DNA from: Pseudodesulfovibrio cashew | GTDB taxonomy: Bacteria > Desulfobacterota > Desulfovibrionia > Desulfovibrionales > Desulfovibrionaceae | DNA length: 64,000 bases | Direction of reading: 5' to 3' | Assembly: GCF_009762795.1 (NCBI RefSeq) | Contig: NZ_CP046400.1 | Location: forward strand, 1,837,501-1,901,500 | Shown here: positions 1 through 64,000 of the stretch, one piece after another | How the letters are laid out: each line of letters begins with the position of its first letter | How positions within the stretch are numbered: the stretch's first letter is position 1 | The notes under the pieces: model-generated | The model's input: the letters and a program-made list of their open reading frames with translations, nothing else | Told to the model about the DNA's origin: nothing | Databases searched by the model: none | Translations under genes and position numbers: made by a program

Positions 1-761
1 CCCAGACCGTAGCCGATGCCCTCGGGGCACATGGCCAGCAGCCTGCGACCGTAGGGGTCGTTGTAATTGAGGATGCCCCCCCGGCCTTCGCTCAGGTAGT
101 TGCGGAAGAGCCGGGACTTGGCCGAGAAATACGTCTCCATGTCGCCGTGGTAGTCGAGGTGGTCCTGGGTCAGGTTGGTGAACACGGCGGCGTCGAAGTC
201 GAGGCCCGCCACCCGGTCCTGTTCCAGGGCGTGGGAGGAGACCTCCATGATGGCCACGTCCACGTCCGCCTTCTTCATGTTGAAGAGCAGTTCGTGGATC
301 ATCCAGCAGTCGGGCGTGGTGAGGGAGGCGTTCATGGTGAAGCCGGGCCAGCGGTAGCTCACCGTGCCGAGCACGCCCACCTTGAGCCCTGCCGAGGCCA
401 GGAGGTGTTCGATGATGTAGGACGTCGTGGTCTTGCCGTTGGTGCCGGTGATGCCCACCAGCTTGAGGCCGCGATCCGGAAGCCGGAAGTGGGCGCGGGC
501 CAGTTCACCCAGGGCCACGGCGGGGTTGTCGTGGTACACGGCCAGGGCGCGCTTTTCGACCACCGGGGCCACGAGGTCGCGGGCCGGAGCCGGGGCCACC
601 ACGTATTTGGCACCGTTGTCCAGGGCGGCGGGGATGAAGTCGATGCCGCGCACGCTGGTGCCGGGCATGGCCACGAAGCAGTCGCCCGGCTGCACCTTGC
701 GTGAGTCCGTGCGGACCACCATCCCCTTCCCGGCTTTCTTGAGCAGGGTTTCAAATTGCAT
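1..761 (-). CDS. murE: UDP-MurNAc-L-Ala-D-Glu:diaminopimelate ligase, 5' part (cut by window edge)
   Basis: Cytoplasmic ATP-dependent ligase that adds the third peptide residue to the peptidoglycan precursor. Read on the minus strand from an ATG at 761, about 253 residues are visible before the window edge removes the rest. Landmarks are the N-terminal Mur domain (GDCFVAMPG), the ATP-binding GITGTNGKTTTS, EVSSHALEQ and FTNLTQDHLDYHGDM. The C-terminal domain with the DNPR-type motif that distinguishes diaminopimelate from lysine ligases lies outside, so the DAP specificity is inferred from the Gram-negative dcw setting. It starts 19 bp after the ftsI stop and is the fifth gene of the mraZ-rsmH-ftsL-ftsI-murE operon. 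All long ORFs in other frames here are shadows. Confidence 0.93.
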   Translation of the reverse strand, partial: MQFETLLKKAGKGMVVRTDSRKVQPGDCFVAMPGTSVRGIDFIPAALDNGAKYVVAPAPARDLVAPVVEKRALAVYHDNPAVALGELARAHFRLPDRGLKLVGITGTNGKTTTSYIIEHLLASAGLKVGVLGTVSYRWPGFTMNASLTTPDCWMIHELLFNMKKADVDVAIMEVSSHALEQDRVAGLDFDAAVFTNLTQDHLDYHGDMETYFSAKSRLFRNYLSEGRGGILNYNDPYGRRLLAMCPEGIGYGL

Positions 762-780
762 AACGCCCACCTTTTTCTCG

Positions 781-2739
781 CTAGGAGAGCCAGAGAACAA
801 AAACATCATCCGTTCCCTCCTTATTGGTGTCTTCGGGCCAGGGCTGCCCAGCGGCGGGCTTCTGGTCCGAGACGGTCATGCCCCGGCCCTTGAGCACGGG
901 GACGATTCCTTTTCTGGTCAGCAACTCCAGGGCGCGGCGCACCGGCAGTTTTCTCAGGTCCGGCACGCGTTCGGTCAGCAGCTGTTTGCGCGGTGATTCC
1001 ATGCTGTCGGACAGGGGCTGTTCCACCAGTCCGTCCACATCCACCTGTTCGGCCTCGGCCTGGTCCAGGGTTTCGGACAGCTTGCCGTTGTATGCCAGGG
1101 TGCGGACCGTGACCTCGCGACAGACAGGGGCCGCGACCATGGAGCCGTAGTTGGCCTTCTGCGGCTCGTCGACCATGGTCAGGACGAGGAGTTCCGGGTC
1201 TTCCGCCGGAACCAGAGCCACGAAGGAGGAAAGATACTGGTCGCCGTAGCCGCCCTTGGCCGCCTTCTGGGCGGTGCCGGTCTTGCCCGCCATGGTGATG
1301 CCGGGGATGCGGGCGCTGCGGCCCGTGCCGTCCTCGTGGACCACTTCCTTCATCAGGGAGAGCACGGTGTGTGCGGTCTCCGCGCTGAAGACGCGGATGG
1401 CGGCATTCTTGCGGTCCGGCGCGGGCGACTTGATCAGATTCAGTTCGCGGGTCACCCCGTCGTTGGCGAGGCAGAGGAACGCGCGGGCCAGTTGGACCGC
1501 CGTGGCGCCGATGCCCTGGCCGAAGCTGATGGCCGCGAGGTCGACGCTGGTCCACTTGCCCGGGACCATGAGGATGCCCGAGGATTCGCCGGGCAGGCCG
1601 AGGTCGGTCTTGCGGCCGAAGCCGAGCTTGGAGAGGTAGTCGTGGTAGACTCCCGCGCCCAGATCCAGGCCGATTTTGGCCGAGCCGATGTTGGAGGAGT
1701 AGCGCAGCACCTTGCGCGCGGGCAGCCACCGCTCGGGGTGGGTGTCACGGATGGTCTTGCCGCCGATCTTCCAGCGCCCGTTCTCGCAGTCGATGAGGGT
1801 GTCGGGCTCGATGACCTTCTCCTCCAGGGCTGCGGCGAACAGGAAGGGCTTCATGGTCGAGCCCGGTTCGTAGATGTCGGTGATGGCCCGTAGGCGGCGC
1901 TGCCGGGCCTTGGACCCGGAGACGTCGTTGGGGTTGAAGAAGGGCTGGACGGCCATGGCCAGGATGTCGCCGGAGTCCACGTCCACGACCAGGACGATGC
2001 CCGCCTTGGCCTCGTACTTGGCGATGGAGGTGGCCAGGGCCTGCTCGGCGGCGTGCTGGATGTGGGTGTCGATAGTCAGGCGTACGTCCAGGCCGTTGAT
2101 GTCCACTTCGCGCCCGTGGGCGTCCAGGTAGAGGCGCTGGCCCAGGCGGTCGCGCTGGACCACGAAACGCGCCTTGTCCGGTTTCATGCGGTCATTGAAG
2201 ATGCGCTCGATGCCTTCCAGTCCCTGGCCGTCGATGTTGACGAAGCCCAGGGTCTGTCCGGCCAGGTGCCCGTTGGGATAAATTCGGGAGAAGCCGCTTT
2301 GGAGGTAGACGCCCGGCAGTTCGGCCTTGGCCACGGCGGCGGCTTCGCGGTCCGTGACGTGGCGCTTGATGTACACGAAGCGGCGTTTGGACTTGAGCCG
2401 TTTATAGACGCTGGGACGGGAAATTTTCAGGATGCGCGACAAAGCGTCGGCCGCCTTGTCCACCCCTTCGATCTTGAAGGGGTTGGCGGTGACCGACTTG
2501 GTCTCCACGCTGGTGGCAAGCATCTCTCCGTTGCGATCGAAGATGCGGCCCCGCTCGCCTCGGATTTCCTCGGCGGCGTGGCTCTGCCGTGCCGCTTTCG
2601 CTTGCAGCACGTCTCCCTCGTGGAGTTGCAGCCATCCTGTTTTGGCCCAAAGACCTGTCAGCGCCACGGCGAAAAGGGCCATTGCCAGCCCTATCTTCAC
2701 CTTGCTGTGATCCTTGCGCCCCTGGCTTCCCTTAGCCAT
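781..2739 (-). CDS. ftsI: Division transpeptidase, penicillin-binding protein 3 with C-terminal PASTA domain
   Basis: Inner-membrane D,D-transpeptidase that cross-links septal peptidoglycan. The 652-residue protein has one N-terminal membrane anchor (about residues 14-32), a PBP dimerisation domain, and a transpeptidase domain with all three penicillin-binding motifs: STMK (Ser294, Lys297), SSN (348-350) and KTGT (486-489). The last ~65 residues (VPDLRKLPVRRALELL onward) look like a PASTA repeat, which FtsI of enterobacteria lacks but which is seen in this lineage and in Gram-positive PBP2x-like proteins. An AGGGAAA-like site sits just upstream of the ATG. It is followed by murE and separated by 178 bp from ftsL; I recognise no gene in that gap. 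Confidence 0.95.
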   Translation of the reverse strand: MAKGSQGRKDHSKVKIGLAMALFAVALTGLWAKTGWLQLHEGDVLQAKAARQSHAAEEIRGERGRIFDRNGEMLATSVETKSVTANPFKIEGVDKAADALSRILKISRPSVYKRLKSKRRFVYIKRHVTDREAAAVAKAELPGVYLQSGFSRIYPNGHLAGQTLGFVNIDGQGLEGIERIFNDRMKPDKARFVVQRDRLGQRLYLDAHGREVDINGLDVRLTIDTHIQHAAEQALATSIAKYEAKAGIVLVVDVDSGDILAMAVQPFFNPNDVSGSKARQRRLRAITDIYEPGSTMKPFLFAAALEEKVIEPDTLIDCENGRWKIGGKTIRDTHPERWLPARKVLRYSSNIGSAKIGLDLGAGVYHDYLSKLGFGRKTDLGLPGESSGILMVPGKWTSVDLAAISFGQGIGATAVQLARAFLCLANDGVTRELNLIKSPAPDRKNAAIRVFSAETAHTVLSLMKEVVHEDGTGRSARIPGITMAGKTGTAQKAAKGGYGDQYLSSFVALVPAEDPELLVLTMVDEPQKANYGSMVAAPVCREVTVRTLAYNGKLSETLDQAEAEQVDVDGLVEQPLSDSMESPRKQLLTERVPDLRKLPVRRALELLTRKGIVPVLKGRGMTVSDQKPAAGQPWPEDTNKEGTDDVFVLWLS

Positions 2740-2917
2740 TCATTTTCCCTGTATCCCACTTGGAGCGCACAAACCGTTTTGCGTTGCCCTCAGCGTCTTC
2801 GCGCGCGGGTTCCCGGTTCGCCGAGCCTTGAGCTCCGGCTTTGGGGGCCTGCCGCGATCCGCATCCGGACCATGCCCAACCGTCTGTCGAACGTTACGTT
2901 CATGCGCCTTGTTACCT

Positions 2918-3196
2918 TTAGTCGGCAATGCGCCGTATCTGACCCGGCGCGGCCACCCGCAGGCCTTGCCGGCCGGCGAGCTCCTTGAGCTGATAGGGTG
3001 AAACCAGGTTGTTCCTCTCAACCGTGAGCTTCACCGCCAGATCCTCTTTCTGGCCCAGACTCTTTTCCATCTTGCGCAGGTCGTAAGCCAGATCCATGCG
3101 CTCGATGTTCAGCCATACCGCTCCCAATCCAAGGGTGAGCGCCGCGCCCAGGAGGGCGAGGATCATCCACAGGAGCGTCTTGTCGACTTTGCTCAT
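2918..3196 (-). CDS. ftsL: FtsL-like septum protein
   Basis: Small bitopic division protein expected to work with FtsB/FtsQ in activating septal wall synthesis. The 92-residue product has a short cytoplasmic N-terminus, one transmembrane helix (about residues 8-28) and a charged, coiled-coil-like periplasmic part (LRKMEKSLGQKEDLAVKL). The start is fixed by the ATGA overlap with the rsmH stop, which also indicates translational coupling. Sequence conservation of FtsL is always poor, so the name rests mostly on size, topology and its position between rsmH and ftsI. A longer in-frame reading upstream would run through the end of rsmH and is not needed. Confidence 0.75.
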   Translation of the reverse strand: MSKVDKTLLWMILALLGAALTLGLGAVWLNIERMDLAYDLRKMEKSLGQKEDLAVKLTVERNNLVSPYQLKELAGRQGLRVAAPGQIRRIAD

Positions 3197-4173
3197 ACTT
3201 CCTCTCCGTCGGAGTTGAGTCTCTCCGCCACGCGCAGCTTGGCGCTGCGGCTGCGGGGATTGGCCTTTCTTTCCTCTTCGGACGGGAGTTGCGGCTTTTT
3301 CGTCAGCACCTTCATCTCGGGTATGCCGCCGCAGGTGCAATGAAGCTGATGCGGGGGGCATGTACAACCCTTGGCGGCATCCCGAAATGCGTGCTTCACG
3401 GCCCTGTCCTCCAGGGAGTGAAACGAAATAATGGCCACTCTTCCGCCCGGTTTCAGGCGTCCGACTATGGTTTTAAGGTAGTACGTCAGTTCCTCAGTTT
3501 CCCTGTTGACTGCCATGCGCAGTCCCTGAAAGGTCCGGGTGGCCGGATGGTTGCGCGCCGTATGCCGCATCTTGGGCGGATAGGCGAGCCGTACAATTTC
3601 AGCCAGCTGGAGGGTTCTCGTAATAGCCTCCTTTTCCCTTGCCTTCAGTATTGCAGACGCGATTTTCCCGGCCAGGGGATCTTCCCCCATGGTCCGGATG
3701 ATCCGCGCCAGATCACCGTGTTTGAGCGTATTCACCAGGTCCGCGGCCGACGGGCGGCCCGAGTCCGGGTTCATGCGCATGTCGAGTGGCCCGTCGTGGA
3801 TGAAGCTGAATCCTCTATCAGCCTCATCGAGCTGCATGGACGAAACGCCGAGGTCCAGGACCGCGCCGTCGATCTCGTCCCAGCCCAGCTCGTCCAGGGC
3901 TTCCTCGAACCGGGAGAAGGGCAGGTGGAAGAGGTGTGCCCGGTCGCCGAATTCCTCAAGTCGGCGGCCGGCGTGTCCCAACGCGACCTTGTCCCGGTCG
4001 AGCCCGCAGAGCTCGGCCTTTTCGCCTGCCGCCCGCATGAGCGCCAGGCTGTGCCCGCCCATTCCCAGGGTGCCGTCAAGATAACGGCCTCCCGGTGCGG
4101 GACGGAGCCACTCGATAACTTCCTGTAAAAGAACCGTTGTGTGCAGGTCGGCCGGTTGCATGGAGCCAGCCAT
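3193..4173 (-). CDS. rsmH: 16S rRNA (cytosine-1402 N4) methyltransferase
   Basis: Methylates N4 of C1402 in the 16S rRNA decoding centre using SAM. The 326-residue protein begins with the typical TTVLLQEVIEWL segment, has the SAM-binding DGTLGMGGHS, the LDLGVSSMQLDEADRGFSF block, ISFHSLEDRAVK, and the C-terminal NPRSRSAKLRVAE. A cysteine-rich insert near residues 265-280 (CTCPPHQLHCTCGG) could bind metal. The ATG lies 1 bp after the mraZ stop; an internal Met at residue 5 is an alternative start. The stop overlaps the ftsL ATG by four bases. Confidence 0.96.
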   Translation of the reverse strand: MAGSMQPADLHTTVLLQEVIEWLRPAPGGRYLDGTLGMGGHSLALMRAAGEKAELCGLDRDKVALGHAGRRLEEFGDRAHLFHLPFSRFEEALDELGWDEIDGAVLDLGVSSMQLDEADRGFSFIHDGPLDMRMNPDSGRPSAADLVNTLKHGDLARIIRTMGEDPLAGKIASAILKAREKEAITRTLQLAEIVRLAYPPKMRHTARNHPATRTFQGLRMAVNRETEELTYYLKTIVGRLKPGGRVAIISFHSLEDRAVKHAFRDAAKGCTCPPHQLHCTCGGIPEMKVLTKKPQLPSEEERKANPRSRSAKLRVAERLNSDGEEV

Positions 4174-4174
4174 C

Positions 4175-4621
4175 CTACAGCTTCAGATCCACGTTGTATT
4201 CCGCCATCTGGGGCGCGATGTTGCGCCGCCTGCTCATCAGCTCCTCGAAGCTGCCGGCGGGTCGGATCTGAAAGTGGTTTCCCGCGCCCATGACCTCCAC
4301 GTCGCTCTCCAGCCCGCCGGTCTTGCGCAGCTGGGCGGGGAGGGCGATGCGGCCCTGCTTGTTCACCGCAACTTCGGTGTAGCAGGCGTAGAGCATGAGC
4401 TTGGTTTCCTCGACATCCGGGTCCGGGGCCTTTATCTTCTCGATTTCCGATTCGATATGGTCCCACTGGGTCGGGGTGATGCCGATGACCTGGTTGTTGA
4501 ACACGGTCAGCACGATGTACCCCTCGGGTACATTCTCGAGAATGAGGTCCTTGAACGAGGGCGGCAGGATGAGCCGTCCCTTGTCGTCCAGACTTCTATG
4601 TGCGTGACCCCTGAATTTCAC
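4175..4621 (-). CDS. mraZ: Transcriptional regulator MraZ
   Basis: DNA-binding regulator of the dcw operon, first gene of the cluster here. The 148-residue protein has the duplicated SpoVT/AbrB-like DNA-contact motif: DDKGRLILP near the N-terminus and VNKQGRIALPAQLR in the second half. The start is a GTG at 4621 preceded by a GGGG-rich ribosome site; no ATG fits the conserved MKFRGHAHRSLDDKG opening. In E. coli MraZ represses its own operon by binding TGGGN repeats upstream, and similar repeats are present here (see the site at 4646-4691). Confidence 0.95.
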   Translation of the reverse strand: MKFRGHAHRSLDDKGRLILPPSFKDLILENVPEGYIVLTVFNNQVIGITPTQWDHIESEIEKIKAPDPDVEETKLMLYACYTEVAVNKQGRIALPAQLRKTGGLESDVEVMGAGNHFQIRPAGSFEELMSRRRNIAPQMAEYNVDLKL

Positions 4622-4926
4622 TTTTTACCCCGTGGGTGTTTTTGGTCCCACATTTTTACCCGTTTTGTGAACAAAATACCACTTCTTCCCACAGGTGAAG
4701 GAAAATCAAGAGAAAGTCAACCGATAATGGAAATTGGAACCGTAAAATAACGAAGGTATCATTGCTTTTTTGACCACGGGAGCCTAGGATTTGGCTGTCG
4801 CGGCCATTGCCGCTGCCTTGTAAGTGATTATATTTCTAAAGGAATAGGACGGCGCTCCGATCCACAGGGTACAGGCCTGCTCCGTCCGGGCGCACACAGG
4901 GAAGAATCCTTACCATCGGGAGGAAC
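4622..4926. promoter_or_regulatory. Divergent intergenic region between mraZ and pyk
   Basis: This 305-bp gap separates the leftward dcw operon from rightward pyk and should hold both promoters. Towards pyk, TTGCCG (4807-4812) and TATATT (4829-4834) are 16 bp apart and make a fair sigma-70 candidate; the pyk ribosome site GGGAGGA lies just before the ATG at 4927. Towards mraZ see the MraZ boxes. I find no small gene or RNA structure here. Confidence 0.35.
4646..4691 (-). promoter_or_regulatory. Candidate MraZ-box operator of the dcw operon
   Basis: On the minus strand TGGGA and TGGTA (4691-4687 and 4681-4677) are separated by exactly five bases, the spacing described for MraZ TGGGN repeats in E. 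coli. A further TGGGA (4650-4646) and a CGGGTA (4662-4657) follow at irregular spacing before the mraZ GTG. A partly matching TATTTT -10-like hexamer lies inside the array, which would suit repression, but no clear -35 is visible. Confidence 0.45.
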
Positions 4927-6369
4927 ATGGACAGGCACATCAAAATCATCGCCACGCTGGGACCGGGAACGGAGACCTACGAAGCGGTCAAGGAACTGGT
5001 GGAGTCCGGGGCCAAGATCTTCCGGCTGAATTTTTCCCATGGCGGCCGCGAGTTCTTCGCGAAGATGGTCGAGATCATCCGCCGCCTTGAGCAGGAAACC
5101 GGGCTGACGCTGACTGTCATGCAGGACCTCTCAGGGCCCAAGATCCGAACCTGCGACGTGGGGCTCGGCGCCATCGAGGTCAACAAGGGCACCGAAGTGC
5201 TGCTCGGCACTCCCGAGAAGTTCGAGAAAACGGACGAGCCCTTCATCTGCCTGGACATCCCCGAACTGTTCGAGGGCGTGAAGGTGGGCGACCCCGTGGC
5301 CCTGTCCGACGGCATGATTCGCTTCGTGGTCAAGAAGGTGGAGGAAGAGCACCTCATCCGCCTGGAGGCCACCAACTCCGGCATGTGCCCGCCGCGCAAG
5401 GGCATCACCTTCCCCGGCACCAAGACCCCCCTGGCACCCCTCACCGAAAAGGACAAGAAGGATCTCGCCACAGGCATGGAGCTGGGCGTGGACGTGGTCG
5501 CCATGTCCTTTGTCCAGAAGCCCGAGGACATCTGCAACCTGCGGGCCGAGATGATCCAGTACGGCCGCCGGATACCCATCGTGGCCAAGCTGGAGCGGAC
5601 CGCCGCCCTGGAGTGCCTGGACGATATCATCGCCGAGGCAGACGGGATCATGGTCGCGCGCGGCGATCTCGGCCTGGAGCTTGATCTGGCCGAGCTGCCC
5701 GTGGCCCAGAAGCGGATCATCAACGCCTGCAACGAGGCGGGCAAGCCGGTCATCGTGGCCACTCAGATGCTGCTGTCCATGGTCAACTCGCCCATGGCCA
5801 CCCGCGCCGAGACCACGGACGTGGCCAACGCCATCCTGGACGGCACGGACTGCGTCATGCTCTCAGAGGAGACCGCCATCGGGCGCTATCCCGGCGAAGC
5901 CGTCCGGTTCATGCGCAAGATCGCCTATCAGATCGAGGCCTTCATGTTCGAGTCCGGCCTGACCAAGACCGTCGGGGACAGGGAGAAGGAGCACCCGTCC
6001 ACCTTCCTGGCCCACGCCGCCGCCATGCTGGCGGGCAAGACCGACGCCAAGGCCATCGTCTGCCACTCCACGTCCGGGGCGACCACACGCATCCTTTCGT
6101 CGCGGCGGCCCAAGCAGTCCATCTACGCCCTGAGCACGGACCCCGTGGTCCGGCATTTCACCAACCTTTCCTGGGGCGTGATCCCGGCTGAACCCCTGGA
6201 CGTCATTGAGGACCACCAGGAGCGGGCCGAGGTCTTCGTCCGTCAATGTCCCGATTTCAAGGAAGGCGACATCGCCATCGTCACGGCCGGGCAGCCCGAG
6301 AAGGGCAAGAGCGTGACCCAGACCAACGTGGTAAAATTGTATGAGAAACTGGCCAAAGAAGTGAGCTGA
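4927..6369 (+). CDS. pyk: Pyruvate kinase
   Basis: Glycolytic enzyme making ATP and pyruvate from phosphoenolpyruvate and ADP. The 480-residue length is that of standard bacterial enzymes without the extra C-terminal domain. Visible family segments are the start KIIATLGPG, the RLNFSHG substrate site, DLSGPKIR, SDGMI of the B domain, the catalytic-lysine region VAKLERTAALE, the MVARGDLGLEL signature, TQMLLSM, and SEETAIGRYPGEAV, followed by the C-terminal domain (VCHSTSGATTRILSSRRPK). A strong GGGAGGA ribosome site precedes the ATG. Its TGA shares one base with the ATG of the downstream HD-GYP gene, so the two are coupled. Confidence 0.97.
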   Translation: MDRHIKIIATLGPGTETYEAVKELVESGAKIFRLNFSHGGREFFAKMVEIIRRLEQETGLTLTVMQDLSGPKIRTCDVGLGAIEVNKGTEVLLGTPEKFEKTDEPFICLDIPELFEGVKVGDPVALSDGMIRFVVKKVEEEHLIRLEATNSGMCPPRKGITFPGTKTPLAPLTEKDKKDLATGMELGVDVVAMSFVQKPEDICNLRAEMIQYGRRIPIVAKLERTAALECLDDIIAEADGIMVARGDLGLELDLAELPVAQKRIINACNEAGKPVIVATQMLLSMVNSPMATRAETTDVANAILDGTDCVMLSEETAIGRYPGEAVRFMRKIAYQIEAFMFESGLTKTVGDREKEHPSTFLAHAAAMLAGKTDAKAIVCHSTSGATTRILSSRRPKQSIYALSTDPVVRHFTNLSWGVIPAEPLDVIEDHQERAEVFVRQCPDFKEGDIAIVTAGQPEKGKSVTQTNVVKLYEKLAKEVS

Positions 6370-7376
6370 TGAGCCCCAGAAAGAATACATCCGATACACT
6401 GAACGAGGAATACTACCAGATCAGCCAGGGCATCCTGGGCAGCTTCAACAAATACCGCCCGCCGCTCGACCTCTTTGCCTTCAAGGAGGACGTGGCCAGG
6501 GTCGTGCCGTACTACAAGACGGGCGACAGGCTCAGCAACGAGCAGGTGGAGGAGTTGGCCCGGCTGACTTCCGAGGGGCTCATTTTCGTTTCCCGGGCCG
6601 ACCACTCGGTCTACGTCAAGCACATCAGCTACCAGCTCGACCTGGTGCTGGTGGACCGCAACCTTGTGGAACGGGAGATAGCGGACATCTTCACCCAGGC
6701 CCTGACCCGCAGGCTGGAAGAGTTCTTCGCCCAGCCCGTGGCCGTGGTTTTCGAGAAGCTCTGGGTCGACATGATGGTGCTGACCGAATACCTCTACAAG
6801 GATATCTCCCGGACGCGGGCTCTGGTTCGGCGGCTCCACACGGAACACAGCCTGGAAAACCACAGCCTCAACTGCGGCTATCTCGGCCTGGCCCTGCTGG
6901 CCAAGCTCAAGGCTGACAATTTCACTGAAAAGGTTCCGCGCAAGACCTTCGACCGGCTGGCCGCAGGGCTGTTCCTGCACGACATGGGCATGAGCAAGGT
7001 GCCCGCCTTCATCCGGGAGAAGGCCAAGCCCCTGGCCCCGGACGAGCGCACCAAGGTGAACGCTCACACCAAGTCCGGTTACGAGATGCTCGCCCGTCTG
7101 GACCTGAAGTTCGCCGAGGTGGAGCAATGCGTCACCGAGCACCACGAGCGCGCCAACGGCTCGGGCTATCCGCTCAAGTCGACCAAGCAGGGTTTTGCGG
7201 GCCGTCTCTGCGCGCTGGTGGATTCCTTTTGCGCCATGACCGTGAAGCGGCCCTATGCCGAGGCCAAGCCCATGCTCAAGGCCGCTGCCGAGCTGGGTGC
7301 GGACCCCGGTTACGACAAGGTCATGGCCAAGGCGCTCCAGGTGTTGCTGGTGGTGGATCTCAAGCTGAAGCCGTAG
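6369..7376 (+). CDS. HD-GYP domain protein, probable c-di-GMP phosphodiesterase
   Basis: The C-terminal half carries the HD-GYP signature: metal-binding HD in LHDMGMSKVP (residues 204-205), NAHTKSGYEML, EHHERANGSGYP with GYP at 266-268, and a downstream LVDSFCAM. The family hydrolyses the second messenger cyclic di-GMP. GMSK replaces the usual GKI after HD, so activity is likely but not certain. The first ~150 residues are a separate helical domain that I do not recognise and contain no receiver motif. No signal peptide or membrane helix is evident. It overlaps the pyk stop by one base; that operon link to glycolysis is unusual. Confidence 0.82.
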   Translation: MSPRKNTSDTLNEEYYQISQGILGSFNKYRPPLDLFAFKEDVARVVPYYKTGDRLSNEQVEELARLTSEGLIFVSRADHSVYVKHISYQLDLVLVDRNLVEREIADIFTQALTRRLEEFFAQPVAVVFEKLWVDMMVLTEYLYKDISRTRALVRRLHTEHSLENHSLNCGYLGLALLAKLKADNFTEKVPRKTFDRLAAGLFLHDMGMSKVPAFIREKAKPLAPDERTKVNAHTKSGYEMLARLDLKFAEVEQCVTEHHERANGSGYPLKSTKQGFAGRLCALVDSFCAMTVKRPYAEAKPMLKAAAELGADPGYDKVMAKALQVLLVVDLKLKP

Positions 7377-7428
7377 GCGGGAGCCGAGCTACTGGGCCGA
7401 TCGCGGCCGGAACCTCTCCGGGCGCGGA

Positions 7429-7872
7429 TCAGTCATTGTCCCGCAATTTCATGTGCAGGAGCGGATACGGCTTGCCCATGCCGTCCCGCTCCGATCGTCC
7501 CACGACCTCGAAGCCCATGTGCTCATAGAACTCCAATGCCTGCGGGTTTTGTTCGTTGACGTCGACCCTGGTCGCTTTCAATTCCTCTATCCCATAGGAC
7601 AGGAGAGCCTTGCCGATGCCCGTGCCTCGGCTATCGGGCGCGATGAAGAGCATTTCGATGCTCTCTTCGGCCACGCCCATGAAACCGAGGATTGCGCCTC
7701 GCTCATCCCTGGCGCAAAGCAACTCCACGGCATCGAGGAATGTGTTGAGGATCAACGGCTTGAAATAGAGAATGGCCTCTTCCGTCAGGAAGTCGTGCGT
7801 GGCGCGGACCGATGCTTCCCATACGTCGAGGATCTCGGGGTAATCGTTTTTTGAGGCCGGGAGGATTTGCAT
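7429..7872 (-). CDS. GNAT-family N-acetyltransferase
   Basis: Soluble 147-residue acetyltransferase using acetyl-CoA; substrate unknown. The GNAT core is complete: beta-strand ILGFMGVAEESIEMLFIAPDSRG leads into the acetyl-CoA loop RGTGIGKALLSYGIEEL, then DVNEQNPQALEFYEHMGFEVVGRSERD, the usual motif B. The short length and FYEHMGF segment resemble YjaB/PhnO-like single-domain acetyltransferases. It is convergent with the HD-GYP gene (52 bp apart) and lies downstream of the CBS gene on the same strand, separated from it by a terminator. Confidence 0.88.
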   Translation of the reverse strand: MQILPASKNDYPEILDVWEASVRATHDFLTEEAILYFKPLILNTFLDAVELLCARDERGAILGFMGVAEESIEMLFIAPDSRGTGIGKALLSYGIEELKATRVDVNEQNPQALEFYEHMGFEVVGRSERDGMGKPYPLLHMKLRDND

Positions 7873-7903
7873 GGCGAATAGTCCGAGGCTCTTCAGCCGT
7901 CGG

Positions 7904-7935
7904 AAAAGGGCGGCACGCCCCTTGGCCGTGCCGCC
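7904..7935 (-). terminator. Rho-independent terminator after the CBS-domain gene
   Basis: On the minus strand GGCGGCACG and CGTGCCGCC form a 9-bp GC stem (7935-7927 with 7917-7909) around a 9-base loop, followed by CTTTTCC. It lies 20 bp past the stop of the CBS gene and upstream of the GNAT start. Confidence 0.75.
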
Positions 7936-7954
7936 TGTCTTGTCTTCTGGAAGA

Positions 7955-8440
7955 TCAGAAAATCTGAACCATGTCGCGGGTCATCTCGCGGTACACGTCG
8001 GTGACGTAGACCACGCCCATGACCTTGTCGCCTTCCATTACCAGGGCCCAGTCGCGGCGGGACTTGAGGAAGGTGTCCAGCACGAGCAGGATGGGCTCGT
8101 TGGGTTTGAGGATGGGCGGGTTGCGGATGAGGTAGTCATCCAGCCTCATCTGGGTGCAGATGAGGCAGGCGTTGGCGAATTGTTGATCCCAGTCCACCTG
8201 GCCGTCCTGCCTGAGGTTTTCGTCCTTGAGCACCGATTGCCGGACCGCCTTGAAAAGCTGCCACAGGTTGATGGCGCCCACGAGTTTGCCCGCCTTGTTT
8301 TGGACCACCACCACCTGTGAGTCGGGCGCTTCGACCATGGCCGTGCGCATGACGCGGATGGTCTCCGCCAGGCTGGCATCGTCCCTTACTGCGGGGAATT
8401 CGTCGCGCATCATGTCCCAGGCGCGTTTTCTGAGCATCAT
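7955..8440 (-). CDS. Tandem CBS-domain protein
   Basis: Small soluble protein of 161 residues made of a CBS (Bateman) pair, a module that binds adenosyl ligands such as AMP, ATP or SAM. The first CBS copy spans FPAVRDDASLAETIRVMRTAMVEAPDSQVVVVQ with KLVGAINLWQLFKA; the second includes NPPILKPNEPILLVLDTFLKSRRDWALVMEGDKVMGVVYVTDVYREM. There is no attached effector domain, so its partner is unknown. Two adjacent ATG codons could serve as start; an AAGGAG site stands about 10 bp before the first. It faces the DUF3108 gene across a 146-bp divergent gap. Confidence 0.85.
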   Translation of the reverse strand: MMLRKRAWDMMRDEFPAVRDDASLAETIRVMRTAMVEAPDSQVVVVQNKAGKLVGAINLWQLFKAVRQSVLKDENLRQDGQVDWDQQFANACLICTQMRLDDYLIRNPPILKPNEPILLVLDTFLKSRRDWALVMEGDKVMGVVYVTDVYREMTRDMVQIF

Positions 8441-8586
8441 GGGTTGTCGTCTCCTTGCTGATGTCCGTTTGAGAAAAATCGGGTACTCTCGGTGCCATAT
8501 CTATCTTTTCCCACACGATTTGTCCACTTTTCGAGCCGGTTTCTGCACAACTTGACTTCCGACCGGAAGGCCTCCACAGTCGATCC

Positions 8587-9357
8587 ATGAAGAAAAGCAT
8601 CATTTTGTCGGCCTTGCTGGCGCTCCTGCTCCTTGCCGCTCCGGCCCATGCCGGGCTGAAGCCGCCTTACGGACCGGGAGAAAAGTTGACCTACGCCATC
8701 TATTGGACCTTCATCCATGCCGGGGACGCCGTGCTGGAGGTTATGCCGGACACCGAAGTGGACGGCGTGCCCGCGCGCCTGTTCCGGGCCGAAGCCAAAA
8801 CAACGCCGTGGGTGGACAAGTTCTACAAGGTCCGCGACACCATGGAGTCCTGGACCGACAGGGACGTGACACACTCCCTGCGCTATCAAAAGGATCAGAA
8901 CGAGGGTACCTACCACAAGAAGGTCGACCTCATTTTCGACAAGGACCTGGACATGTCGTTCCGATGGGTGCGCGGCGAACTCAAGCACACCCTGGAACAA
9001 CCCGAGGACGTGTTCGACCCCATGTCCGTGCTGTTCTCCTTCCGCAAGGCGGTGCTCTACAAGACCATGCGTTTCTCGTCCCATGTCACCGACGGCAAGA
9101 AGAGCGTGGTGGGCGAGGCCTACGTGGAGGGGCTGGAGGATGTGGAGACCCCCATGGGCGTGATCCGCGCCTTCAAGGTCAACCTCGACATCAAGCACCT
9201 CTCGGGCGTGTTCAAGAAGAGCCGGGATGCGGAGCTGGTGGTCTGGTTCTCGGCGGACGCGCGGAGGATTCCGGTCAAGGTTCGCTCCAAGGTCAAGGTG
9301 GGCCATTTTTCCCTTGAGCTGGTGGACTATCGCCCGCCGGATAAAACAACTGATTAA
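8587..9357 (+). CDS. DUF3108-type exported protein
   Basis: The 256-residue product has a clear Sec signal peptide (MKKSIILSALLALLLLAAPAHA, cleaved after AHA near residue 22) and a mature part with the DUF3108 pattern: GEKLTYAIYWTFIHAGDAVLEV at the start, then KFYKVRDTMESW, FDPMSVLFSFRKA, and a late WFSADARRIPVKV. The family is periplasmic or outer-membrane associated with no established activity, and is probably a beta-barrel or lipocalin-like fold. It stands alone, with a terminator directly downstream. Confidence 0.8.
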   Translation: MKKSIILSALLALLLLAAPAHAGLKPPYGPGEKLTYAIYWTFIHAGDAVLEVMPDTEVDGVPARLFRAEAKTTPWVDKFYKVRDTMESWTDRDVTHSLRYQKDQNEGTYHKKVDLIFDKDLDMSFRWVRGELKHTLEQPEDVFDPMSVLFSFRKAVLYKTMRFSSHVTDGKKSVVGEAYVEGLEDVETPMGVIRAFKVNLDIKHLSGVFKKSRDAELVVWFSADARRIPVKVRSKVKVGHFSLELVDYRPPDKTTD

Positions 9358-9390
9358 TATAATGGCTTCAAATGATTATTGTTAGCATAG

Positions 9391-9427
9391 TGAAGCCGGA
9401 TCGTGGAAAACGGTCCGGCTTCATTTT
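9391..9427 (+). terminator. Rho-independent terminator of the DUF3108 gene
   Basis: TGAAGCCGGA (9391-9400) pairs with TCCGGCTTCA (9413-9422) across a short loop and is followed by TTTTGTTTG. It lies 34 bp after the stop codon. Confidence 0.85.
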
Positions 9428-9487
9428 GTTTGAATGCTATAGTCTATCTGGTAGAAGATATTATAAAAGGTTAATAGTTGTCCAATC

Positions 9488-9517
9488 TTGTCAATGGGTT
9501 GTTGGCTACTGTATAGT
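9488..9517 (+). promoter_or_regulatory. Candidate sigma-70 promoter of the XRE regulator gene
   Basis: TTGTCA (9488-9493) and TATAGT (9512-9517) are 18 bp apart in a locally AT-rich stretch, 60 bp before the GTG start at 9577. No other gene lies between. Confidence 0.45.
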
Positions 9518-9576
9518 AGACGTAAGTAAGGGATTGCGCTTTGGCGGGGGGAAATGCGGACTTAGTGAGGGGTGCT

Positions 9577-9897
9577 GTGAGTAAGCTTTTTGGAGACTAC
9601 ATACGAGCGAGAAGGGAATCCCTGCGCGAGGGGAACCCTGAATACTCCATACGGAAGGTGGCCAAGCGGATAGGCATCCACCACTCCTATTTGAGCAAGA
9701 TCGAAAGGGGAGAGCCTGCCTCCTTGTCCGAGAAGCGGATGGTCGCCCTGGCCGAAGAGTTGGGGGATGATCCCGATCTCCTTCTGGCCATGAACGGCAA
9801 GGTCTCGGAGGATATCCGCCGTGCCGTTTTCGAGGACCCTGAGTGGGTGTTGGAGAAGCTCGGACAGATCAAGTTCGGGCGAAACGGCGACAGTTGA
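9577..9897 (+). CDS. XRE-family helix-turn-helix regulator
   Basis: A 106-residue DNA-binding protein with one Cro/CI-type helix-turn-helix: YIRARRESLREG, then YSIRKVAKRIGIHHSYLSKIERGE, about residues 5-45. The C-terminal 40 residues (VSEDIRRAVFEDPEWVLEKLGQIK) are helical and probably mediate dimerisation. I choose the GTG at 9577 because AGGGG stands five bases before it; an upstream TTG at 9541 or GTG at 9565 would add a non-conserved tail. The gene is AT-richer upstream than its surroundings and converges on two unknown paralogous genes, so it may be part of a small accessory block. Confidence 0.85.
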   Translation: MSKLFGDYIRARRESLREGNPEYSIRKVAKRIGIHHSYLSKIERGEPASLSEKRMVALAEELGDDPDLLLAMNGKVSEDIRRAVFEDPEWVLEKLGQIKFGRNGDS

Positions 9898-9914
9898 TTG
9901 CCCGTTTCCTCGGG

Positions 9915-10184
9915 TCAGCCCGGGAATTCGTGCACCCTGATCTTGTGGCTGCGCGGAAACTCTCGTTTGAGCAAGGTCCTGAGCAGCCGTTTCAGTTCCT
10001 TGTGCCCGCTTTTGAACCGCTCCTGCCGGAAGCCGTCTTCGATCACGGCATAGGTTTCCACGTCCTCCTTCATGATTATCACGGAACGGTCGCGCTTGTA
10101 GGTGCGCAGGTCCAGCCCCGCTCCCACCGGGAGCTTTTTCAGCCGCGTCAGTATCAGCGGGATCGCGCCCGCCTTGTCGATCAC
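9915..10184 (-). CDS. Unrecognised 89-residue basic protein, paralogue A
   Basis: I do not recognise this family. The protein is basic and soluble, with conserved segments RLKKLPVGAGLDLRTYKRDRSV, an acidic middle, and LKRLLRTLLKREFPRSHKIRVHEF. It is a clear paralogue of the gene directly upstream (same length, same blocks in the same order), so the pair arose by tandem duplication. The start is a GTG at 10184 with AAAGGA seven bases upstream, overlapping the upstream gene's TGA (GTGA). The phrase LDLRTYKRDRSV in both copies suggests a nucleic-acid or nucleotide-binding surface, which is inference only. Confidence 0.72.
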   Translation of the reverse strand: MIDKAGAIPLILTRLKKLPVGAGLDLRTYKRDRSVIIMKEDVETYAVIEDGFRQERFKSGHKELKRLLRTLLKREFPRSHKIRVHEFPG

Positions 10185-10498
10185 AGCGTTTTCCTTTGCA
10201 GGTGGATATCGGCGGAATATTCGCCAAGGTCATAGAGTCGTATTTTGGTGGAGCGGGGAAACTCCCGTTTCATCAGCATCTTGAGCAGTTTTTTCAGCTT
10301 GTCGCGGGAGACGAGAAAGCGAGCCTCCTCGAAACCTCTCTCCACCACGTCGAATTCGTCATTGCCCACACGCGCGATGAGCACCGAGCGGTTCCGCTTG
10401 TATGTGCGCAGGTCGATGGCGTGCCCTGTGGGCAGCTTTTTCAGCCGATTCATGATAGTGGTAATGGCGGTGGCCTTGTCGATCATGCAGTTAACCAT
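10181..10498 (-). CDS. Unrecognised ~100-residue basic protein, paralogue B
   Basis: Upstream partner of the previous gene, sharing MIDKA, a MNRLKKLPTG/LDLRTYKRNRSVLI block and KLLKMLMKREFPRSTKIRLYD. It has a C-terminal extension (GEYSADIHLQRKTL) the other copy lacks. The long reading begins at 10498; the alignment with paralogue A favours the internal ATG at 10486 (MIDKATAIT). Neither start has a strong ribosome site. The pair is divergent from rlmD (81 bp between starts) and convergent with the XRE gene via its partner. No signal peptide, membrane helix or enzyme motif is visible. Confidence 0.7.
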   Translation of the reverse strand: MVNCMIDKATAITTIMNRLKKLPTGHAIDLRTYKRNRSVLIARVGNDEFDVVERGFEEARFLVSRDKLKKLLKMLMKREFPRSTKIRLYDLGEYSADIHLQRKTL

Positions 10499-10579
10499 AG
10501 ACAGCCGCCCGAAACCGTGTCAAACGGGCCATCCATCCCGGCTTCGAAGCGGACGGGAAAACCTTACTCGGAGAGCGCA

Positions 10580-11962
10580 ATGCCCCTTGAAAAAGACAGC
10601 ACCATACAATGTGAAATAGAATCTCTGGCCTACGGCGGACGCGGCGTGGCGCGCGTGGACGGCATGGCCGTATTCGTAGCGGGCGGCCTGCCCGGCGATG
10701 TGGTCAGGGCACGTGTGGTCAAGGCCAAGAAGCGGTTCGCCGAGGCCGTGACCGAAGAGGTCGTCACCCCGTCGCCCAAGCGCGTCGAGCCTGCCTGTCC
10801 CCATTTCGGGGTTTGCGGCGGCTGCGCCGTGCAGGATCTGGAATACGCGGAACAACTCGCCCAGAAGAACGGTCAGGTGGAGAACGCGTTGCGTCGCATC
10901 GGCGGCGTGGAGACTCCGGTCATGGACGCTCCTGTGGCATCGCCCGCCATCTACCGCTACCGCAACAAGATGGAGTTCGCTTTCGAAGGGCGCGACGGAG
11001 AGCTGTTCCTCGGTCTGCGAGCCAACCCGGAGCCCGGCGAGCGAATCGGGCAGGTTCTCGATTTGACTGAGTGCCACCTCTGCGCGGTGCGAGACATGGA
11101 GATGGTGCACTTCGTGCGCGACTTCTGCCGCGAATCCAACGTTGCTGCCTATCATCCGCCCACGGACACCGGCTTCTGGCGGCACCTTGTCCTCCGCCAC
11201 ACTTCCATCGGCCAGGTTCAGGTCCATCTGATCACCACTGCGGACGAGCGCAAGTACAATCTGCCCGAGGAATTGGGCGAGGCGCTGATCGACCGCTTCC
11301 CGGAGATCATGTCTTTTGTCCACTCCCTCCGCACCAAGCGTTCGACCGTCGCCTACGGCGAGCAGGCCATCTTCCGCCTGGGCCACAAGTTCGTGGAGGA
11401 GCGGCTGCCCAAGGGCGAGTCCATGGTGCGCTATCACCTCGCGCCCAATACCTTTTTCCAGACCAACACCGGGGGCGCGGCCGAACTCTTCGCCACCGTG
11501 GCAGAATACGCCGCCCTTACCGGTCACGAGACCGTCCTCGACCTTTACTGCGGGGCCGGTGCCATCGGCATCTATCTCGCCGACCAGGCCGGACAGGTCA
11601 TCGGCTACGAGATCAACGAGGAGGCCATCGGCAAGGCATGGGCCTCTGCCAAACTGAACCGCATCAACAATTGCGAATTTCACGCGCTCTCCCTCGAATC
11701 CGGCATCGAGGGCGTGGATGATCTGCCCACCCCGGACGTGGTTGTGATCGATCCGCCCCGGTCCGGCATTCAGGAGAAGACCGCCGAGTCCTTGCTGCGG
11801 CTGGCGCCGCCGCGCATCGTGGCTGTTTCGTGCGATCCGACCACGCTCGCGCGCGATGTGAAGCGGTTGTCCGGCAAGTATGCGCTCGAGCGCGTTCGGG
11901 CCGTGGATATGTTTCCGCATACACATCATGTGGAGACGGTGGCCCTGCTGGTTAAGAAGTAG
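10580..11962 (+). CDS. rlmD: 23S rRNA (uracil-5) methyltransferase, RlmD/RumA type
   Basis: Iron-sulfur SAM-dependent methyltransferase forming m5U in 23S rRNA (U1939 in E. coli). The ATG at 10580 gives 460 residues. In order: a TRAM domain (IESLAYGGRGVARVDG), a [4Fe-4S] site with Cys73-x5-Cys79-x2-Cys82 and a fourth Cys near 165, the substrate region NTFFQTN, the SAM motif VLDLYCGAGAIGIYLA (about 319-334), IDPPRSG and the catalytic VSCDPTTLARD with Cys418. A longer in-frame ORF reaching back to 10196 overlaps the divergent paralogue genes and is not supported. Its probable terminator has been split by the insertion at 12000-13081. Confidence 0.93.
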   Translation: MPLEKDSTIQCEIESLAYGGRGVARVDGMAVFVAGGLPGDVVRARVVKAKKRFAEAVTEEVVTPSPKRVEPACPHFGVCGGCAVQDLEYAEQLAQKNGQVENALRRIGGVETPVMDAPVASPAIYRYRNKMEFAFEGRDGELFLGLRANPEPGERIGQVLDLTECHLCAVRDMEMVHFVRDFCRESNVAAYHPPTDTGFWRHLVLRHTSIGQVQVHLITTADERKYNLPEELGEALIDRFPEIMSFVHSLRTKRSTVAYGEQAIFRLGHKFVEERLPKGESMVRYHLAPNTFFQTNTGGAAELFATVAEYAALTGHETVLDLYCGAGAIGIYLADQAGQVIGYEINEEAIGKAWASAKLNRINNCEFHALSLESGIEGVDDLPTPDVVVIDPPRSGIQEKTAESLLRLAPPRIVAVSCDPTTLARDVKRLSGKYALERVRAVDMFPHTHHVETVALLVKK

Positions 11963-12008
11963 GGTGCCTGACGGCGTCTTGAAGAGAAAAGGAAGGCCGC
12001 CCTTATGG

Positions 12009-12031
12009 CAAGACGTTTTCCATAAATGTTG
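12009..12031 (+). repeat. Left terminal inverted repeat (23 bp)
   Basis: Starts CAAGACGTTTTCC and ends ATAAATGTTG; it is the exact reverse complement of 13050-13072. The match stops immediately at both ends, at the 9-bp direct repeat outside and at unrelated sequence inside. Confidence 0.9.
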
Positions 12032-12058
12032 ACGAAAACACTGTAAATTAATCGTAAC

Positions 12059-12084
12059 CCCCTGTTCGCTTTGGCGAACAGGGG
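12059..12084 (+). terminator. Perfect 11-bp hairpin just inside the left end of the insertion
   Basis: CCCCTGTTCGC (12059-12069) pairs fully with GCGAACAGGGG (12074-12084) around a TTTG loop, then ATTCTTCTT. It may now terminate rlmD transcription or shield the cargo genes from read-through. Confidence 0.6.
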
Positions 12085-12196
12085 ATTCTTCTTATGGGTA
12101 AAATATTTTCCCAGGTTGCCTAATTCGGCGCATTATTTTCTCGATGAAATGGTAATCACACTACTTCCGATTAGTTGCAATAATTGAGAATAGTTC

Positions 12197-12224
12197 TTGA
12201 CTTTTTTTGAGAATATGTTATAAT
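12197..12224 (+). promoter_or_regulatory. Strong sigma-70 promoter of the insertion cargo
   Basis: TTGACT (12197-12202) and a consensus TATAAT (12219-12224) are 16 bp apart, 50 bp before the first cargo gene. The A/T-rich setting and near-perfect hexamers make it one of the best promoters in the window. An inverted ATATGT/ACATAT pair overlaps the -10 and could be an operator. Confidence 0.75.
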
Positions 12225-12274
12225 ACATATTCAAGTCCGATATGGATTTAGATCGATTTTACAAGGTGGATTTT

Positions 12275-12499
12275 ATGAGTAATTTTAAGTTTTCTTTTAA
12301 CCAAACAAATGAAGGAGACCTCTTCCCCCATGCTAAATGCATGCGGTGCGGCGAGGATCATGTTTTTGGCGTCCTTGACGACGACCCAACGTTCTCGGAT
12401 AGAATCAATTATTCTGTTAATTGCAGAAAATGCAACGCCGTAGGCGAAGCCATCTATAAAAAAGTAGATGGTGAATGGACCTTTAACCCCTGCGAATAG
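12275..12499 (+). CDS. Cargo gene 1: 74-residue zinc-ribbon-like protein
   Basis: I do not recognise a family. The protein has two CxxC knuckles, CMRC (about residues 22-25) and CRKC (about 51-54), a usual zinc-ribbon arrangement, linked by an acidic stretch (FGVLDDDPTFSDRINYSVN). The ATG at 12275 is chosen because AAGGTGG stands five bases upstream; a start at 12242 would lack one. It is AT-richer than the surrounding genes, sits behind a strong promoter and is followed by its own terminator. No secretion signal is present. A role as an adaptor or nucleic-acid-binding protein is only inference. Confidence 0.72.
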   Translation: MSNFKFSFNQTNEGDLFPHAKCMRCGEDHVFGVLDDDPTFSDRINYSVNCRKCNAVGEAIYKKVDGEWTFNPCE

Positions 12500-12519
12500 C
12501 ACTTTTCCTCTCCTTCATT

Positions 12520-12545
12520 AGCCCCCCCCATCGGGGGCTTTCATT
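12520..12545 (+). terminator. Terminator after cargo gene 1
   Basis: AGCCCCC (12520-12526) pairs with GGGGGCT (12533-12539) and is followed by TTCATTT; it lies 20 bp past the stop. Confidence 0.8.
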
Positions 12546-12638
12546 TATCGCGCACTATTTTGAAATCGTTTGCCATCGGATGACATGCGCCCTGCTTTGC
12601 GGCATAGTCACGCCAAAATATATAGCGAGGTTGCCGTC

Positions 12639-12965
12639 ATGGATTTGAAGGAATTTGTCGCCGAGTCGCTGAAACAAATTATTGATGGAATAAAAGAGGC
12701 CCAAGAATATGCTTCCCAAAATGGTGGGGTGGTCGCCCCATCCTATAACAATTTTACAGGGAGACAGGGATCCGAAGGCCATAAGCAAAGCGTATTGCTT
12801 GATGTGGCTGTGACCACCCAGGAGAGCAAAGGGCAGGAAGGTCGAGCTGGTTTGAAAATTCCTTTCCTTGATGCCGGGGGGACACTCTCTGCAGATCAAG
12901 TCAATTCGACAGTATCCAGAATCAAGTTCGCTGTTCCCGTTGAGTACCCTGTTCAAAAAGACTGA
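12639..12965 (+). CDS. Cargo gene 2: 108-residue protein, possibly trypco2-like
   Basis: The ATG at 12639 has GCGAGG eight bases upstream. The product starts with an amphipathic helix (MDLKEFVAESLKQIIDGIKEAQE), followed by a glycine/serine-rich linker and a beta-rich second half: SVLLDVAVTTQES, then STVSRIKFAVPVEYP at the end. From memory this helix plus DVAVT plus SRIKFxVPV pattern matches the trypsin-co-occurring domain 2 (trypco2) family, small proteins reported in predicted conflict systems; I could not check this. No partner protease or NTPase is present in the insertion. It has its own terminator downstream. Confidence 0.7.
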   Translation: MDLKEFVAESLKQIIDGIKEAQEYASQNGGVVAPSYNNFTGRQGSEGHKQSVLLDVAVTTQESKGQEGRAGLKIPFLDAGGTLSADQVNSTVSRIKFAVPVEYPVQKD

Positions 12966-13017
12966 CAGCATTTCATCCACCTACTGTCAAAGAACGTCAC
13001 CTCGGTGAAGCACAACG

Positions 13018-13047
13018 AAAAGCCTCCGAGTTTCTGGGGGCTTTTTT
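13018..13047 (+). terminator. Terminator after cargo gene 2
   Basis: AAAAGCCTCC (13018-13027) pairs with GGGGGCTTTT (13036-13045, one mismatch) over an 8-base loop, ending in TTTTTT. It lies just inside the right inverted repeat. Confidence 0.85.
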
Positions 13048-13049
13048 CC

Positions 13050-13072
13050 CAACATTTATGGAAAACGTCTTG
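13050..13072 (-). repeat. Right terminal inverted repeat (23 bp)
   Basis: Exact reverse complement of 12009-12031, followed at once by the CCCTTATGG direct repeat and then by GGCGGCTTTTTT, the right half of the interrupted hairpin. Confidence 0.9.
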
Positions 13073-13100
13073 CCCTTATGGGGCGGCTTTTTTCATGGGA

Positions 13101-13850
13101 TGCGCGCCGATGGCGCGAGAGCCGGGTTTGGGGGCTGCGCCCCCAAAAGCCCTCCATGCCCTCCCGGCGGGGTCCATTTCTTTTGCTGCGCCAAAAGAAA
13201 TAGACGAAAGAAAAGGCGCTTGAAGCGTTATCACCGCCCCGGTGCTCGCTGGCGAGAATCTCATCCAACCCGGTCGGCTCCAGACTACGTGGAGCGGAAC
13301 GCCCTGCCAATTTTACCGTACGTAGGCCGTCCCACTCCGTGCGAGTTCTGGCACAAGAGCCACCGCCCGGTTTGGTGAGCTTCTAGGCCCGTGAGCAAGG
13401 GGCTGACTGCGGACCTTTGAGAAGGAAGTCGTAGCGCCGAATTGCTTCTTTTTGATTCGTAATGGGGTGTCAACTCGGATTGATGGGCGAGGACAAGCTG
13501 CCCTTATAGCATAACAGGGTGTCAGCTCGACTTGGCGGACAAAGAAGAATTGCCTTGTTCGGTAAGCTACCAATCATCCAGGCAGCGACCTGTCATCGAG
13601 TTCGGGGCTTAGAGCCGCTTGCACACGGCTGAAGCGCAGCCCGAAGCGCGCCTGCCCGCAGGCTTTCGCTTTTCGGGCAGCGGAAGCCGTGTTAGCGGCT
13701 CTTGGCCTCGAAATCGCGCTGCAGCACCAACAGAGCGACTTTTGCTTACTTTTGGGCGCTCCGGTCCAAAAGTAAGTCGCCCCGGAAGGGGCGAAACCCT
13801 TCATCCAATCATCGCCGCCGACAGGCGGCTTCCTTTTCTCTTCTTCTCCC
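13101..13850 (+). repeat. Long interspersed hairpin-rich repeat, copy 1
   Basis: About 750 bp with no convincing gene that is colinear with the reverse complement of 33519-34260. The two outer thirds are strongly conserved, and about 120 bp in the middle (13441-13560) are not. It holds a series of hairpins: TTGGGGGCTGCGCCCCCAA near 13128, ATTTCTTTTG/CAAAAGAAAT (13176-13201), CTTACTTTTGG/CCAAAAGTAAG (13745-13776), CGCCCC-GGAA-GGGGCG and GCCGCC-GACA-GGCGGC. Short ORFs starting MHTAEAQPEARLPAG occur in both copies, but they simply follow the conserved DNA, have no upstream ribosome site, and read through hairpins. I therefore treat the region as a non-coding structured repeat. Confidence 0.8.
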
Positions 13851-13865
13851 AGCGCCGCAGGCATC

Positions 13866-13897
13866 GTAAAATAAAAAGGCCGCCCATATGGGCGGCC
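13866..13897 (-). terminator. Terminator of the class I aminotransferase gene
   Basis: GGCCGCCCATATGGGCGGCC (13878-13897) is a perfect palindrome followed on the minus strand by TTTTTATTTTA. It lies 35 bp past the stop at 13933. Confidence 0.92.
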
Positions 13898-13932
13898 TTC
13901 CCTTACTTCTTCAAAACAAAAAATCTCACCAC

Positions 13933-15111
13933 CTACCCGCCATATTCCTTCAAATACCCTTCCAGCCGGTCCATCCCTTCACGAATGTCGTCCAGCGAGG
14001 TGGCGTAGGAGAAGCGGATGAACCCTTCGGCACCTTCACCGAAGTCGATCCCCGGCGTGACGCCGATCTTCGCCTTCTTCAGGATGTCATAGGCCAGGGC
14101 CAGGGACGAGCCGTCGAACTTCGCGGCCAGGTGGCGCATGTTCACCAGCACGTAGAACGCGCCCGTGGGGTCGTGCTTGATGTCGAAGCCCATGCCCTTG
14201 AGCCGCTCAAGCATGTACACGCGCCGCTTGTTGTAGGTCTCCTTCATCCGCGCAACGTCCTCGTCCGCTTCTTTCAGAGCCGCGACCCCGCCCCACTGGG
14301 CCATGGTGTTGGCCGAGATGAAGAAGTTCTGGCAGACCGTCTGCAGGGTGCGCATGAAGTCCGGCGGCGCGATGACGTAGCCCAGCCGCCAGCCGGTCAT
14401 GGCGTAGAGCTTGGAAAAGCCGTTGAGCACGAAGGCGCGGTCCGTGTATTCGAGGATGGAGTGCTCGGTGCCCTCGTAAACCAGGCCGTGGTAGATCTCA
14501 TCCGAGACCACCCAGAGGCCCTTTTCCTCGGCCAGGGCCGCGATGCCCTTGAGCCGCTCCTCGGAGAGCAGCGTGCCCGTGGGGTTGGCCGGAGAGTTGA
14601 TCAGGATGGCCTTGACGTTATCGTTGGCCTCCACTGCCTCGCGGATGGCCGAAACGCGGAGTTGGAAGCTGTCCTCTTCGGTGACCGTGATCTTGACCGG
14701 CTCCGCGCCCGCAAAGGTGATGAAGTTGTCGTAGCAGGCGTAACACGGGTCCGAGGTGATGACCTTGTCTCCCTCCTCAAGGATGGCGGAGAACAGGGCG
14801 AGCATGGCCGGGCTGGTGCCCTGGGTGACGGCGATGTTGGCCGGGTCCACATCCACGCCGTAGCGCTTTTGGTAATCCTCGGCCACGGCCTCGCGCAGCT
14901 CGGGGATGCCCAGGGAGTGGGTATAGTGGGTGTGGCCCTTGTCCAGCGCCTCGCAGGACGCGCGCTTGGCGCACTCCGGCGTGTCGAAGTCAGGCTCGCC
15001 CACCTCCATGTGGATGACGGATTCGCCGTTGCGTTCCATCGCCTGGGCCTTTTCCAGGATTTCCATGACCAGAAACGGGGTAATGCCGCAGCATCGTTTC
15101 GAAATGCTCAT
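13933..15111 (-). CDS. PLP-dependent class I/II aminotransferase
   Basis: Cytoplasmic 392-residue transaminase of the aspartate-aminotransferase superfamily. Landmarks are EVGEPDFDTP near the N-terminus, the GTSPAMLALF cofactor-phosphate region, NSPANPTGT, SDEIYHGLVYEG, the PLP-lysine segment NGFSKLYAMTGWRLGY, and a C-terminal RFSYATSLDDI carrying the carboxylate-binding Arg. The ATG at 15111 is preceded by GGAAAGG; a longer ORF to 15186 would include the terminator of the upstream FKBP gene. The substrate cannot be read from sequence; relatives include aspartate, alanine and aromatic aminotransferases. Confidence 0.9.
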   Translation of the reverse strand: MSISKRCCGITPFLVMEILEKAQAMERNGESVIHMEVGEPDFDTPECAKRASCEALDKGHTHYTHSLGIPELREAVAEDYQKRYGVDVDPANIAVTQGTSPAMLALFSAILEEGDKVITSDPCYACYDNFITFAGAEPVKITVTEEDSFQLRVSAIREAVEANDNVKAILINSPANPTGTLLSEERLKGIAALAEEKGLWVVSDEIYHGLVYEGTEHSILEYTDRAFVLNGFSKLYAMTGWRLGYVIAPPDFMRTLQTVCQNFFISANTMAQWGGVAALKEADEDVARMKETYNKRRVYMLERLKGMGFDIKHDPTGAFYVLVNMRHLAAKFDGSSLALAYDILKKAKIGVTPGIDFGEGAEGFIRFSYATSLDDIREGMDRLEGYLKEYGG

Positions 15112-15131
15112 CGCCTTTCCGTCCTCCAACG

Positions 15132-15170
15132 AAAAACCCCGCCCCGGGCCGTGAACAGCCTGGGGCGAGG
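15132..15170 (-). terminator. Terminator of the FKBP gene
   Basis: On the minus strand CCTCGCCCC and GGGGCGGGG pair (15170-15162 with 15145-15137), with a T5 tract following. It separates the FKBP gene from the downstream aminotransferase gene. Confidence 0.82.
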
Positions 15171-15201
15171 GAAGCTGTTGAATCAATCGACTTCCAATGA
15201 T

Positions 15202-15630
15202 TTAGGAAACTTCCACAACCTCGATGTCAAAGACAAGGGTCTTTCCGGCCAGAGGGTGGTTGCCGTCCAGGGTGACCGTCTCCTCATCGAACTCGGTGAC
15301 CCGCACATAGGCGGGCTGGCCGTCTTCGGTGCGCAGCTCCAGCATGACGCCTTCCTGCAGCTCGACATTGGGCGGAATCTGGTTGCGGCGGACCTGGAAG
15401 ACCAACTGCGGGTTGGGATCGCCATACCCCTCTGCCGGGGGAATCTCGGTGGTGACCTTGTCGCCCACGGATTTGCCGATGACTGCCTTTTCAAAACCGG
15501 CGATGACCATGCCCTCGCCCAGCTTGAACTCCAGCGGGTCGCGGCCTTCGCTCGAATCGAACCTGCTGCCGTCTTCTTTCAACGTGCCGGTGTAGTGTAC
15601 CTTGACGGTGCTTCCTTGTTGTGCGGTCAT
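15202..15630 (-). CDS. FKBP-type peptidyl-prolyl isomerase, SlyD-like
   Basis: A 142-residue cytoplasmic proline isomerase and chaperone. The opening VKVHYTGTLKEDGSRFDSSEGRDPLEFKLG and GMVIAGFEKAVIGKSVGDK are the FKBP fold, with PAEGYGDPNPQLV leading into the inserted-flap region typical of SlyD, and the end NHPLAGKTLVFDIEVVEV returning to the FKBP core. The histidine-rich metal-binding tail of E. coli SlyD is absent. The ATG at 15630 has AAGGAG six bases upstream. Longer readings to 15822 run through a repeat hairpin. Confidence 0.92.
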   Translation of the reverse strand: MTAQQGSTVKVHYTGTLKEDGSRFDSSEGRDPLEFKLGEGMVIAGFEKAVIGKSVGDKVTTEIPPAEGYGDPNPQLVFQVRRNQIPPNVELQEGVMLELRTEDGQPAYVRVTEFDEETVTLDGNHPLAGKTLVFDIEVVEVS

Positions 15631-15667
15631 GCTGACTCCTTGTGCTTGCTTTGCCTCCGGCGGCCAA

Positions 15668-15724
15668 GGGGAAGGGGAGAGAGGGAAACCCTTTGCACAG
15701 GGCTTTCCCTCTCTCCCCTTCCCC
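15668..15724. repeat. Purine/pyrimidine hairpin repeat, unit 1
   Basis: A 21-bp perfect stem: GGGGAAGGGGAGAGAGGGAA plus A at 15668-15688 pairs with 15704-15724, and the loop contains a further CCC/GGG pair. One strand of each arm is almost pure purine. It is followed by CTGGACCCCCATCCCC. The same arrangement appears in opposite orientation at 16030-16117. Confidence 0.8.
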
Positions 15725-16062
15725 CTGGACCCCCATCCCCTCTCTTCCTTTCCTGAACCCTGTGGCGCCGCTGACGCGGGGCGGAAGGCGGGTATGGTGC
15801 ACTGTCGCTCGGGAAAGCACACGAGGGCGTTAGTTCTACTTGCGGTTTATTCGCTTGTTTCCATCCGATAAATTCAGGGGATAGTAGAATACATCGAAGT
15901 TGATGTACACCCCGGGGCAACTTGGCGGTCTTTCGATCCATCCCCTCTAGTGTCTCAGTCTCTTTCTGATTTCTTGACCTGCCGCAAACTCGATTTTCCG
16001 ATGGCCTCGGAATATCCTGCGGCGCGACAAAAAGTTTGGGAAAGGGGATGGGATGGGGGCCC

Positions 16063-16117
16063 GGGGGAAGGGAAGGGGGCGAACCCTTCTCTAAGGGTTT
16101 TCCCCTTCCCTTCCCCC
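16063..16117. repeat. Purine/pyrimidine hairpin repeat, unit 2
   Basis: GGGGGAAGGGAAGGGG (16063-16078) pairs with CCCCTTCCCTTCCCCC (16102-16117), and an inner ACCCTT-CTCT-AAGGGT hairpin fills the loop. It lies 21 bp beyond the trpS stop and may stop trpS transcription. Preceding GGGGATGGGATGGGGG mirrors the flank of unit 1, so the two units are an inverted pair. Confidence 0.8.
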
Positions 16118-16138
16118 GGCCGCCGGAGGCCTTGCCTC

Positions 16139-17128
16139 CTAATAATCGAATCCGGTGACCTGGCGGACTTCGTCCATGGTCTTTTCGGCAAAGGCGCGTG
16201 CCTTCTTGTTGCCGTCGTGCAGGATTTCGCGGACGCGCTCGTCGGTGCAGGCGGCGCGGCGTTCCTGCATGGGAGTGAGGAATCGTTCCATGGACTCCAT
16301 GAGCAGCTTTTTGCAATCCACGCAACCCCAGGAGGCGTTGCGACAGCCTTCCTGAATCTCCGGCAGCTTTTCCGGATCGGTGAGCAGCCGGTGATAGGGG
16401 TAGAGGTTGCAGATTTCCGGGTCGCCCGGGTCGGACTTGCGCAGTCGGTTCTCGTCGGTCTTCATGCCGCGCAGTTTGGGCATGATCTCCTCCATGGGCT
16501 CGGAGAGCATGATGGAGTTGCCGTAGGACTTGGACATCTTGCGTCCGTCCAGGCCGAGGAGCTTGGACTCTTCGGTGAGCATGTCCGCCGGTTCCGGGAA
16601 AAGGTCGGTGTTGTTCAGGTGGTTGAAGCGGCGGGCGATCTCGCGGGTCAGCTCCAGGTGCGGGAGCTGGTCCTTGCCAACGGGCACGGCGCACGCCTTG
16701 TACATGAGGATATCGGTGCTCATGAGCACGGGATAGCCCAGGAAGCCGTAGGTGTTCAGGTCCTTCTGGACCAGTTCGGTCTTCTGTTCCTTGTAGGTGG
16801 GGCAGCGCTCCAGCCAGCCGAGCGGGGTGGTCATCGAGAGCATGAGGTGCAGCTCTGCGTGTTCCTTGATCTTGGACTGCTGGAAGATGACGCATTTTTC
16901 CGGGTCCAGGCCGGAGGCGACCCAATCCTTGACCAGGCCGGGCACGAAGCCCTTGATCCGGGTGGGATTGGCGTATTCGCTGGTCAGGGCGTGCCAGTCG
17001 GCCACGAAAAAGTAGCAGTCGTATTCTTCCTGGAGCTTGATCCAGTTGGCGATGACGCCGAAGTAGTGACCGAGGTGGAGGGGGCCGGTGGGCCGCATGC
17101 CGGAGAGAATGCGTTTGTTGTCGCTCAT
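16139..17128 (-). CDS. trpS: Tryptophanyl-tRNA synthetase with probable [4Fe-4S] site
   Basis: Class I aminoacyl-tRNA synthetase of 329 residues. The HIGH motif appears as PLHLGHYFG (residues 16-24) and KMSKS at 197-201; the DILMYKACAVPVGKDQLPHLELTREIARRFN block is typical of TrpRS. In the C-terminal anticodon-binding region Cys240-x21-Cys262-x6-Cys269-x2-Cys272 nearly reproduces the C-x22-C-x6-C-x2-C motif that binds a [4Fe-4S] cluster in Thermotoga maritima TrpRS. The next gene (site-2 protease) lies 16 bp upstream on the same strand, so they may be cotranscribed. Confidence 0.96.
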   Translation of the reverse strand: MSDNKRILSGMRPTGPLHLGHYFGVIANWIKLQEEYDCYFFVADWHALTSEYANPTRIKGFVPGLVKDWVASGLDPEKCVIFQQSKIKEHAELHLMLSMTTPLGWLERCPTYKEQKTELVQKDLNTYGFLGYPVLMSTDILMYKACAVPVGKDQLPHLELTREIARRFNHLNNTDLFPEPADMLTEESKLLGLDGRKMSKSYGNSIMLSEPMEEIMPKLRGMKTDENRLRKSDPGDPEICNLYPYHRLLTDPEKLPEIQEGCRNASWGCVDCKKLLMESMERFLTPMQERRAACTDERVREILHDGNKKARAFAEKTMDEVRQVTGFDY

Positions 17129-17144
17129 GATGGAATCGCTGGGT

Positions 17145-17810
17145 TTATATGTTGACGCCGAGCAGGGCGGCCGCGCCCGAGACCAGGGGGAAGATCACCT
17201 GGCCCACCAGGGAGTAGCCGGAGAAGCGCCCGACAAGGATCAGGCCGATGAGGATGAAGAATCCGTATCGGCTGAGGCTCATGTACTTGTAAGCCAGACG
17301 AGGCGGCAGAAAATACGCCAGAACGTTGCTGCCGTCCAGTGGCGGGATGGGAATGAGGTTGAAGATGCCGAGGACAAGGTTCACGAAGACCCCGGCCTCG
17401 CAGATGTAATACAGGGGCACCACCACTGACTGGGCCAGCCCTCCTTGGGTGAAGGGGATCGAGGCCAGCAGGTGCAGGACGATGGCGAAGACGCAGGCGA
17501 GGATGAAATTGACGCCCGGACCGGCGATGGCGGTGAGCAGCATGCCCTTGCGCGGGTCCTTGAAGTAGTTCGGATTGATGGGCACGGGCTTGGCCCAGCC
17601 GAACTGGACGAAAAAGAAGGCCAGGGTTCCCAGCGGGTCCAGATGCCTGATGGGGTTGAGCGTCAGCCGTCCCATGGACTTGGCCGTGGGGTCGCCGAGC
17701 AGATAGGCGACGTAGCCGTGGGCCACCTCATGGCAGACCAGGGCGATGAGCAGGCCGGGAGCAAGGATGACCGCCTGCTGGAGGGCGGCTGCGGAAAAGA
17801 AAGCGGGCAT
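17145..17810 (-). CDS. Site-2-type membrane metalloprotease (M50 family)
   Basis: A 221-residue integral membrane protease of the compact, PDZ-less, FtsH-unrelated S2P group. The zinc site HEVAH lies in LLIALVCHEVAHGYVAYLLGD (about residues 26-31) and the third ligand is in NLIPIPPLDGSNVLAYFLP. Several hydrophobic helices surround these, and PIRHLDPLGTLAFF is the usual linking segment. Substrates are unknown; relatives cleave transmembrane segments of anti-sigma factors or small proteins. It sits directly upstream of trpS on the same strand, an arrangement I recall from related genomes. Confidence 0.9.
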   Translation of the reverse strand: MPAFFSAAALQQAVILAPGLLIALVCHEVAHGYVAYLLGDPTAKSMGRLTLNPIRHLDPLGTLAFFFVQFGWAKPVPINPNYFKDPRKGMLLTAIAGPGVNFILACVFAIVLHLLASIPFTQGGLAQSVVVPLYYICEAGVFVNLVLGIFNLIPIPPLDGSNVLAYFLPPRLAYKYMSLSRYGFFILIGLILVGRFSGYSLVGQVIFPLVSGAAALLGVNI

Positions 17811-17867
17811 GCGAAGCGGCTACCATGCGAGGGTGGGCGACGCAAGCGGAATGTCCGTGACGATCCC

Positions 17868-18758
17868 TTACGGGTGCGCCGCAACAGGACGTTTGCCAGG
17901 GATGAACCGGAACCGGTCCAGCGCTTCCCGCGTCTCTTGGGTGACGTGGTGCCCTGGCAGGTCGATGCGGACCCGTTTCTCCAGCTTGGCCTCATGCAGG
18001 GCAGTTGCAAAAGCCGGGGTGGAGGTCAGGAGTTCCTGGAATTCGCCGGACTCATACGCGGCCTCGAGACCACGGAGGATGTCGTTGTGGAGGTCCTGCC
18101 TGTCCTTTCCCACAAAGAAGTAGAAGGCAAATGGGTAGGTCAGCAGCAGGTGCTCGTCGATGACCAGTTCCGGGTTGGTGCCCTTTTGCAGCCGATACTC
18201 TCCGCCAATCTCGAAAAGCCCGCGCGGGAAGAGGTCCACCCGGCCGGCGGCGGTCATCCTGTAGAGGAGTTCCCCTTTGTACACCTCCTCGACACGGAGG
18301 CCTGCGGCCCTGAGGATGGGGACATCGGCCCAGCCGAGCCCCTGGATGAAAGTGAACTCGCGGAGATCCTCCAGGGTGCGTACCGACTTCAGCTTGCCTG
18401 CCGTGGCCTTGTTGGTGAGCAGGATGCGCTGTCCCGAGCCGACACCGAGCATGATGGGTGCGTGCACCGCCAACAGCTCGGTTTCGAGCTTCGGGCTCGT
18501 GCCCAGAACGATGACGCAAGCCTCGCCAGGGGTCTTGATGCGCTCGATTCGACGTAATTGAGAGGACTCGTCTATGCTGACGGCGACGCGGTAGGGCTTG
18601 CCGGACTTGGTGAGCGCAAGCTTGAGAAGCGCCTCGTTGTAGCCCTCGCCCGCATTCTCTGCGGATTGGATGAGATGAACCGTCTCCGGCTCCTCCGCCA
18701 GGCAGGGCAAACAGGCTCCCAGGAGCAGGGTCAGAATTGTAAGCAAAAGGCGCGGCAC
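17868..18758 (-). CDS. Periplasmic solute-binding-like protein
   Basis: A 296-residue exported protein. The N-terminus has a signal sequence (MPRLLLTILTLLLGACLPCLA), cleavable either by signal peptidase I after CLA or, less likely, at the LGAC lipobox-like site. The mature part resembles the type II periplasmic binding fold of amino-acid binding proteins: a ligand-hinge section MLGVGSGQRILLTNKATAGKLKSVRTLEDLREFTFIQG and a later GLEAAYESGEFQELL. There is no ABC permease or ATPase nearby, so it may be a sensor-associated or orphan binding protein. Confidence 0.75.
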   Translation of the reverse strand: MPRLLLTILTLLLGACLPCLAEEPETVHLIQSAENAGEGYNEALLKLALTKSGKPYRVAVSIDESSQLRRIERIKTPGEACVIVLGTSPKLETELLAVHAPIMLGVGSGQRILLTNKATAGKLKSVRTLEDLREFTFIQGLGWADVPILRAAGLRVEEVYKGELLYRMTAAGRVDLFPRGLFEIGGEYRLQKGTNPELVIDEHLLLTYPFAFYFFVGKDRQDLHNDILRGLEAAYESGEFQELLTSTPAFATALHEAKLEKRVRIDLPGHHVTQETREALDRFRFIPGKRPVAAHP

Positions 18759-18839
18759 GCTTCATTCTCCGGATGATGTGGGAACAGTCGCCCCAGAAAA
18801 CGCAATTTCACCCCGTTGTCAATGTTCCGCTCAAGGCGG

Positions 18840-19811
18840 CTACATGATCTCGGCGCGGGACAGCATCTCCACGAACCGTTTGAGTAGCGGCTTTTCCACC
18901 ATGCCATCGTCGTCCATGATGGTCTTGAGCGCCTCAAAGGGACGCAGGGCCTTGCGGTAGGGCATATTACGGGTCAGCGTGTCGTAGGCGTTGCACAGGC
19001 AGATTATCTGCACGTACTGCGGGATGTCCTCGCTGCCGGCCTTGGTGGGATAGCCTTTGCCGTCGGCCCGCTCGTGGTGGAAGAGGATGCAGTTGGAGGC
19101 GATGGAGGAGAGGTTGAAGCAGGAGCAGGTTCTGGCCCCGACCATGGGGTGCAGCTGAAGCACGGCGGCTTCGTCTCCGCTGAGCTCTGCGGGGTCCTTG
19201 GTCACGATGTCCTGGGGGAGGCCTATTTTGCCGATGTCGTGGAGCAGGGCGCCCATGCCGCAGGATAGGATCTTGAAATCCTGGTAGCCGAACTCATGCA
19301 TCAGGGCCATGGAGTAGACCATGGTGCTGATGCCGTGGTGGTAAATATTGTACCCCTTGCTGATGAAGCCGGAAAGATGCTTGAGGGGCTTGGGCGACTG
19401 GATGAACCCGGCGGTGGAAGTAATAAGCTGCTCGAATCGGTGGTATCGCTTCTCAAAGGTGGGGCCGGGCAGCTTGTCTTCATAGAGTTCCTTGCCCAAC
19501 ATGGCGGCGGCGTTGGACCAGGCCTCGGCGCGTTTGTCCAGGGGAATTCCCTCGTCATCCAGGATGCCGGTGATATACTCGTTCAGATAGGTTCGGTAGC
19601 TGTCCAGGCTGCGCTTGTCGATGTATACGTTGTTGACGCTGTTGGCGGCCAGTTCGCGGCATTGGCCGCCGGTCAGGGTCATGCCGGCGGCGTTGAACAG
19701 GACGTAGTTGCCCTCATGGCGCAGGAAGACGTCGAAGGGTACCCGGGAGTCGGCCCGCAACATGAGTGGGGAGATGGAGACGTATTGGGGCTTGCTGCGC
19801 TTCGGGACCAT
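18840..19811 (-). CDS. HD-GYP domain c-di-GMP phosphodiesterase
   Basis: The 323-residue protein has a canonical HD-GYP domain in its second half: LLHDIGKIGLPQDIV, LQLHPMVGARTC, FHHERADGKGYP and a following LCNAYDTLTRNMPYRKA. These bind two or three metal ions and degrade cyclic di-GMP. The N-terminal ~130 residues match no receiver or PAS pattern I can see, but resemble the N-terminal domain (DUF3391-like) often attached to HD-GYP proteins. It is soluble. The upstream neighbour on the same strand is a lone response regulator, separated by a terminator, so functional coupling is possible but not operonic. Confidence 0.9.
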   Translation of the reverse strand: MVPKRSKPQYVSISPLMLRADSRVPFDVFLRHEGNYVLFNAAGMTLTGGQCRELAANSVNNVYIDKRSLDSYRTYLNEYITGILDDEGIPLDKRAEAWSNAAAMLGKELYEDKLPGPTFEKRYHRFEQLITSTAGFIQSPKPLKHLSGFISKGYNIYHHGISTMVYSMALMHEFGYQDFKILSCGMGALLHDIGKIGLPQDIVTKDPAELSGDEAAVLQLHPMVGARTCSCFNLSSIASNCILFHHERADGKGYPTKAGSEDIPQYVQIICLCNAYDTLTRNMPYRKALRPFEALKTIMDDDGMVEKPLLKRFVEMLSRAEIM

Positions 19812-19924
19812 GCGTGTTTTCCTGTGGCGGCGTCAGGTTGTCTGAAATGACGCCCTGTGCCGTATGGATTTTTCTACGTGCCGCCTTTCCCGATGTCAAT
19901 TTCGCGGTTGTGACGCCAGCTGGG

Positions 19925-19962
19925 AAGCAAAAGGCGTCCTCTCCATTTCGGGAGAGGACGCC
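19925..19962 (-). terminator. Terminator of the response regulator gene
   Basis: GGCGTCCTCTCC and GGAGAGGACGCC form a perfect 12-bp stem (19933-19944 with 19951-19962), followed on the minus strand by TTTTGC. Confidence 0.88.
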
Positions 19963-19987
19963 CTGCGGAAAAAATACCGGGGACGGC

Positions 19988-20359
19988 CTACATGCCGGCC
20001 TTGTTCACGGCCATGCGCACCTTGTCCTTGAGTTCGGTAAGATCCACGGACTTGACCACGTAGTAGTCGGCGGCGATGGATTTGAGGTCGTGCTGGAAGG
20101 AGTCGTAGGCCGTGGACAGGATAACCGGAATCTGTTGGTTCTGGGAGCGGATCTCCTGCAACAGGTCCAGGCCGGACCGGTTCACGCCGAGTTTGATATC
20201 CAGAATGACGATGGTCGGGTCTTCGCGGCCGATGACGTCGAGGATGTCCTCCTCTCCGTCGGAGGTGGCCACTTCATAGCCGTCGGCCTCCAGTTCTTCC
20301 CGGTAGAGCATGCGGATGTGTTTTTCGTCGTCGACGACGAGAATCTTCGGTTGGCTCAT
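19988..20359 (-). CDS. Stand-alone response regulator receiver protein
   Basis: A 123-residue CheY-like receiver domain with nothing attached. The acidic pocket DDE (residues 10-12), the phospho-acceptor Asp in TIVILDIKLG (about 54), the conserved Thr/Ser in ILSTAYDS and the Lys in YVVKSVD are all present, so it should be phosphorylatable. There is no output domain and no kinase gene nearby; it may be a phosphate relay or may work with the neighbouring HD-GYP protein. AAGGAGGA lies just upstream of the ATG. Confidence 0.93.
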   Translation of the reverse strand: MSQPKILVVDDEKHIRMLYREELEADGYEVATSDGEEDILDVIGREDPTIVILDIKLGVNRSGLDLLQEIRSQNQQIPVILSTAYDSFQHDLKSIAADYYVVKSVDLTELKDKVRMAVNKAGM

Positions 20360-20395
20360 GGAATCCTCCTTGAGAAAATATCCCTATGTCGGACG

Positions 20396-20575
20396 TTACA
20401 GGACATTGCGGTTTTGGGTCAACACGATTCCCTTATTTTTTGGCAAGGATTGGCATTTGCCGCATGCGTCAGCAGGGACTCCACGCCTTCCGACCTTGAA
20501 CTCGGCGGACTTCGCGGGTAGGGTCCGCCCACACCGCTGGCATTCAAAACGGCTGGCGGAAGGAGAAACAATCAT
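20396..20575 (-). CDS. Possible 59-residue zinc-ribbon microprotein
   Basis: Between the response regulator and the sulfur-carrier gene, the minus strand encodes a short product with two CxxC pairs: RFECQRCGRTLPAKSAEFKV and, about 25 residues on, ACGKCQSLPKN. This spacing is normal for a zinc ribbon. The ATG at 20575 shares the palindrome CATG with the start of the divergent ttuB-like gene at 20574, and there is only a weak GGA upstream. It fills a gap that otherwise has no content. It may be a real small protein or a fortuitous ORF; I lean slightly towards real because both knuckles and a plausible length are present. Confidence 0.4.
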   Translation of the reverse strand: MIVSPSASRFECQRCGRTLPAKSAEFKVGRRGVPADACGKCQSLPKNKGIVLTQNRNVL

Positions 20576-20771
20576 GATTACCGTCCATCTCGAACCGGAG
20601 GGGGAAGTGGTCGAGCTGCACAATACCAAAAGTGTGCTCGCCGTGCTGAACCGGCTGAACCTCCGTTCCACCATGGCCATCGTCGTCCGCGACGGCGAGC
20701 TGCTCACCCCGGACCGCAAGCTGCACATGAACGACGTGCTGATGGTCCGCAAAGTCACGTCCGCAGGCTAG
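20574..20771 (+). CDS. ttuB: Ubiquitin-like sulfur carrier (ThiS/MoaD/TtuB type)
   Basis: A 65-residue beta-grasp protein: short, starting MITVHLEPEGEVVELHN and ending LMVRKVTSAG. The family carries sulfur as a C-terminal thiocarboxylate, normally on a Gly-Gly tail; here the tail is Ala-Gly. It lies 12 bp before a TtuA-like thiolase, the pairing known from Thermus where TtuB donates sulfur to tRNA 2-thiouridine. AAGGAG stands nine bases before the ATG. The gene name is therefore given by analogy and context; a ThiS or MoaD role is possible but no thi or moa genes are near. Confidence 0.75.
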   Translation: MITVHLEPEGEVVELHNTKSVLAVLNRLNLRSTMAIVVRDGELLTPDRKLHMNDVLMVRKVTSAG

Positions 20772-20783
20772 GGAGGCCATCAT

Positions 20784-21707
20784 ATGAAATGCTCTCGCTG
20801 CAAAAAGCTCGCGTGCGTGGCCCTGCCCAGCCACCACGCCGGATTCTGTCCCGAGTGCTTCCCGCTCTTTTTCACCCGCCAGGTGGAGACCGCCATCCGG
20901 CGCGAAAAGATGTTCACCCATGACGAGCGCATCCTCGTGGCCCTGTCCGGCGGCAAGGACTCCCTGGCGTTGATGCTGGAGCTCAAGCTCCAGGGATACG
21001 ACGTCACCGGTCTGCACATCGACCTCGGCATCCCGGATTCCTCGTGGAAGGCGCGCAAGAAGGTCGAGGACTTCTGCGATGCCAACGACCTGAAGCTGGA
21101 AGTCTTTGAAATGGAGGCGTGGGGATTGCCCATCTGCGACGTGAAGCAGTACGTGGACCGTCCAGTCTGCGCCGTGTGCGGCAAGCTCAAGCGTCACCAC
21201 TTCAATCGCATCGCCCGCGAGGGTGGCTACGACGCCCTGGCCACGGGTCACAACCTCGATGACGAGGTGGCGCGCCTGTTCGCCAACACCCTGCGCTGGG
21301 ACACCCCCTACCTTTCGGATCAGGGCCCGGTTCTGCCCGCGAGCGACGGGTTCGTGCGCAAGGTCAAGCCGCTCTTCCGCCTCTCGGAGTTCGAGACCGC
21401 CAACTACGCGTTCCTCAAGGGCATCGAGATTCATTCCGACCCCTGCCCCTACGCTTCGGGCGCGAGCTTCACCAACCACAAGCAGTTGTGGGGCGAACTG
21501 GAGCACCGCAGCCCGGGCCAGAAGTTTCAGTTCTACAACGGGTTCCTCCAGCGCGGCAAACTGGCCTTCCAGGCCCTGGAAAAGGAAACCGGCGCGACCC
21601 TGCAGCCGTGCGAGGAGTGCGGTTCGCCCACCAGCGTGGGGCGCTGCTCCATCTGCCGCATCAAGGAATCGGTCCACCGGAAAAAGGCCGCCGCAGCGGA
21701 AGGATAG
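20784..21707 (+). CDS. ttuA: TtuA-like tRNA 2-thiolation enzyme
   Basis: A 307-residue N-type ATP pyrophosphatase. The N-terminal zinc finger uses Cys3, Cys6, Cys22 and Cys25; the PP-loop is SGGKDS (55-60); the three cysteines that hold the [4Fe-4S] cluster in TtuA correspond to Cys129, Cys132 and Cys221; and a C-terminal zinc finger has Cys276, Cys279, Cys288 and Cys291. This two-finger, three-cysteine layout matches TtuA, which thiolates U54 of tRNA in thermophiles, and the related NcsA/Ncs6 group. In a mesophile the target base is unknown. It follows the sulfur-carrier gene by 12 bp and precedes a glycosyltransferase gene by 6 bp. Confidence 0.85.
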   Translation: MKCSRCKKLACVALPSHHAGFCPECFPLFFTRQVETAIRREKMFTHDERILVALSGGKDSLALMLELKLQGYDVTGLHIDLGIPDSSWKARKKVEDFCDANDLKLEVFEMEAWGLPICDVKQYVDRPVCAVCGKLKRHHFNRIAREGGYDALATGHNLDDEVARLFANTLRWDTPYLSDQGPVLPASDGFVRKVKPLFRLSEFETANYAFLKGIEIHSDPCPYASGASFTNHKQLWGELEHRSPGQKFQFYNGFLQRGKLAFQALEKETGATLQPCEECGSPTSVGRCSICRIKESVHRKKAAAAEG

Positions 21708-21713
21708 GCGATC

Positions 21714-22733
21714 ATGGCCGCCCCGAAGATCTCCGTGACCCTGCCCTGCTACAACTGCGGGGAGACTGTGGGCCGGGCTCTGGACTCGATCCTGGCCCAG
21801 ACCTGTGGGGATTTCGAGGTGGTGGCCGTGGATGACGGCAGCACGGACCACACCGCGTCCGTGTTGGCCGAATACGTCCGCAGGGATGGGCGCGTGCGTA
21901 CCTTCTCCATCGAGCACGGCGGGGTGGTTGCCGCGGCCAACGCCGCCATCGAGGCAGCCCGTGGGCGGTACATCGCGCGCATGGACGCCGACGACGAGAT
22001 GCTTCCCGAACGGCTGGCCGCCCAGGCCGGGCTCCTGGACGAAAATCCCGGCCTCGGCCTGGTGGGCTGCCGGGTGCGCTTCGGCGGTTGCCGCGAGTCC
22101 TGCGCCGGCTACGCCCACTATGTGGACTGGACCAACACGCTGCTCACGCCCGAGGCCATCTCCCTGAACCGATTCGTGGAGTTCCCGGTGCCCAACCCGT
22201 CCATCCTCTATCGCCGGGAGTGCGTGGAGACCCACGGCCTCTACCGCGACGGCGACTTTCCCGAGGACTACGAACTGCTCCTGCGCTGGCTGGAGGCCGG
22301 GGTGGCCATGGCCAAGGTGGACGAGGAGCTGCTGGTCTGGAACGACCCGCCCTCGCGTCTCTCGCGCAACCACCCGCGCTACGACGTGGACGCCTTCTAC
22401 CGGGTCAAGAGCGAATACCTGGCTCGCTGGCTGGGGGCCAACAACCCGCACCATCCTGTTGTCCACATTCTCGGCTCGGGGAGGACCACCCGCAAGCGCG
22501 CCGACCTGCTCCTTGACCACGACATCGAGTTCGCGGCCTACCACGATGTGGACCCGCGCAAGATCGGCCACGTGGTCAACGGCGTGCCCGTGCTCGACCG
22601 CGACAGGATTCCGCAGCCCGGAGCTGGGTTCTGCCTTCCCTATGTGGCCAGCCGGGGAGCGCGCGAGGAGATCGCCGAGTTCCTGGAGGCTCGAGGCTTC
22701 GTGCTCGGGCTGGATTATCTTCCCGCAGCGTAA
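21714..22733 (+). CDS. Family 2 glycosyltransferase with C-terminal Rossmann-like domain
   Basis: 339 residues. The first ~235 are a GT-A glycosyltransferase: VTLPCYNCGETVGRALDSIL, VAVDDGSTD, the metal-binding ARMDADDEMLPERL and a later EDYELLLRWLEAG. The last ~100 (from HHPVVHILGSGRTTRKRADLL to the end) look like a small nucleotide-binding domain similar to the N-terminal part of PglD/NeuD-type enzymes, with DVDPRKIGHVVNGVPVLDRD and a final GLDYLPAA. It is probably cytoplasmic. It follows the ttuA-like gene by 6 bp and may be cotranscribed, but no sugar-biosynthesis genes are adjacent. Confidence 0.85.
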   Translation: MAAPKISVTLPCYNCGETVGRALDSILAQTCGDFEVVAVDDGSTDHTASVLAEYVRRDGRVRTFSIEHGGVVAAANAAIEAARGRYIARMDADDEMLPERLAAQAGLLDENPGLGLVGCRVRFGGCRESCAGYAHYVDWTNTLLTPEAISLNRFVEFPVPNPSILYRRECVETHGLYRDGDFPEDYELLLRWLEAGVAMAKVDEELLVWNDPPSRLSRNHPRYDVDAFYRVKSEYLARWLGANNPHHPVVHILGSGRTTRKRADLLLDHDIEFAAYHDVDPRKIGHVVNGVPVLDRDRIPQPGAGFCLPYVASRGAREEIAEFLEARGFVLGLDYLPAA

Positions 22734-22827
22734 CATACTCTGATCACGGTCAATGCGCTTGACCAAAACAGCGGAATCGGCGTATCGCTTGATCGATTTT
22801 CTCAATAGTAACCATACGAGGAAGCCG

Positions 22828-23142
22828 ATGATAGTCACGAACATCGAGTCCATTCCGGGGAAAACCGTTGTCGAGCACTTCGGCCTGGTTTCCGGCAACA
22901 CCATCCGCGCCAAGCACTTCGGGCGGGATTTCATGGCGAGCCTGAAGAACATCGTTGGCGGCGAACTGAAAGGATACACCGAGCTGCTGCAGGAGTCCCG
23001 CGAGGAGGCCACCCGGCGCATGACCGAGGAAGCCCGCGAACTGGGAGCCAACGCCGTGATCAACGTCCGCTTCTCCACCTCTTCGGTGGCGGCGGGCGCT
23101 GCGGAAATCTATGCCTACGGCACTGCCGTCCTGGTGGAGTAG
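22828..23142 (+). CDS. YbjQ/UPF0145 family protein
   Basis: A 104-residue soluble protein of the YbjQ family (also called heavy-metal-binding DUF74). The start MIVTNIESIPGKTVVEHFGLVSGNTIRAK, the middle GGELKGYTELLQESREEATRRM and the end GANAVINVRFSTSS are typical; structures show a pentameric ring but no settled function. The ATG at 22828 has GAGGAA five bases upstream; the longer ORF from 22753 lacks such a site. It is followed after 9 bp by a membrane-anchored paralogue and then by an M48 protease. Confidence 0.9.
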   Translation: MIVTNIESIPGKTVVEHFGLVSGNTIRAKHFGRDFMASLKNIVGGELKGYTELLQESREEATRRMTEEARELGANAVINVRFSTSSVAAGAAEIYAYGTAVLVE

Positions 23143-23151
23143 GAGCGCGCC

Positions 23152-23604
23152 ATGGAACTGTATATAGTTCTTGCGCTCCTCGTCCTGGGGTATGTGGCCG
23201 GAACGTATCGAGAGCGCCGGCACTACCGGTCCATACTGCGCCGGGAACAGGAGTTGGTGAACGTGCCGGTCAGCAGCATGAAGACCGTGCCCTTTGATGA
23301 AGACCGCATCGAGCGGGCCGAGCTGATTCAGGGCAGCGTGGTGGTGGGCACCGACTACTTCAAGCGTATCGCCGCATCCCTGCGCAATCTGTTCGGCGGC
23401 AACATCCGCGTCTATGAATCCCTGATCGACCGCGCCAGGCGGGAGGCCGTGCTGCGGCTCAAGGAGTCTGCCGGAGACGCCGACATCGTCGTCTGCCTCC
23501 GCATCGAGACCTCGACCATCGGCGCGGGCAGCAAGAACAAATACGCCTGCGTCGAGGCGTTCGCCTACGGCACGGCCATTACCCTCAAGGGACAATGCGC
23601 CTGA
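23152..23604 (+). CDS. Membrane-anchored YbjQ-like protein
   Basis: 150 residues. A single N-terminal transmembrane segment (MELYIVLALLVLGYVAGTY) is followed by RERRHYRSILRREQ and a diverged YbjQ domain: VPVSSMKTVPFDEDRIERAELIQGSVVVG, NIRVYESLIDRARREAVLRL, and IVVCLRIETSTIGAGS near the end. Compared with the preceding gene it has the same order of blocks, so it is a paralogue that gained an anchor. The stop overlaps the start of the M48 protease gene by ten bases. Confidence 0.85.
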   Translation: MELYIVLALLVLGYVAGTYRERRHYRSILRREQELVNVPVSSMKTVPFDEDRIERAELIQGSVVVGTDYFKRIAASLRNLFGGNIRVYESLIDRARREAVLRLKESAGDADIVVCLRIETSTIGAGSKNKYACVEAFAYGTAITLKGQCA

Positions 23605-24380
23605 CCAACAAGCTGCCGCAACGCAACCACAACCTTTCTCCGGCATCGCCTCTGGGGAACTTTCTCAAGAGCCTGATCGGAGGGGCGGTCATCCTCGCCG
23701 TGCTCTATTTCGGGATGGTCTGGATGCTCGACCTCTGCATCCCGCATATCTCCCCGGAGATGGAAGCGTGGCTGGGCAACGTATTCTCGCGCCATTATGA
23801 CGGCGGCGGACGCACCGGGGAGGAGGTCCGGTTGCAGCATCTGCTGGACAGCCTCGCGGCTACCGGTCCTGCCCTGCCGTACCGGCCCGTGGTGCACATC
23901 GAGCAGTCTGACGGGGTCAACGCTTTTGCGCTCCCCGGCGGCAACATCGTTGTCCTGTCCGGTCTGCTGGACCAGGCCGCGTCCGAGCGTGAGGAGGCCT
24001 TTGTTCTGGCCCACGAGCTGGGGCACATTGCCCACCGCGATCATCTGCTCGGTCTGGGGCGGGCGATCACCCTGACTTCGCTCAACCTGCTGTGCTCCGC
24101 TGTGGCGGGCGTGGAGCTTCTGCCCGAAACCCTGGTGCTCTATGACCGGTCCGTCTCCCGGCAGCGTGAGGCCGCCGCCGATCGATTCGGCCTGGATCGC
24201 TTCTACCGGTTCTACGGCGATCTGGACGGCTCCTTCGACTTTTTCGAGCGCCAGAAGGCCCAGCGGGAGCAACCCGCCTGGGCCGAATACTTCTCCACCC
24301 ATCCCGGCGCGGAGCACCGGATAGCCTTGTTGCAGCGTTACGCGGCGGACAAAGCGTACGCCGCCAAGCCGGTTCCCTGA
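23595..24380 (+). CDS. Membrane-bound M48-family zinc metalloprotease
   Basis: 261 residues. One transmembrane helix (about residues 25-48) is followed by an extracytoplasmic or cytoplasmic gluzincin domain with the zinc site HELGHIAHRDH (140-144 HELGH) and the third ligand in REAAADRFGLDRF. DGVNAFALPGGNIVVLSGLL is the family's substrate-binding strand. The product resembles small BepA/HtpX-like peptidases without TPR repeats. Coupling by overlap to two YbjQ-type genes suggests a shared task in envelope or protein quality control; this is inference. Confidence 0.9.
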   Translation: MRLTNKLPQRNHNLSPASPLGNFLKSLIGGAVILAVLYFGMVWMLDLCIPHISPEMEAWLGNVFSRHYDGGGRTGEEVRLQHLLDSLAATGPALPYRPVVHIEQSDGVNAFALPGGNIVVLSGLLDQAASEREEAFVLAHELGHIAHRDHLLGLGRAITLTSLNLLCSAVAGVELLPETLVLYDRSVSRQREAAADRFGLDRFYRFYGDLDGSFDFFERQKAQREQPAWAEYFSTHPGAEHRIALLQRYAADKAYAAKPVP

Positions 24381-24440
24381 TTCCGCCCATTCCCTTTCCG
24401 GGCCGCATCTGGCATCCTCCTGCGGACACAAGGAGGCGAC

Positions 24441-24824
24441 ATGCAATACATATCCACACCGGACAGTCCTGCACCGGCGGGGCACTATTCCCAGGGCGTC
24501 GTGCACGGCGGGCTGGTCTACGTTTCGGGCATGCTGGCCGTGGACCCGGTCAGCGGAGAAAAGAAACTGGGCAGCGTGGAGGAACAGACCCTTCAGGCAC
24601 TGAACAACGTGGAAGGCGTGCTCAAGGCCGCCGGTTCCTCGCGCGACAAGGTCCTCAAGTGCACCTGCTACGTGGCGGACATTGAGCTGTGGGGGCGGGT
24701 CAACACGGTTTATGCGGAATTTTTCGGGGAGCACAAACCGGCGCGGGCCGTGGTGCCCACCCGTGAGCTGCACTTCGGCTTTCTGGTGGAGATCGAGTGC
24801 GTGGCTGCTGTGGAGGAAGCGTAA
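24441..24824 (+). CDS. ridA: RidA/YjgF enamine-imine deaminase
   Basis: 127-residue trimeric enzyme that hydrolyses reactive 2-aminoacrylate and related enamines released by PLP enzymes. The family features GHYSQGVVHGGLVYVSGMLAVDP, the TLQALNNVEGVLKAAGSS helix, CTCYVADIELW and the C-terminal GHKPARAVVPTRELHFGFLVEIECVAA are complete, including the arginine of PARAVVPTREL. Its TAA shares one base with the ATG of a threonine-synthase-like PLP enzyme, a pairing that makes metabolic sense because such enzymes generate the RidA substrate. Confidence 0.93.
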   Translation: MQYISTPDSPAPAGHYSQGVVHGGLVYVSGMLAVDPVSGEKKLGSVEEQTLQALNNVEGVLKAAGSSRDKVLKCTCYVADIELWGRVNTVYAEFFGEHKPARAVVPTRELHFGFLVEIECVAAVEEA

Positions 24825-25942
24825 TGGCGACATTGGTATGCAAGGCGTGCGGTGAGCGTTTTCCGGACACGGACGCGCGCTGGCGCTGCGGTTGCGGCGG
24901 TGTGCTGGACCTGGATTTCACCCCTTCGCTGGACCCGGCCGAGGTGGCCGGGCGGCCCGCCACCCTGTGGCGCTACCGGGAGGCTCTGCCCGTACCCGAG
25001 GGTGCGGAGCTGACTTTGGGCGAAGGCTTCACCCCGCTCCTGCCGGTGGAGATCGGCGGGCGGGAGGTGCTGGTCAAGCAGGAGCATCTGGCCCCCACCG
25101 GCTCGTACAAGGACCGTGGCGCGGCGGTGATGATCGCTCTGGCCGCCCACCTGGGCGTGTCCGGCGTAGTGGAGGACTCCTCGGGCAACGCCGGGTGTGC
25201 GGTGGGCGCCTACTGTGCCAAGGCGGGCATTCCCTGCCGCATCTTCGTCCCGGCGGACAATTCTCCGGGCAAGCTCGGCCAGATAGAACTCTACGGCGCA
25301 GACCTGGTGGCCGTGCCCGGCAGCCGCGAGGACACCGCCGCGGCGTGCATGGAGGCCGCGGCCGACACCTTCTACGCCAGCCACGTGTACATGCCGCACT
25401 TCTTTCACGGCACCAAGACTTTCGCCTACGAAGTGGCTGAACAACTCGGCTGGCGCGCGCCCGACACCGTGGTCCTGCCCGCCGGGAACGGCACGCTTCT
25501 GCTCGGAGCTTATATCGGGTTCACCGAACTGGCCGGGATGGGGCTGATCGAGTCCGTGCCCCGGCTGATCGCGGTCCAGTCCGCCGGATGCGCGCCCCTG
25601 GCCGCAGCCTTCGAGGCCGGCGCATCGGTCCCGGCGGAGATCAGGACCTCCCCGACCCTGGCCGAAGGGATCGCCATTGCCGCGCCTGTTCGCGGGGCGG
25701 ACATGCTCGAGGCCGTGCGCGCCACGGACGGACATTTCCTGGCAGTCGAAGAGGACGAGATACTGGCTGCCTTCCGGGATATGGGCCGCAAGGGATATTG
25801 CATCGAGCCGACCTCCGCCGCAGTCATTGCCGGGGCGGCCAGATATGTGCGGAGCGCCTCCCCGGACGAGGTGGTGGTCACCGCGTTCACGGGCCACGGG
25901 CTCAAGGCGGGAGATAAGCTGCATAAGCTCTCGGGAGTATAA
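24824..25942 (+). CDS. Threonine-synthase-like PLP-dependent lyase
   Basis: 372-residue fold-type II PLP enzyme. It starts with a zinc-ribbon-like VCKACGERF and WRCGCGGVLDLD, seen in threonine synthases and some diaminopropionate/threonine-type lyases; the Schiff-base lysine is in APTGSYKDRGAAVMIALA, the phosphate-binding loop near DSSGNAGCAVGAYCAKAG and PAGNGTLLLGAYIG, and the end has TGHGLKAGDK. Threonine synthase is the likely activity, but no hom or thrB gene is close. The ATG overlaps the ridA stop by one base, so the two are translationally coupled. A threonine aldolase lies far away at the right edge. Confidence 0.85.
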   Translation: MATLVCKACGERFPDTDARWRCGCGGVLDLDFTPSLDPAEVAGRPATLWRYREALPVPEGAELTLGEGFTPLLPVEIGGREVLVKQEHLAPTGSYKDRGAAVMIALAAHLGVSGVVEDSSGNAGCAVGAYCAKAGIPCRIFVPADNSPGKLGQIELYGADLVAVPGSREDTAAACMEAAADTFYASHVYMPHFFHGTKTFAYEVAEQLGWRAPDTVVLPAGNGTLLLGAYIGFTELAGMGLIESVPRLIAVQSAGCAPLAAAFEAGASVPAEIRTSPTLAEGIAIAAPVRGADMLEAVRATDGHFLAVEEDEILAAFRDMGRKGYCIEPTSAAVIAGAARYVRSASPDEVVVTAFTGHGLKAGDKLHKLSGV

Positions 25943-25944
25943 TC

Positions 25945-26775
25945 GTGGTGGAAAACGGCTCTTCCAACCCCAGGAGACCTTGGCTGGCCGCGCTCCTCTC
26001 CCTGGTCTGCACCGGGCTGGGGCAGGTCTATGCCGGGCCGTGGAAGCGCGGCGTGACGTTCCTTGCCGTAGAAGCGGTAATCGGCACGGCGGTCTTCGCC
26101 TGTCTCGGCACCATGACCGGCCTGGTAGCGGGCATGTCCGTGCTCGTGGTCTTCAATATCTATGTGGCGGCGGACGCCTTCCTTGTTGCGCGACGGGCTG
26201 GCGAATATCGCCTCGGACCGTGGAACCGGTGGTGGGTGTACGGCTTGGTCGTGGCCGTTGGCCTGGGGTTGGGCTCGGCCCTGGACGCGGTGGTTTCGGC
26301 CCGCTCCTACGAGACCTACCGGGTGCCGTCGGAGTCCATGGTGCCCACGCTGCTGGTGGGCGACCATTTCATGGCCGAGGTCCTCGCGGAGGACGAGCCC
26401 CTGTCGCGGGGCGATGTCGTGGTCTTTCTGGAAAAGCGCAGCGGCAGGCACTTCGTCAAGCGGGTCATCGGCCTGCCGGGCGAGACCGTGTCCATGCGCG
26501 ACAAGACGGTCCACATCAACGGCGGGCGGCTGGACGAGCCCTATGCGCGTCACATCTCACCGGTGAATCTGCCGGTCCGCGATACCTTCGGTGCCATCCC
26601 CCTCGGACCGGACGAATACTTTGTCATGGGAGACAACCGGGAGGAGTCCCACGACTCCCGCTGGCTCGGCCCGGTCAAGCGGAGCGTCATGGAAGGGAGA
26701 GCCAAATATATCTATTTCCCCGGCGGCAGAGAGAATCCTGACTGGACTTCACGCTGGGGCATGGAAGTTCGGTGA
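25945..26775 (+). CDS. lepB: Signal peptidase I with an extra N-terminal membrane domain
   Basis: 276 residues. The catalytic domain has Ser131 in PSESMVPTLL and Lys172 in HFVKRVIGLPGE, with the box E GDNREESHDSRWLG, and would remove signal peptides on the outer face of the inner membrane. The first ~110 residues are an added membrane module (PWLAALLSLVCTGLGQVYAG and two further helices) that resembles a TM2/NINE-type domain. The start is one of two consecutive GTG codons at 25945. It begins two bases after the PLP-enzyme stop and ends the operon; the next gene is convergent, one base away. Confidence 0.88.
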   Translation: MVENGSSNPRRPWLAALLSLVCTGLGQVYAGPWKRGVTFLAVEAVIGTAVFACLGTMTGLVAGMSVLVVFNIYVAADAFLVARRAGEYRLGPWNRWWVYGLVVAVGLGLGSALDAVVSARSYETYRVPSESMVPTLLVGDHFMAEVLAEDEPLSRGDVVVFLEKRSGRHFVKRVIGLPGETVSMRDKTVHINGGRLDEPYARHISPVNLPVRDTFGAIPLGPDEYFVMGDNREESHDSRWLGPVKRSVMEGRAKYIYFPGGRENPDWTSRWGMEVR

Positions 26776-26776
26776 T

Positions 26777-27841
26777 CTACCAGAAGTCGGGCGAGATGAG
26801 CAGCCCGTCGGCCTGGTTGACCTTGAGCGGGGCTATTGTTTCGATGTCCAGGGCGCGCATGTAGCCCAGGACCAGGATGAGGTTGGTCAGGCGGGTATCC
26901 GCGTACTCGCTGTTGAATGCCTCGTCGCTCTTGCCGGTCCAACGCGACAGGGCTTCCTCCACCTCCAGGCGGGTGTAGGCGGGGCCTCGCTGGCCCAGGA
27001 GTTCGGGAACGGCGTGATAGTGCACCCCGCCGATGCCCACGACGCGCACCTTGCCGTTGCGAATCCGGTTGGCCAATCCCTTTTCCACGCTGAGCATGGC
27101 ATAGGCTTCGACCAGCTCAAGCCCGCGTTCCACCTCATTGGCGGACATGGGGTTGGGAGAGGAAACCGTGTTGATATCTCTGCCCTGGATGGCCGAGATG
27201 ACCGCGTTTTTGAACGAGACCGAGGCCATCTTGTCGATATGGAACACGAGGCTGCCGTCGTTGGCCCGGACGGTCATGGTCTGATCGTCTCCGCCGATGT
27301 CCCAGACCAGCAGGTCCGGGGAGGCCACGCTCGCGTGCTGCTGTACGGACTGGTAGCTGAGCAGCGATGCCTGCTGCTCGGAGACGATGCGCGCGGCAAA
27401 CCCGGTCTCCTCCTGGATGAGGGCGAAAAACGCCTTGCCGTTCCTGGCCTCCCGGAAGGGCGGGCCTCCCACGGCGGAGAATTCATGGGTGCCCAGAGCC
27501 AGGGCCTTCCGCTTGAGTTCCTTGACGGCCTTCATTCCCTTTTCCAGTATATCCTTGCTCAGGTTGCCGTCGTAGGAGCGGGCCATGTCCTCTGCATAGT
27601 CCACCTTGACGGAAAAACGCTGCACGATTTTGACGACGTCGCAGGAGATGGGATTGACGTCCGCCACCGTGCACTTGGTCACGGCTGAGCCGATATCCAG
27701 GGCGGCCCTTCGGATGACCGTCGGAGACTCGGCGGCCATGGTCAGGGCTGGGAAAAGGAGAAGCAGGAGGCAGAGAAACAACCCGGCACGGATGATGGTC
27801 CCGGAAACGGCCTGGAAGGTATGGTGGCGGTGTGCGGTCAT
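26777..27841 (-). CDS. Exported Ppx/GppA-like phosphatase family protein
   Basis: 354 residues. The core has ASKHA-fold features of exopolyphosphatase/pppGpp phosphatase proteins: phosphate-1 RRAALDIGSAVTKC, EFSAVGGPPFREARNG, the DLLVWDIGGDDQTMTV phosphate-2 loop and VVGIGGVHYHAVPELLG. Unlike the usual cytoplasmic members, it starts with a basic tail and a hydrophobic segment (GLFLCLLLLLFPALTMAAES) that looks like a cleavable signal peptide, putting the enzyme in the periplasm. Catalytic-residue conservation is partial (DIGGDD replaces DIGGGS), so it may be non-catalytic. It ends just before the mltG start region and converges with lepB. Confidence 0.78.
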   Translation of the reverse strand: MTAHRHHTFQAVSGTIIRAGLFLCLLLLLFPALTMAAESPTVIRRAALDIGSAVTKCTVADVNPISCDVVKIVQRFSVKVDYAEDMARSYDGNLSKDILEKGMKAVKELKRKALALGTHEFSAVGGPPFREARNGKAFFALIQEETGFAARIVSEQQASLLSYQSVQQHASVASPDLLVWDIGGDDQTMTVRANDGSLVFHIDKMASVSFKNAVISAIQGRDINTVSSPNPMSANEVERGLELVEAYAMLSVEKGLANRIRNGKVRVVGIGGVHYHAVPELLGQRGPAYTRLEVEEALSRWTGKSDEAFNSEYADTRLTNLILVLGYMRALDIETIAPLKVNQADGLLISPDFW

Positions 27842-27850
27842 GGCGATGTC

Positions 27851-28915
27851 TTACAGCTTGGTGGAGCGGTACGTGCTACGGTTGCGATGCATCTGGTATT
27901 TGCGCACAGCCCGGTTGTGTTCGTCAAGGGTTCGGCTGAAATGATGCGTGCCATCCCCCTTGGCCACGAAGTAAAGGAAGTCGTGTTTCTCCGGATGGAT
28001 GGCGGCCTTCAGCGCGTCCAGCCCTGGTGAGCAGATGGGCCCGGGCGGCAGGCCCGCGTGCGTATAGGTGTTGTAGCGGTTGCCTTTGTCCTGAAGGTCG
28101 CTCTTTCGCAGATTGCCGTCAAAGGAAGGGCCCAGGCCGTATATGATGGTCGGGTCGGACTGGATGAGCATCCGCTTCTTCAGCCTGTTGCGGAATACGC
28201 CCGCGATGCGCGCCCGCTCCGAGGCGTCGCCGGTCTCCTTCTCCACGATGGAGGCGAGGATGACCGTCTCATGCATCTTTTTGAACGGCGGTAACCCTTC
28301 GGGCCATGCCTTGGCCGCGTTCTTGAAGAATTCCCTGATCATGGTCTCGGCCATGTACGGGGACTGGTCGCCGCGCGGCGGGGTGAGCAGGTAGGTCTCG
28401 GGAAAGAGATAGCCCTCGGCGTCTCCTGCCTTGATGCCGTATTTGGCGAGCAGGTCGGGGTCGCGTACGGCCTCGGCAAAGGTCTCACCGCTGCCGATGC
28501 CCGCCTCGCTGATGCGATCTCCGGTCTGCCACCAGGTCAGTCCCTCGCGGACAGCGACCTTTTTCATGATCCCCGCCGACGTGGTCAACTCGTGCAGAAC
28601 GGCTTCCGGCACCCAGCCCGTGTTCAGCTTGAACACGCCGGCCCGAATGGACGAGGTGCGCCCGGACCTGGCGGCCAGGCCGAGGAAGCGGCGGGTGTCG
28701 GTGATCAGCCCGGCCTGCTTGAGATTTCGTGAGATGGTGGTGAAGATCTGCCCCGGCTCCACGCGGAAAACCACGTCGCGGCCAGGGGTTTCGGGCGGCA
28801 CGGTCAGAAACTGTTTTTCCTGCCACGCCTTGTGCCAGCGGTAGCCGCCCAGGCCGATACCGGCCAGGAGCGCAAGGACCGCAATCCCTATGAAGAGTGT
28901 CCGTTTTCGAGCCAT
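27851..28915 (-). CDS. mltG: Endolytic murein transglycosylase MltG
   Basis: Inner-membrane lytic transglycosylase that cuts nascent glycan strands and sets their length. The 354-residue protein has one N-terminal transmembrane helix (residues 7-25), a LysM-like region (EPGQIFTTISRNLKQAGLI), the catalytic-glutamate motif ILASIVEKETG, and YNTYTHAGLPPGPICSPG toward the C-terminus. It follows ruvX, whose last 28 bp overlap the beginning of this gene, and is 9 bp from the Ppx/GppA-like gene. Confidence 0.94.
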   Translation of the reverse strand: MARKRTLFIGIAVLALLAGIGLGGYRWHKAWQEKQFLTVPPETPGRDVVFRVEPGQIFTTISRNLKQAGLITDTRRFLGLAARSGRTSSIRAGVFKLNTGWVPEAVLHELTTSAGIMKKVAVREGLTWWQTGDRISEAGIGSGETFAEAVRDPDLLAKYGIKAGDAEGYLFPETYLLTPPRGDQSPYMAETMIREFFKNAAKAWPEGLPPFKKMHETVILASIVEKETGDASERARIAGVFRNRLKKRMLIQSDPTIIYGLGPSFDGNLRKSDLQDKGNRYNTYTHAGLPPGPICSPGLDALKAAIHPEKHDFLYFVAKGDGTHHFSRTLDEHNRAVRKYQMHRNRSTYRSTKL

Positions 28916-29304
28916 GAGCGCAAGATGATGGTTGCGGCCTGGCTGTCCAGGGCCTGTTTCCTTTTTTTGCCGCGCAGCCCTGCTGCGTTGAGTTCCTCTT
29001 CGGCCTGCGCCGAGGTCAGCCGCTCATCCATCAGGTGGATGGGCAGGTCGGTCCGCCGCCCCAGGCTCTCGGCGAAATTCCGGGCCTGGCGCGTGGTCAG
29101 GGTGTCCTCGCCCTCCAGGGACAGGGGCAGGCCGACCACGATGGCGCCGACGGATTCCTGTACAATGATTTCGAGGAGTTCGTCAAAAAGAGCGTTCCGG
29201 GTGGTCCGCTCCAGGGTCTTCAGCGGCGAGACCAGGGTCTGCGTTTGGTCGCACACGGCCAGGCCCACGCGTTTCAACCCGAAGTCGATGCCGAGAACGC
29301 GCAC
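28888..29304 (-). CDS. ruvX: Holliday-junction-resolvase-like / pre-16S rRNA nuclease RuvX (YqgF)
   Basis: 138-residue RNase H-fold nuclease. Conserved acidic residues lie in RVLGIDFGLKRVGLAVCD at the start, in VGLPLSLEGEDT and in LMDERLTSAQAEEEL. The start is a GTG at 29304, two bases beyond the stop of the thioesterase gene; a much longer in-frame ORF would run backwards through that gene. Family members process the 5' end of pre-16S rRNA. The stop overlaps the mltG start by 28 bp, and the mltG-ruvX order is frequent in bacteria. Confidence 0.93.
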   Translation of the reverse strand: MRVLGIDFGLKRVGLAVCDQTQTLVSPLKTLERTTRNALFDELLEIIVQESVGAIVVGLPLSLEGEDTLTTRQARNFAESLGRRTDLPIHLMDERLTSAQAEEELNAAGLRGKKRKQALDSQAATIILRSWLENGHSS

Positions 29305-29306
29305 GC

Positions 29307-29717
29307 CTACAGATCCTTGAGTGATTTCTTGGTCCGGTAGCCCATGGCCTGGATGTCGGCCACCAGCTCGCCGGAATCGTCGCAAACCCGAACCGAATAG
29401 GTGGCCATGCGGCCTCCGGCGGAAATCTCCTCGGCTGTGGCCGTGAGGCATTCGCCTTTGCCGGGCTTGAGGTAGGCGATGGACAGGTTCACGGCCAGGG
29501 CCGCGTTGCCGTGGCTGTTGGCCGCCGCGCCGAAGGCTGTCTCGGCCAGGGTGTAAATGGCCCCGGCGTTGACCGTGCCGAAGGGATTGAGATGCTCGTC
29601 GCGCAACGCCAGGCGGCAGGTTGCCCGGCCTGGAGAGACCTCGGTCACCTCCACGCCCACCAGCGCGGCAAAGGGATTGCCCGTCGAGAGCAGCTCCTTG
29701 ACGGCTTCGCTGTCCAT
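29307..29717 (-). CDS. PaaI-type hotdog thioesterase
   Basis: 136-residue hotdog-fold protein; relatives hydrolyse acyl-CoA thioesters. The hallmark stretch HLNPFGTVNAGAIYTLAETAFGAAAN contains the catalytic-region Asn and Asp/Glu equivalents, followed by NLSIAYLKPGKGECLTATAEEISAGGRMATYSVRV. Substrate unknown. It ends two bases before ruvX and lies downstream of the FAD/Fe-S oxidoreductase gene with a 42-bp gap, so it may belong to the same transcript. Confidence 0.88.
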   Translation of the reverse strand: MDSEAVKELLSTGNPFAALVGVEVTEVSPGRATCRLALRDEHLNPFGTVNAGAIYTLAETAFGAAANSHGNAALAVNLSIAYLKPGKGECLTATAEEISAGGRMATYSVRVCDDSGELVADIQAMGYRTKKSLKDL

Positions 29718-29759
29718 GTCCGTACTCCTTGCCTTGTTCCGGCGGCAGATGCGCGCCCG

Positions 29760-32700
29760 TTACGCTCCCTTGCGCTCCACCTGTTCCATCAGCTCCTTGA
29801 GCTCCTTCTTCCACTTGGGACCGCCCACGCACTCGGCCAGGTATTCCGCCGTGTGCATGACCCGGTTGGGCCGCTTCATCTGGAGCAGGGACCTCTTTAT
29901 GCCCACCTTGCAGGACGGGCAGCCCACCACGATGGGCTTGTCACGGTTCTCGCTCAAGTCTGATTCGAGTTGAATCTGCTTGCGCTCGCGCAGCCGGTTG
30001 TAAATGTCCGGCGTGGTCAGCGCGCCCAGGCCGGACTCGCCGCAGCAGCCCGGGGACAGGGATACGTCCGTGCCGGTCAGTTTGGCCAGGTTGGACCGGT
30101 ACAGGTCGGCGGCCTTGGTCTTGGGCACGTCCACCCATTCCGCGTGGCAGGCCGAGTGGTAGACCACGGGCTCGGTCTGGCGCAGGCCGATGGGGTGGCT
30201 TGCCAGGCGTTCCATGAGGAACTGGATGACGTCCATGTGCTTGAGCGGGTCCACCAGCTCGCCGGAGAAGTCATAGGTCTCCAGGGACTCGCGGCAGGTG
30301 CCGCAGGCGGTCAGCAGCGTGGTGGCCTTGAGCCCTGCCTTGCCGGTCTTGACCAGCAGGTCGAGGAAGGCCTGGACGTTGCGGTGTCGGTTGGTCTTGT
30401 ACGCCTCCTCGCAGCCCGAGGCGAGCAGCGGGTAGCCGCAGCACATGTGCTTGTCGGGCAGGACCACATTCACGCCGGACTTGAGCAGCAGGTAGACCGA
30501 GGCCTGTCCGATGGAGCGGGAGAAGAGCGAACCGCCGCAGCCGGGGAAGTAGAGCACGGTCTCGTCACGCGCCGCGCGCGGGTTCTTGAACACCGAGCCG
30601 GTCTCCAGCTTCAGGGACTCCGACAGGTTGCGGAAGTCCATGTCCGGGCTGCGGTGCTTGAACATGGGCGACTCGATGCGCGAGAGCCAGCGGGCCGGGA
30701 TCATGCCCAGGGTCTTGTCCTGCACAGACTGGCCGATGGCGAGCAGCTTGGCCGTAACCGGGACCGTGGCCGCCGGGTTCTTGGCCAGATTCTTGAGGAT
30801 GATCTGCTTCAGCGGGTGGCCGGACTTGCCCTTGGAATCCAGGAAGGACCGGATGGACAGGGCGGACCCCGCCGAGTCGATCTTTACCGGACAGACGGCC
30901 TGGCACTTGCCGCAGGCCGTGCAGTGGTCCATGAGGTCGCGCAACTGGGCCATGAGGCCGGGCGCGGGCTCGCCGGACTGGATCTGCGAGTAGTAGATGC
31001 CCTCGATGAGCGCGCCCAGCGAAATGTTCTTGTTCCTGGGATGGAACATCAGCCCCTTGTCCGGATAGTACATGGGACAGACCTGCTTGCACTTGCCGCA
31101 GCGGGTGCAGGTCTGGATGTTCCTGAGCAGGCGGATGAGCGCTTCCTTGTCCTTGAGCTGGGTGGCGTCGAGGTCGTTGATCAGCCGGTTGAAGGAGAAG
31201 GTGAAGGGCTGGCTCGGCAGCTCGCGCCGGACGAGTTTGCCCGGGTTGAACACGTCGTTGGGGTCCACCAGCTTCTTGTACTCGGCCAGGGCCTTGATCT
31301 TTTCCTCGCCCAGGAAGGCGATCTTTGTGACGCCGATGCCGTGTTCGCCCGAGACCTCGCCGCCCATCTCCTGGACCTTGGTCATGACCGCTTCAGCGGC
31401 CTCGTGGGCCTGGGCCAGCATCTCTGCGTCGTTGGAGTTGACCGGCAGGTTGACGTGACAGTTGCCGTCGCCCGCGTGCATGTGGTTGGCGATGACGATG
31501 CGGCGCTGCTGCATCTCCTGCCAGAAGGCCTTTATCTCACGGTCGAGCTTGGGGTACGTGTCGCGCAGCTTGAGGAACAGGAAACGGCACTGGGCCTCCT
31601 GCTCGGTGTCGGAGTGGTCCTTGGAAGAGACCGCCCCGCTCAGGATGGACTCGACGCGACGCTTGGCCTCGGCGATGTCTTCGTCGTTTTCGTTGACGCC
31701 TTCCAGGTCCAGGACCCGGTTCAGGGTCTTGTCGTAAATCTTGGCCAGGTAGATGAGGTTCAGGTCCTCCAGGTATTCCGAGAATTCCGGGATGACGTCC
31801 GTGGGGATGACCACGTCCTCGTTGATCTTGAAGCCCGAGGTGCGCTTGGCGATGGCCGAGAGCTTGTGCCGGTCCTCCCAGAAGAGTTCGGCCTCCTTCT
31901 CGTCGCGGGCGGTGAAGATGTCCACGCCGTCGTAGGGCTGGGCCAGGGCCACGATGGTCTGGCTGGCCGCGTCCAGGGCCTCCTTGTCGTCGGAGTCGAG
32001 CTGGAGGATGAGCACGGAGATGGGGTCGCCCTCATACTGGGTCGATTTGGCCTGGTATTCGATGGCCTGGACGTATTTGGGTCCGAACTCCTCCAGGGCC
32101 GAAATCTTGACCAGGTCGCCTTCCTCGCGAATCTTGTTGCGCAGGCCGACCACGTCCTTGATCACGAGCATGGCGTTGTTCATGGACCGTCCGTAGAACT
32201 CCAGACAGAGCACGCGGGAGTGGGCCAGGGTCGGGTAGCAGATGAAGGTGGCCTCGGTGATGATGCCGTCCACGCCTTCCTTCTGCACGCCGGGCAGGCC
32301 TCCCAGATACTTGTTGGAGACGTCCTTGCCCAGCTTCTCCTTGCGGATGTCCTTGCCGCCCAGGCTGACGGTGTCGATGAGCTTGCCGTACTCGTCGAAG
32401 ATCTCGAACACGGCCGTGTCGGTTTCGTAAATCTTATGGCGCGGGTGATCCTTGCGCCGCACCTCGATCAGCTGCCCGGAGGGCTTGACCATGCGGTAGC
32501 GCAGGATGTTGTCGATGGTGGTGCCGTACTCGAAGGCGAACGGCCCGCCCGCGTTCTCCGCGATGTTGCCGCCCAGGGAGGAGCCGGCCTTGGACGCCGG
32601 GTCCACGGTCAGGAGCAGCCCTTCCTTCTCGGCGGCTTTGATACCGTTCAGGGTGATCACGCCGGACTGGACCGTGATGGTCTTGTCCTTGGTGTCGATG

Positions 32701-33293
32701 TCCAGGATCTTCTTGAAACGGGACAGGGAGAGGATCACGCTCCGGGGCATGGCCGGGATGGCGCCGCCCGTGGCGCCGGTGCCGCCGCCGCGCGGGATGA
32801 TCCCGAACTGCATTTCGTTGGCAAGCCGGACGATGCCCTGTACCTGGGCCTCGGTCTCCGGGAAGAGTACGAGCATGGGCAGCTCCATGCGCAGGTCGGT
32901 GGCGTCCGTGGCGCATTCGATGCGCATGTGCGGTGCGTCGCCGATGCCGCGTTCGGGCATGAACTGGCCCAGCCGCTCGATGATCCGCTTGCGGAAGGCC
33001 TGTTCCCGGTCGAACCGCTCCCAGAAGAGCTCAATGCCCTTGGCCAGGATGGTGCCGAATTCCTTGTCCAGCAGGGGCTTGGACATGTTCAGCCGCCGAT
33101 CCACGGACTGGCGCACCAGTTTCGGGTCGATGAACGGGTTGTAGCGGACCATGAAGAGTTCGGCCGCCAGATTGGAGGCCAGTTTCTTCACGCCCTCGGG
33201 CCAGTGTTGATACTGCTCCATCTCCACAACGCCCAAGGCGCGGGTGATGAGTTGTTCGTCCGATATCGATATGTGGGGTCCAAGCTGGGCCAT
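29760..33293 (-). CDS. FAD-linked D-2-hydroxyacid dehydrogenase fused to iron-sulfur and CCG domains (D-lactate/glycolate type)
   Basis: At 1,177 residues it is one of the largest proteins here. The first part is a PCMH-type FAD-binding domain (PRGGGTGATGGAIPAMPRSVILSL near residue 160), then the FAD-oxidase C-terminal domain with NHMHAGDGNCHVNLPV and SGEHGIGVTK. About residue 730 comes a two-cluster ferredoxin segment (CTRCGKCKQVCPMYYP and CTACGKCQAVCPVKI), then two cysteine-rich CCG domains (FPGCGGSLFSRS, CCGYPLLASG, HSACHAEW, SPGCCGESG) like those of heterodisulfide reductase. Homologues oxidise D-lactate or glycolate and pass electrons to quinone or cytochrome. No lactate permease or lldEFG genes are adjacent. 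Confidence 0.9.
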   Translation of the reverse strand: MAQLGPHISISDEQLITRALGVVEMEQYQHWPEGVKKLASNLAAELFMVRYNPFIDPKLVRQSVDRRLNMSKPLLDKEFGTILAKGIELFWERFDREQAFRKRIIERLGQFMPERGIGDAPHMRIECATDATDLRMELPMLVLFPETEAQVQGIVRLANEMQFGIIPRGGGTGATGGAIPAMPRSVILSLSRFKKILDIDTKDKTITVQSGVITLNGIKAAEKEGLLLTVDPASKAGSSLGGNIAENAGGPFAFEYGTTIDNILRYRMVKPSGQLIEVRRKDHPRHKIYETDTAVFEIFDEYGKLIDTVSLGGKDIRKEKLGKDVSNKYLGGLPGVQKEGVDGIITEATFICYPTLAHSRVLCLEFYGRSMNNAMLVIKDVVGLRNKIREEGDLVKISALEEFGPKYVQAIEYQAKSTQYEGDPISVLILQLDSDDKEALDAASQTIVALAQPYDGVDIFTARDEKEAELFWEDRHKLSAIAKRTSGFKINEDVVIPTDVIPEFSEYLEDLNLIYLAKIYDKTLNRVLDLEGVNENDEDIAEAKRRVESILSGAVSSKDHSDTEQEAQCRFLFLKLRDTYPKLDREIKAFWQEMQQRRIVIANHMHAGDGNCHVNLPVNSNDAEMLAQAHEAAEAVMTKVQEMGGEVSGEHGIGVTKIAFLGEEKIKALAEYKKLVDPNDVFNPGKLVRRELPSQPFTFSFNRLINDLDATQLKDKEALIRLLRNIQTCTRCGKCKQVCPMYYPDKGLMFHPRNKNISLGALIEGIYYSQIQSGEPAPGLMAQLRDLMDHCTACGKCQAVCPVKIDSAGSALSIRSFLDSKGKSGHPLKQIILKNLAKNPAATVPVTAKLLAIGQSVQDKTLGMIPARWLSRIESPMFKHRSPDMDFRNLSESLKLETGSVFKNPRAARDETVLYFPGCGGSLFSRSIGQASVYLLLKSGVNVVLPDKHMCCGYPLLASGCEEAYKTNRHRNVQAFLDLLVKTGKAGLKATTLLTACGTCRESLETYDFSGELVDPLKHMDVIQFLMERLASHPIGLRQTEPVVYHSACHAEWVDVPKTKAADLYRSNLAKLTGTDVSLSPGCCGESGLGALTTPDIYNRLRERKQIQLESDLSENRDKPIVVGCPSCKVGIKRSLLQMKRPNRVMHTAEYLAECVGGPKWKKELKELMEQVERKGA

Positions 33294-34386
33294 GTCTTAT
33301 TACTCCATGGGAAATGGTGAAGAGTCAGGAAGTAGGACTTTTTTTGGCGGTTGGCAAGGGTGAGGGGTGGAGGGTGCCTGCGGCGCGGCCCGAGAGCCGG
33401 TGTTGGAGCGTACCGCTCCAACAGCCTCCAGGGTTCGCGCTTGCCGTGCGGTTGAGGCGTTTTGTTCGAAATGACAGGCTCCAGCGTAGCATTTGGTGAA
33501 CGTCGGGACTGAGGGAGGTGGGAAAAGAGAAGAGGAAGCCGCCTGTCGGCGGCAATTGATGGGGAAAGGGTTTCGCCCCTTTCGGGGCGACTTACTTTTG
33601 GACCGGAGCGCCCAAAAGTAAGCAAAAGTCGCTCTGTTGGTGCTGCAGTGCGATCTCGGGACCAAGAGCCGCTAACACGGCTACCGCTGCCCGAAAAGCG
33701 AAAGCCTGCGGGCAGGCGCGCTTCGGGCTGTGCTTCAGCCGTGTGCAAGCGGCTCTAAGCCCCGAGCTCGATGACCGGTCCCAGCCGGGGTGATCGGTAG
33801 CTTGCCGAACGAGGCAACTCTCCTTTGCCTGACAAATTGAGCGATTCTCAGAATCGTAGCAAAGACATCTCTCTCATCCGGCCAAGTCGCGCTGGCTCCT
33901 GCGTACTAATCAGAAAGAAGCAGTCCGGCTCTTCGACTTCCTCTTCGGAGGTCCGCAGTCAGCCCCTTGCTCATGGGCCTAGAAGCTCACCAAACCGGGC
34001 GGCGTCTCTTGTGCCGGAGCACGCACGGAGTCGGACGGCCTACGTACGATAAGCTTGGCAGAGCGTTTCACTCCACGTAGTCCGGAGCCGACCGGGTTGG
34101 ATGAGATTCTCGCCCGAGAGCAGCGGGGCGGAGATGGCGCTCACAGCGACCTTTCTTTGCTACTTTCTTTGGGCGCCGCCAAAGAAAGTAGGCCCGCCCG
34201 GCAGGGCATGGAGGGCTTTTGGGGCGCAGCCCCAACCCCGGCTCTCCGCGCGCTGCAAGCGTGATTCCCGGAGGGGGCGGAGCGGAACGCTCCAACACCG
34301 GCTCTCCGCGCCGCAGGCGCGATCCACCCACCTCGCCGCCGCAGGCGGCATCCCCACCTCTTCAGGGGCAGCGGGCCCACCCGCCT
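33294..34386. other. 1.1-kb intergenic region filled by hairpin repeats
   Basis: Between the FAD/Fe-S gene and the serA-like gene there is no supportable gene. It consists of the long repeat copy 2 (33519-34260), flanked by shorter related hairpin units: GTTGGAGCG-TAC-CGCTCCAAC at about 33410-33431 and GGAGCG-GAA-CGCTCC near 34279-34293, plus CGCGCC-TGC-GGCGCG and GCCGCC-TGC-GGCGGC close to serA. Apparent ORFs here follow repeat DNA. Confidence 0.75.
33519..34260 (-). repeat. Long interspersed hairpin-rich repeat, copy 2 (inverted)
   Basis: Reverse complement of copy 1 (13101-13850) with the same order of blocks. The CTTACTTTTGG/CCAAAAGTAAG hairpin is identical (33591-33622). The other hairpin reads CTACTTTCTTTGG/CCAAAGAAAGTAG (34160-34191) where copy 1 has ATTTCTTTTG/CAAAAGAAAT, so both stem strands changed together. 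The central ~120 bp differ. Two copies face each other across about 20 kb. Confidence 0.82.
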
Positions 34387-35571
34387 CTAAATACTCACCC
34401 TGCTGACGCCCTCGACATCGGCCAATGCCTGCCGCACCTCCTCGGTGGGCTTCGCATGCACCACGTAGACGGTCTGGACCTGCTCGCCGAGCTTGCGGGA
34501 GTTGTTCTCGCGGATGTTCACGCCCATCTCGCCCAGCAGGGTGCCGAACCGGCCGAACATGCCGGGCGTGTCGCGGTGGGTGATGAAGATGGTGTAGACC
34601 TGGGTGCCTTCCTCCTGGACGGTCTGGCCCACGTTGACGGAGTTGGCGTAATCTCCGCGCAGCAGGTAGGCGGAGACCACCTCGGCGATCTCCATGCCGG
34701 TGCGCACGCCCGCGTTGGTGGTGGACGCGCCCAGGTGGGCCGAGAGCACCACGTTATCGAGCTCGCGCAAGCGGCATTCGAAGGGCTGCCCCTCGCGCTT
34801 GGGTTCGGTCTCGTAGCAGTCCAGTGCGGCTCCTGCGATCCGGCCGGTCTGGAGCGCCTCGTACAGGGCGTCCTCGGATACGTTCTTGCCGCGCGAGGCG
34901 TTGATGAGGAAGGCGGTCTCCTTCATGTGCGAGATGGCGTCGGCGTCGATGATGGCGTCGCAGCCGCCGCAGTGCAGGGAGACGAAGTCCGCTTGTGCGA
35001 GGAGTTCAGGCAGGGTGTCCTTGTACTCCACGGCGGCGTCAAGAGAAGGGTAGGGGTCAAAGCCGATGACCTTCATGCCCAGGGCGCCCGCCTTGGCGGC
35101 CAGGGCCTGGCCGATACGCCCGCAGCCGATGATGCCGAGTGTCTTGCCGAACAGCTCCACGCCCAGGAAGCGCTTCTTGTGCCAGGTGCCGCCCATGAGC
35201 GTGTGGTGTGCCAGCGGCACCTTGCGGGCAATGGCGAACATGAGCCCCAGGGCGTGTTCGGATGTGGCGTTGAGGTTGCCGTTGGGCGCGAATTTGACGA
35301 TGACGCCCAGCTCCTTGGCCGCCTCAAGGTCGATGTTGTCCGTGCCGATGCCGCCGCGCCCTACGATCTTGAGCTTGCCGTTGCCGGAGACCCCGGCTTC
35401 GAGCAGCCGCCGCGAGACCTTGGTCGCCGACCGGACGAGCAGCGCGTCAAAGGAGCCGATCTCGCCCAGGAGATCCTCCTCGTCGCGCTTCTCCGTGTCC
35501 ACGGTGAATCCCCGATGCTTCAGGAACCGCCGCGCTTCCTCCACCAGACCGTCATTGGCGAGTATCCGCAT
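34387..35571 (-). CDS. serA: D-3-phosphoglycerate-dehydrogenase-like D-isomer 2-hydroxyacid dehydrogenase with ACT domain
   Basis: 394 residues. The ATG at 35571 is chosen since the longer ORF adds a tail without conservation. A D-isomer dehydrogenase core carries the NAD-binding GIIGCGRIGQALAAKAGALGM (about residues 147-167), INASRGKNVSEDALYEAL, and the catalytic AHLGASTTNAG with its His. The last ~70 residues (YTIFITHRDTPGMFGRFGTLL) are an ACT domain, the serine-binding regulatory module of PHGDH. With the class V aminotransferase 127 bp upstream on the same strand it could form a serine-biosynthesis pair. Confidence 0.87.
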   Translation of the reverse strand: MRILANDGLVEEARRFLKHRGFTVDTEKRDEEDLLGEIGSFDALLVRSATKVSRRLLEAGVSGNGKLKIVGRGGIGTDNIDLEAAKELGVIVKFAPNGNLNATSEHALGLMFAIARKVPLAHHTLMGGTWHKKRFLGVELFGKTLGIIGCGRIGQALAAKAGALGMKVIGFDPYPSLDAAVEYKDTLPELLAQADFVSLHCGGCDAIIDADAISHMKETAFLINASRGKNVSEDALYEALQTGRIAGAALDCYETEPKREGQPFECRLRELDNVVLSAHLGASTTNAGVRTGMEIAEVVSAYLLRGDYANSVNVGQTVQEEGTQVYTIFITHRDTPGMFGRFGTLLGEMGVNIRENNSRKLGEQVQTVYVVHAKPTEEVRQALADVEGVSRVSI

Positions 35572-35698
35572 GCCGAACTTCCCCCTTCGGCCAGCCGGAC
35601 GGCGCGTAGCCTCCGAAATGGGCCGCAAAGGCGTTGGTCCCTCCGGTTCCTTTGCGGCCTCGTGCCCGCGCTTCCGGGACGGCCTGTTGTGATTTCCG

Positions 35699-36838
35699 TT
35701 ACAACTTCTTCAGCTCCGTTTCGAGTTTGCCGAGATATTCGCCGAGCATGTCCGGCGTGATGTCGCCCATGTGTCCGATGCGGATGACCTGCCTGCGGCC
35801 CGCTTCCTCCAGGGCCGCGTTGAGCTTTCCGTAGCCCGGGTCCATGAGGTAGCCCTCGCCCCGGAGCGCTTCCTTCACGCCCTGCTTGAGCTGGGCCACG
35901 GTGACCCCTTCGGGACAGACCACGGTGGACACGGTGGGCGAGCGGTAGCCCTCGGGCGCGAACATGTCGAACCCGTCCAGGCCTTCCACCCACTTCTCGA
36001 CCATGCCGCGCATCTCGATGTGGCGGGCGAAGCGGGCGGCGATGCCCTCATTGTTGACGATGTAGTCGAGCTGCACGCACATCTGGTTGGCCAGGGCGCA
36101 GTTGGGCGTGGTCAGGGTCTGGTGCTTGCGCGCCAGGACCAGGTGCTTGGAGATGTCGTGGTGGTGGCCCTTGTTCTGCACCCGGGCGGCCTTTTCCTCG
36201 GCCTCCTTGCTGATGAAGCCGATGCCGAACCCGGCGTTCAGGGCCAGGGCCTTCTGGGTGGCCGTGGAGTACATGGCGGCCCCGGAGTTCTTGAGGTCCA
36301 GGTCTGCGCCGCCGAAGATGGACACGCCGTCCACCAGGGGCATGGCGCCGTTCTCGCGGATCAGTTCGCAGACGGCCTTCATGTCGTTGACCACGCCGGT
36401 GGAAGTCTCGTTGTGGGTGAAGGATACCACGTCCGGGCGCATTTCCTTGAGCTTGGCGTCCAGAATGTCCATGTCGATGGGCTGGCCGTAGTCGAACTTG
36501 AGGTTTTCGGCCTTTTTCCCGTTGGACTCGGCCAGGGTGTAGTACATGTCGCCGAACGCTCCCACCGACACGTTCAGGATGGATTCGTCGTCGGCCACGA
36601 GGGAGCGCACCGAGGCCTCCATGCCGGTGGAGCCGGAGCCCAGGAACAGGACGGCCTCGTAGTCGTCGTCTGCCCCGGCCAGCTTCTTGAGGTTCTCGAA
36701 GATGGGACCGAAGCGCAGCTCGTTTTCGCTGTCGCGGTGGCCGAACTCGGGCAGGGCGGCGGCCTGCCTGACCTCTTGGCGGATGTATGTGGGGCCGGTG
36801 ATGAAGAGCTTCAACGGTGCAAAATTCTGTATGCTCAT
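35699..36838 (-). CDS. Class V PLP aminotransferase (serine-pyruvate / alanine-glyoxylate type)
   Basis: 379-residue fold-type I enzyme. The start LFITGPTYIRQEVRQAAALPEFGHRD, the LGSGSTGMEASVRSL phosphate loop, the HNETSTGVVND segment, LVDGVSIFGGADLDL with the cofactor Asp, and STATQKALALNAG containing the Schiff-base Lys at about 192 are those of the small-subunit-hydrogenase/serine-pyruvate-type family. In sulfate reducers and methanogens related enzymes stand in for phosphoserine transaminase, so the serA neighbour suggests that role; it is not provable here. Confidence 0.85.
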   Translation of the reverse strand: MSIQNFAPLKLFITGPTYIRQEVRQAAALPEFGHRDSENELRFGPIFENLKKLAGADDDYEAVLFLGSGSTGMEASVRSLVADDESILNVSVGAFGDMYYTLAESNGKKAENLKFDYGQPIDMDILDAKLKEMRPDVVSFTHNETSTGVVNDMKAVCELIRENGAMPLVDGVSIFGGADLDLKNSGAAMYSTATQKALALNAGFGIGFISKEAEEKAARVQNKGHHHDISKHLVLARKHQTLTTPNCALANQMCVQLDYIVNNEGIAARFARHIEMRGMVEKWVEGLDGFDMFAPEGYRSPTVSTVVCPEGVTVAQLKQGVKEALRGEGYLMDPGYGKLNAALEEAGRRQVIRIGHMGDITPDMLGEYLGKLETELKKL

Positions 36839-37409
36839 TATGCGTTCCTTTCCGGGTGTGTTGAAGGGAGGGGGATGCCCAGCCGATAATGGATAATGTC
36901 CCCGTTCATATAACGAAGGCGCGCGGGTTGTCCAGAAAGGGGCTGCCCTTCAGGAGCTGTGACGCGTCATTCCGGGCCTGTTCTTCCGACGTCTATTTCC
37001 GAGCGGAAAACTCCAAAAACGTCAAGCGTCTTTAAGGGGCATGACTGTTTTGGAATGAAGTGGAACAAAAATGATGAAAGGTATGTTGTGCGTGATATAA
37101 ATAGGAATATTGCCAGCAGTGTGTCTGGAGTGACTCATCAGTCAATGTGAGTGAATAGCAGTAACAACGTAAAACGTCCGTTTGGAAAACATAACAACGG
37201 TTAATATAAGATCATTTTATTGTAATTGACCGGTTTTATGTATTTTGATGTGTACATGATGCAGTAATTGTGGCAGTGTGCATCGAACTGAAACTCCTAC
37301 GCATGAACCGGCATAGTACGAGGTTGGAAGGGTTGCCGCTCACGAGGGAAGGTGTCGCTCAACTGTCTGGAGAGCGGTGGCTTGCCTCAAACAAGGAGGT
37401 TTCGTCGAT
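36839..37409. other. 571-bp intergenic region before the UreI-like gene
   Basis: From about 37040 to 37300 the sequence is notably AT-rich, and no ORF with a ribosome site is visible. A TTGACC at 37226-37231 might be a -35, without a good -10 at normal distance. Close to the UreI-like gene, GTTGCCGCTC (37332-37341) can pair over ten positions with GAGCGGTGGC (37372-37381), enclosing a 30-base loop, and ends twelve bases before the AAGGAGGT ribosome site; see findings. The aminotransferase promoter on the other strand should also be here. Confidence 0.45.
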
Positions 37410-37940
37410 ATGACGACCGCGCTTCTCGTACTGATTGCTGTCATGTGGATTCCCGTGGCCCTGCTGAACATCGGCAAGGGCGAACCCAAAGGAACCGGTG
37501 CCGTGTCCGCCCTGGTCGGTGTCATTGTGGTCTTTGGGGCGATCCTGCAGGCCGCCGTGTTCGGAGACGCCTTCACTGCAGGGCTGCTTTTCGCCCATGG
37601 CATCCTCTACTGCTGCGTGGGCTACGCCCTGCTGACCGGCCTGGAAGACCTGCGTTCGGTGGGTAACGTCAGCCTGACCGTGGCCCTCATCTCCGCCATT
37701 TACGCTCTCTGTTTCTACTACGGCGGTCCTGTCATGCCCGACGGCACTCGTCTCGTGGCTCCGAGCATGTACCTGGCCATGGCCTGCGTTGGCTACACCG
37801 TGCTGACCCTGGAAGTCTGGATGGCTTTCTACGGTAAACTCAACCCCGGCGTTGTGGCCTGGTCCCTGCTCATCTGGGTCCCGATCGGGCTGTGGATTCC
37901 CGCCTTTTACCTGATGACCGCCGGCACCCTGCCTTTCTAA
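37410..37940 (+). CDS. AmiS/UreI-like small-amide channel
   Basis: 176-residue, very hydrophobic protein with about six transmembrane helices. Its start (VALLNIGKGEPKGTGAVSALVGVIVV), AGLLFAHGILYCCVGYALLTGL and the end GKLNPGVVAWSLLIWVPIGLWIPAFYL resemble H. pylori UreI and AmiS, channels for urea and short amides. The ATG at 37410 has a perfect AAGGAGGT nine bases upstream. There is no urease or amidase in this window, and the gene stands alone between the serine-type genes and polA. A terminator follows 30 bp later. Confidence 0.68.
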   Translation: MTTALLVLIAVMWIPVALLNIGKGEPKGTGAVSALVGVIVVFGAILQAAVFGDAFTAGLLFAHGILYCCVGYALLTGLEDLRSVGNVSLTVALISAIYALCFYYGGPVMPDGTRLVAPSMYLAMACVGYTVLTLEVWMAFYGKLNPGVVAWSLLIWVPIGLWIPAFYLMTAGTLPF

Positions 37941-37970
37941 TCGGGCGTCGACAGGCACAGACCGCACACA

Positions 37971-38000
37971 AAAGGGCGCTCCGACCGGGGAGCGCCCTTT
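37971..38000 (+). terminator. Terminator of the UreI-like gene
   Basis: AAAGGGCGCTCC pairs with GGAGCGCCCTTT around GACCGG; a short T/C tract follows. With the polA stop only 80 bp away it may serve both strands. Confidence 0.88.
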
Positions 38001-38080
38001 CCTTATATCGTGAAGAGATGAGGAGAATGGTTGAAAACAACTATTCTCGTTTTATTTCAATGCATTGAGAACGGTCTGTT

Positions 38081-40708
38081 TTAATGCGCCTCGGCCCAGT
38101 TCCTGCCTACGCCCATGTCCACCTTGAGGGGGACGTCGAGCTTGGCTGCCTGCTGCATGATCTCTACCAGCCTCGCGCCTGCCTGTTCGATATTCGCCTC
38201 CGGGGCCTCGATGATCAGTTCATCGTGCACCTGGAGCAGAAGCCGCGCGCCGAGAGCCTTCAACTCCTTGTCGCCGTAGGCGGCCACCATGGCCATCTTG
38301 ATGATGTCGGCGGCGGTGCCCTGGATGACCGTGTTCACGGCCTGGCGGCGTGCCTCGCTGGCCTGCATGTTGTTGCGCGAGTGCAGCTCGGGCAGCAGGC
38401 GACGGCGTCCGGCCAGGGTGGTCACGAAGCCGTCGGTTTCGGCGTCCTTGATGATGGAGTCGTAGTATCCCTTGAGGGTTGCGAGCTTTTCGAAATAGCG
38501 CTCGGTGAATTCCTTGGCCTCGTTCTGGGTGATCTTCAGCTCGCGGGCCAGCTTTTGTACGCCCATGCCGTAGATCAGACCGAAGTTGATGGTCTTGGCG
38601 TTGCGCCGCTCGTCCGGGGTAATCGCGTCCACGGACTTGTCGGCCAGCAGGGCGGCGGTCCGGGAGTGGATGTCTTCATTGTTGCGGAAGGCGTCCAGCA
38701 GGGCCGGGTCTTTGGAAAAGTGGGCGAGCACGCGCAGCTCGATCTGCGAGTAGTCGGCGGCGGCCAGGCTGTTGCCCGGCGCGGCGGTGAAGCAGGCGCG
38801 CATGCGCGGGCCATACTTGCCCCGGATGGGAATGTTCTGGAGGTTGGGCTTCGAGCTGGAGAGGCGTCCGGTGGCTGTGGCCAGCTGGTTGAAGCTGGTG
38901 TGCAGGCGCGAATCCTCGTCCACCAGCTTGGGTAGGGGCTCCAGGTAGGTGGAGCGCAGCTTTTCCAGCATGCGGTATTCGAGAATATCCTCCACAATGG
39001 GGTGAGCGCCGCGGATTTTCTCCAGCACCGGGTTGGCGGTGGAGCGCATGCCGGTGGCGGTTTTGATCCCCGCCTGGATGCCCAGGGTGTCGAACAGGAC
39101 CACGGCCAGTTGTTGGCTGGAGCGGATGTTGAACTCTTCACCGGCGTGGCCGATTATGGAGCGGGTCAGTTCGGCCAGTTGGTCGGAAACGTCGTCCAGG
39201 AAGTCGCTGAACGCGCCCAGGTCGATGGTGATGCCCGCCTTCTCCATGGACACCAGTACCGGGATGAGCGGGATCTCCAGGTCGCGCATGAGCGGTCCGA
39301 GGTGGGCGGTCCGCACCTGGCCCTGAATGCCTTGCATGTAGGCCAGCGCGGCCAGTCCCTGGGACTGCCGGTGAAGATTTTGCGCGGCTTCGGCAAATTC
39401 GGGCCGGGCGTCCTGGTACAGGGAGAGGCGCAGGCGCGGCCAGACGTAGTTTCTCATCTCCGGGTCGAGGAGGTAGGCGGCCAGGCTGAGGTCGAACCAT
39501 TGGGAAGAAAGAATATGGCCCCAGGCGTCGTCCGCCCGGAGCAGTTCCTGCACAGACGGCGTGGCGATGACCGAGGCGTGTTCCAGAGCACGGATCAGGG
39601 CCGGGAGCGGCCCGGTGTAGCGATATTCCTTGCCCTCGAGCCCGAGGAAGAGGGTGTCGTCCTCGAACACGAGCCCCACGTCTTCGCCCGCTAGGGAAGG
39701 CAGGGTTGTGACGTCCGTCGTCTCGACGACTTTGAACTCATTCTCCTCGTCGAGTTCCGCCTGGGGAGCTCCGAACAGGGAATACTGTCCGCCGTCTGCG
39801 GCCGCCATGGGAGCGGCCTTTTTCTCGGCGGGTCTGGGTACCATGCGCTCGAGCCCCTTGAGCTCGTATTCCTCCAGAAAGGCGAGCAGCTTGTCGCGCT
39901 CGGGGTCGCGCAGGGCAAAGGTGTTCACCGGCTCGTCGCAGCAGTCGGGCTTCATGCGGGTCAGTTGTCGGTAGAGAAAGATGTTGTCCAGCTCGGGCTC
40001 GATCTTGGCCTGGAGCTTCTCGGGCAGCCGGGTGTAGTTGGCGCGGAGGTCCTCCAGGGTGGGGCCGGTCTCGTCGAAGATCTTGCGGGCCGTGACCGGG
40101 CCGACCTTGGGGATGCCGGGGATGTTGTCCGCCGAGTCGCCGATAACGGCCTGGAAGTCCGGCCAGGTGGCGGGCTCCATGCCCTCGGCTTCGCGGAAGC
40201 TCTCCAGGGTGTGGATGGTCTCGTTGCGGCCGTTCTGGCTGACCATGACCACATCCCGGTCCAGGCACTGCTTGAGGTCCTTGTCCGAGGCCAGGATGAT
40301 TACCGGGCGGTCTGCCTTGTACCGGGCGGCCAGGGAGCAGATGCAGTCGTCCGCCTCGACTCCCTCGGAGACCAGGAGCTTGACGCCGAGCAGTTCCACG
40401 CCGCGCCTGACCGGCTCGATCTGTTCGGCCAGGGCCTCGGGCATGGCGGGGCGCTGGGCCTTGTACTGGTCGTAGGCGGCGTGGCGAAAGGTGGGGCCCT
40501 TGCCGTCCATGACGAATGCCACGTGGCTGGGCTGCTCGTCCCGGATGAGGTTCATGAGCACGCGCAGCACCGTGTTGATGGCGTTGGTCGGGAAGCCATC
40601 GGAGCGCGACAGCCCGGCTCGGGCGTAAAAGGCCCGGTAGAGCAGGGCCGTTCCGTCAATGAGGTAGACGGGTTCCTTGTCGAAATTGAGGCGTTCTTTG
40701 AGAGACAT
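38081..40708 (-). CDS. polA: DNA polymerase I
   Basis: 875-residue repair and Okazaki-fragment polymerase. The N-terminal 5'-3' exonuclease/FEN domain is complete (YLIDGTALLYRAFYA, ASDKDLKQCLDRDV, IGDSADNIPGIPKVGPVTA). The central domain at about 320-470 lacks the DxE proofreading signature (VGLVFEDDTLFLGL at the expected place), so 3'-5' exonuclease is probably lost, as in Taq polymerase. The polymerase domain has motif A DYSQIELRVLAHFSKD, motif B RRNAKTINFGLIYGMG and motif C QVHDELIIEAP. It is monocistronic, with 161 bp to the DHH gene upstream. Confidence 0.96.
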   Translation of the reverse strand: MSLKERLNFDKEPVYLIDGTALLYRAFYARAGLSRSDGFPTNAINTVLRVLMNLIRDEQPSHVAFVMDGKGPTFRHAAYDQYKAQRPAMPEALAEQIEPVRRGVELLGVKLLVSEGVEADDCICSLAARYKADRPVIILASDKDLKQCLDRDVVMVSQNGRNETIHTLESFREAEGMEPATWPDFQAVIGDSADNIPGIPKVGPVTARKIFDETGPTLEDLRANYTRLPEKLQAKIEPELDNIFLYRQLTRMKPDCCDEPVNTFALRDPERDKLLAFLEEYELKGLERMVPRPAEKKAAPMAAADGGQYSLFGAPQAELDEENEFKVVETTDVTTLPSLAGEDVGLVFEDDTLFLGLEGKEYRYTGPLPALIRALEHASVIATPSVQELLRADDAWGHILSSQWFDLSLAAYLLDPEMRNYVWPRLRLSLYQDARPEFAEAAQNLHRQSQGLAALAYMQGIQGQVRTAHLGPLMRDLEIPLIPVLVSMEKAGITIDLGAFSDFLDDVSDQLAELTRSIIGHAGEEFNIRSSQQLAVVLFDTLGIQAGIKTATGMRSTANPVLEKIRGAHPIVEDILEYRMLEKLRSTYLEPLPKLVDEDSRLHTSFNQLATATGRLSSSKPNLQNIPIRGKYGPRMRACFTAAPGNSLAAADYSQIELRVLAHFSKDPALLDAFRNNEDIHSRTAALLADKSVDAITPDERRNAKTINFGLIYGMGVQKLARELKITQNEAKEFTERYFEKLATLKGYYDSIIKDAETDGFVTTLAGRRRLLPELHSRNNMQASEARRQAVNTVIQGTAADIIKMAMVAAYGDKELKALGARLLLQVHDELIIEAPEANIEQAGARLVEIMQQAAKLDVPLKVDMGVGRNWAEAH

Positions 40709-40869
40709 TCTGCTCGGGGTCGTAGGTTGTTATTGGTGGCAGGGAATCTACGCTGGCCGGTGAAAAAAGGCAATCGTCCGGGAAAATAGGCGGACGGCCC
40801 GTTCCGCGCCGCGAAACGGGCTTGGGCGGCGTTGCAGCCGGGAGTACCCTGTTTCCTGTGCTTTCTGGA

Positions 40870-41865
40870 TCAGATGCGCCTGATGGTCTTTTTTCGGCCC
40901 TGGCCCAGCCGTTTGAGCATGAAGATTTCCGGGTCTTCGTCGCCCAGCTCCTTGAGTTCGACCTCGGCCCGCGCCGCTTCCTTGTGGCCGCCCGCGCTGC
41001 CCAGCCCGTTCATGAGCTTCTGGGCCATGGAGCCCATGTCGCGCCTGAGGCCGTCGCCCCGGAAGATGCAAACGAGCTTGTCGTCGGCAGTGCCCGAGAC
41101 CACTACCCAGGGCACGTTGTGGACCCGGGTGAAGAAGTCGGCCACGATGACCAGGATGTCCGGGTTCTCCACCTTGCCGCAGTGGGCGAAAAGGCCCTGG
41201 CCGATGCGCCGGAGATTGTAGAAGGCGCGTGAGAAATAGCGCATCCAGTCCAGGTGGAATTCGCTGCGGCTGATGCGGTTCATCAGCTTGGAGTCCGCGA
41301 ACTTGGAAAGGTACTTGAAGGCGGCCATGTCCGCGTCGATGAACTTGCGCTCGAAGGTGCGCGTGTCGCAGCGGATGCCGTACATGAGGGCCGTGGCCAG
41401 AAGTTTGGCCGGACGGATCTTCATGTTGTAGAGATATTCGGTCATCATGGTGCAGACCGCGCCGTACTTGGGCCGGATGTCCACGAAATCCGCCTGGACG
41501 AGGTTCTCCTGGTCCAGGGGATGATGATCGATGACCACCGAAAATTCAAAGTTCTTGAACTCCGGATTGTGGTGCGGCTGGGAATCCACCAGGGCGAACT
41601 TATCGAACTGGGCCGCCAGGTTGGGGATCAGTTTCTGGGTCGGTATCCGGCAATAGCGGATCATGGACAGGTTGTCCGGCCGCTTGATCTCGTTGATCTG
41701 CGCGATGGCCGCGTTATTCACCTTGCGGGCCATGATCCGACGGAGCGCCAGTGCCGAACCCAGGGCGTCCGGGTCGGCGTTGATGAGGATGAGCCAGTTG
41801 TCTTCTTTGCTGAAGAGGGAGAGCAACTGCTCCACCTGTTCGTCCAGCTGTCTGAAAAGTGCCAC
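40870..41865 (-). CDS. DHH-family phosphoesterase (NrnA/pAp-phosphatase-like)
   Basis: 331 residues with the DHH/DHHA1 architecture: INADPDALGSALAL (motif I), VDSQPHHNP (II), VVIDHHPLDQENLV (the DHH triad), and the C-terminal GSAGGHKEAARAEVEL substrate-binding GGGH-like loop. Relatives degrade nanoRNA or dephosphorylate 3'-phosphoadenosine-5'-phosphate; pAp removal would be useful in a sulfate reducer. The start is three bases past the cobU stop and it is the last gene of the cbiR-cobU-DHH run. Confidence 0.87.
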   Translation of the reverse strand: MALFRQLDEQVEQLLSLFSKEDNWLILINADPDALGSALALRRIMARKVNNAAIAQINEIKRPDNLSMIRYCRIPTQKLIPNLAAQFDKFALVDSQPHHNPEFKNFEFSVVIDHHPLDQENLVQADFVDIRPKYGAVCTMMTEYLYNMKIRPAKLLATALMYGIRCDTRTFERKFIDADMAAFKYLSKFADSKLMNRISRSEFHLDWMRYFSRAFYNLRRIGQGLFAHCGKVENPDILVIVADFFTRVHNVPWVVVSGTADDKLVCIFRGDGLRRDMGSMAQKLMNGLGSAGGHKEAARAEVELKELGDEDPEIFMLKRLGQGRKKTIRRI

Positions 41866-41868
41866 AAA

Positions 41869-42378
41869 CTATCCCTGTTTCAGGATTAACGGTAGTCCTG
41901 CGGCCACCAGGAACGCCTGATTGGCCGCTTTGGCCACGCCCTGATTGAGCGCGCCCAGACTCCGTATGAACGCACGGACTCCGCTCCCTCCGGGCAGCGG
42001 TCCAAGCCCGGCCTCACATGAGACCAGTATCAGGTCCGTGTTCCCCCAGTCCCCCAGGACTTCAAGCAATTCCCGGACCTTGTCCTCTTCGTCTCCTGCC
42101 TCTCGGCAGGCGAAGAGCCAGTAGTCCAGGGAATCCACCAACACGGACGGAAACGACAATTTAGCCTGCTTGAGCGCTTGAGGCAACCCCCCGCCCACCT
42201 CCATGACCTCCAGGCCGGGGCCCCGGCTTTGGCGGTGAAGCCGGATTTGCTCTCGAAATTCCATGTCCCGGGCCTTGCCTGTGGCGATAAACAGCCCCGG
42301 CCCATCGCATTGCGCCAACAATTGGAGCGCAAAGTCGGATTTGCCGGATTTGTTGCCGCCGAGAACAAGCGTGATCAT
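41869..42378 (-). CDS. cobU: Adenosylcobinamide kinase / guanylyltransferase
   Basis: 169-residue bifunctional enzyme that phosphorylates adenosylcobinamide and activates it with GTP in nucleotide-loop assembly of vitamin B12. The P-loop is GGNKSGKS at residues 8-15, followed by ATGKARDMEFREQIRLHRQSRG (the CobU kinase motif with its guanylate-accepting His) and LVSCEAGLGPLP where other CobU proteins have NEVGMGIVP-like residues. The ATG overlaps the TGA of cbiR by four bases. Confidence 0.88.
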   Translation of the reverse strand: MITLVLGGNKSGKSDFALQLLAQCDGPGLFIATGKARDMEFREQIRLHRQSRGPGLEVMEVGGGLPQALKQAKLSFPSVLVDSLDYWLFACREAGDEEDKVRELLEVLGDWGNTDLILVSCEAGLGPLPGGSGVRAFIRSLGALNQGVAKAANQAFLVAAGLPLILKQG

Positions 42379-43223
42379 TTTTTACCATTCCATTGGTTCA
42401 GGTGTTCCGCCAACAGGTCCACGGACAGGGCCAGGGCCCGGTCGTCGAACACTTCCAGGGTGACGGCGTCTCCCTTGAACGCGGCGAGCATGGCGCGCAG
42501 GAGAGTCCACCCTTCCGGGTCAAGGCAGGCCAGGCCCAGGTGCTTACCACCCGGACCGGGCGCGTATACGTGAAGCATGCGAACCGTGTCCCACAGCCCG
42601 TCCAGTTCGAGCACCGGATGCTGGCCATAGGCCAGGATGTGTCCCAGGTCCAGACAGGTGGAGTATCCTCCCTCCCGGGCCTCGGGCCAGAGAGCCGCCA
42701 GGTCGCTCTCCTCCACGTTCTCCAGCAACACGTCCGCCGGGTCGATCCCGGCCTCGCGGAATCTGGCCGCCAGCGGGACCAGCATGTCGGGCTCCGTGGG
42801 CGGATGGAGCACCCAGCAGCGCGGCGACAGGTAGCTCGCCTTTGCGACGAGTCCGGCCAACTTGGACCAGGCCGCGTCCAGCCCGTCCCGCCACGGCAGG
42901 TCGAGCGGCATGTGGACGTGCCACGAAACCGGCAGCTTGGCAAGGTCCGGGGGCAGGTCGTCCCCGGTGTAGGCCAGGCAGGACTCGGTCTCGAAGAAGA
43001 GCAGTCCGATCTCTTCGTACCGCTCGGCAAGGTGACGACTGTTCTCGGCCACTCCGGCGGGAATGACAAAGGAGGGCGCGGCCACAGTGAACGGGAAACG
43101 GTCTGTCCGGGTTTTTCGGACAGGTGTGTCGGTTTTGTGTCTGCCGAGAGCAGAATTTGCCCTCTTGCCGTCAGGGCTCTTGCGTGAATTGCCGGTCATT
43201 GTTGGATAACGTTTCGCAGGCAT
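42375..43223 (-). CDS. cbiR: Cobamide-remodelling phosphodiesterase CbiR-like
   Basis: TIM-barrel protein of the xylose isomerase/AP endonuclease superfamily, 282 residues from the farthest ATG (the real start may lie near 43207 or downstream, since the first ~45 residues are low-complexity and basic). Core segments are FVIPAGVAENSRHLAERYEEIGLLFFE, WHVHMPLDLPW, WVLHPP, LLENVEESDL and CLDLGHILAYG with conserved metal-type His/Glu/Asp. CbiR cleaves the nucleotide loop of imported cobamides so that the lower ligand can be replaced. Its four-base overlap with cobU, which acts on the released cobinamide, supports the call. Confidence 0.72.
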   Translation of the reverse strand: MPAKRYPTMTGNSRKSPDGKRANSALGRHKTDTPVRKTRTDRFPFTVAAPSFVIPAGVAENSRHLAERYEEIGLLFFETESCLAYTGDDLPPDLAKLPVSWHVHMPLDLPWRDGLDAAWSKLAGLVAKASYLSPRCWVLHPPTEPDMLVPLAARFREAGIDPADVLLENVEESDLAALWPEAREGGYSTCLDLGHILAYGQHPVLELDGLWDTVRMLHVYAPGPGGKHLGLACLDPEGWTLLRAMLAAFKGDAVTLEVFDDRALALSVDLLAEHLNQWNGKK

Positions 43224-43272
43224 GGGGTTTGCAGCCTTCAGGTCAAAGCAAAACCGTCGTGAGGCTATTGTT

Positions 43273-43416
43273 ATGAAGACTTTTCGAGATTATTGCCAAC
43301 ACAGGCTCAACCCGCTGCATGTATTCTGTCGGCTGCGGTGTCTGGGCGTCCCCAGGGTCGCTGCCCGGGGAGTCTGCCTGGTGTACGAGCGGAGCCTGTA
43401 CCGCATGTTTTTCTAG
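43273..43416 (+). CDS. Small basic protein of 47 residues
   Basis: A short ORF with GAGG nine bases upstream of the ATG. The product MKTFRDYCQHRLNPLHVFCR onward (ending YERSLYRMFF) is basic and rich in Cys and Arg. I have a recollection of similar tiny proteins with an RLNPLHVYCRL stretch in desulfovibrios, but cannot confirm it. It is divergent from cbiR and followed by two hairpin terminators. Confidence 0.5.
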   Translation: MKTFRDYCQHRLNPLHVFCRLRCLGVPRVAARGVCLVYERSLYRMFF

Positions 43417-43460
43417 GGAACCATGTTGTTAAGTCCCTACGGAAAAAATCAGAAACTGAA

Positions 43461-43487
43461 GCCGCCGTTCGGCGGCGATGGTTTTTT
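43461..43487 (+). terminator. Terminator after the 47-residue ORF
   Basis: GCCGCC-GTTC-GGCGGC (43461-43476) followed by GATGG and TTTTTT. Its presence 45 bp past the stop supports transcription of the small ORF. Confidence 0.75.
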
Positions 43488-43504
43488 GATTTCGCCTCCG
43501 GCGG

Positions 43505-43535
43505 GCAAGGGGTTGAGCCCCTTGCATCCCCTTTT
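43505..43535 (+). terminator. Second hairpin with T tract before the helicase gene end
   Basis: GCAAGGGG (43505-43512) pairs with CCCCTTGC (43518-43525), then ATCCCCTTTTT. It resembles the hairpin repeats found elsewhere in this window; a further CGCACC-TAC-GGTGCG hairpin follows at about 43537. Confidence 0.65.
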
Positions 43536-43650
43536 TCGCACCTACGGTGCGGGACGAGCATACAAGCTCTTTTTTACCCTTCAAGGAAACGAGTAATTAC
43601 CCCTCTTGCGGGTCGGCGTTTCCGATCCCCTTCTTTTTCAGGACGGCTTT

Positions 43651-46600
43651 TTAATCGAGCAGTCCGAGCTGTTTTTCCCTGGTCACCTTTTTCGCCGCGA
43701 GCGTGGACCGCGTCACCAGCTCCTCCGGGATCTCCCGCAGGTAGCGTGACGGCGGCAGCGTAAGGGTTTTGCCGTAGAGCTGGCGCTTGTCGGCGCGGCT
43801 GATGTACAGGTTGCGCTTGGCGCGGGTCATGCCCACGTACATGAGGCGGCGCTCCTCCGGGAAACGCTGGCCCCGGCCCGGGGTCAGGGTGATGTCCGCC
43901 GTGAGCAGCGACATGCCGGCAAACGGCAGGATGCCCTCTTCGCAGGCGGGCAGGAACACGGCGTCGAACTCCAGCCCCTTGGACGCGTGCAGGGTCATGA
44001 TCTGGACCTTTTCCGCGGAGCGGCGGACCAGCTCCAGCTCGGTCTGGAGGGAGACCCAGTTGATCAGCGACTGCCAGCCTCCGCGCTGGTCGAAGGCTCG
44101 CTTCAGCTCCTTGAACTGGCGGCTCTCCCAGAAGAACTGGTCGAAGGGCGGGGTCTCGGCCAGGTAGGCGGCCAGCCCCACGGGGCCCTTGGCCAGAATA
44201 TGCTCGGGCACGTCGATGAAATTTTCCTCGTTATCCGGGTCCGCGTCCAGGGTCATGCCCAGGAAGCGCTGGGCCGTGCGCAGGATGTCGGCCACGCGCG
44301 GCTCCTGCCAGAAGCCGTCCAGCTCCGGCGTGGAGCAGGGGATGCCTGCACGTTTGAGGGCCTTCTCCAGGATGGGAATGAGGGCCTTGAACCGGACCAG
44401 CACCGCGATGTCGCCGGGAGCCAGGTCGCCGTGGCCTTCGGCGTCGGAGATGGAGTGGGAAGTGGCGCCGATGAGTCCCTTGATCTTGTCGCTGATCCAG
44501 TTGGCCTCGCGGAGTCCGTCCGGGGCCTCGAAAAAGTGAATAGTGGCGTCGATATTCCGGTTGGCGCTCAACCTGGGCTCGAAGGGGAAGAGCGCGGCCG
44601 AGCCGTCGAGAATCTTCTGGCCCGAGCGGTAGTTCTCGCCCAGGGTGACGGTCTCCATATCCTCCCATATTTCGGCAAGGCGGTCGGCCACGTCGCCCAC
44701 TGCGCCCCGGAAGCCGTAAATGGACTGCTTGGGGTCGCCGATGCAGAAGAGTCCCCGGCCCGATTCCCCTGCAATGCCCCGGATCACGGCCAGTTGCAGG
44801 GGGGTGAGATCCTGCACTTCGTCCACGAGCACGTGGCGGTAGGGCATCTTGAAGGTGGGCGCGCCGGACTGTTCGAGCATGAATTCCAGCAGGTCGGTGT
44901 AGTCCACCAGGTCCCAGTGGTTCTTCTGGTTGCCGTAGTTGATGTGCGCCTCGGCCAGGGCGTCGGGCACGTCGGCCAGTTGCTCGCGGCCCAGGTTGTA
45001 GGTGTTCCACCAGTGGTCGAGGTTTTTGCCGCACAGCTCGGGATTGACGTCCGCGAAAAGTTTTTTTGCCGCCGCCTCGGGCAGGACGATGGGCGTCTCG
45101 TTGTAGGCGTGCTTCCAGTAGTCGAAGCAGAGAGAGTGCAGCGTGCCCGCCTGGGGCAGGTCGGTGCCCTCGCCGCGCACGGCCTTCATCCTGTCGCGCA
45201 GCTCCTGAGCGGCCCTGCGGGTGAAGGTCAGGGCCAGAATCCGCCTGGGGACCTCGCCCTCGTCGATGAGCCGCGTCACCCGGCCCATGAGCGTCTGGGT
45301 CTTGCCCGTGCCCGGCCCTGCCAGGACCAGTACGGGGCCGGGGCCCGCGTTGATGGCGGCCTGCTGGGCAGCGTTGTAGGTGAGCGGCTTTTCCTCCTCC
45401 CTGGGCGGCGCGATGGAGGGGCAGGCGACGACCGCCTCCCTGCTGCCCGGCTCCTTGCGCTGGGGCCGGGGGATCTCCACCAGAGTGGCTCCGTTGATGA
45501 TCTGGGAGCGCTCGCGGTCGTTGAAGACTCTGATCCTGCCGAACTCGCCGTCAAAGCCCGGCTTGCGGATGACGTTGCCCTCGCGCATGCGGGTCATGGC
45601 CTCGCCCAGGTAGCAGGAGTGCCGGTTGAGGTCTTCCACCGGGGCGCGCTGGAGGATGTCCAGCTCGCTGCCGAAGGCGCGGATGAGCTTCATGTACAGG
45701 AGGTTGACCTTCTTGGAGGCCGGGCCCACGCCGAGTACCTCGGACAGGACCTCCTTGAGCGGGATCAGCGAGACGAAATTGGCGGCTCCGGCAGGCTTGA
45801 CCGGCTCGCGGCGGTCGGCCAGCTCCAGTACGCGGTTGTACACTCCCACGGTGACCGGCTTGCCGCAGACCGGGCAGATGCCGCCCCGGGCCAGGGTCTC
45901 GTGGGGGTCCATTACCACGCCGCACTTGCGGTGGCCGTCCATGTGGTACTTGCCCTCCTCGGGGAAGAACTCCACGGTGCCGAGAAATTTGTGCCCCAGT
46001 CCCTCGCCGCGCAGGGCCCGGTAGATGCCCTCGTAGGACATGTCCCCACGGAAGAAGTTGGCCTCGCGACCGAGCTTCTCGCCGGAGTGGGCGTCGGAGT
46101 TGGAAATAAGCTTGATGCGGTCCAGTTCGCTCCAGGTCCAGTTCATCTCCGGGTCCGAGGAGAGGCCGGTTTCCATGGCGAAGATCTCCTGGGAGTAGTC
46201 GCCGTAGCACTCCTTGATGGAGTCGAAGCCCGACTTGGAGCCGAAGAGCGAGAACCACGGAGTCCAGATGTGCGCGGGCACCAGAAAGGCCTGGGGATGG
46301 CACTCCAGGACCATGTCCAGGAGGTCGCGCGAGTCCAGGCCGAGGATGGGGCGGCCGTCCGAGGCCAGGTTGCCCACCTGGCCGAGCTTTTCGTTGAACC
46401 GGTACACTGCGTCCAGATCGGGCATGAATACCAGGTTGTGGACCTTGCGCACCTTTCCGCCGCGTTTGTAGATGGAACTGATTTCGGTCTGGAGCATGAA
46501 GCGCGTGCGCCCGGGAACCGGGCCGTCGTAGGTGGGAATTTCCCGCTCCAGGCCGGTGTCGTCCCGCAGCACGAACAGGCCGCTGCCGTTGTCTTCGAGC

Positions 46601-46767
46601 TGCTCCTCGATCTCCGCCAGCCACTCGGGGTGGGTGAAATCTCCCGTCCCCAGCACGTTGAGCCCCTTGATGGCGGCCCAGGCGGCCAGATTGCGGATGG
46701 TCAGGTTTTTGCTGGTGGCCCTGGAGAAACGTGAGTGGATGTGAAGGTCTGCGGTAAATCGTTCCAT
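43651..46767 (-). CDS. PHP-domain / UvrD-type helicase fusion
   Basis: 1,038 residues. The first ~420 are a PHP phosphoesterase: FTADLHIHSRFSRATSKN (metal-binding HxH), VLGTGDFTHPEW, FLVPAHIWTPWFS, LISNSDAHSGEKLG, with a CGVVMDPHE...CPVCGKP zinc knuckle near 282-302. The second part is a superfamily 1A helicase with Walker A AGPGTGKTQTL (484-491), DEVQD (649-653), GDPKQSIYGFRGA, LGENYRS, MTLHASKGLEFDAVFLP and YVGMTRAKRNLYISRA. The family is annotated as TIGR00375-like PHP joined to a UvrD/REP helicase. The combination suggests a nuclease-helicase for repair; the role is unproven. It lies alone. Confidence 0.9.
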   Translation of the reverse strand: MERFTADLHIHSRFSRATSKNLTIRNLAAWAAIKGLNVLGTGDFTHPEWLAEIEEQLEDNGSGLFVLRDDTGLEREIPTYDGPVPGRTRFMLQTEISSIYKRGGKVRKVHNLVFMPDLDAVYRFNEKLGQVGNLASDGRPILGLDSRDLLDMVLECHPQAFLVPAHIWTPWFSLFGSKSGFDSIKECYGDYSQEIFAMETGLSSDPEMNWTWSELDRIKLISNSDAHSGEKLGREANFFRGDMSYEGIYRALRGEGLGHKFLGTVEFFPEEGKYHMDGHRKCGVVMDPHETLARGGICPVCGKPVTVGVYNRVLELADRREPVKPAGAANFVSLIPLKEVLSEVLGVGPASKKVNLLYMKLIRAFGSELDILQRAPVEDLNRHSCYLGEAMTRMREGNVIRKPGFDGEFGRIRVFNDRERSQIINGATLVEIPRPQRKEPGSREAVVACPSIAPPREEEKPLTYNAAQQAAINAGPGPVLVLAGPGTGKTQTLMGRVTRLIDEGEVPRRILALTFTRRAAQELRDRMKAVRGEGTDLPQAGTLHSLCFDYWKHAYNETPIVLPEAAAKKLFADVNPELCGKNLDHWWNTYNLGREQLADVPDALAEAHINYGNQKNHWDLVDYTDLLEFMLEQSGAPTFKMPYRHVLVDEVQDLTPLQLAVIRGIAGESGRGLFCIGDPKQSIYGFRGAVGDVADRLAEIWEDMETVTLGENYRSGQKILDGSAALFPFEPRLSANRNIDATIHFFEAPDGLREANWISDKIKGLIGATSHSISDAEGHGDLAPGDIAVLVRFKALIPILEKALKRAGIPCSTPELDGFWQEPRVADILRTAQRFLGMTLDADPDNEENFIDVPEHILAKGPVGLAAYLAETPPFDQFFWESRQFKELKRAFDQRGGWQSLINWVSLQTELELVRRSAEKVQIMTLHASKGLEFDAVFLPACEEGILPFAGMSLLTADITLTPGRGQRFPEERRLMYVGMTRAKRNLYISRADKRQLYGKTLTLPPSRYLREIPEELVTRSTLAAKKVTREKQLGLLD

Positions 46768-46837
46768 AGCCGGAACAGTAAAGGCATACCGGCATTATTG
46801 CAACCCGCAACCCCGGTCAAGACGGGACAGAAAGACG

Positions 46838-46866
46838 TTGACGCACTGTTTTGTTGCACATACAAC
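46838..46866 (+). promoter_or_regulatory. Promoter with embedded palindrome before marR
   Basis: TTGACG (46838-46843) and TACAAC (46861-46866) are exactly 17 bp apart. A palindrome GTTG-CACATA-CAAC (46853-46866) covers the -10 and could be the operator of the adjacent MarR protein. The ATG begins only eight bases after the -10, so the transcript may be leaderless. Confidence 0.5.
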
Positions 46867-46873
46867 CACTGCC

Positions 46874-47344
46874 ATGGCAATAGACAAGTTGAATCCGAGG
46901 GAGTCGCTGGGGTTTCTGGCCTGGAAAGTGGCCAGGTTGATTGCCGGCGACCTGACCGCCCGGTTCACCGAAGCGGGAGTTTCCGTTTCGGTTGAGCAGT
47001 GGCGTGCGCTCATTCCCGTGTACAAGGTGGACGGCCTGACCCAAGGCCGCCTGTGTGAAATCCTTTCCCAGGAAAAGACCGGCGTCAGCCGTCTGGTTGC
47101 GGCGCTGGAGAAGCGCGGGCTGCTCGTGCGGGTGGCCGATGAACACGACCGGCGGGTCAAACATCTTTTCATCACCGACGAGGGACGCAGGCTCATTGAG
47201 GCCACGGCGGACCTGGCCATCGAGAACCGCCTGGAAGTGGAAAAGGATATCGACCCGGAGGATCTGGCCGTGTGCAAGCGCGTCCTCTGGGATATCATCA
47301 AGCCGACACTGGAAATCGAAAACTGCTGTAGTGAAAAAGTCTAA
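46874..47344 (+). CDS. MarR-family regulator of the RND efflux operon
   Basis: Winged-helix repressor of about 156 residues. It opens with a dimerisation helix (NPRESLGFLAWKVARLIAGDL), continues with the helix-turn-helix TQGRLCEILSQEKTGVSRLVAALEKRG and the beta-wing LLVRVADEHDRRVKHLFITDEG, and ends with a coiled C-terminus. I prefer the ATG at 46874, because the upstream reading begins inside a likely promoter. It is 19 bp before the efflux adaptor gene and oriented the same way, so it probably controls that pump, releasing DNA when it binds a toxic ligand. Confidence 0.9.
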   Translation: MAIDKLNPRESLGFLAWKVARLIAGDLTARFTEAGVSVSVEQWRALIPVYKVDGLTQGRLCEILSQEKTGVSRLVAALEKRGLLVRVADEHDRRVKHLFITDEGRRLIEATADLAIENRLEVEKDIDPEDLAVCKRVLWDIIKPTLEIENCCSEKV

Positions 47345-47363
47345 CCGGAAAACGGGTACATCC

Positions 47364-48428
47364 ATGAAAGCATGTTTGCGTGTCACATTGTTGCTGCTGG
47401 CGGTCCTGGCGTTCGCCGCGTCCGCATCGGCCCAGGGCGGGGACCGGCCGCCGTCTCCCGTGGTGGTCGCCAAGGTCACATCCGGCGACATGGCGCCCCA
47501 GTCCGAGTTTATCGGCACAGTCTATTTCACGGAAATTTCCAACGTGGCATCGGAGGTCACGGGCAAGGTCACCGAAATTCTGGTCAAGGACGGCCAGCGG
47601 GTGAAGCAGGGCGACGTCATGGTCGTGCTATCCTCCTCCATGCTGGACAAGTCCATTCGCAATGCGCGGGCCCTTGCCCAACAGGCCAAGGCGGCGTTCG
47701 AGTCCGCCAAGCTGGAGCACCAGCGCGTGGCCGCCCTGTTCAAGACGCGGTCCGTGGCCGAGGGCGAGTTCGACTCCAAGCGCCTCACCGCCGACGGCCT
47801 CCAGTATCAGTACGAGGCCAAGCAGGCCACCGTGGACCGGTTGCTGGAGGAAGCGGCCAAGAAGAAGATCCGCGCTCCCTACGACGGTGTGGTCATCGAC
47901 GTCAAAGCCAACCGCGGCGAGTGGATGTCCATCGGTTCCGTGGTGGCAGTCACCGCCCGCGATGACGAGTTCGAGGTGGTGGTCAACGCGCCCAAGGAGG
48001 CGTTCGGCGTGGTCAAGCCCGGCCTGAAGGTGGGGCTGAAAGTGGCCGGTTCCGAGCTGCCCGGCGAGGTCTTTGCCGTGGTGCCCAAGGGCGACGTGGC
48101 CACCCGCACCTTCCCGGTCAAGATCCGGGTGGAAAACAATGGCTCGCTTGCCCAGGGCATGGAAGCCCGCGTGGTCCTGCCCAAGGGATTGGGCGGCAAT
48201 ACCCTGATCGTGCCCCGCGACGCGGTGATCAGCGCGCGCGGCCAGCAGGTTGTCTGGGCCGTGCTCGACGGCAAGGCCGTGCCCATGCCGGTCTACGTGG
48301 TCGGCTTCCGGGGCCTCTCTGCCGGGGTCAAGTCCAAGAAGCTCCAGGAGGGCATGGACATCGTGGTCAAGGGCAACGAACGGCTGCGGCCGGGCCAGGC
48401 CGTGGCGCCCCAGCCCCTCAAGCAGTAG
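47364..48428 (+). CDS. RND efflux periplasmic adaptor protein
   Basis: 354 residues. A signal peptide (MKACLRVTLLLLAVLAFAASASAQ) directs it to the periplasm, where the membrane-fusion protein links an RND pump to an outer-membrane channel. Features are the lipoyl-type EVTGKVTEILVKDGQRVKQGDVMVVL, an alpha-hairpin from residues ~95-165 (SIRNARALAQQAKAAFESAKLEHQRVAALF), the KIRAPYDGVVIDVKANRGEWMSIGS strand, and a beta-barrel FEVVVNAPKEAFGVVKPGLKV. There is no TolC-like gene alongside, so the outer-membrane partner is encoded elsewhere. The pump gene follows 10 bp later. Confidence 0.92.
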   Translation: MKACLRVTLLLLAVLAFAASASAQGGDRPPSPVVVAKVTSGDMAPQSEFIGTVYFTEISNVASEVTGKVTEILVKDGQRVKQGDVMVVLSSSMLDKSIRNARALAQQAKAAFESAKLEHQRVAALFKTRSVAEGEFDSKRLTADGLQYQYEAKQATVDRLLEEAAKKKIRAPYDGVVIDVKANRGEWMSIGSVVAVTARDDEFEVVVNAPKEAFGVVKPGLKVGLKVAGSELPGEVFAVVPKGDVATRTFPVKIRVENNGSLAQGMEARVVLPKGLGGNTLIVPRDAVISARGQQVVWAVLDGKAVPMPVYVVGFRGLSAGVKSKKLQEGMDIVVKGNERLRPGQAVAPQPLKQ

Positions 48429-48438
48429 GCGGGAACAC

Positions 48439-51400
48439 ATGGATATCGTCAAAGCTTCCATCGACAAGCCCGTGGCCGTGCTGGTGGGCGTGATCCTGGT
48501 GGTCCTGTTCGGCGGCATCGCCCTGGCCACGCTGCCCTATCAGCTTTCCCCCAACGTGACCGAGCCGGTCATCACCGTGTCGACCACCTGGCAGGGCGCG
48601 ACCCCCTACGAGATCGAGCGGGACATCGTGGAGGAGCAGGAGAAGGTGCTTAAGGGTATCCCCGGTCTCATCGAGATGGATTCCTCCAGCTACAACTCCC
48701 TGGCCGAGCTTTCCCTGAAGTTCGAGATCGGCACGGACGTGGACTCCGCGTTGCTGCGCGTCTCCAACAAGCTGGACGAGGTTCCGGAATATCCGGACAG
48801 CGCCAAGCGTCCCGTGGTCTCGGCCACGGGTGCGTCCACCTCGCCGGTCATCTGGCTGATCCTCAAGACCCTGCCGGGCAACGAGCGGGAGGTACAGACC
48901 TACCGCACCTATTTCGAAAACGAGGTCCGTCAGTACCTGGAGCGCGTCAAGGGCGTGGCAGACCTCTTCGTGGGCGGCGGGCGCGAGGAGGAGATGCAGA
49001 TCATCCTCGACCCGGTCAAGCTGGCCGCCTACAACATGACCATCCCCGAGCTGGTCTCCATCCTCAAGGCGGAAAACGTCTCCATCTCCGCCGGTTCACT
49101 GGGCGTGGGCCGTCGCGACTACCGCATCCGCACGCCAGCCGAGTTCAAGTCCCCGGAGGACATCGAGTCCGTGGTCCTGTCCTCGTCCGGCGAGTACCGC
49201 TTCACCCTGGCCGACGTGGCCGAGGTCCGGCGCGGCTATGAAAAGGCCACCGTGGCCATGCTCCACAACAGCGAGGAGGCCATGGCCATCGGCATCAAGC
49301 CGGAGTCGGGCACCAACGTGCTGGAGATGACCGACGCGGTGGAAAAGGTGGTGGACGGCCTCAACGCGGACAAGCTCAAGGACGAGGGCGTCACCCTGGA
49401 CTGGGTGTACGACCAGCGCCCCTACATCGAGGGCGCCATCGACCTGGTCAAGCAGAACATCATCATCGGCTCCATCCTGGCCATCGTGGTCCTGTTCGTG
49501 TTCCTGCAATCCTTTTCCTCGACCATCATCGTGGCCGTGGCCATTCCCATATCCATCGTGGGCGCATTCATCATGTTCGCGGCGGCGGGGCGGTCGCTCA
49601 ACGTCGTGTCCATGGCGGGCATCTCGTTCGCGGTGGGCATGCTTGTGGATAACGCCATCGTCGTGCTGGAGAACATCGACCGGCATAGGCGCATGGGCAA
49701 GAAGGCCATGGCCGCCGCCTATGACGGGGCCAGCGAGGTCTGGGGCGCGGTGCTCGCCTCGACCCTGACCACCGTGGCCGTGTTTCTGCCCGTGGTCTTC
49801 ATGGAGCAGGAGGCCGGGCAGCTTTTCAAGGATATCGCCATCGCGGTCACCTGCGCCATCTCCCTGTCGCTCTTCGTCTCGGTGCTGGTCATTCCCATGC
49901 TCGCCAAGCAGTTCTACGGCATCGCCGAGAGGCGCGGCGGCGGAGAAGGGGACGGCGGCCCGCGCAAACCCGCCTCCCTGTCCCTGGCCAAGCGGGCCAT
50001 GCTCCCGCTGACCGCTCTGGGCGGCAGGCTTTCCGACGGCATCATGTCCCTGCTGGACAAGGCCATCTCCCGGCCCTCCAGCCGCATCGTCACCGTGGTC
50101 TCCCTGACCCTGGCCTCGGTGCTGATGGTCTGGTCCTTCTTCCCCAAGATGGAGTACCTGCCGCAGGGTAACCGCAACCTGGTCATCAACATCCTGATCC
50201 CGCCGCCGGGCCTGTCCTATGCGGAACGGCTCGACATCGGACGCTACGTCTTCGACCAGGCCGCGCCCAACATGGACACGTCCGTGGACGGCCTGCCCGG
50301 CATCAAGGACATTTTCTACGTCTCGGCCCCGACCATCAACCTGTTCGGCGCCATCTCCAACGACGAGCAACGGGCGGGCGAGCTGACCCCGTTCTTCTCG
50401 CGCATCCTCAACTCCATCCCCGGCATGTTCGGCGTCTCCATCCAGGCGTCCATCTTCGAGCAGGGGCTGGGCAAGGGCCGCGTCATCGACGTGGATATCT
50501 CCGGCGCCAGCCTGGAGCATATCGTGGCCGCCGCCGGAACCATGTTCGGTATGGCCATGCAGGAAATACCCGGCTCTCAGGTCCGCCCGGTGCCTTCCCT
50601 GGAGCTCCTCTATCCAGAGGTGCGCTTCCTGCCTGATCGCGATCGCGTCCGGGCCGCGGGCCTCTCCACAGAGGATCTGGGAACGGCCATCGACGTCATC
50701 CTGGACGGCCGCGACATCGGCGACTTCAAGGAGGAGGGCAAGAAGAAGATCGACCTGGTGCTCAAGGGCTCCAACAAGGACGTGACCACGCCCGAGGAGC
50801 TGGACTCCTCGCTCATCGCCGTGCCCCAGGGCTGGGCCGTGCCGGTCTCTTCCCTGGCGCGCATTCAACGCACCAACTCCATGAACCAGATTCGCCACCT
50901 TGAGCGGCAGCGGACCATCTCGCTTCAGGTGACGCCGCCGGCGACCATGCCGTTGCAGCAGGCCATGGAGACCATCCAGAACAAGCTGGTGCCCGCAGTG
51001 CGCGGGATGGGGCTGCTGGACGGGCTTACGGTGCGCCTCTCTGGCGCGGCGGACAAGCTGACCGTGACCCGCGAGGCGTTGCAGTGGAACTTCCTTCTGG
51101 CCCTGGTCATCACCTATCTGCTCATGTCCGCACTGTTTGGTAACTTCCTTTACCCGTTGATCATTCTCTTCACCGTGCCCCTGGCCGGGGCGGGCGGATT
51201 TCTCGGCCTCAAGCTGGAGAACTGGTTCATCGCGCCCCAGCCGCTGGATATCCTGACCATGCTCGGGTTCGTCATCCTCATCGGCGTGGTCGTGAACAAC
51301 GCCATTCTCATCGTCCACCAGTCCCTGGGCAATATTCGCGAGCACGGCATGGAGCACAAGGAGGCTGTTCTGGAGGCCACGCGGACCAGGCTGCGGCCCA

Positions 51401-51600
51401 TCTACATGTCCGCCGCCACCTCGGTCTTCGGCATGCTGCCCCTGGCCGTGGCTCCCGGCCCCGGCTCCGAGCTTTATCGTGGTCTGGGCGCGGTGGTCCT
51501 GGGCGGCCTGGCCCTGTCCACGGTGTTTACGGTCTTCGTCATCCCGGCACTGCTGATGTTTTTCATCGGCATGGAGAAGCAGGGTGGTGGCACGGAGTAG
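48439..51600 (+). CDS. RND-family multidrug efflux transporter
   Basis: Proton-driven inner-membrane pump of 1,053 residues, the usual size for the HAE1/AcrB family. Visible motifs are the first transmembrane helix and loop (VAVLVGVILVVLFGGIALA, PNVTEPVITVSTTWQGATPYEIE), the charged GISFAVGMLVDNAIVVLENIDRH with the proton-relay Asp residues, FLQSFSSTIIVAVAIPISIVG, and a C-terminal FVILIGVVVNNAILIVHQ and AVAPGPGSELYRGLGAVVLGGL. An insert at about residues 495-510 (RRGGGEGDGGPRK) breaks a loop. Substrates are not predictable. A strong terminator follows. Confidence 0.94.
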   Translation: MDIVKASIDKPVAVLVGVILVVLFGGIALATLPYQLSPNVTEPVITVSTTWQGATPYEIERDIVEEQEKVLKGIPGLIEMDSSSYNSLAELSLKFEIGTDVDSALLRVSNKLDEVPEYPDSAKRPVVSATGASTSPVIWLILKTLPGNEREVQTYRTYFENEVRQYLERVKGVADLFVGGGREEEMQIILDPVKLAAYNMTIPELVSILKAENVSISAGSLGVGRRDYRIRTPAEFKSPEDIESVVLSSSGEYRFTLADVAEVRRGYEKATVAMLHNSEEAMAIGIKPESGTNVLEMTDAVEKVVDGLNADKLKDEGVTLDWVYDQRPYIEGAIDLVKQNIIIGSILAIVVLFVFLQSFSSTIIVAVAIPISIVGAFIMFAAAGRSLNVVSMAGISFAVGMLVDNAIVVLENIDRHRRMGKKAMAAAYDGASEVWGAVLASTLTTVAVFLPVVFMEQEAGQLFKDIAIAVTCAISLSLFVSVLVIPMLAKQFYGIAERRGGGEGDGGPRKPASLSLAKRAMLPLTALGGRLSDGIMSLLDKAISRPSSRIVTVVSLTLASVLMVWSFFPKMEYLPQGNRNLVINILIPPPGLSYAERLDIGRYVFDQAAPNMDTSVDGLPGIKDIFYVSAPTINLFGAISNDEQRAGELTPFFSRILNSIPGMFGVSIQASIFEQGLGKGRVIDVDISGASLEHIVAAAGTMFGMAMQEIPGSQVRPVPSLELLYPEVRFLPDRDRVRAAGLSTEDLGTAIDVILDGRDIGDFKEEGKKKIDLVLKGSNKDVTTPEELDSSLIAVPQGWAVPVSSLARIQRTNSMNQIRHLERQRTISLQVTPPATMPLQQAMETIQNKLVPAVRGMGLLDGLTVRLSGAADKLTVTREALQWNFLLALVITYLLMSALFGNFLYPLIILFTVPLAGAGGFLGLKLENWFIAPQPLDILTMLGFVILIGVVVNNAILIVHQSLGNIREHGMEHKEAVLEATRTRLRPIYMSAATSVFGMLPLAVAPGPGSELYRGLGAVVLGGLALSTVFTVFVIPALLMFFIGMEKQGGGTE

Positions 51601-51632
51601 CAATTCGTCAGGATACGACGCGACGCATAATG

Positions 51633-51672
51633 AAACGGCGCACGCCATAATGGCGTGCGCCGTTTCTTGTTT
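51633..51672. terminator. Bidirectional terminator between the RND pump and comFB
   Basis: AAACGGCGCACGCC (51633-51646) and GGCGTGCGCCGTTT (51652-51665) make a perfect 14-bp stem with an ATAAT loop, followed by CTTGTTTTTT on the plus strand. On the minus strand the reverse reading ends in less T, but it sits 14 bp past the comFB stop and probably serves it too. Confidence 0.93.
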
Positions 51673-51685
51673 TTTCGGTCGGGTG

Positions 51686-51979
51686 CTATTCTGCGCGGGT
51701 GGGATGATCCAGGACCCGCTCCACGGCGTCCCGGATTTTGGACTTGAGTTCGTAATCCGAGAGTCGGTTGGACAGGACGATCGATCCCTGCTGCACGTAA
51801 TGGGCGGGGATGAGGTTGAGGCTCAGGGCGTAGATGTCCTGAATGTCGAGGGGCTCGAAGATGTAGTCCTCGTAGTATTCATCAAGTATTTCCGGAATCA
51901 GCTTGGCCACCTTGCGCTCGTTGCGGTTGGCGATCTTGCTGACGTCCACACCCTTGATCTCCAGCTTGGGCTTCGACAT
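51686..51979 (-). CDS. ComFB-family protein
   Basis: 97-residue soluble protein that matches the late-competence ComFB family by the pattern NRNERKVAKLIPEILDEYYEDYIFEPLDIQDIYALSLNLIPAHYVQQGSI and a terminal KIRDAVERVLDHP. In cyanobacteria ComFB proteins bind cyclic di-AMP or c-di-GMP, consistent with the HD-GYP genes elsewhere in this window. The ATG at 51979 has GGAGGG upstream; longer ORFs extend through the promoter region. It is convergent with the RND pump. Confidence 0.85.
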   Translation of the reverse strand: MSKPKLEIKGVDVSKIANRNERKVAKLIPEILDEYYEDYIFEPLDIQDIYALSLNLIPAHYVQQGSIVLSNRLSDYELKSKIRDAVERVLDHPTRAE

Positions 51980-52158
51980 GTCCGTTTCCCTCCGGCGGGT
52001 TTTCTGCGTGGGGTCGATGTGGAAAGGATAACCCGTTTTGGGTCTGAAACGCAATGCAATCCGGTGGATAACGGGGATGTCCCGTAATTCCGTTTTTTGT
52101 GACGGTTTCGGGAAATGCGGTGGTCCGGGTTGACAGCCCTGTATTGCGGGCATACTCC

Positions 52159-52199
52159 TATAATATGAGAATGAAATCTATTATCGATAACAAGGGGGG
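52159..52199 (+). promoter_or_regulatory. msrAB leader: -10 box, palindrome and ribosome site
   Basis: A consensus TATAAT (52159-52164) has only a TTGACA 23 bp away (52130-52135), too far for a normal promoter, so a regulator may assist. A perfect palindrome TTATCGATAA (52181-52190) follows and then AAGGGGGG before the ATG at 52205. Confidence 0.35.
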
Positions 52200-52204
52200 C
52201 GACC

Positions 52205-53317
52205 ATGACCATGAAGCGAGTAATCTGGGCCATTCTGGCCCTTGTCGTGTTCGTGGCGGGGCTCGCCGTTACCGGACACGCGCAACAGGAGGGTGTCATG
52301 ACTGAAGATGCCAAGCTGGAAGTGGCCACCCTGGCGGGCGGATGCTTCTGGTGCGTTGAATCGGACATGGAAAAGCTCCCCGGCGTGGTCCGGGCCATAT
52401 CCGGTTATGCCGGCGGCAAGGCCGAGACCGCCACTTACGAACAGGTTTCCGGCGGCAATACCAAGCACCGGGAGGCCGTGCAGGTCTTCTTCGACCCCGC
52501 CGTAGTCAGCTACGCCGAGGTGCTGGACCACTTCTGGAAGCACTTCGATCCCACTGACGAGGGCGGTTCCTTCGGAGACCGGGGGGCTCAGTATACGTCG
52601 GCCATCTTCTACCACAATGAAAAGCAACGCGAGATAGCCGAGGCTTCGGCCAAGGCCCTGGATGAGTCCGGCCGCCTGGGCAAGCCGGTGGTCACGTCCA
52701 TTCTGGAGTTCACCAGCTTTTACCCGGCGGAGGAGTATCATCAGGACTACTACAAGAAGAATCCGGCGCGCTACAAGACCTACCGCTACTTCTCGGGCCG
52801 CGACCGGTACGTGAAGGACACCTGGGGCGACGAGGCCAAGCCCAAGGCGCGCAAGGCCACGCCCGAGCCTGACGCCAAGCGCTTCGTCAAGCCCGACGAG
52901 GCCGCGCTCAAGGCCAGTCTTACGCCCATGCAGTTCGACGTGACCCAGAACGAGGCCACTGAACCGCCGTTCAAGAACGAGTTCTGGGACAACAAGCGTG
53001 AGGGCATCTATGTGGATGTGGTCTCCGGCGAGCCGCTCTTCTCCTCCACGGACAAGTTCAAGTCCGGCACGGGCTGGCCGAGTTTCACCCGGCCCCTGGT
53101 GTCCGGCAACATCGTGGAGAAGAAGGACCGCAAGCTCTTCTTCGTCCGCACCGAGGTCCGCAGCAAGGCGGCGGATTCCCATCTGGGCCACGTCTTTGAC
53201 GACGGCCCCGAGCCCACGGGCCTGCGCTATTGCATCAATTCGGCCGCCCTGAGGTTCGTGCCCAGAGAGGACCTGGCAAAGGAAGGCTACGGCGAGTTCA
53301 TCAAGTTGTTTGAGTAA
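52205..53317 (+). CDS. msrAB: Exported methionine sulfoxide reductase A/B fusion
   Basis: 370 residues. A signal segment ([20 protein letters not shown]) indicates export or membrane attachment. The MsrA domain has the catalytic GGCFWC (Cys47), [21 protein letters not shown] and [16 protein letters not shown]-like residues; the MsrB domain from about 230 has [39 protein letters not shown] and the catalytic [12 protein letters not shown] (Cys343). The zinc-binding CxxC pairs of many MsrB proteins are absent, which is common in fusions. The enzyme repairs oxidised methionines in the envelope, useful for an anaerobe exposed to air. Both ATG 52205 and 52211 could start it. Confidence 0.93.
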
Positions 53318-53340
53318 CCCTTGAAAGTAACGCATTGCCG

Positions 53341-53372
53341 GGGGAATCCGTCCGCAGGGCGGGTTCCCCTTT
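53341..53372 (+). terminator. Terminator of msrAB
   Basis: GGGGAATCCG pairs with CGGGTTCCCC (one mismatch) over TCCGCAGGG, followed by TTTC. Confidence 0.72.
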
Positions 53373-53445
53373 CATTTGCGGAACCAAGCCGGAATTCTAA
53401 GCCCCTTGGCAATTAGGCGGGAGTAGGCTAATTGCCGACTGAACC

Positions 53446-54741
53446 ATGCGTGCATTCCTGCTGACTTTTCTTTTCACGGCGTTGCTGCCGCTCGTCGCCC
53501 TGGCCGGGGCGGACGATTACCGCTATCCCTTTGGCAATCCCCTTCAGGCAACCGTGTACGGCACGCCCCCGGACCTCATATATGACACAAAGGGCGAAGT
53601 GCCGCTCAAGATCCGCTCCATTCAGATCAAGGGGCGGACCATCCCGGACATCTTTTCGCATGACAGCGAGATGTTCTACTCAACCGCGCTGCACGACGGC
53701 CCGGCTCCGCTGGTCTTCGTCATCGCCGGGACAGGGGCCGAGCACAAGTCCGCCAAGATGGTTTTCCTGACCCGCGCCCTGTACCTGGCCGGGTTTCATG
53801 TTGTGGCGCTCTCCTCGCCCACGCACATGAACTTTCTGGTCAGCGTGTCGGAGCACGGCGCGGCAGGATACGTGCCCTTTGACGTGGACGACCTCTACCG
53901 GGTCATGTGCTGGATAAAAGATGACCTGGCCGGGGAGGTCGAGGTCACGGACTACCGTGTCACCGGCTACAGCCTCGGGGCGCTGCACGCCGCTTTTCTC
54001 GCCCGCAAGGACAGCGAACTCGGTGACTTCCATTTCAGCAAGGCATTGCTGATCAACCCGCCCGTGAGCCTCTATCACTCGGTACGGCGGCTGGATTCCT
54101 GGCTTGATCCGGAGACTCTCGGCGGCAAGCAGCCCAGAGAAGAAATCCAGCGGATCATCAATATCTTTTCCAACTACTACAAGTCGCAGGAAATCACCGA
54201 CCTGGATGACGACTTCCTCTACAACATGGTCACCCGGACGGATCTCGACGGCACGGACCTGCGGGTGCTCATCGGCACGGACTTCCGGGCCTCGTCGTCG
54301 TCCATGATCTTCGCCTCCGACGTCTGTCTCCGGGCCGAGTACCTGGTGCCGCCGGGGGCCTACCCGCTCAAGACGGGCACGCCGCTCATGCGTTTTGCCG
54401 AGGCCGCCTTCGACATCAGCTTCGAAGACTACATGGACGAGTACCTGCTGCCCTATGTCAGGCACCTGGAGCCGGACGTGGACCGCTATGAATTCATTCA
54501 GCGGTGCAGCCTCTACGCCATCCGCAGCTATCTGGCCGAGACCGACAAGATCGAGCTCCTGGGCAACCGTGACGACGTTATCCTCAACGAGAACGACATC
54601 CGCTTCATCGAGTCAGTCTTTGGCGGGCGGGCGAGCCTCTATCCCACGGGCGGCCACTGCGGGAACATGATGTACCCCCATTTCGTCAAGCGGATGCTCG
54701 CCATGCTCGACGCTCCGGCCGGGCAGGAGGGGACGCCATGA
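53446..54741 (+). CDS. Exported alpha/beta-hydrolase-like protein coupled to mlaA
   Basis: 431 residues with a signal peptide (MRAFLLTFLFTALLPLVALA). The fold is an alpha/beta hydrolase: LVFVIAGTGAEHKSAKMVFLTRALYLAGFHVVALSSPTH, the nucleophile elbow GYSLGALHAAFLA with Ser, and a late TGGHCGNMMYP with the catalytic His; the Asp is likely in one of the strands between. It is unlike standard lipases in length, having a ~170-residue insertion rich in acidic helices. Its stop overlaps mlaA by four bases, so the enzyme probably acts with outer-membrane phospholipid transport, perhaps as a lipase or esterase. Confidence 0.75.
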   Translation: MRAFLLTFLFTALLPLVALAGADDYRYPFGNPLQATVYGTPPDLIYDTKGEVPLKIRSIQIKGRTIPDIFSHDSEMFYSTALHDGPAPLVFVIAGTGAEHKSAKMVFLTRALYLAGFHVVALSSPTHMNFLVSVSEHGAAGYVPFDVDDLYRVMCWIKDDLAGEVEVTDYRVTGYSLGALHAAFLARKDSELGDFHFSKALLINPPVSLYHSVRRLDSWLDPETLGGKQPREEIQRIINIFSNYYKSQEITDLDDDFLYNMVTRTDLDGTDLRVLIGTDFRASSSSMIFASDVCLRAEYLVPPGAYPLKTGTPLMRFAEAAFDISFEDYMDEYLLPYVRHLEPDVDRYEFIQRCSLYAIRSYLAETDKIELLGNRDDVILNENDIRFIESVFGGRASLYPTGGHCGNMMYPHFVKRMLAMLDAPAGQEGTP

Positions 54742-55547
54742 CCCGGTTCGTCTCTCTTCTTCGTCTGGTTCTGATCTGTGCGCTGCTCCCGACCCTGTGG
54801 GCGTGTGGTGCGGCGCGCACCGACCATGTCATGCCGGAGCCGGTCCCCTCCCTGACGGAAACGGGCTTCAAGGCTCCGGTGAAACGCTACGGCACCGAGG
54901 GCGACGATTCGCTTGATTTCCTCAAGGTCTACGACCCGTGGGAGCCGTTGAACCGGAACATCTACGTGTTCAACGCCCTGTTCGACAACTACCTGATGCT
55001 CCCGGCTACGCGCACCTACGAGTTCATCCTGCCGCAACCCGTGCGTACCGGGGTCAAAAACGTCATCAGCAACGCCAACGAGGTGCCGACCCTGATCAAC
55101 TGTCTGTTGCAGGGCAAGCTGACCAAGAGCGCCATCACCACCTCCCGCCTGCTTATCAACACCACCTTCGGCCTGCTGGGCGTGTTCGATCCGGCCTCGG
55201 GCGCGGAGAACCTCCAGCGGCAGGATGAGGACGTGGGCCAGACACTCGGCGTCTGGGGCATGGGCGCGGGGCCGTACTTCGTCATGCCGTTCATGGGCCC
55301 GTCCAATGTGCGGGACACGCTCGGCTTCGGCGGGGACACCCTGCTGGTGTATCTTCAGATGATGTATGTCTACGACAAGCTGGGGGTGAGCGATTTCCGA
55401 TCGGTGGCCTACACCGAGCTGGTGGTCCGTCTGCTGAACAAGCGGTCCAACATTAAGTTCACCTACTACGAGACCGGGTCTCCCTTCGAATACGAACTGG
55501 TGCGGTTTATCTACACGAAGAAGCGCGAACTGGACATCGAACGGTAA
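54738..55547 (+). CDS. mlaA: MlaA/VacJ outer-membrane lipoprotein
   Basis: 269 residues. A lipoprotein signal (LLRLVLICALLPTLWACG, lipobox LWAC) gives an outer-membrane anchor. The core VYDPWEPLNRNIYVFNALFDNYLMLPATRTYEFILPQPVRTGVKNVISNANEV and VGQTLGVWGMGAGPYFVMPFMGPSNVRDTLGFGGD is the VacJ domain of MlaA, which removes misplaced phospholipids from the outer leaflet. No mlaBCDEF genes are adjacent here; the partner is the exported hydrolase immediately upstream. Confidence 0.93.
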   Translation: MTRFVSLLRLVLICALLPTLWACGAARTDHVMPEPVPSLTETGFKAPVKRYGTEGDDSLDFLKVYDPWEPLNRNIYVFNALFDNYLMLPATRTYEFILPQPVRTGVKNVISNANEVPTLINCLLQGKLTKSAITTSRLLINTTFGLLGVFDPASGAENLQRQDEDVGQTLGVWGMGAGPYFVMPFMGPSNVRDTLGFGGDTLLVYLQMMYVYDKLGVSDFRSVAYTELVVRLLNKRSNIKFTYYETGSPFEYELVRFIYTKKRELDIER

Positions 55548-55574
55548 GCGTCCGGCAAGTGGCGGTGGGGCGGC

Positions 55575-56711
55575 TCAGCGGCCCAGGCCGCGCAGGTCGT
55601 CCAGAATGATGGCCGCGGCGCGGTTCGCCGCGCCGAGCTCGCCAACCATGGTCCGCAGGTCGGCCAGTTCCCTTTTGCGCCTGTCGTAAGTGGCGGGATC
55701 GTCCAGCCACGCTTGCGCGCACTCGGCAAGGACGTCGCCCCGGGCGCGCTCCTGGATGAACTCCGGATAGACCTCGCGGCCCATGATCAGGTTGGGCAGG
55801 GAGATGTAGTCCACGTTGACCAGCAGCTTGGCCACCAGCATGGAGAGGGTCGAGACCTGATAGGCGACCATGACCGGGGTGCCGATGAGCGCGGTTTCCA
55901 GGGTCACGGTGCCCGAGGCGGCCATGATCAGCTTGCAGGAGCGAAAGATCTCGTAGCGGTTGTCCGGCTCCACGATCTCCACCGGGATGGACTCGGGCCA
56001 GTGGCCCAGGAGACGTTCTTTATCCATGCCCGGCGCGCGCACCAGGGTGTAGCGCAGGTCGGGGTGCGCGGCGCGCAGCAGGCGGGCGGCCTCGGCGAAC
56101 TGCGGGAGCAGGGTGTCCACTTCCTTTTTGCGGCTGCCGGGCAACAGCCCGATGCGGTTTTCGTCAACTGGCAGGGCGTCCAGTTTATCCAGGGGCAGAA
56201 CATCCATGAGAGGGTGGCCCACGTAGTCCACGTCCACGCCGAATTTCTCGTAAAAGGGCTTCTCGAATGGCAGGATGCAGATGACGCGGCGCACGTGTTC
56301 GCGCAGAAAGTGGACGCGCCCGGAGCGCCAGGCCCAGATCTGCGGGGAAATATAGTAATAGACCGGAATGTCGAGCCGCTTGGCGATCTTGGCGATGCGG
56401 AAGTTGAACTCCGGGCAGTCCACCAGGACGATGGCCCGGGGCCGGACCCGTTCCAGTTCTTGTCGGATGCGCCTGAGCAACAGGAGGATTCTGGGCAGGC
56501 CGCCGAGGATTTCGGTGATCCCGACCAGGGAGATGAGCCGCATGTCGAAGCGGGCGTCCAGGCCCTGACCGGCCATGGCAGGGCCGCCCATGCCCGTGAA
56601 GGCGGCCTCGGGATCGGCGCTCTTGATCGCCTTCATCAATTCCGCTCCGTGCAGGTCGCCGGACGCTTCGCCGACGCTGAACCAGATGGGGCCTGTATTT
56701 CCTGTGTGCAT
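55575..56711 (-). CDS. lpxB: Lipid A disaccharide synthase
   Basis: 378-residue GT19 glycosyltransferase that joins 2,3-diacyl-GlcN-1-P and UDP-2,3-diacyl-GlcN to make the lipid A backbone. Conserved pieces are FSVGEASGDLHGAELMKAIK, FTGMGGPAMAGQGLDARFD, ILVDCPEFNFRIAKIAK-like residues, YYISPQIWAWRSGRVHFL, and LLPGSRKKEVDTLLPQFAEAA with the donor site and MAASGTVTLETALIGTPVMVAYQ. It lies alone, convergent with mlaA (27 bp) and divergent from a Gfo/Idh gene. Confidence 0.95.
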   Translation of the reverse strand: MHTGNTGPIWFSVGEASGDLHGAELMKAIKSADPEAAFTGMGGPAMAGQGLDARFDMRLISLVGITEILGGLPRILLLLRRIRQELERVRPRAIVLVDCPEFNFRIAKIAKRLDIPVYYYISPQIWAWRSGRVHFLREHVRRVICILPFEKPFYEKFGVDVDYVGHPLMDVLPLDKLDALPVDENRIGLLPGSRKKEVDTLLPQFAEAARLLRAAHPDLRYTLVRAPGMDKERLLGHWPESIPVEIVEPDNRYEIFRSCKLIMAASGTVTLETALIGTPVMVAYQVSTLSMLVAKLLVNVDYISLPNLIMGREVYPEFIQERARGDVLAECAQAWLDDPATYDRRKRELADLRTMVGELGAANRAAAIILDDLRGLGR

Positions 56712-56859
56712 GGCTAGTTAGTACAGCATGTCCTTATCCCCGGCAAGAACCCCCGGCAGGGCCCGGCTGCACAAGCTTGCCAACCGGCCTTCTTACGAGT
56801 AGAGAGGCCTCACGTGAAGTCACTTATTTACCCAATACGGAAATAAAGGAATTAGAATA

Positions 56860-57786
56860 ATGTTCAAAGTCGGAGTAGTCGGTTTGGGCTGGATGGGCCG
56901 TGTCCATCTGCGCAACTATACCGAAATGGCTGATGTGGAAGTGGTCGGCGTCGTGGACGTGGACACCGAGGTGCTCAAGGAAGTCGAGGGGCAGTTCGGC
57001 GTCAAGACCTACACCTCCCTGGATGAGCTGCTGGAGAACGACCTGGACGTCATGTCCGTGTGCGTGCCCACCAGCCTGCACCACGAGACCGGGCTCAAGA
57101 TCATCGAGAAGAAGATCAACCTGATCATTGAAAAGCCCCTGGCCGCCACCGCCGCCGAGGGCCGCGAGCTGGTCCTGAAGGCCGAGGACATGGGCATCAA
57201 GCTCATGGTCGGCCACGTGGAGCGGTTCAACCCGGCCGTCGCCCGCGTCAAGGAACTCATCGGCGATGCCGAGGACGTCATCTCCATCCAGATCGAGCGC
57301 GTGGGTCCCTATCCGCCGCGCATCCAGGACGTCGGCGTCATCAAGGACCTCGGTTCCCACGATATCGACCTGCTGCGCTATCTGTCCGGTTCGGATTTCA
57401 AGTCCGTGTACGCGGTCTGTTCCACCTCCATCGGCAAGCACGAGGACTCCGCGCTGATTACCGCCGAAATGGAGAACGGCGTACTCGCCAACATTTCCAC
57501 CAACTGGGTGACTCCGTACAAGGGTCGCAACATCAGCGTGGCCTGCGAGTCCAAGTACATCCACGCCAACCTGATCACCCAGGAGGTCAAGGAATACTCG
57601 GCCTTCTCCACCTACGACAAGTCCTACTCCGTGCGCGAGTGGCCGCTCATGTTCCGCGAGCCCGTCAAGGAGGAACTGACCCAGTTCCTGAACGCCCTGC
57701 GCAACGGCACCGAAGTGCCCATCCCGGGCTCGGACGGTCTGGAAGTGCTCAACATCTTCGAGCGCATCCTCGGCGAGAATAAGTAG
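56860..57786 (+). CDS. Gfo/Idh/MocA-family NAD(P)-dependent sugar dehydrogenase
   Basis: 308-residue oxidoreductase. The N-terminal Rossmann fold starts VGVVGLGWMGRVHLRNY; the catalytic-region motif is LIIEKPLAA (EKP), followed by VGHVERFNPAVARVKEL and GVIKDLGSHDIDLLRYLSG. The GHVERFNP sequence points toward members that act on nucleotide sugars (UDP-GlcNAc or UDP-GlcNAcA oxidation, WlbA/GnnA-like), which would fit its position next to lpxB. No partner aminotransferase is present. An AAGGAA site precedes the ATG and a terminator follows. Confidence 0.87.
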   Translation: MFKVGVVGLGWMGRVHLRNYTEMADVEVVGVVDVDTEVLKEVEGQFGVKTYTSLDELLENDLDVMSVCVPTSLHHETGLKIIEKKINLIIEKPLAATAAEGRELVLKAEDMGIKLMVGHVERFNPAVARVKELIGDAEDVISIQIERVGPYPPRIQDVGVIKDLGSHDIDLLRYLSGSDFKSVYAVCSTSIGKHEDSALITAEMENGVLANISTNWVTPYKGRNISVACESKYIHANLITQEVKEYSAFSTYDKSYSVREWPLMFREPVKEELTQFLNALRNGTEVPIPGSDGLEVLNIFERILGENK

Positions 57787-57808
57787 CAACCAAGTGGCAT
57801 CACATAAG

Positions 57809-57843
57809 AAAGGCCCGTTCGCAGACGCGAGCGGGCCTTTTCC
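57809..57843 (+). terminator. Terminator of the Gfo/Idh gene
   Basis: AAAGGCCCG and CGGGCCTTT pair around TTCGC-AGAC-GCGAG, a further inner stem, and end in TTCC. It is convergent with the BON lipoprotein gene. Confidence 0.9.
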
Positions 57844-57864
57844 TTTATTCGATATCCGGGGAGA

Positions 57865-58521
57865 TCAGTTGGCCGCGACCTTGGCCTTGCCTGATGCGGG
57901 CTGGCCGCTGACCACGATGTAGTCGACCACGTCGCTGATGCCGCCCACTTCGCTGGCGATGGCCACGGCCTCGGTCTTCTGGGCCCAGGTTCCGGCCCGT
58001 CCGATGAGGATGGCGTGGGAGCGGACGACCTCCACTCGGAGGTCCGCGTTGTCCAGCCGTCGGGCTTTGCCCAGCCTGCCAGCCAGCTCCTTGAGGAGCA
58101 GGTGGTCGCTCTGGGCTTCGCGCGCCGGACCCATGGGGTAGAATTTGCAGTGGACGATTCGGAGTCCTTCCACGGTGGAAGCGACCTTGACCGCCCGGTC
58201 CGCCTGGGAACGGCTGGTGAAGCGTCCGACCAGGTAGGCCTCGCCGTTGATGACGTGGCCCGAGACCGTACGCTGTCCGTCCATGGCCAGCCGCTCGCGC
58301 AGCCTGCGCTCCATCATCCGGTCCGAGGTGCAGGTCAACTCCCCGCCCTCCACGGAATTGCGCGGCAGGTAGTCGTCCGCCAGGTGCACGGCGTCGTAGC
58401 CGGTCATGGCCCCGCCCGCCACCTGGACGGCGGGATACAGGGCGCACCCGGCCAGGGTCAGACCCATGATCAGGATCAGCAGGCCCGGCAGGAGCGTGGT
58501 ATGGCGGTAACGGTCAGACAT
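57865..58521 (-). CDS. BON-domain lipoprotein
   Basis: 218 residues. A lipoprotein signal (LLPGLLILIMGLTLAGCALY, lipobox LAGC) precedes two BON-type repeats: GGELTCTSDRMMERRLRERLAM with VSGHVINGEAYLVGRFTSRSQADRAVKVASTVEGL, and a second with ADLRVEVVRSHAILIGRAGTWAQKTEAVAIASEVGGISDVVDYI. BON proteins such as OsmY and DolP work at the outer membrane in envelope integrity. It stands alone. Confidence 0.87.
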   Translation of the reverse strand: MSDRYRHTTLLPGLLILIMGLTLAGCALYPAVQVAGGAMTGYDAVHLADDYLPRNSVEGGELTCTSDRMMERRLRERLAMDGQRTVSGHVINGEAYLVGRFTSRSQADRAVKVASTVEGLRIVHCKFYPMGPAREAQSDHLLLKELAGRLGKARRLDNADLRVEVVRSHAILIGRAGTWAQKTEAVAIASEVGGISDVVDYIVVSGQPASGKAKVAAN

Positions 58522-58593
58522 AACTAAGACAATACTATAGTCGAGTGTCTAGAATTTGTCTAATCCCTTGTCGGTCCCGTTGTCGAAGTGAAA

Positions 58594-60216
58594 TCAGCCT
58601 TTGATTACAACGAGATATATCATTCCGGCAATATCCTGGCGGTCCAGGATTCGCAGGCCTTCGGGGCGGTCCTTCCAGTTTTTCCAGTGTTTCTCGCGGA
58701 TGGAGAGAACCACTCTCTCTCCGCCATCAACCAGACTCGTCAGCTCGTCCCAGTCGCCGGTCTCTTCGATTTCGTGATCGGCGTAATAGGTGAAGATGCC
58801 GGAGTAGATCTTGAAGGCCAGAGGAGTGTACCCCTCGTCTACCAGCGCGCCGATCATCTCGCCTTGGCGCTTGGGTGACATGGCATTGTCCAGGGAGGGG
58901 GCGACCATCAATCCGACCGGGTAGAGCCAGACCGTCACGGCCAGTACCGTGGAGAGCAGGGCGATGCGGTTGCCCGCCTTGCGGACCGCGTAGAGCAGGG
59001 CCGCGCCGCCCAGCAGGGTGATCGCGGCGATACCCATGCCGCGCATGGGAACCGGGAAAGGCAGCAGGTCGCCGCCCAGCAGCAACCCCGCACCGAGCAG
59101 GCCCAGCAGCCCGGCGGCCAGGGTCCAGAAGCGGACCGAGTCGTCCTCGTTCTGGCGGGTCATGGCGTCGCCCGTCAGAATGGCCATGGGCGGGAACATG
59201 GGCAGGATGTAGATGAGCACCTTGCCGCTCAGTGAGGAGAGGAAAATCAGGGTCGCGCCGAACATGATCCAGAGAAAGGTGCGCGGTCCGGCCTCACGGC
59301 GCGAGGCCCACAGCGCTCCCCAGTTCTCCAGGGAGAACGCCCGCTTCACCGGCGCGGCGAACAGGAACAGGGTCCAGGGCAGCCAGGCCAGGGGCAGGGC
59401 AATGAGGTAATAATAGAACGGCTCCATGTGATGGAAGGTGTGGGTGGCGCGTTCCAGGATCTGATGGCCGAGGACCGTGTTCAGCAGAAAGTCCGGGCCT
59501 TGTGACAGGATCACCCCGCCCACCCAGGCAGCGAGCATCAGGAGCATGGCAAGCAATCCCTTGCCCATGGGCCGGGTGAGGAACTTTTTCACCTCGCCCT
59601 TCCAGATCAGGTAGACCGTCGAAGTCAGCAGCGGGAAGAGGAAACCGAGCGGCCCCTTGACCAGGGTGGCGAGCCCGGCCAGCAGGAAGCCCCACAGGGG
59701 CCAGCGGCCCTGGTTCTCCTCGGAGAAGGCCCGGAACAGGCAGGCGTGGCTGAGCACGATGAGCGCGGCGAACATCAGGTCCATGCGCGAGTAGTGGAAC
59801 AGCCCGGCCAGGAAAAAGGTGGAGAGCAGGATGAGCACGGCGGACAGGCTCACCTGCCTGTCAAAGCCCAGGGTGCGCGCCAATGCGTAGGCCGAGGCCA
59901 GCAGGAAGAGCCCGGACAGAGCCGCTCCCAGGAAGAAGACCGTGGGCTGGTCCGCCGGGGTCAGGGTGTCCAGCAACCAGAGGAACCAGAAGTAGACCGG
60001 GGGCTTGTCCGGGTAGGCCTGGCCGTTGAGGGCCAGGACGATCCAGTGGCCGTGCTCGGCCAGGTTCCGGTAGGCGTCGGCGTAGCGGACCTCATCCGAG
60101 AACCAGAGGGCGCGGTTGTTCAGGGTGAACCAGGTCTGGGCGAGGACGCCGAGGATCATGGTCATCCAGGGGTGGTCTTCGAGAACGTACCATATGCGAA
60201 GGGCGGTTTTTTTCAT
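58594..60216 (-). CDS. GT39-family membrane glycosyltransferase (ArnT-like)
   Basis: 540 residues from the ATG at 60216 (a longer ORF to 60402 runs through the next gene's end). About a dozen transmembrane helices follow an N-terminal WFSDEVRYADAYRNLAEHGHWIVLALNGQAYPDKPPVYFW, the ArnT/PMT loop with acidic residues near the membrane surface, and FHYSRMDLMFAAL. Family members move sugars such as L-Ara4N from undecaprenyl phosphate to lipid A or proteins. It lies 28 bp downstream of a PAP2 phosphatase, which suggests action on a lipid-linked donor. Confidence 0.87.
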   Translation of the reverse strand: MKKTALRIWYVLEDHPWMTMILGVLAQTWFTLNNRALWFSDEVRYADAYRNLAEHGHWIVLALNGQAYPDKPPVYFWFLWLLDTLTPADQPTVFFLGAALSGLFLLASAYALARTLGFDRQVSLSAVLILLSTFFLAGLFHYSRMDLMFAALIVLSHACLFRAFSEENQGRWPLWGFLLAGLATLVKGPLGFLFPLLTSTVYLIWKGEVKKFLTRPMGKGLLAMLLMLAAWVGGVILSQGPDFLLNTVLGHQILERATHTFHHMEPFYYYLIALPLAWLPWTLFLFAAPVKRAFSLENWGALWASRREAGPRTFLWIMFGATLIFLSSLSGKVLIYILPMFPPMAILTGDAMTRQNEDDSVRFWTLAAGLLGLLGAGLLLGGDLLPFPVPMRGMGIAAITLLGGAALLYAVRKAGNRIALLSTVLAVTVWLYPVGLMVAPSLDNAMSPKRQGEMIGALVDEGYTPLAFKIYSGIFTYYADHEIEETGDWDELTSLVDGGERVVLSIREKHWKNWKDRPEGLRILDRQDIAGMIYLVVIKG

Positions 60217-60244
60217 GAACGGCCTTGTTGTCGTTTTCGGGTTG

Positions 60245-60871
60245 TCATGCCCCGGCCTTGCGCCGGAACAGGGTCGAGTCGGCCAGGATCTGGGTGGCGA
60301 ATCCGCCGAAGCTTCCCAAAAGCCAGCCGAAGAACACATCGGTGGGATGATGCCATCCCAGATAGATGCGGGTGAATCCCACCAGGCCCACGAAGAGGCC
60401 AAGGCCCAATGTGGGGGCGAATGCCGAAAGCCGGAACGCCAGAGGCAGGCTCCAGCCCGTTATCTCGGTGGTGTGTCCGGACGGCAGGGAGTGGTAGTTG
60501 CCGCGGGAGGTCAGGGGGTCGAAATACCAGCCCTGGCCCGGCCTGGGGCGACCAATGGTCCGCTTGATGAAGTGGACGCAGAGCAGGGAGACCACCACCT
60601 GGACGCCGAGCAGGATGAACACGTAGCGCTTCTTCTCCGCGTCGCCCTTGCGGAAGGCGTTGACGAGCATGACGCCGTAAAAGGCGTAGAAAAGCGGGTT
60701 TGACCAGTCCGTGACAAACTTGAGCGCGGCGGAAAGGGTTGGGTGGGCGGCACTATGCTCATGAAAGAACGTGCTGACCCCGGCCTCGGTGTCGAAACCG
60801 AGCCAGAGGGCGGCAAGCACGAGCAGCAGAGGGGCGGAAAAGATCGCCCAGTGGAGAAAGCGGGTGCGCAT
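60245..60871 (-). CDS. PAP2-type membrane phosphatase
   Basis: 208 residues, about six transmembrane helices. All three PAP2 signature pieces are visible: KRTIGRPRPGQGW, SLPSGHTTEITGWS and FTRIYLGWHHPTDVFFG with the catalytic His residues. Relatives dephosphorylate undecaprenyl diphosphate, phosphatidate or lipid A, so a role in lipid-carrier recycling next to the GT39 gene is reasonable. Confidence 0.92.
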   Translation of the reverse strand: MRTRFLHWAIFSAPLLLVLAALWLGFDTEAGVSTFFHEHSAAHPTLSAALKFVTDWSNPLFYAFYGVMLVNAFRKGDAEKKRYVFILLGVQVVVSLLCVHFIKRTIGRPRPGQGWYFDPLTSRGNYHSLPSGHTTEITGWSLPLAFRLSAFAPTLGLGLFVGLVGFTRIYLGWHHPTDVFFGWLLGSFGGFATQILADSTLFRRKAGA

Positions 60872-60917
60872 GGGCTCCTCTTAAGCCATACGGCACGGGG
60901 GGGCAACCCGGCGAGGG

Positions 60918-61133
60918 CTATTCCCCGCCGTCGTCCGAATTTTCCGCTGATTCGCCGTTGCGGAAGGGCTCGTGAGTGTAGCGGGCCCAGGTTTCCTCGT
61001 CCACGCCCAGTTCCTGAAGGAGCGCGGCCATGGATATGCCTTCCTGTTTCCAGTATTTGTGGGTGTGGTCCGAGCATTCGAAGGGGATGACCAGGGTGCC
61101 GTCGTCGTCAACATAGGGTTCGATCTTGTTCAT
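60918..61133 (-). CDS. Unrecognised acidic 71-residue protein
   Basis: A short, strongly acidic protein (MNKIEPYVDDDGTLVIPFEC at the start, ESAENSDDGGE at the end) containing IPFECSDHTHKYWKQEGISM and LLQELGVDEETWARYTHE. The middle reads as a real folded segment, with a conserved-looking Cys-Asp-His-Thr-His. No family recognised. It is on the same strand as the neighbours on both sides, separated by 46 and 52 bp. Confidence 0.68.
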   Translation of the reverse strand: MNKIEPYVDDDGTLVIPFECSDHTHKYWKQEGISMAALLQELGVDEETWARYTHEPFRNGESAENSDDGGE

Positions 61134-61185
61134 GGAGCGGAATCGGGGCGGGGTAGTGGTGAATAGGGTGGCCGTCGCGGCGGGG

Positions 61186-61851
61186 TCAGCGTCCGAGCAG
61201 GCGGCGCGCTTCGGCGATGGAGCGCGTTCCGAGCGGTCCGGCCGAGCCGAGTGCGATGAGGGTCTCGACGTCTTCGAGGGTGTCCATATCTTCCAGGTTG
61301 GGCAGGATGTGGGTCTTCATTCCCTGGCCGGAGATCAGGCTGGCGGTCTGTTCGAAGACCCGCTCCGTGCTCCAGTCGATGTTACGGAACACCTCGGGCA
61401 CGAATCCCTTTCGATGAAAGCCGATCAGGTAGTAGCCGCCGTCGTCGGCCGGGCCGAGGCAGGCGGTGTCCGGGGTCAGCGCCTCAAGGGCTTCCTCGAT
61501 GATGGCCGGGCTCAGGCCGGGCACGTCGCTGCCCGCCAGGACCACCCGTTCGTACTTCATGAAGAAGGCCTCGCGGAAGCCGTTTTCCATTCTGCGGCCC
61601 AGGTCGGCGCCCTTCTGGCCCACGTAGCGGTGGTACTCGCCGAGCCAGTCGCGCATGGCCTGTCCGGCGGTTTCCGGGGCGAAGCAGACGATGATCTTGG
61701 CCTTGCAGCCGGACAGAAGCTCCTCGAACTTCTCCTCCACGAAGGTGGCGTAGAATTCCGCGGCCAGTTCGGGGGAGGAGTTTTCGGCCAGCCGGGTCTT
61801 GACCTCGCCGGGTTCCGGGTATTTCACGAAGAAGAGTACGCAGTCGTTCAT
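61186..61851 (-). CDS. DUF2064/TIGR04282-type glycosyltransferase-like protein
   Basis: 221 residues of the group annotated as arsenosugar-biosynthesis glycosyltransferase (DUF2064). Landmarks are FVKYPEPGEVKTRLAE, GQKGADLGRRMENGFREAF, VVLAGSDVPGLSPAIIEEAL and LGPADDGGYYLIGF, a nucleotide-sugar-like fold. The ATG overlaps by four bases with the stop of a GT2 gene, the normal TIGR04283-TIGR04282 pairing. The arsM/arsS genes expected in an arsenosugar pathway are not near, so the real substrate is uncertain. Confidence 0.87.
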   Translation of the reverse strand: MNDCVLFFVKYPEPGEVKTRLAENSSPELAAEFYATFVEEKFEELLSGCKAKIIVCFAPETAGQAMRDWLGEYHRYVGQKGADLGRRMENGFREAFFMKYERVVLAGSDVPGLSPAIIEEALEALTPDTACLGPADDGGYYLIGFHRKGFVPEVFRNIDWSTERVFEQTASLISGQGMKTHILPNLEDMDTLEDVETLIALGSAGPLGTRSIAEARRLLGR

Positions 61852-62573
61852 TGGGCGTCCTTTGCATCCTGGGGACGATAGTGCCGGGCCAGATCGGCGG
61901 GGTCAGCGCCCAGGGCATACCGGAGTCTGAGCCACCAGTTGGTCAGGGTCCGCACAAGAACCCCTTCCTTTTCCCATCGTCGTGCCGACGTGACTACCTT
62001 ACCCGGCAGAATGGCAATGGGCAATCCCTGTCGGCGAATCCGCCGGAAAAATTCCACATCCTCCATGATCGGGATGGCCGCGAATCCGCCCAGGGCGCGG
62101 AAGGTCTGGGCGGTGACGAATTGGGCCTGGTCGCCGTAGGGCACCCGCTCCAGCCGGGTGCGGAGGTTGGCAAACAGGGCCACCACCCGCAGGGAGGGGC
62201 GGGGGGAGTCGATGGACAGGGAGAAGGCTCCGGCGGCTGCGCCGTCGGCCACGGCCCGGCGTATGGCCGTGAACGCGTCTCCGGGCAGCCGGGTATCGGC
62301 GTGCAGGAAGAGCAGGGTGTCTCCCCCGGCCCTGTCCGCGCCCGCGTTGAGCTGGATTCCCCGCCCCGGCGGGCAGGCGACCTTGATCACGTCCGGGTCC
62401 CGCACCGCCGCAAGGGTGTCGTGCCCCGGACCGCCGTCCGCCACGACGATCTCCACGGGCTCCTTCGTGGCGGCCCGGCGGACGCGCTGGATCGCGTCGT
62501 TGATGATCTCGGCCTCGTTGTACACGGGGATGATCACGGAAAGTGACGGTCTGGTGGTTGTGTTCCGGTCCAT
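61848..62573 (-). CDS. Family 2 glycosyltransferase, TIGR04283 type
   Basis: 241 residues: SVIIPVYNEAEIINDAIQRV, VVADGGPGHDT, GRGIQLNAGADRAGGDTLLFLHADTRLP (the DxD-type site HADTRLP), and YGDQAQFVTAQTFRALGGFAAIPIMEDVEFFRRIRRQG. The HADTRLP and PIMEDVEF segments are characteristic of the TIGR04283 group found beside DUF2064 proteins. It begins the small operon and is divergent from the flavin-binding gene (49 bp between starts). Confidence 0.9.
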   Translation of the reverse strand: MDRNTTTRPSLSVIIPVYNEAEIINDAIQRVRRAATKEPVEIVVADGGPGHDTLAAVRDPDVIKVACPPGRGIQLNAGADRAGGDTLLFLHADTRLPGDAFTAIRRAVADGAAAGAFSLSIDSPRPSLRVVALFANLRTRLERVPYGDQAQFVTAQTFRALGGFAAIPIMEDVEFFRRIRRQGLPIAILPGKVVTSARRWEKEGVLVRTLTNWWLRLRYALGADPADLARHYRPQDAKDAQ

Positions 62574-62622
62574 GGAGGATTAATAGACCACTTGTCTTAC
62601 AATTTAAAGAACGGAGAAGCGC

Positions 62623-63072
62623 ATGCGCAAGGGCGTTACGGAAGACCGCGAGGTCGTGGAGGCGATTCTGGAAAAGGCAGAGGTCCTCTGGCTGGCCCTC
62701 GTGGACGGGGACGGCCCCTACTCGGTGCCGGTGAGCTTCGCGGAGGAAGGCGGGGTGGTGTTCATCCATTCCGGCAAGCGCGGGCGCAAGGCCGAGGCCC
62801 TGAAATCCGGCGGCCCGGTGGCCTTTTCCTGCGCCGTGGACGTTCGCATGCGCGAGGGCGGTGACGACGCCTGCGACCAGGGCTATCATTTTCGCTCGGT
62901 CATGGGCCGGGGCGTACCCCGGCTGGCAGAAGGCGAGGAAAAGATGCGCGGCCTGGACCTGATCACGGTCAAGTACCTGGGCAGGCAATTGCCCTACGTG
63001 GACAAGGTCCTGCCCATCACCGACGTCTGGGCCATCGACGTGGATACCCTGACCGCCAGAATAAAGGAGTAA
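62623..63072 (+). CDS. Pyridoxamine-oxidase-fold flavin-binding protein (NimA-like)
   Basis: 149 residues of the split-barrel flavin family. The pattern VLWLALVDGDGPYSVPVSFAEEGGVVFIHSGKRGRKAEALKSGGPVAFSC with the later YHFRSVMGRGVPRLAEGEEKMRGL and the final PITDVWAIDVDTLTARIKE is that of NimA-like or general PNPOx-fold proteins. They bind FMN or sometimes heme and reduce small molecules. The ATG has GGAG upstream (AACGGAGAAGCGC) and it precedes an SGNH-hydrolase gene by 4 bp. Confidence 0.87.
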   Translation: MRKGVTEDREVVEAILEKAEVLWLALVDGDGPYSVPVSFAEEGGVVFIHSGKRGRKAEALKSGGPVAFSCAVDVRMREGGDDACDQGYHFRSVMGRGVPRLAEGEEKMRGLDLITVKYLGRQLPYVDKVLPITDVWAIDVDTLTARIKE

Positions 63073-63076
63073 ATTC

Positions 63077-63655
63077 ATGATTATATGCTATTTCGGCGAC
63101 TCCCTTACCCTGGGGTACGGCGACCCCTCCGGCCTTGGCTGGCCGGGCCGGGTGTCCGGCAAGCTCGCCTCACTCGGGGTGGACGTGACCAGCTACAACC
63201 TGGGCGTGCGCCAGGACGCCACCACGCGCATGGCCAAGCGTTGGAAAGCCGAAGCCGAGCCGCGCAGGATGCCCTCCCGGGAATACAAGCTGGTGTTCAG
63301 CTTCGGCGTGGCCGACCAGTCCAACAAAGTGGCCCCGGCCGACTCCCTGGCCGCCGCCGAGGCCATGCTGACCGAGGCCATGGACATGGGCGAGGTGCTG
63401 CTGGTGGGACCGCCGCCGGTGAGCAACCCGGAGACGACCCGCCGCATCGGCACGCTTTCCGAGCAGTTTGCCGGGCTCTGCGAGCGGCTCGGCCTGCCTT
63501 ATGTCCCGGTCATCGACGCCATGCTCGCCCATCCGGTCTACGGCAAGGCACTGGAGGATGGCGACGGCGCCCACCCCTCGGCCCTGGGCTATGCGGTCCT
63601 GGCCGAATGCATCCTTGAATCCGAACCCGCCCGCGATTTCTTCGGGCTGGAGTAA
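63077..63655 (+). CDS. SGNH/GDSL-family hydrolase
   Basis: 192 residues. The Ser nucleophile lies in ICYFGDSLTLGYGDP (block I), Gly/Asn blocks in SYNLGVRQD and the catalytic Asp/His pair in EDGDGAHPSALGYAVLAECI. There is no signal peptide, so it acts in the cytoplasm, possibly on an acyl ester or as a thioesterase. It directly follows the flavin-protein gene and is 6 bp before the threonine aldolase gene. Confidence 0.88.
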   Translation: MIICYFGDSLTLGYGDPSGLGWPGRVSGKLASLGVDVTSYNLGVRQDATTRMAKRWKAEAEPRRMPSREYKLVFSFGVADQSNKVAPADSLAAAEAMLTEAMDMGEVLLVGPPPVSNPETTRRIGTLSEQFAGLCERLGLPYVPVIDAMLAHPVYGKALEDGDGAHPSALGYAVLAECILESEPARDFFGLE

Positions 63656-63661
63656 TACTGC

Positions 63662-64000
63662 ATGAGCGATCTGAAATCCTTTGCGAGCGACAATAACTCC
63701 GGTGCGCACCCGGCCATCATGGAGGCCGTGCTGCGCTGCAACGAGGGGCACCTGAAGTCCTACGGCGACGACGAAATCTCCATTCGCACCGATGAGGTGT
63801 TCAAGGAGTTCTTCGGCTCCCAGGCGCGCATCCACTACGTGACCACGGGCACGGCGGCCAACGTCCTCGGACTGCGGGCCGTGACCCACACCTATAACTC
63901 GGTCATCTGCGCGGAGCAGGCGCACATCAACAACGACGAGTGCGGCGCGCCCGAGGCCTTCGGCGGCATCAAGCTGGTGCCCGTCCCGTCCAAGGACGGT
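63662..64000 (+). CDS. Low-specificity L-threonine aldolase, 5' part (cut by window edge)
   Basis: PLP-dependent fold-type I enzyme splitting threonine to glycine and acetaldehyde. Only the first 113 residues are visible: FASDNNSGAHPAIMEAVLRCNEGHLKSYGDDEISIRTDE, then FGSQARIHYVTTGTAANVLGLRAVTHTYNSVICAEQAHINNDECGAPEAF. The SDNNSGAHP start and the TGTAANVLGL phosphate-binding loop are typical of the family. The PLP-lysine region is beyond the right edge. It follows the SGNH gene after 6 bp. Confidence 0.9.
   Translation, partial: MSDLKSFASDNNSGAHPAIMEAVLRCNEGHLKSYGDDEISIRTDEVFKEFFGSQARIHYVTTGTAANVLGLRAVTHTYNSVICAEQAHINNDECGAPEAFGGIKLVPVPSKDG

Follow-up and report, generated by a model that had tools for sequence, protein, structure and literature searches.

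In the window, i.e., the whole 64,000-nucleotide stretch of Pseudodesulfovibrio cashew DNA that was analysed, the gene rlmD is followed by an element that interrupts the intrinsic terminator of this gene. The element is bounded by perfect inverted repeats (TIRs; 23/23 bp identical; not matched at up to three mismatches in 100 shuffles) and flanked by a 9-bp target duplication (TSD), and it encloses two cargo genes and no transposase, only a nine-codon remnant of such a gene (Table 1). Its GC content of 43.7%, against about 60% in the flanks, is the lowest among the 1,064-bp stretches of the window. The repeats and the duplication claimed in the first-pass annotation proved correct letter by letter, the consensus promoter, two genes and two terminators that it described were all found within the element, and no transposase is encoded there; its inventory of parts was nevertheless incomplete, since a third hairpin (12059-12084) and the transposase remnant had been overlooked. 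Upstream of rlmD, two adjacent paralogous open reading frames lie on the minus strand (9915-10184 and 10181-10498, about 89 and 105 aa); they share the motif LKKLPxGxxxDLRTYKRxRSVxI and are probably a tandem duplication.

Table 1. Features of the element and of the interrupted rlmD terminator (window coordinates).
Feature	Position	Strand	Remarks
rlmD, host gene (23S rRNA m5U methyltransferase family)	10580..11962	+	owner of the target terminator
Left arm of the split rlmD intrinsic terminator	11995..12002	+	GGCCGCCC
Left TSD copy, 9 bp	12000..12008	.	CCCTTATGG; spans the rlmD terminator apex; read from sequence, congeners also with 9-bp TSDs
Left TIR, 23 bp	12009..12031	+	
Left-end leader hairpin	12056..12087	+	core stem 12059-12084; covaries across 15 elements
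Transposase gene remnant	12094..12123	+	nine codons (MGKIFSQVA), then TAA; equals the start of L026, one residue off L025 (MGKIFPQVA)
Cargo gene 1 promoter	12197..12224	+	TTGACT-N16-TATAAT, extended -10; conserved in the G033 element
Cargo gene 1	12275..12499	+	74-aa protein, two CxxC pairs, zinc-ribbon-like
Cargo gene 1 terminator	12520..12539	+	
Cargo gene 2 weak promoter-like site	12580..12608	+	ATGACA-N17-CATAGT; stretch conserved 5' of the G005 homologue (match 579-707)
Cargo gene 2	12639..12965	+	108-aa trypco2-like protein
Right-end terminator hairpin	13018..13047	+	hairpin at about 13020-13047; adjoins right TIR; in 11/11 elements compared
Right TIR, 23 bp	13050..13072	-	
Right TSD copy, 9 bp	13073..13081	.	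CCCTTATGG
Right arm and T-tract of the split rlmD terminator	13080..13093	+	GGGGCGGC

Removal of the insert and of one TSD copy, which had been claimed to restore the hairpin, indeed yields a whole terminator, AAGGCCGCCCTTATGGGGCGGCTTTTTT (MFE -21.5 kcal/mol, z -3.8). The search for the empty site in relatives, a check named beforehand, showed that none of the 29 readable orthologous rlmD loci of congeners contains an insertion or a TIR within 400 bp downstream of the gene. Congeneric empty-site terminators are not strictly orthologous in sequence; the nearest one, in G020 (L159), is near-identical (GGAAGGCCGCCTGGAGACAGGCGGCTTTTTTT) and unbroken. Because all 29 loci are empty and the G020 terminator is whole, the comparison identifies the rlmD terminator as the insertion target and the insertion as specific to the window lineage.

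The 3.91-Mb genome contains three matches to the TIR at up to three mismatches: both ends of the element and C1:1903227, a divergent, unpaired end of the same type located 1.7 kb past the window. A search for further copies of the 23-bp ends, proposed with the initial description, was rewarded with matches at the same threshold in 24 of the 36 genomes of the genus Pseudodesulfovibrio, while a DNA search of 24 genomes from other genera returned none. Sixteen TIR pairs with a 9-bp TSD could be delimited; they span 229 bp to 5.7 kb and differ in duplications and contents, the two TSD copies being identical or one mismatch apart in 13 pairs and two mismatches apart in three. Two elements are full-length: L025 in G007 (5.7 kb) encodes a transposase with a Dam-type methylase and an AlwI-type endonuclease, and L026 in G001 (4.05 kb) a transposase with a Dcm-type methylase and an NgoMIV-type endonuclease. 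Both transposases have 590 aa and start 85 bp inside the left end, and the TIRs are one base off those of the window element. A transposase is also present in G016, where the flanking contigs L032 and L034 share the nine bases CCGCGAGGA.

Of the 247 genomes of the order, five contain the transposase gene, which in one case is a fragment; no homologue was found in the 3.9-Mb genome of the window itself. The prediction of a transposase with the same ends in the same genome thus failed; the broader idea of movement in trans holds in outline, as autonomous relatives combine matching ends with a transposase, though none resides in this genome. The claim of mobility gains strong support from the comparison, the same TIRs enclosing other cargo at other sites with their own TSDs in congeners, and the 29 rlmD loci being without insertion. 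The window element has transposon-type inverted repeats, a target duplication, passenger genes in place of the transposase and autonomous relatives with matching ends, i.e., the features of a mobile insertion cassette (MIC). Since its own genome lacks such a transposase, we regard it as a non-autonomous cargo element that is presently stranded or was mobilised elsewhere.

Two further kinds of copies were noticed in the genus. In G008, MITE-like derivatives of 256-258 bp (L084, L085, L086, L088 and L092) have the same TIRs, and some of them are flanked by perfect 9-bp TSDs. In at least ten Pseudodesulfovibrio species an unpaired right end, composed of terminator and TIR, occupies one conserved site with the flank CCGCGAAGACTAAACA...CTGTTTTCAGC (G000:C1:1903227, which is L024:4228, and L029, L030, L038, L040, L099, L100, L103, L105 and L107). 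A search for the left partner of these orphan ends found none, and an Rfam search of the site returned no family; such an end may have been domesticated as a terminator or may be left over from an old insertion that decayed.

Six non-autonomous elements from different genomes are near-identical through the nine-codon remnant and diverge directly after it; on this alignment they are, therefore, internal-replacement derivatives of the autonomous element. The left ~112 bp probably represent the end that is required in cis. This stretch contains the leader hairpin, the 3′ arm of which holds a Shine-Dalgarno-like AGGGG nine bases ahead of the transposase ATG and which is followed by a U-rich tail. 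Among 15 left ends, 7 of 14 base pairs show double-sided change, and 15 covarying cells were counted against 3.7 in shuffles (0/500), a signal that is destroyed by sliding the arms. The hairpin fits a terminator-like pattern as well (tail TTCTTCTT), and an Rfam search of the window element returned no family. Its retention in copies devoid of transposase suggests a job beyond the transposase or a part in the cis-recognised end. At the other end, a terminator hairpin with a T-run lies directly at the right TIR in all 11 elements compared.

The transposase itself is difficult to place. Its N-terminal part matches IS1/IS1595- and IS256-type zinc-binding domain models (NF050000, NF048018) near the cut-off, and none of the profiles searched matched over the full length. 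The IS1 transposase model NF033558 scored 33.3 bits against a cut-off of 100 and covered residues 120-197 only, which leaves the protein outside IS1, and Pfam profiles of IS256 and prokaryotic Mutator-like transposases gave no match. A PDB sequence search found zinc fingers only. The 8-9-bp duplication and the terminal C of the TIR are traits shared with IS256/Mutator-like elements; this base is C in the Gram-negative branch and T in the Gram-positive branch. All 15 transposase relatives compared keep D222 and E524, D382 is almost invariant among them, and the AlphaFold model (pLDDT 80.7, pTM 0.83) has an RNase-H-type core. The best solved structural neighbours are the transposase of ISCth4 (IS256 family; E 6e-4 to 1.5e-3) and piggyBac, with weak overall similarity. 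The protein is filed here as a DDE transposase outside the assigned families. Relatives are spread over Gammaproteobacteria, Betaproteobacteria, Geobacter, Nitrospirae and further groups, and the protein encoded beside dfrG in Enterococcus and Staphylococcus plasmids is a homologue (tblastn: 97% coverage, 23% identity, E 4e-25); the element on these plasmids is Tn7491. The characters of the Tn7491-type family are present, namely a homologous transposase in the autonomous partner, TIRs of 20-27 bp and a 9-bp TSD. The family is widespread and largely unnoticed. One 2-kb transposase-only copy lies in a terminator on a conjugative P. aeruginosa plasmid (L138; CP136985), within a few kb of a class 1 integron.

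Recognisable defence genes are carried by 7 of about 11 cargo-bearing transposase relatives: AlwI- and NgoMIV-type restriction-modification (R-M) systems, a type IIG enzyme with specificity subunit, a type IIG-like enzyme, an EcoRI-type methylase with a GmrSD/HNH nuclease, an ApeA-like HEPN protein and an HsdR-like protein; dfrG is also found as cargo. In the Halodesulfovibrio element the ApeA/HEPN-like gene occupies L119:9826-11532, and the target duplication is apparently 10 bp long. Neither PADLOC nor PHROG nor Pfam assigned a firm function to the two window cargo genes. The product of cargo gene 2 matches the trypco2 model PF19631 with 14.8-16.2 bits (E 0.012-0.034), below the cut-off of 24.2; one homologue carries the annotation 'trypco2 family protein', and relatives are present in phages. 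Because the delimited transposase-bearing relatives mostly carry defence genes, defence is the likeliest role of the window cargo, and these weak sub-cut-off domain matches, together with the analogy, suggest that the zinc-ribbon and trypco2-like proteins are probably defence-related. Another accessory function, e.g., a part played by the zinc-ribbon protein in metal or redox handling, is less probable: the family also transports dfrG (Tn7491) and Thiogranum genes without a known defence role, and both window proteins are without firm family assignment, yet the prevalence of defence genes among the relatives and the phage-borne, trypco2-like nature of cargo 2 argue against it.

It may also be asked whether the cassette is a dead relic with decaying passengers that have no selected function. 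The lack of a transposase in the genome and the small open reading frames without confident family would agree with this, whereas the perfect TIRs, the intact TSD and two intact reading frames with promoter, ribosome-binding site and terminator would not. An independent element in G033 contains homologues of both cargo genes in the same order, with protein identities of 32% (gene 1) and 59% (gene 2), and 15 of the 297 genomes of the class contain homologues of cargo gene 2, so that decay appears improbable. As the first-pass annotation inferred, the cargo may be beneficial. Cargo gene 2 is also found within a G008 element, and the fourth copy, in G005, adjoins phage-like genes and is not part of a recognised element. 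Cargo gene 1 in G012 adjoins a gene for a Toprim-domain replication protein and a pentapeptide-repeat gene, the latter being the cargo of elements in G006 and G025. Both cargo families were thus also found beside prophage- or satellite-like genes. Transposon cargo genes near such genes, some with conserved upstream DNA, were observed at L044:3306-4486 and L045:5325-5678.

The first-pass annotation regarded the terminator loop as a safe landing place, which understates what the family does. Terminator statistics were collected for 11 larger Pseudodesulfovibrio insertions with empty sites rebuilt in silico. These sites are intrinsic terminators nearly throughout, with the duplicated nine bases across the loop, e.g., GACCGCCTGAAAGGCGGTC (G007), GGCCCGCTTGAGCGGGCC (G031) and CCCCGGTCATCGACCGGGGC (G033). 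In 10 of the 11, the middle of a strong hairpin lies no more than 1 bp from that of the TSD, as compared to 0.81% of 20,000 random intergenic positions of the same genus (binomial 1e-20). Distant relatives in Thiogranum, the P. aeruginosa plasmid and Pontibacillus (AAAAAAGCAAAGGGGCCCTTTGCTTTTTT) also reside in terminators, and likewise those in Halodesulfovibrio, Geobacter OR-1 and Paraburkholderia, where duplications are one base longer or imperfect. About nine distinct sites of the dfrG transposon comprise five textbook terminators, three imperfect ones and one without a terminator; Tn7491 was seen repeatedly inside intrinsic terminators (L180-L190, L139 and L140). Weaker hairpins were found at the 256-258-bp MITEs of G008, and weaker or no hairpins at three other distant insertions.

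A genuine transposon might land at random and persist only at harmless intergenic spots, the terminator site being a matter of survivorship. Terminators are harmless, and the MITEs and one dfrG site do not lie at strong hairpins, which is what such survivorship would allow; however, it predicts intergenic positions in general, not TSDs within 1 bp of an apex, and the apex pattern recurs in Bacillota. Because the TSDs centre on the hairpin apex, intergenic survivorship is insufficient, and we consider it very unlikely; as judged from these comparisons, the location of the window element is not incidental and the family homes to terminator apices. Two resident genes might also be flanked by chance by a 23-bp hairpin or repeat unit that is common between genes. 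Unpaired copies (including the right end conserved at one locus in at least ten congeners) and the 257-bp MITE-like pairs of G008 do exist, but this reading was rejected as hardly credible, since the genome of 3.9 Mb has just two full matches and one divergent match, the pairs are bounded by site-unique TSDs and enclose transposases in relatives, and neither the repeat nor an insertion is present within 400 bp at any of the 29 congeneric rlmD loci. The sequence at 12009-13072 is accordingly read as a genuine transposon.

Taken together, we propose, with a probability of roughly 88%, that the window element is a non-autonomous MIC of a widespread family, the zinc-ribbon/DDE transposase of which (590-650 aa) prefers the apices of intrinsic (rho-independent) terminators and generates a 9-bp duplication. 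The comparison shows that the element arose from an autonomous one by losing the transposase body; what it has kept on the left is about 112 bp with the TIR, the leader hairpin and the nine transposase codons, and on the right the terminator and TIR, with promoter-gene-terminator cassettes in between. It would then have been transposed in trans by the enzyme of a full-length relative, now absent from its genome. The terminator target and the end hairpins would insulate host and element in both directions and leave neighbouring genes unbroken. The left hairpin would hide the ribosome-binding site of the transposase, so that read-through transcripts could not be translated into transposase, and may stop incoming transcription, while the right terminator would stop outgoing transcription and replace the terminator lost by the host gene. 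The two cargo genes may form a module for phage conflict, comparable to the R-M and abortive-infection genes of the full-length relatives.

The transposase-less cargo cassette is, as a general kind, already known. MIC231 of Bacillus cereus and mic-qnrD are transposase-less passengers bounded by inverted repeats and flanked by TSDs, thought to be mobilised in trans by the transposase of a full-length relative (PMC3913671). The window element resembles them in all these structural respects; it differs in the transposase family, in its homing to terminator apices, in the retention of a regulatory leader with the first transposase codons and in what are probably conflict genes. Tn7491, first seen in Tn6198, is a dfrG transposon of 3.3 kb from Staphylococcus, Enterococcus and Listeria; its published TIRs measure 27 bp and its target duplication 9 bp (PMC10763498). 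It shares with the window family a homologous transposase, 24-27-bp TIRs, the 9-bp TSD and many sites that are intrinsic terminators, a targeting of which its description (PMC10763498) makes no mention. Unlike the window element, it is autonomous and Gram-positive, with the TIR TAAGTAGTTCAGTTTTGGAG, an extra small open reading frame before the transposase and resistance cargo.

Insertion into terminator hairpins and cargo are also known from IS1272/TnSha1 (IS1182 family), which targets stem-loops and terminators and carries sh-fabI; there the insertion is blunt, with partial stem deletion and no duplication (PMC4923244). These elements are unrelated and contain their transposase, and the 9-bp duplications throughout the window family place it outside this group. 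IS1397, ISPsy8 and ISPa11 use DNA palindromes, namely sequence-specific REP families, as transposition targets (PMC1525189), whereas the window family hits the apices of sequence-unrelated terminators. To IS1/IS1595 and IS256/prokaryotic Mutator-like elements (PMC3942029) it is similar in the N-terminal zinc-binding domain, the 8-9-bp duplications and the nearest fold (ISCth4); it differs in the length of the transposase (590-650 aa), which has no full-length match, and in terminator targeting, which is not described for these elements. The literature searched, subscription titles being outside its scope, contained no description of an insertion at terminator apices with a 9-bp duplication; the nearest precedent is IS1272/TnSha1. 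What is new in this family is that it targets terminator apices while duplicating 9 bp, has a leader that covaries, carries defence cargo and is linked to Tn7491.

We consider it likely, if less certain than the reading of the window element, that across several Gram-negative phyla and Bacillota, with Tn7491 included, this family is directed by its transposase to terminator apices as a sequence-independent safe harbour for defence or resistance cargo, with transposase-less cargo platforms as its satellites. What does the enzyme read? Candidate cues are extruded cruciform DNA, bent A/T-flanked palindromes or the termination complex, and the family makes recognition of cruciform DNA versus the termination complex testable. 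For annotation it offers a simple rule, to look for split terminators, together with a terminator-targeting transposase family to test. If the proposal is true, a structural sign, the terminator, and not a sequence would be the target, which would give such transposons unlimited harmless sites in any bacterium and would help to account for the spread of R-M, abortive-infection and trimethoprim-resistance genes in the form of small neutral insertions.

Follow-up and report, generated by a model that had tools for sequence, protein, structure and literature searches.

Locus and repeat family

In the window (the whole 64,000-nucleotide stretch of DNA analyzed here), a repeat of about 0.7 kb occurs twice, in opposite orientations. 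Copy A is flanked by a small plus-strand ORF without a Pfam match and by a convergent aminotransferase gene, and copy B is flanked by the genes for a serA-like D-2-hydroxyacid dehydrogenase, which carries an ACT domain, and for a large FAD/Fe-S oxidoreductase. The initial annotation described the two copies as keeping the same series of hairpins, which is borne out by two long inverted matches, complementary at 90% and 84%.

13122..13843 (about), + strand: copy A (core, running from its 5' end on the left to its 3' end on the right), in a gap between convergent genes; from the 20-copy alignment
33519..34240 (about), - strand: copy B, in the gap separating two minus-strand genes
33390..33432, no strand assigned: accessory outer hairpin repeat GTTGGAGCG...CGCTCCAACACCGGCTCTC, adjoining copy B; motif confined in this genome to the neighborhood of copies

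As the initial annotation had proposed, copies were collected from the genome and its relatives, and further ones exist. The complete 3.91-Mb genome of this Pseudodesulfovibrio carries 20 near-complete and about 4 partial copies, with the remaining near-full copies being 73 to 88% identical to copy A. Genes neighboring these elements include groEL, alaS, serS, acs, flgE, nrdD, recQ, cobQ, and the gene for cysteinyl-tRNA synthetase. Accessory hairpin repeats of the GAGAGCCGGTGTTGGAGCG type (34270 to 34330 and 33390 to 33432 in the window) occur in this genome only beside element copies. An insertion of ~50 nt (GCGGTAGCCGTTGGCGAGTC...AGCAGAGC) is common to three of the copies (L011, near 0.947 Mb; L020, near 1.426 Mb; and L023, near 0.237 Mb), where it lies within the 3'-hairpin loop and takes the place of the inner part of the 3' arm. 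One fetched locus (L063; G000:C1:585000-600000) gives a GC reading of 0.19, probably from N letters in part of the stretch.

The ORFs inside the element have no Pfam match, and no conserved reading frame or protein family was found among them. No Rfam 15 family scored above its gathering score for the element, and topic and sequence-word searches of the literature found no description of it. No Rfam family, Pfam protein, or literature match explains the repeat, and no named element with its layout was found; the initial annotation had likewise offered none.

Architecture of the element

Alignments of the 20 copies and of those from relatives reveal that each end contains, from the outside inward, an outer hairpin, a short GC hairpin (CCCTCCCGGCGGGG or CGCCCC-GNAA-GGGGCG), a hairpin of 11 to 12 bp, a purine tract, and a loop-complementary segment. 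The 5' arm of the 11- to 12-bp hairpin is pyrimidine, and its loop is complementary to the short segment just inside, a pairing that would give the end the form of an H-type pseudoknot on paper; we call the ends pseudoknot-like. The features of the two copies are as follows.

13130..13144, + strand: 5'-end outer (alpha) hairpin GGGGGCTGCGCCCCC, copy A; from the alignment of copies
13159..13172, + strand: 5'-end beta hairpin CCCTCCCGGCGGGG, copy A; near-invariant across 29 aligned 5' ends
13176..13201, + strand: 5'-end stem S1, ATTTCTTTTG (13176-13185) / CAAAAGAAAT (13192-13201), loop CTGCGC, copy A
13215..13219, + strand: GGCGC, the 5'-loop partner (S2; loop GCGCC, 13188-13192), copy A; covaries across copies and species
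13375..13390, + strand: most conserved internal motif, GTGAGCTTCTAGGCCC, copy A; from the 20-copy alignment, with a similar motif in relatives
13611..13702, + strand: large internal hairpin AGAGCCGC...GCGGCTCT, copy A; from alignment and folding
13733..13737, + strand: GAGCG, the 3'-loop partner (S2; loop CGCTC, 13757-13761), copy A; double changes at 5/6 pairs, 82.8% paired
13745..13776, + strand: 3'-end stem S1, CTTACTTTTGG/CCAAAAGTAAG, copy A; 97.2% of cells paired, with double changes
13778..13793, + strand: 3'-end beta hairpin CGCCCC-GGAA-GGGGCG, copy A
13814..13843, + strand: outer (alpha) hairpin GCCGCC-GACA-GGCGGC with pyrimidine tail, copy A; terminator-like
34160..34191, - strand: 5' stem, CTACTTTCTTTGG (34179-34191) / CCAAAGAAAGTAG (34160-34172), copy B
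33591..33622, - strand: 3' stem CTTACTTTTGG/CCAAAAGTAAG, copy B
33574..33589, - strand: beta hairpin CGCCCC-GAAA-GGGGCG, copy B

The covariance model of the 3' end matches 5' ends on the opposite strand, and vice versa, which indicates that both ends represent a single module in inverted orientation. An end module measures about 60 to 110 nt and a unit about 0.3 to 0.7 kb. Each element is built from a single structured unit that is paired with its inverted copy, either once or repeatedly in an array. In the arrays of G010, a run of left modules (one to several) precedes a run of right modules (likewise one to several; three and three at L127), those of G002 have one left module with up to three right modules, and in G005 and G015 the units are arranged head-to-tail. 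No triple helix is claimed for the mirror-repeat purine tracts beside the stems, as the variants read by eye include both mirror and direct repeats.

Maintenance of the fold

Compared with dinucleotide shuffles, copy A folds strongly both as RNA (z of -6.6 for the plus strand and -7.7 for the minus strand) and as DNA (z of -7.1). The complementarity of the ends largely persists while their letters change. Among modules of this genome and of relative loci, 80 distinct S1 arm pairs occur, 50 of them with perfect complementarity; distinct loop-partner words with a length of 5 nt or more number 37. A loop-partner match is present in 50% of 171 distinct modules, versus 14% with the partners shuffled and 3% with the letters shuffled. 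Among 29 three-prime ends, 88.8% of cells are paired, versus 77.6% when shuffled (0/500) and 40 to 52% when the partner is slid, and double changes number 67 versus 23 in the shuffles. A stem alignment across families reaches 99.4% paired versus 86.8% shuffled, although it was drawn from modules recognized as hairpins and thus leans toward pairing.

The initial annotation read covariation, and with it selection on the folded form, from two differences between copies A and B. Both exist exactly as described: a stem changed on both sides (ATTTCTTTTG/CAAAAGAAAT in copy A against CTACTTTCTTTGG/CCAAAGAAAGTAG in copy B) and GGAA against GAAA in the loop of CGCCCC/GGGGCG. However, the 5' stems of the two copies represent two end-module types that recur in the other 18 full copies, and in this genome the two types combine freely with at least four different 3' types. 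Because both types recur and mix freely among copies, the stem difference is a module swap and not a single compensatory mutation. The wider claim rests instead on the many self-complementary variants within and between species. Covariation exceeds chance, and the alignments indicate that the fold is maintained, including the pairing of the loop with the inner segment, which had not been part of the earlier description. Selection on the fold is likely, but template-switch correction at replication could also keep part of the complementarity of short-loop hairpins with no selection acting on a product.

Distribution among relatives

The genome sample comprised 25 Pseudodesulfovibrio genomes, including the one under study and, among its relatives, a Pseudodesulfovibrio pelocollis contig, together with 16 genomes from other genera. 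The element was found by blastn in 19 of the 25 genus genomes and in none of the 16 others. Models R2 and R3 together detect its ends in 24 of the 25, with only G012 lacking any, which shows that at least one species can do without the element. Copy number in the genus is lowest in G012 (0) and highest in G001 (61 model hits). Farther afield, model R1 detects four genomes from other families of the phylum Desulfobacterota, two of them with many copies, and model R3 detects ends in 30/395 genomes of the phylum, the weaker ones being uncertain. Pairing between the loop and the inner segment recurs (TGGCC, CGGCC, and TGCCC) in several families from which the model had drawn no sequences, and the loci that were read (L284 to L293) have an unchanged layout with different letters.

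In a genome of another family (G282; L287, 1180-1560), a 0.35-kb element with two inverted ends appears by eye to adjoin a tRNA gene directly. In G022, many element ends fall no more than about 1 kb from the start of a contig (C1, C12, C15, C16, C26, C29, C31, C35, and C36), which suggests that the repeats interrupt the draft assembly of this genome.

No match to the element was found in phages or plasmids, and an origin from either was rejected on that basis. The 3' hairpin pattern has no match in viral contigs. The beta-hairpin pattern is present in two of them, and one of these, L092, gives a score with the 5'-end model as well; there, a 5' end module lies at 62-156 on the minus strand of an 8.2-kb contig from the viral collection that may be a misfiled host fragment. 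A Pseudomonas-like hairpin matched nothing in plasmids.

Chromosomal placement

In the genome under study, dnaA lies at 1.138 Mb, coinciding with a sign change in GC skew, and none of the 20 full copies lies more than 0.86 Mb away; the two copies farthest from dnaA are partial. Across nine complete genomes, the 157 element clusters have a median position near one quarter of the distance from dnaA to the terminus. Of these clusters, 87% fall in the half nearer the origin, and the 20% nearest the terminus has none. Counted per tenth from dnaA outward, they number 18, 37, 38, 25, 19, 11, 7, 2, 0, and 0 (Kolmogorov-Smirnov P of about 8e-21), with dnaA serving as the origin marker for every genome and GC skew checked in the one under study. 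The origin bias could partly reflect steadier gene order near the origin.

A bias toward one replichore, suspected from the coordinates, gave way to origin-centered clustering after dnaA and GC skew had been located, and a fixed orientation relative to replication was rejected (65/111 co-oriented; P = 0.09). A hairpin repeat meant as an unrelated control for origin bias was found only beside elements and was thus unusable. In each of the 11 complete genomes searched, another protein with a DnaA C-terminal domain is encoded a long way from the marker dnaA (e.g., G000:C1:2661134).

Apart from two apparent exceptions (L146 and L239), the elements lie between genes. Convergent gaps are enriched (odds ratio, 3.0; P = 5e-6) and divergent gaps are depleted (odds ratio, 0.41; P = 0.003); gene calls are missing for 28 sites, mostly in G024. 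A terminator-like site precedes the element at 29 of 47 gene 3' ends that face one, versus 16 of 57 other 3' ends.

Site conservation and within-genome homogenization

Many sites are shared between species. Among genes flanking elements in the genome under study, 15/43 have homologues that flank elements elsewhere, versus 7/98 random origin-proximal genes (P = 8e-5) and 9/54 other genes of the same loci (P = 0.06). At shared sites, the gene side is the same in 55 cases versus 11, and the orientation is the same in 34 and different in 18, although these pairs are not independent. The flgE site has an identical orientation in all nine genomes with a resolvable end pair; G022 has two right-type ends there, and 12 of 17 additionally searched genomes have no element at this site. 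The terminator of flgE itself precedes the element and is kept in genomes without one. In G001 and G017, the site is empty, with flanks too diverged to place the boundaries.

Copies within a genome average 76 to 84% identity, versus 51 to 59% between genomes. Elements at orthologous sites in G010 and G002 are 50 to 66% identical, no better than nonorthologous ones, and their flanking proteins are 83 to 95% identical. Copies thus resemble those of their own genome and not their orthologues, a pattern that suggests either concerted evolution or repeated insertion into the same sites. Of the two, concerted evolution is favored by the orientation conserved at flgE.

Proposed role and alternative explanations

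The data fit a long-kept, DNA-level chromosomal repeat better than a mobile element or an RNA gene. The reading that we favor, at a little less than even odds, is that the element is a non-coding, multi-copy, intergenic, vertically kept chromosomal repeat of the broad REP/BIME kind. Its copies would be mostly inherited in place, with recombination or gene conversion probably keeping them alike. The element may act at the DNA level: in transcriptionally quiet, origin-proximal spacers it would form hairpins or cruciforms, and it might take up supercoiling or be bound by a candidate protein of topology, the nucleoid, or segregation. As a side effect, stray transcription may be halted by the outer hairpins. 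This reading is weakened by the absence of the element from G012, by the differing orientations at some shared sites, and by the chance that steadier gene order near the origin accounts for part of the origin bias.

It is rather unlikely, though still worth weighing, that the element is a non-autonomous transposon (MITE or foldback-like) with inverted ends recognized by a putative transposase and copies piling up in tolerated intergenic spots. Inverted ends, multiple copies, tandem and inverted arrays, intergenic placement, and species-specific amplification are all consistent with such an element. However, its sites and its flgE orientation are common to several species, it is excluded from the terminus, and it has no phage or plasmid matches. 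In addition, the Y1/RAYT transposase domain (PF01797) is absent from the genome under study in a search that included positive controls, which led us to reject mobilization by such an enzyme, and neither a gene-bearing version nor an autonomous relative with a transposase between the same ends was seen in the fetched loci.

An improbable alternative is that the copies are structured non-coding RNA genes whose ends are RNA pseudoknots. Strong folding, covariation, and the pseudoknot-like ends would suit such genes, whereas inverted symmetric ends and head-to-head arrays suit DNA better, and no Rfam family matches. Non-canonical stem cells comprise 11 of the A-C type and 8 of the G-T type, so an RNA-type wobble signature was not seen, and no sigma-70-like promoter was found near copy A. 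The missing G-T excess and promoter, along with the frequent position of elements beyond their neighbors' own terminators, lean toward action at the DNA rather than the RNA level but are not decisive.

Least probable of all is a role as bidirectional transcription terminators or insulators between adjacent genes. The element has intrinsic-terminator features (a GC hairpin and then a T tract, or T-rich arm, at each end read inward), copy A is surrounded by 8 terminator-like sites versus 1.7 expected, and convergent gaps are enriched. However, a neighboring gene often ends in a terminator of its own ahead of the element, a structure of 0.5 to 2 kb far exceeds what a terminator needs, and the origin clustering would be left unexplained.

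A bolder extension of the chromosomal-repeat reading, which we consider doubtful, is that these repeats form a new class of chromosome-organizing element, with ends that take the form of pseudoknots or cruciforms. Such repeats would mark the origin side, be excluded from the terminus, be held at fixed sites by concerted evolution, and be served by a putative dedicated DNA-structure-binding protein. Dispersed bacterial repeats are usually taken for selfish debris or REP-like clutter. Here is a family that keeps its fold while its letters change, occupies gene-end sites often common to species, is homogenized within each genome, and avoids the terminus. It makes testable what maintains interspersed repeats in bacteria and whether hairpin-forming DNA helps define the origin side of the chromosome. 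In practice, the three models built here can be used to annotate such repeats.

Comparison with known systems

SlmA- and Noc-binding sites are short protein-binding palindromes that are scattered on the origin side and absent near the terminus. The element is similarly scattered and similarly missing near the terminus but is a long structured repeat whose binder is putative.

MITEs and modular repeats such as Correia, ERIC, and BOX have inverted ends and are non-coding, multi-copy, and modular. The element shares these traits, with terminal inverted repeats evident from the cross-matching of its two end models. It differs in its shared sites and within-genome homogenization, in the conservation of an end fold without conserved sequence, and in its exclusion from the terminus.

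Unexplained multi-copy intergenic sequences, some with inverted-repeat ends, have been reported for the related bacteria Geobacter metallireducens and Pelobacter carbinolicus (PMC2700814, PMC3543383). As far as their published descriptions go, they were catalogued without the architecture, placement, or evolution seen here (PMC2700814, PMC3543383).

The element also resembles REP, BIME, and REPIN sequences in being intergenic, hairpin-based, arranged in inverted pairs, present in many copies, promoter-avoiding, and located at gene 3' ends. Its units, however, span 0.3 to 0.7 kb and have pseudoknot-like ends, whereas REP units are palindromes of 20 to 40 nt. Its genome lacks a Y1/RAYT transposase, and it often lies beyond terminators, clusters around the origin, and occupies orthologous sites. 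By analogy, we infer that the element works like a REP/BIME-type chromosomal repeat at a much larger scale, without itself being a REP.
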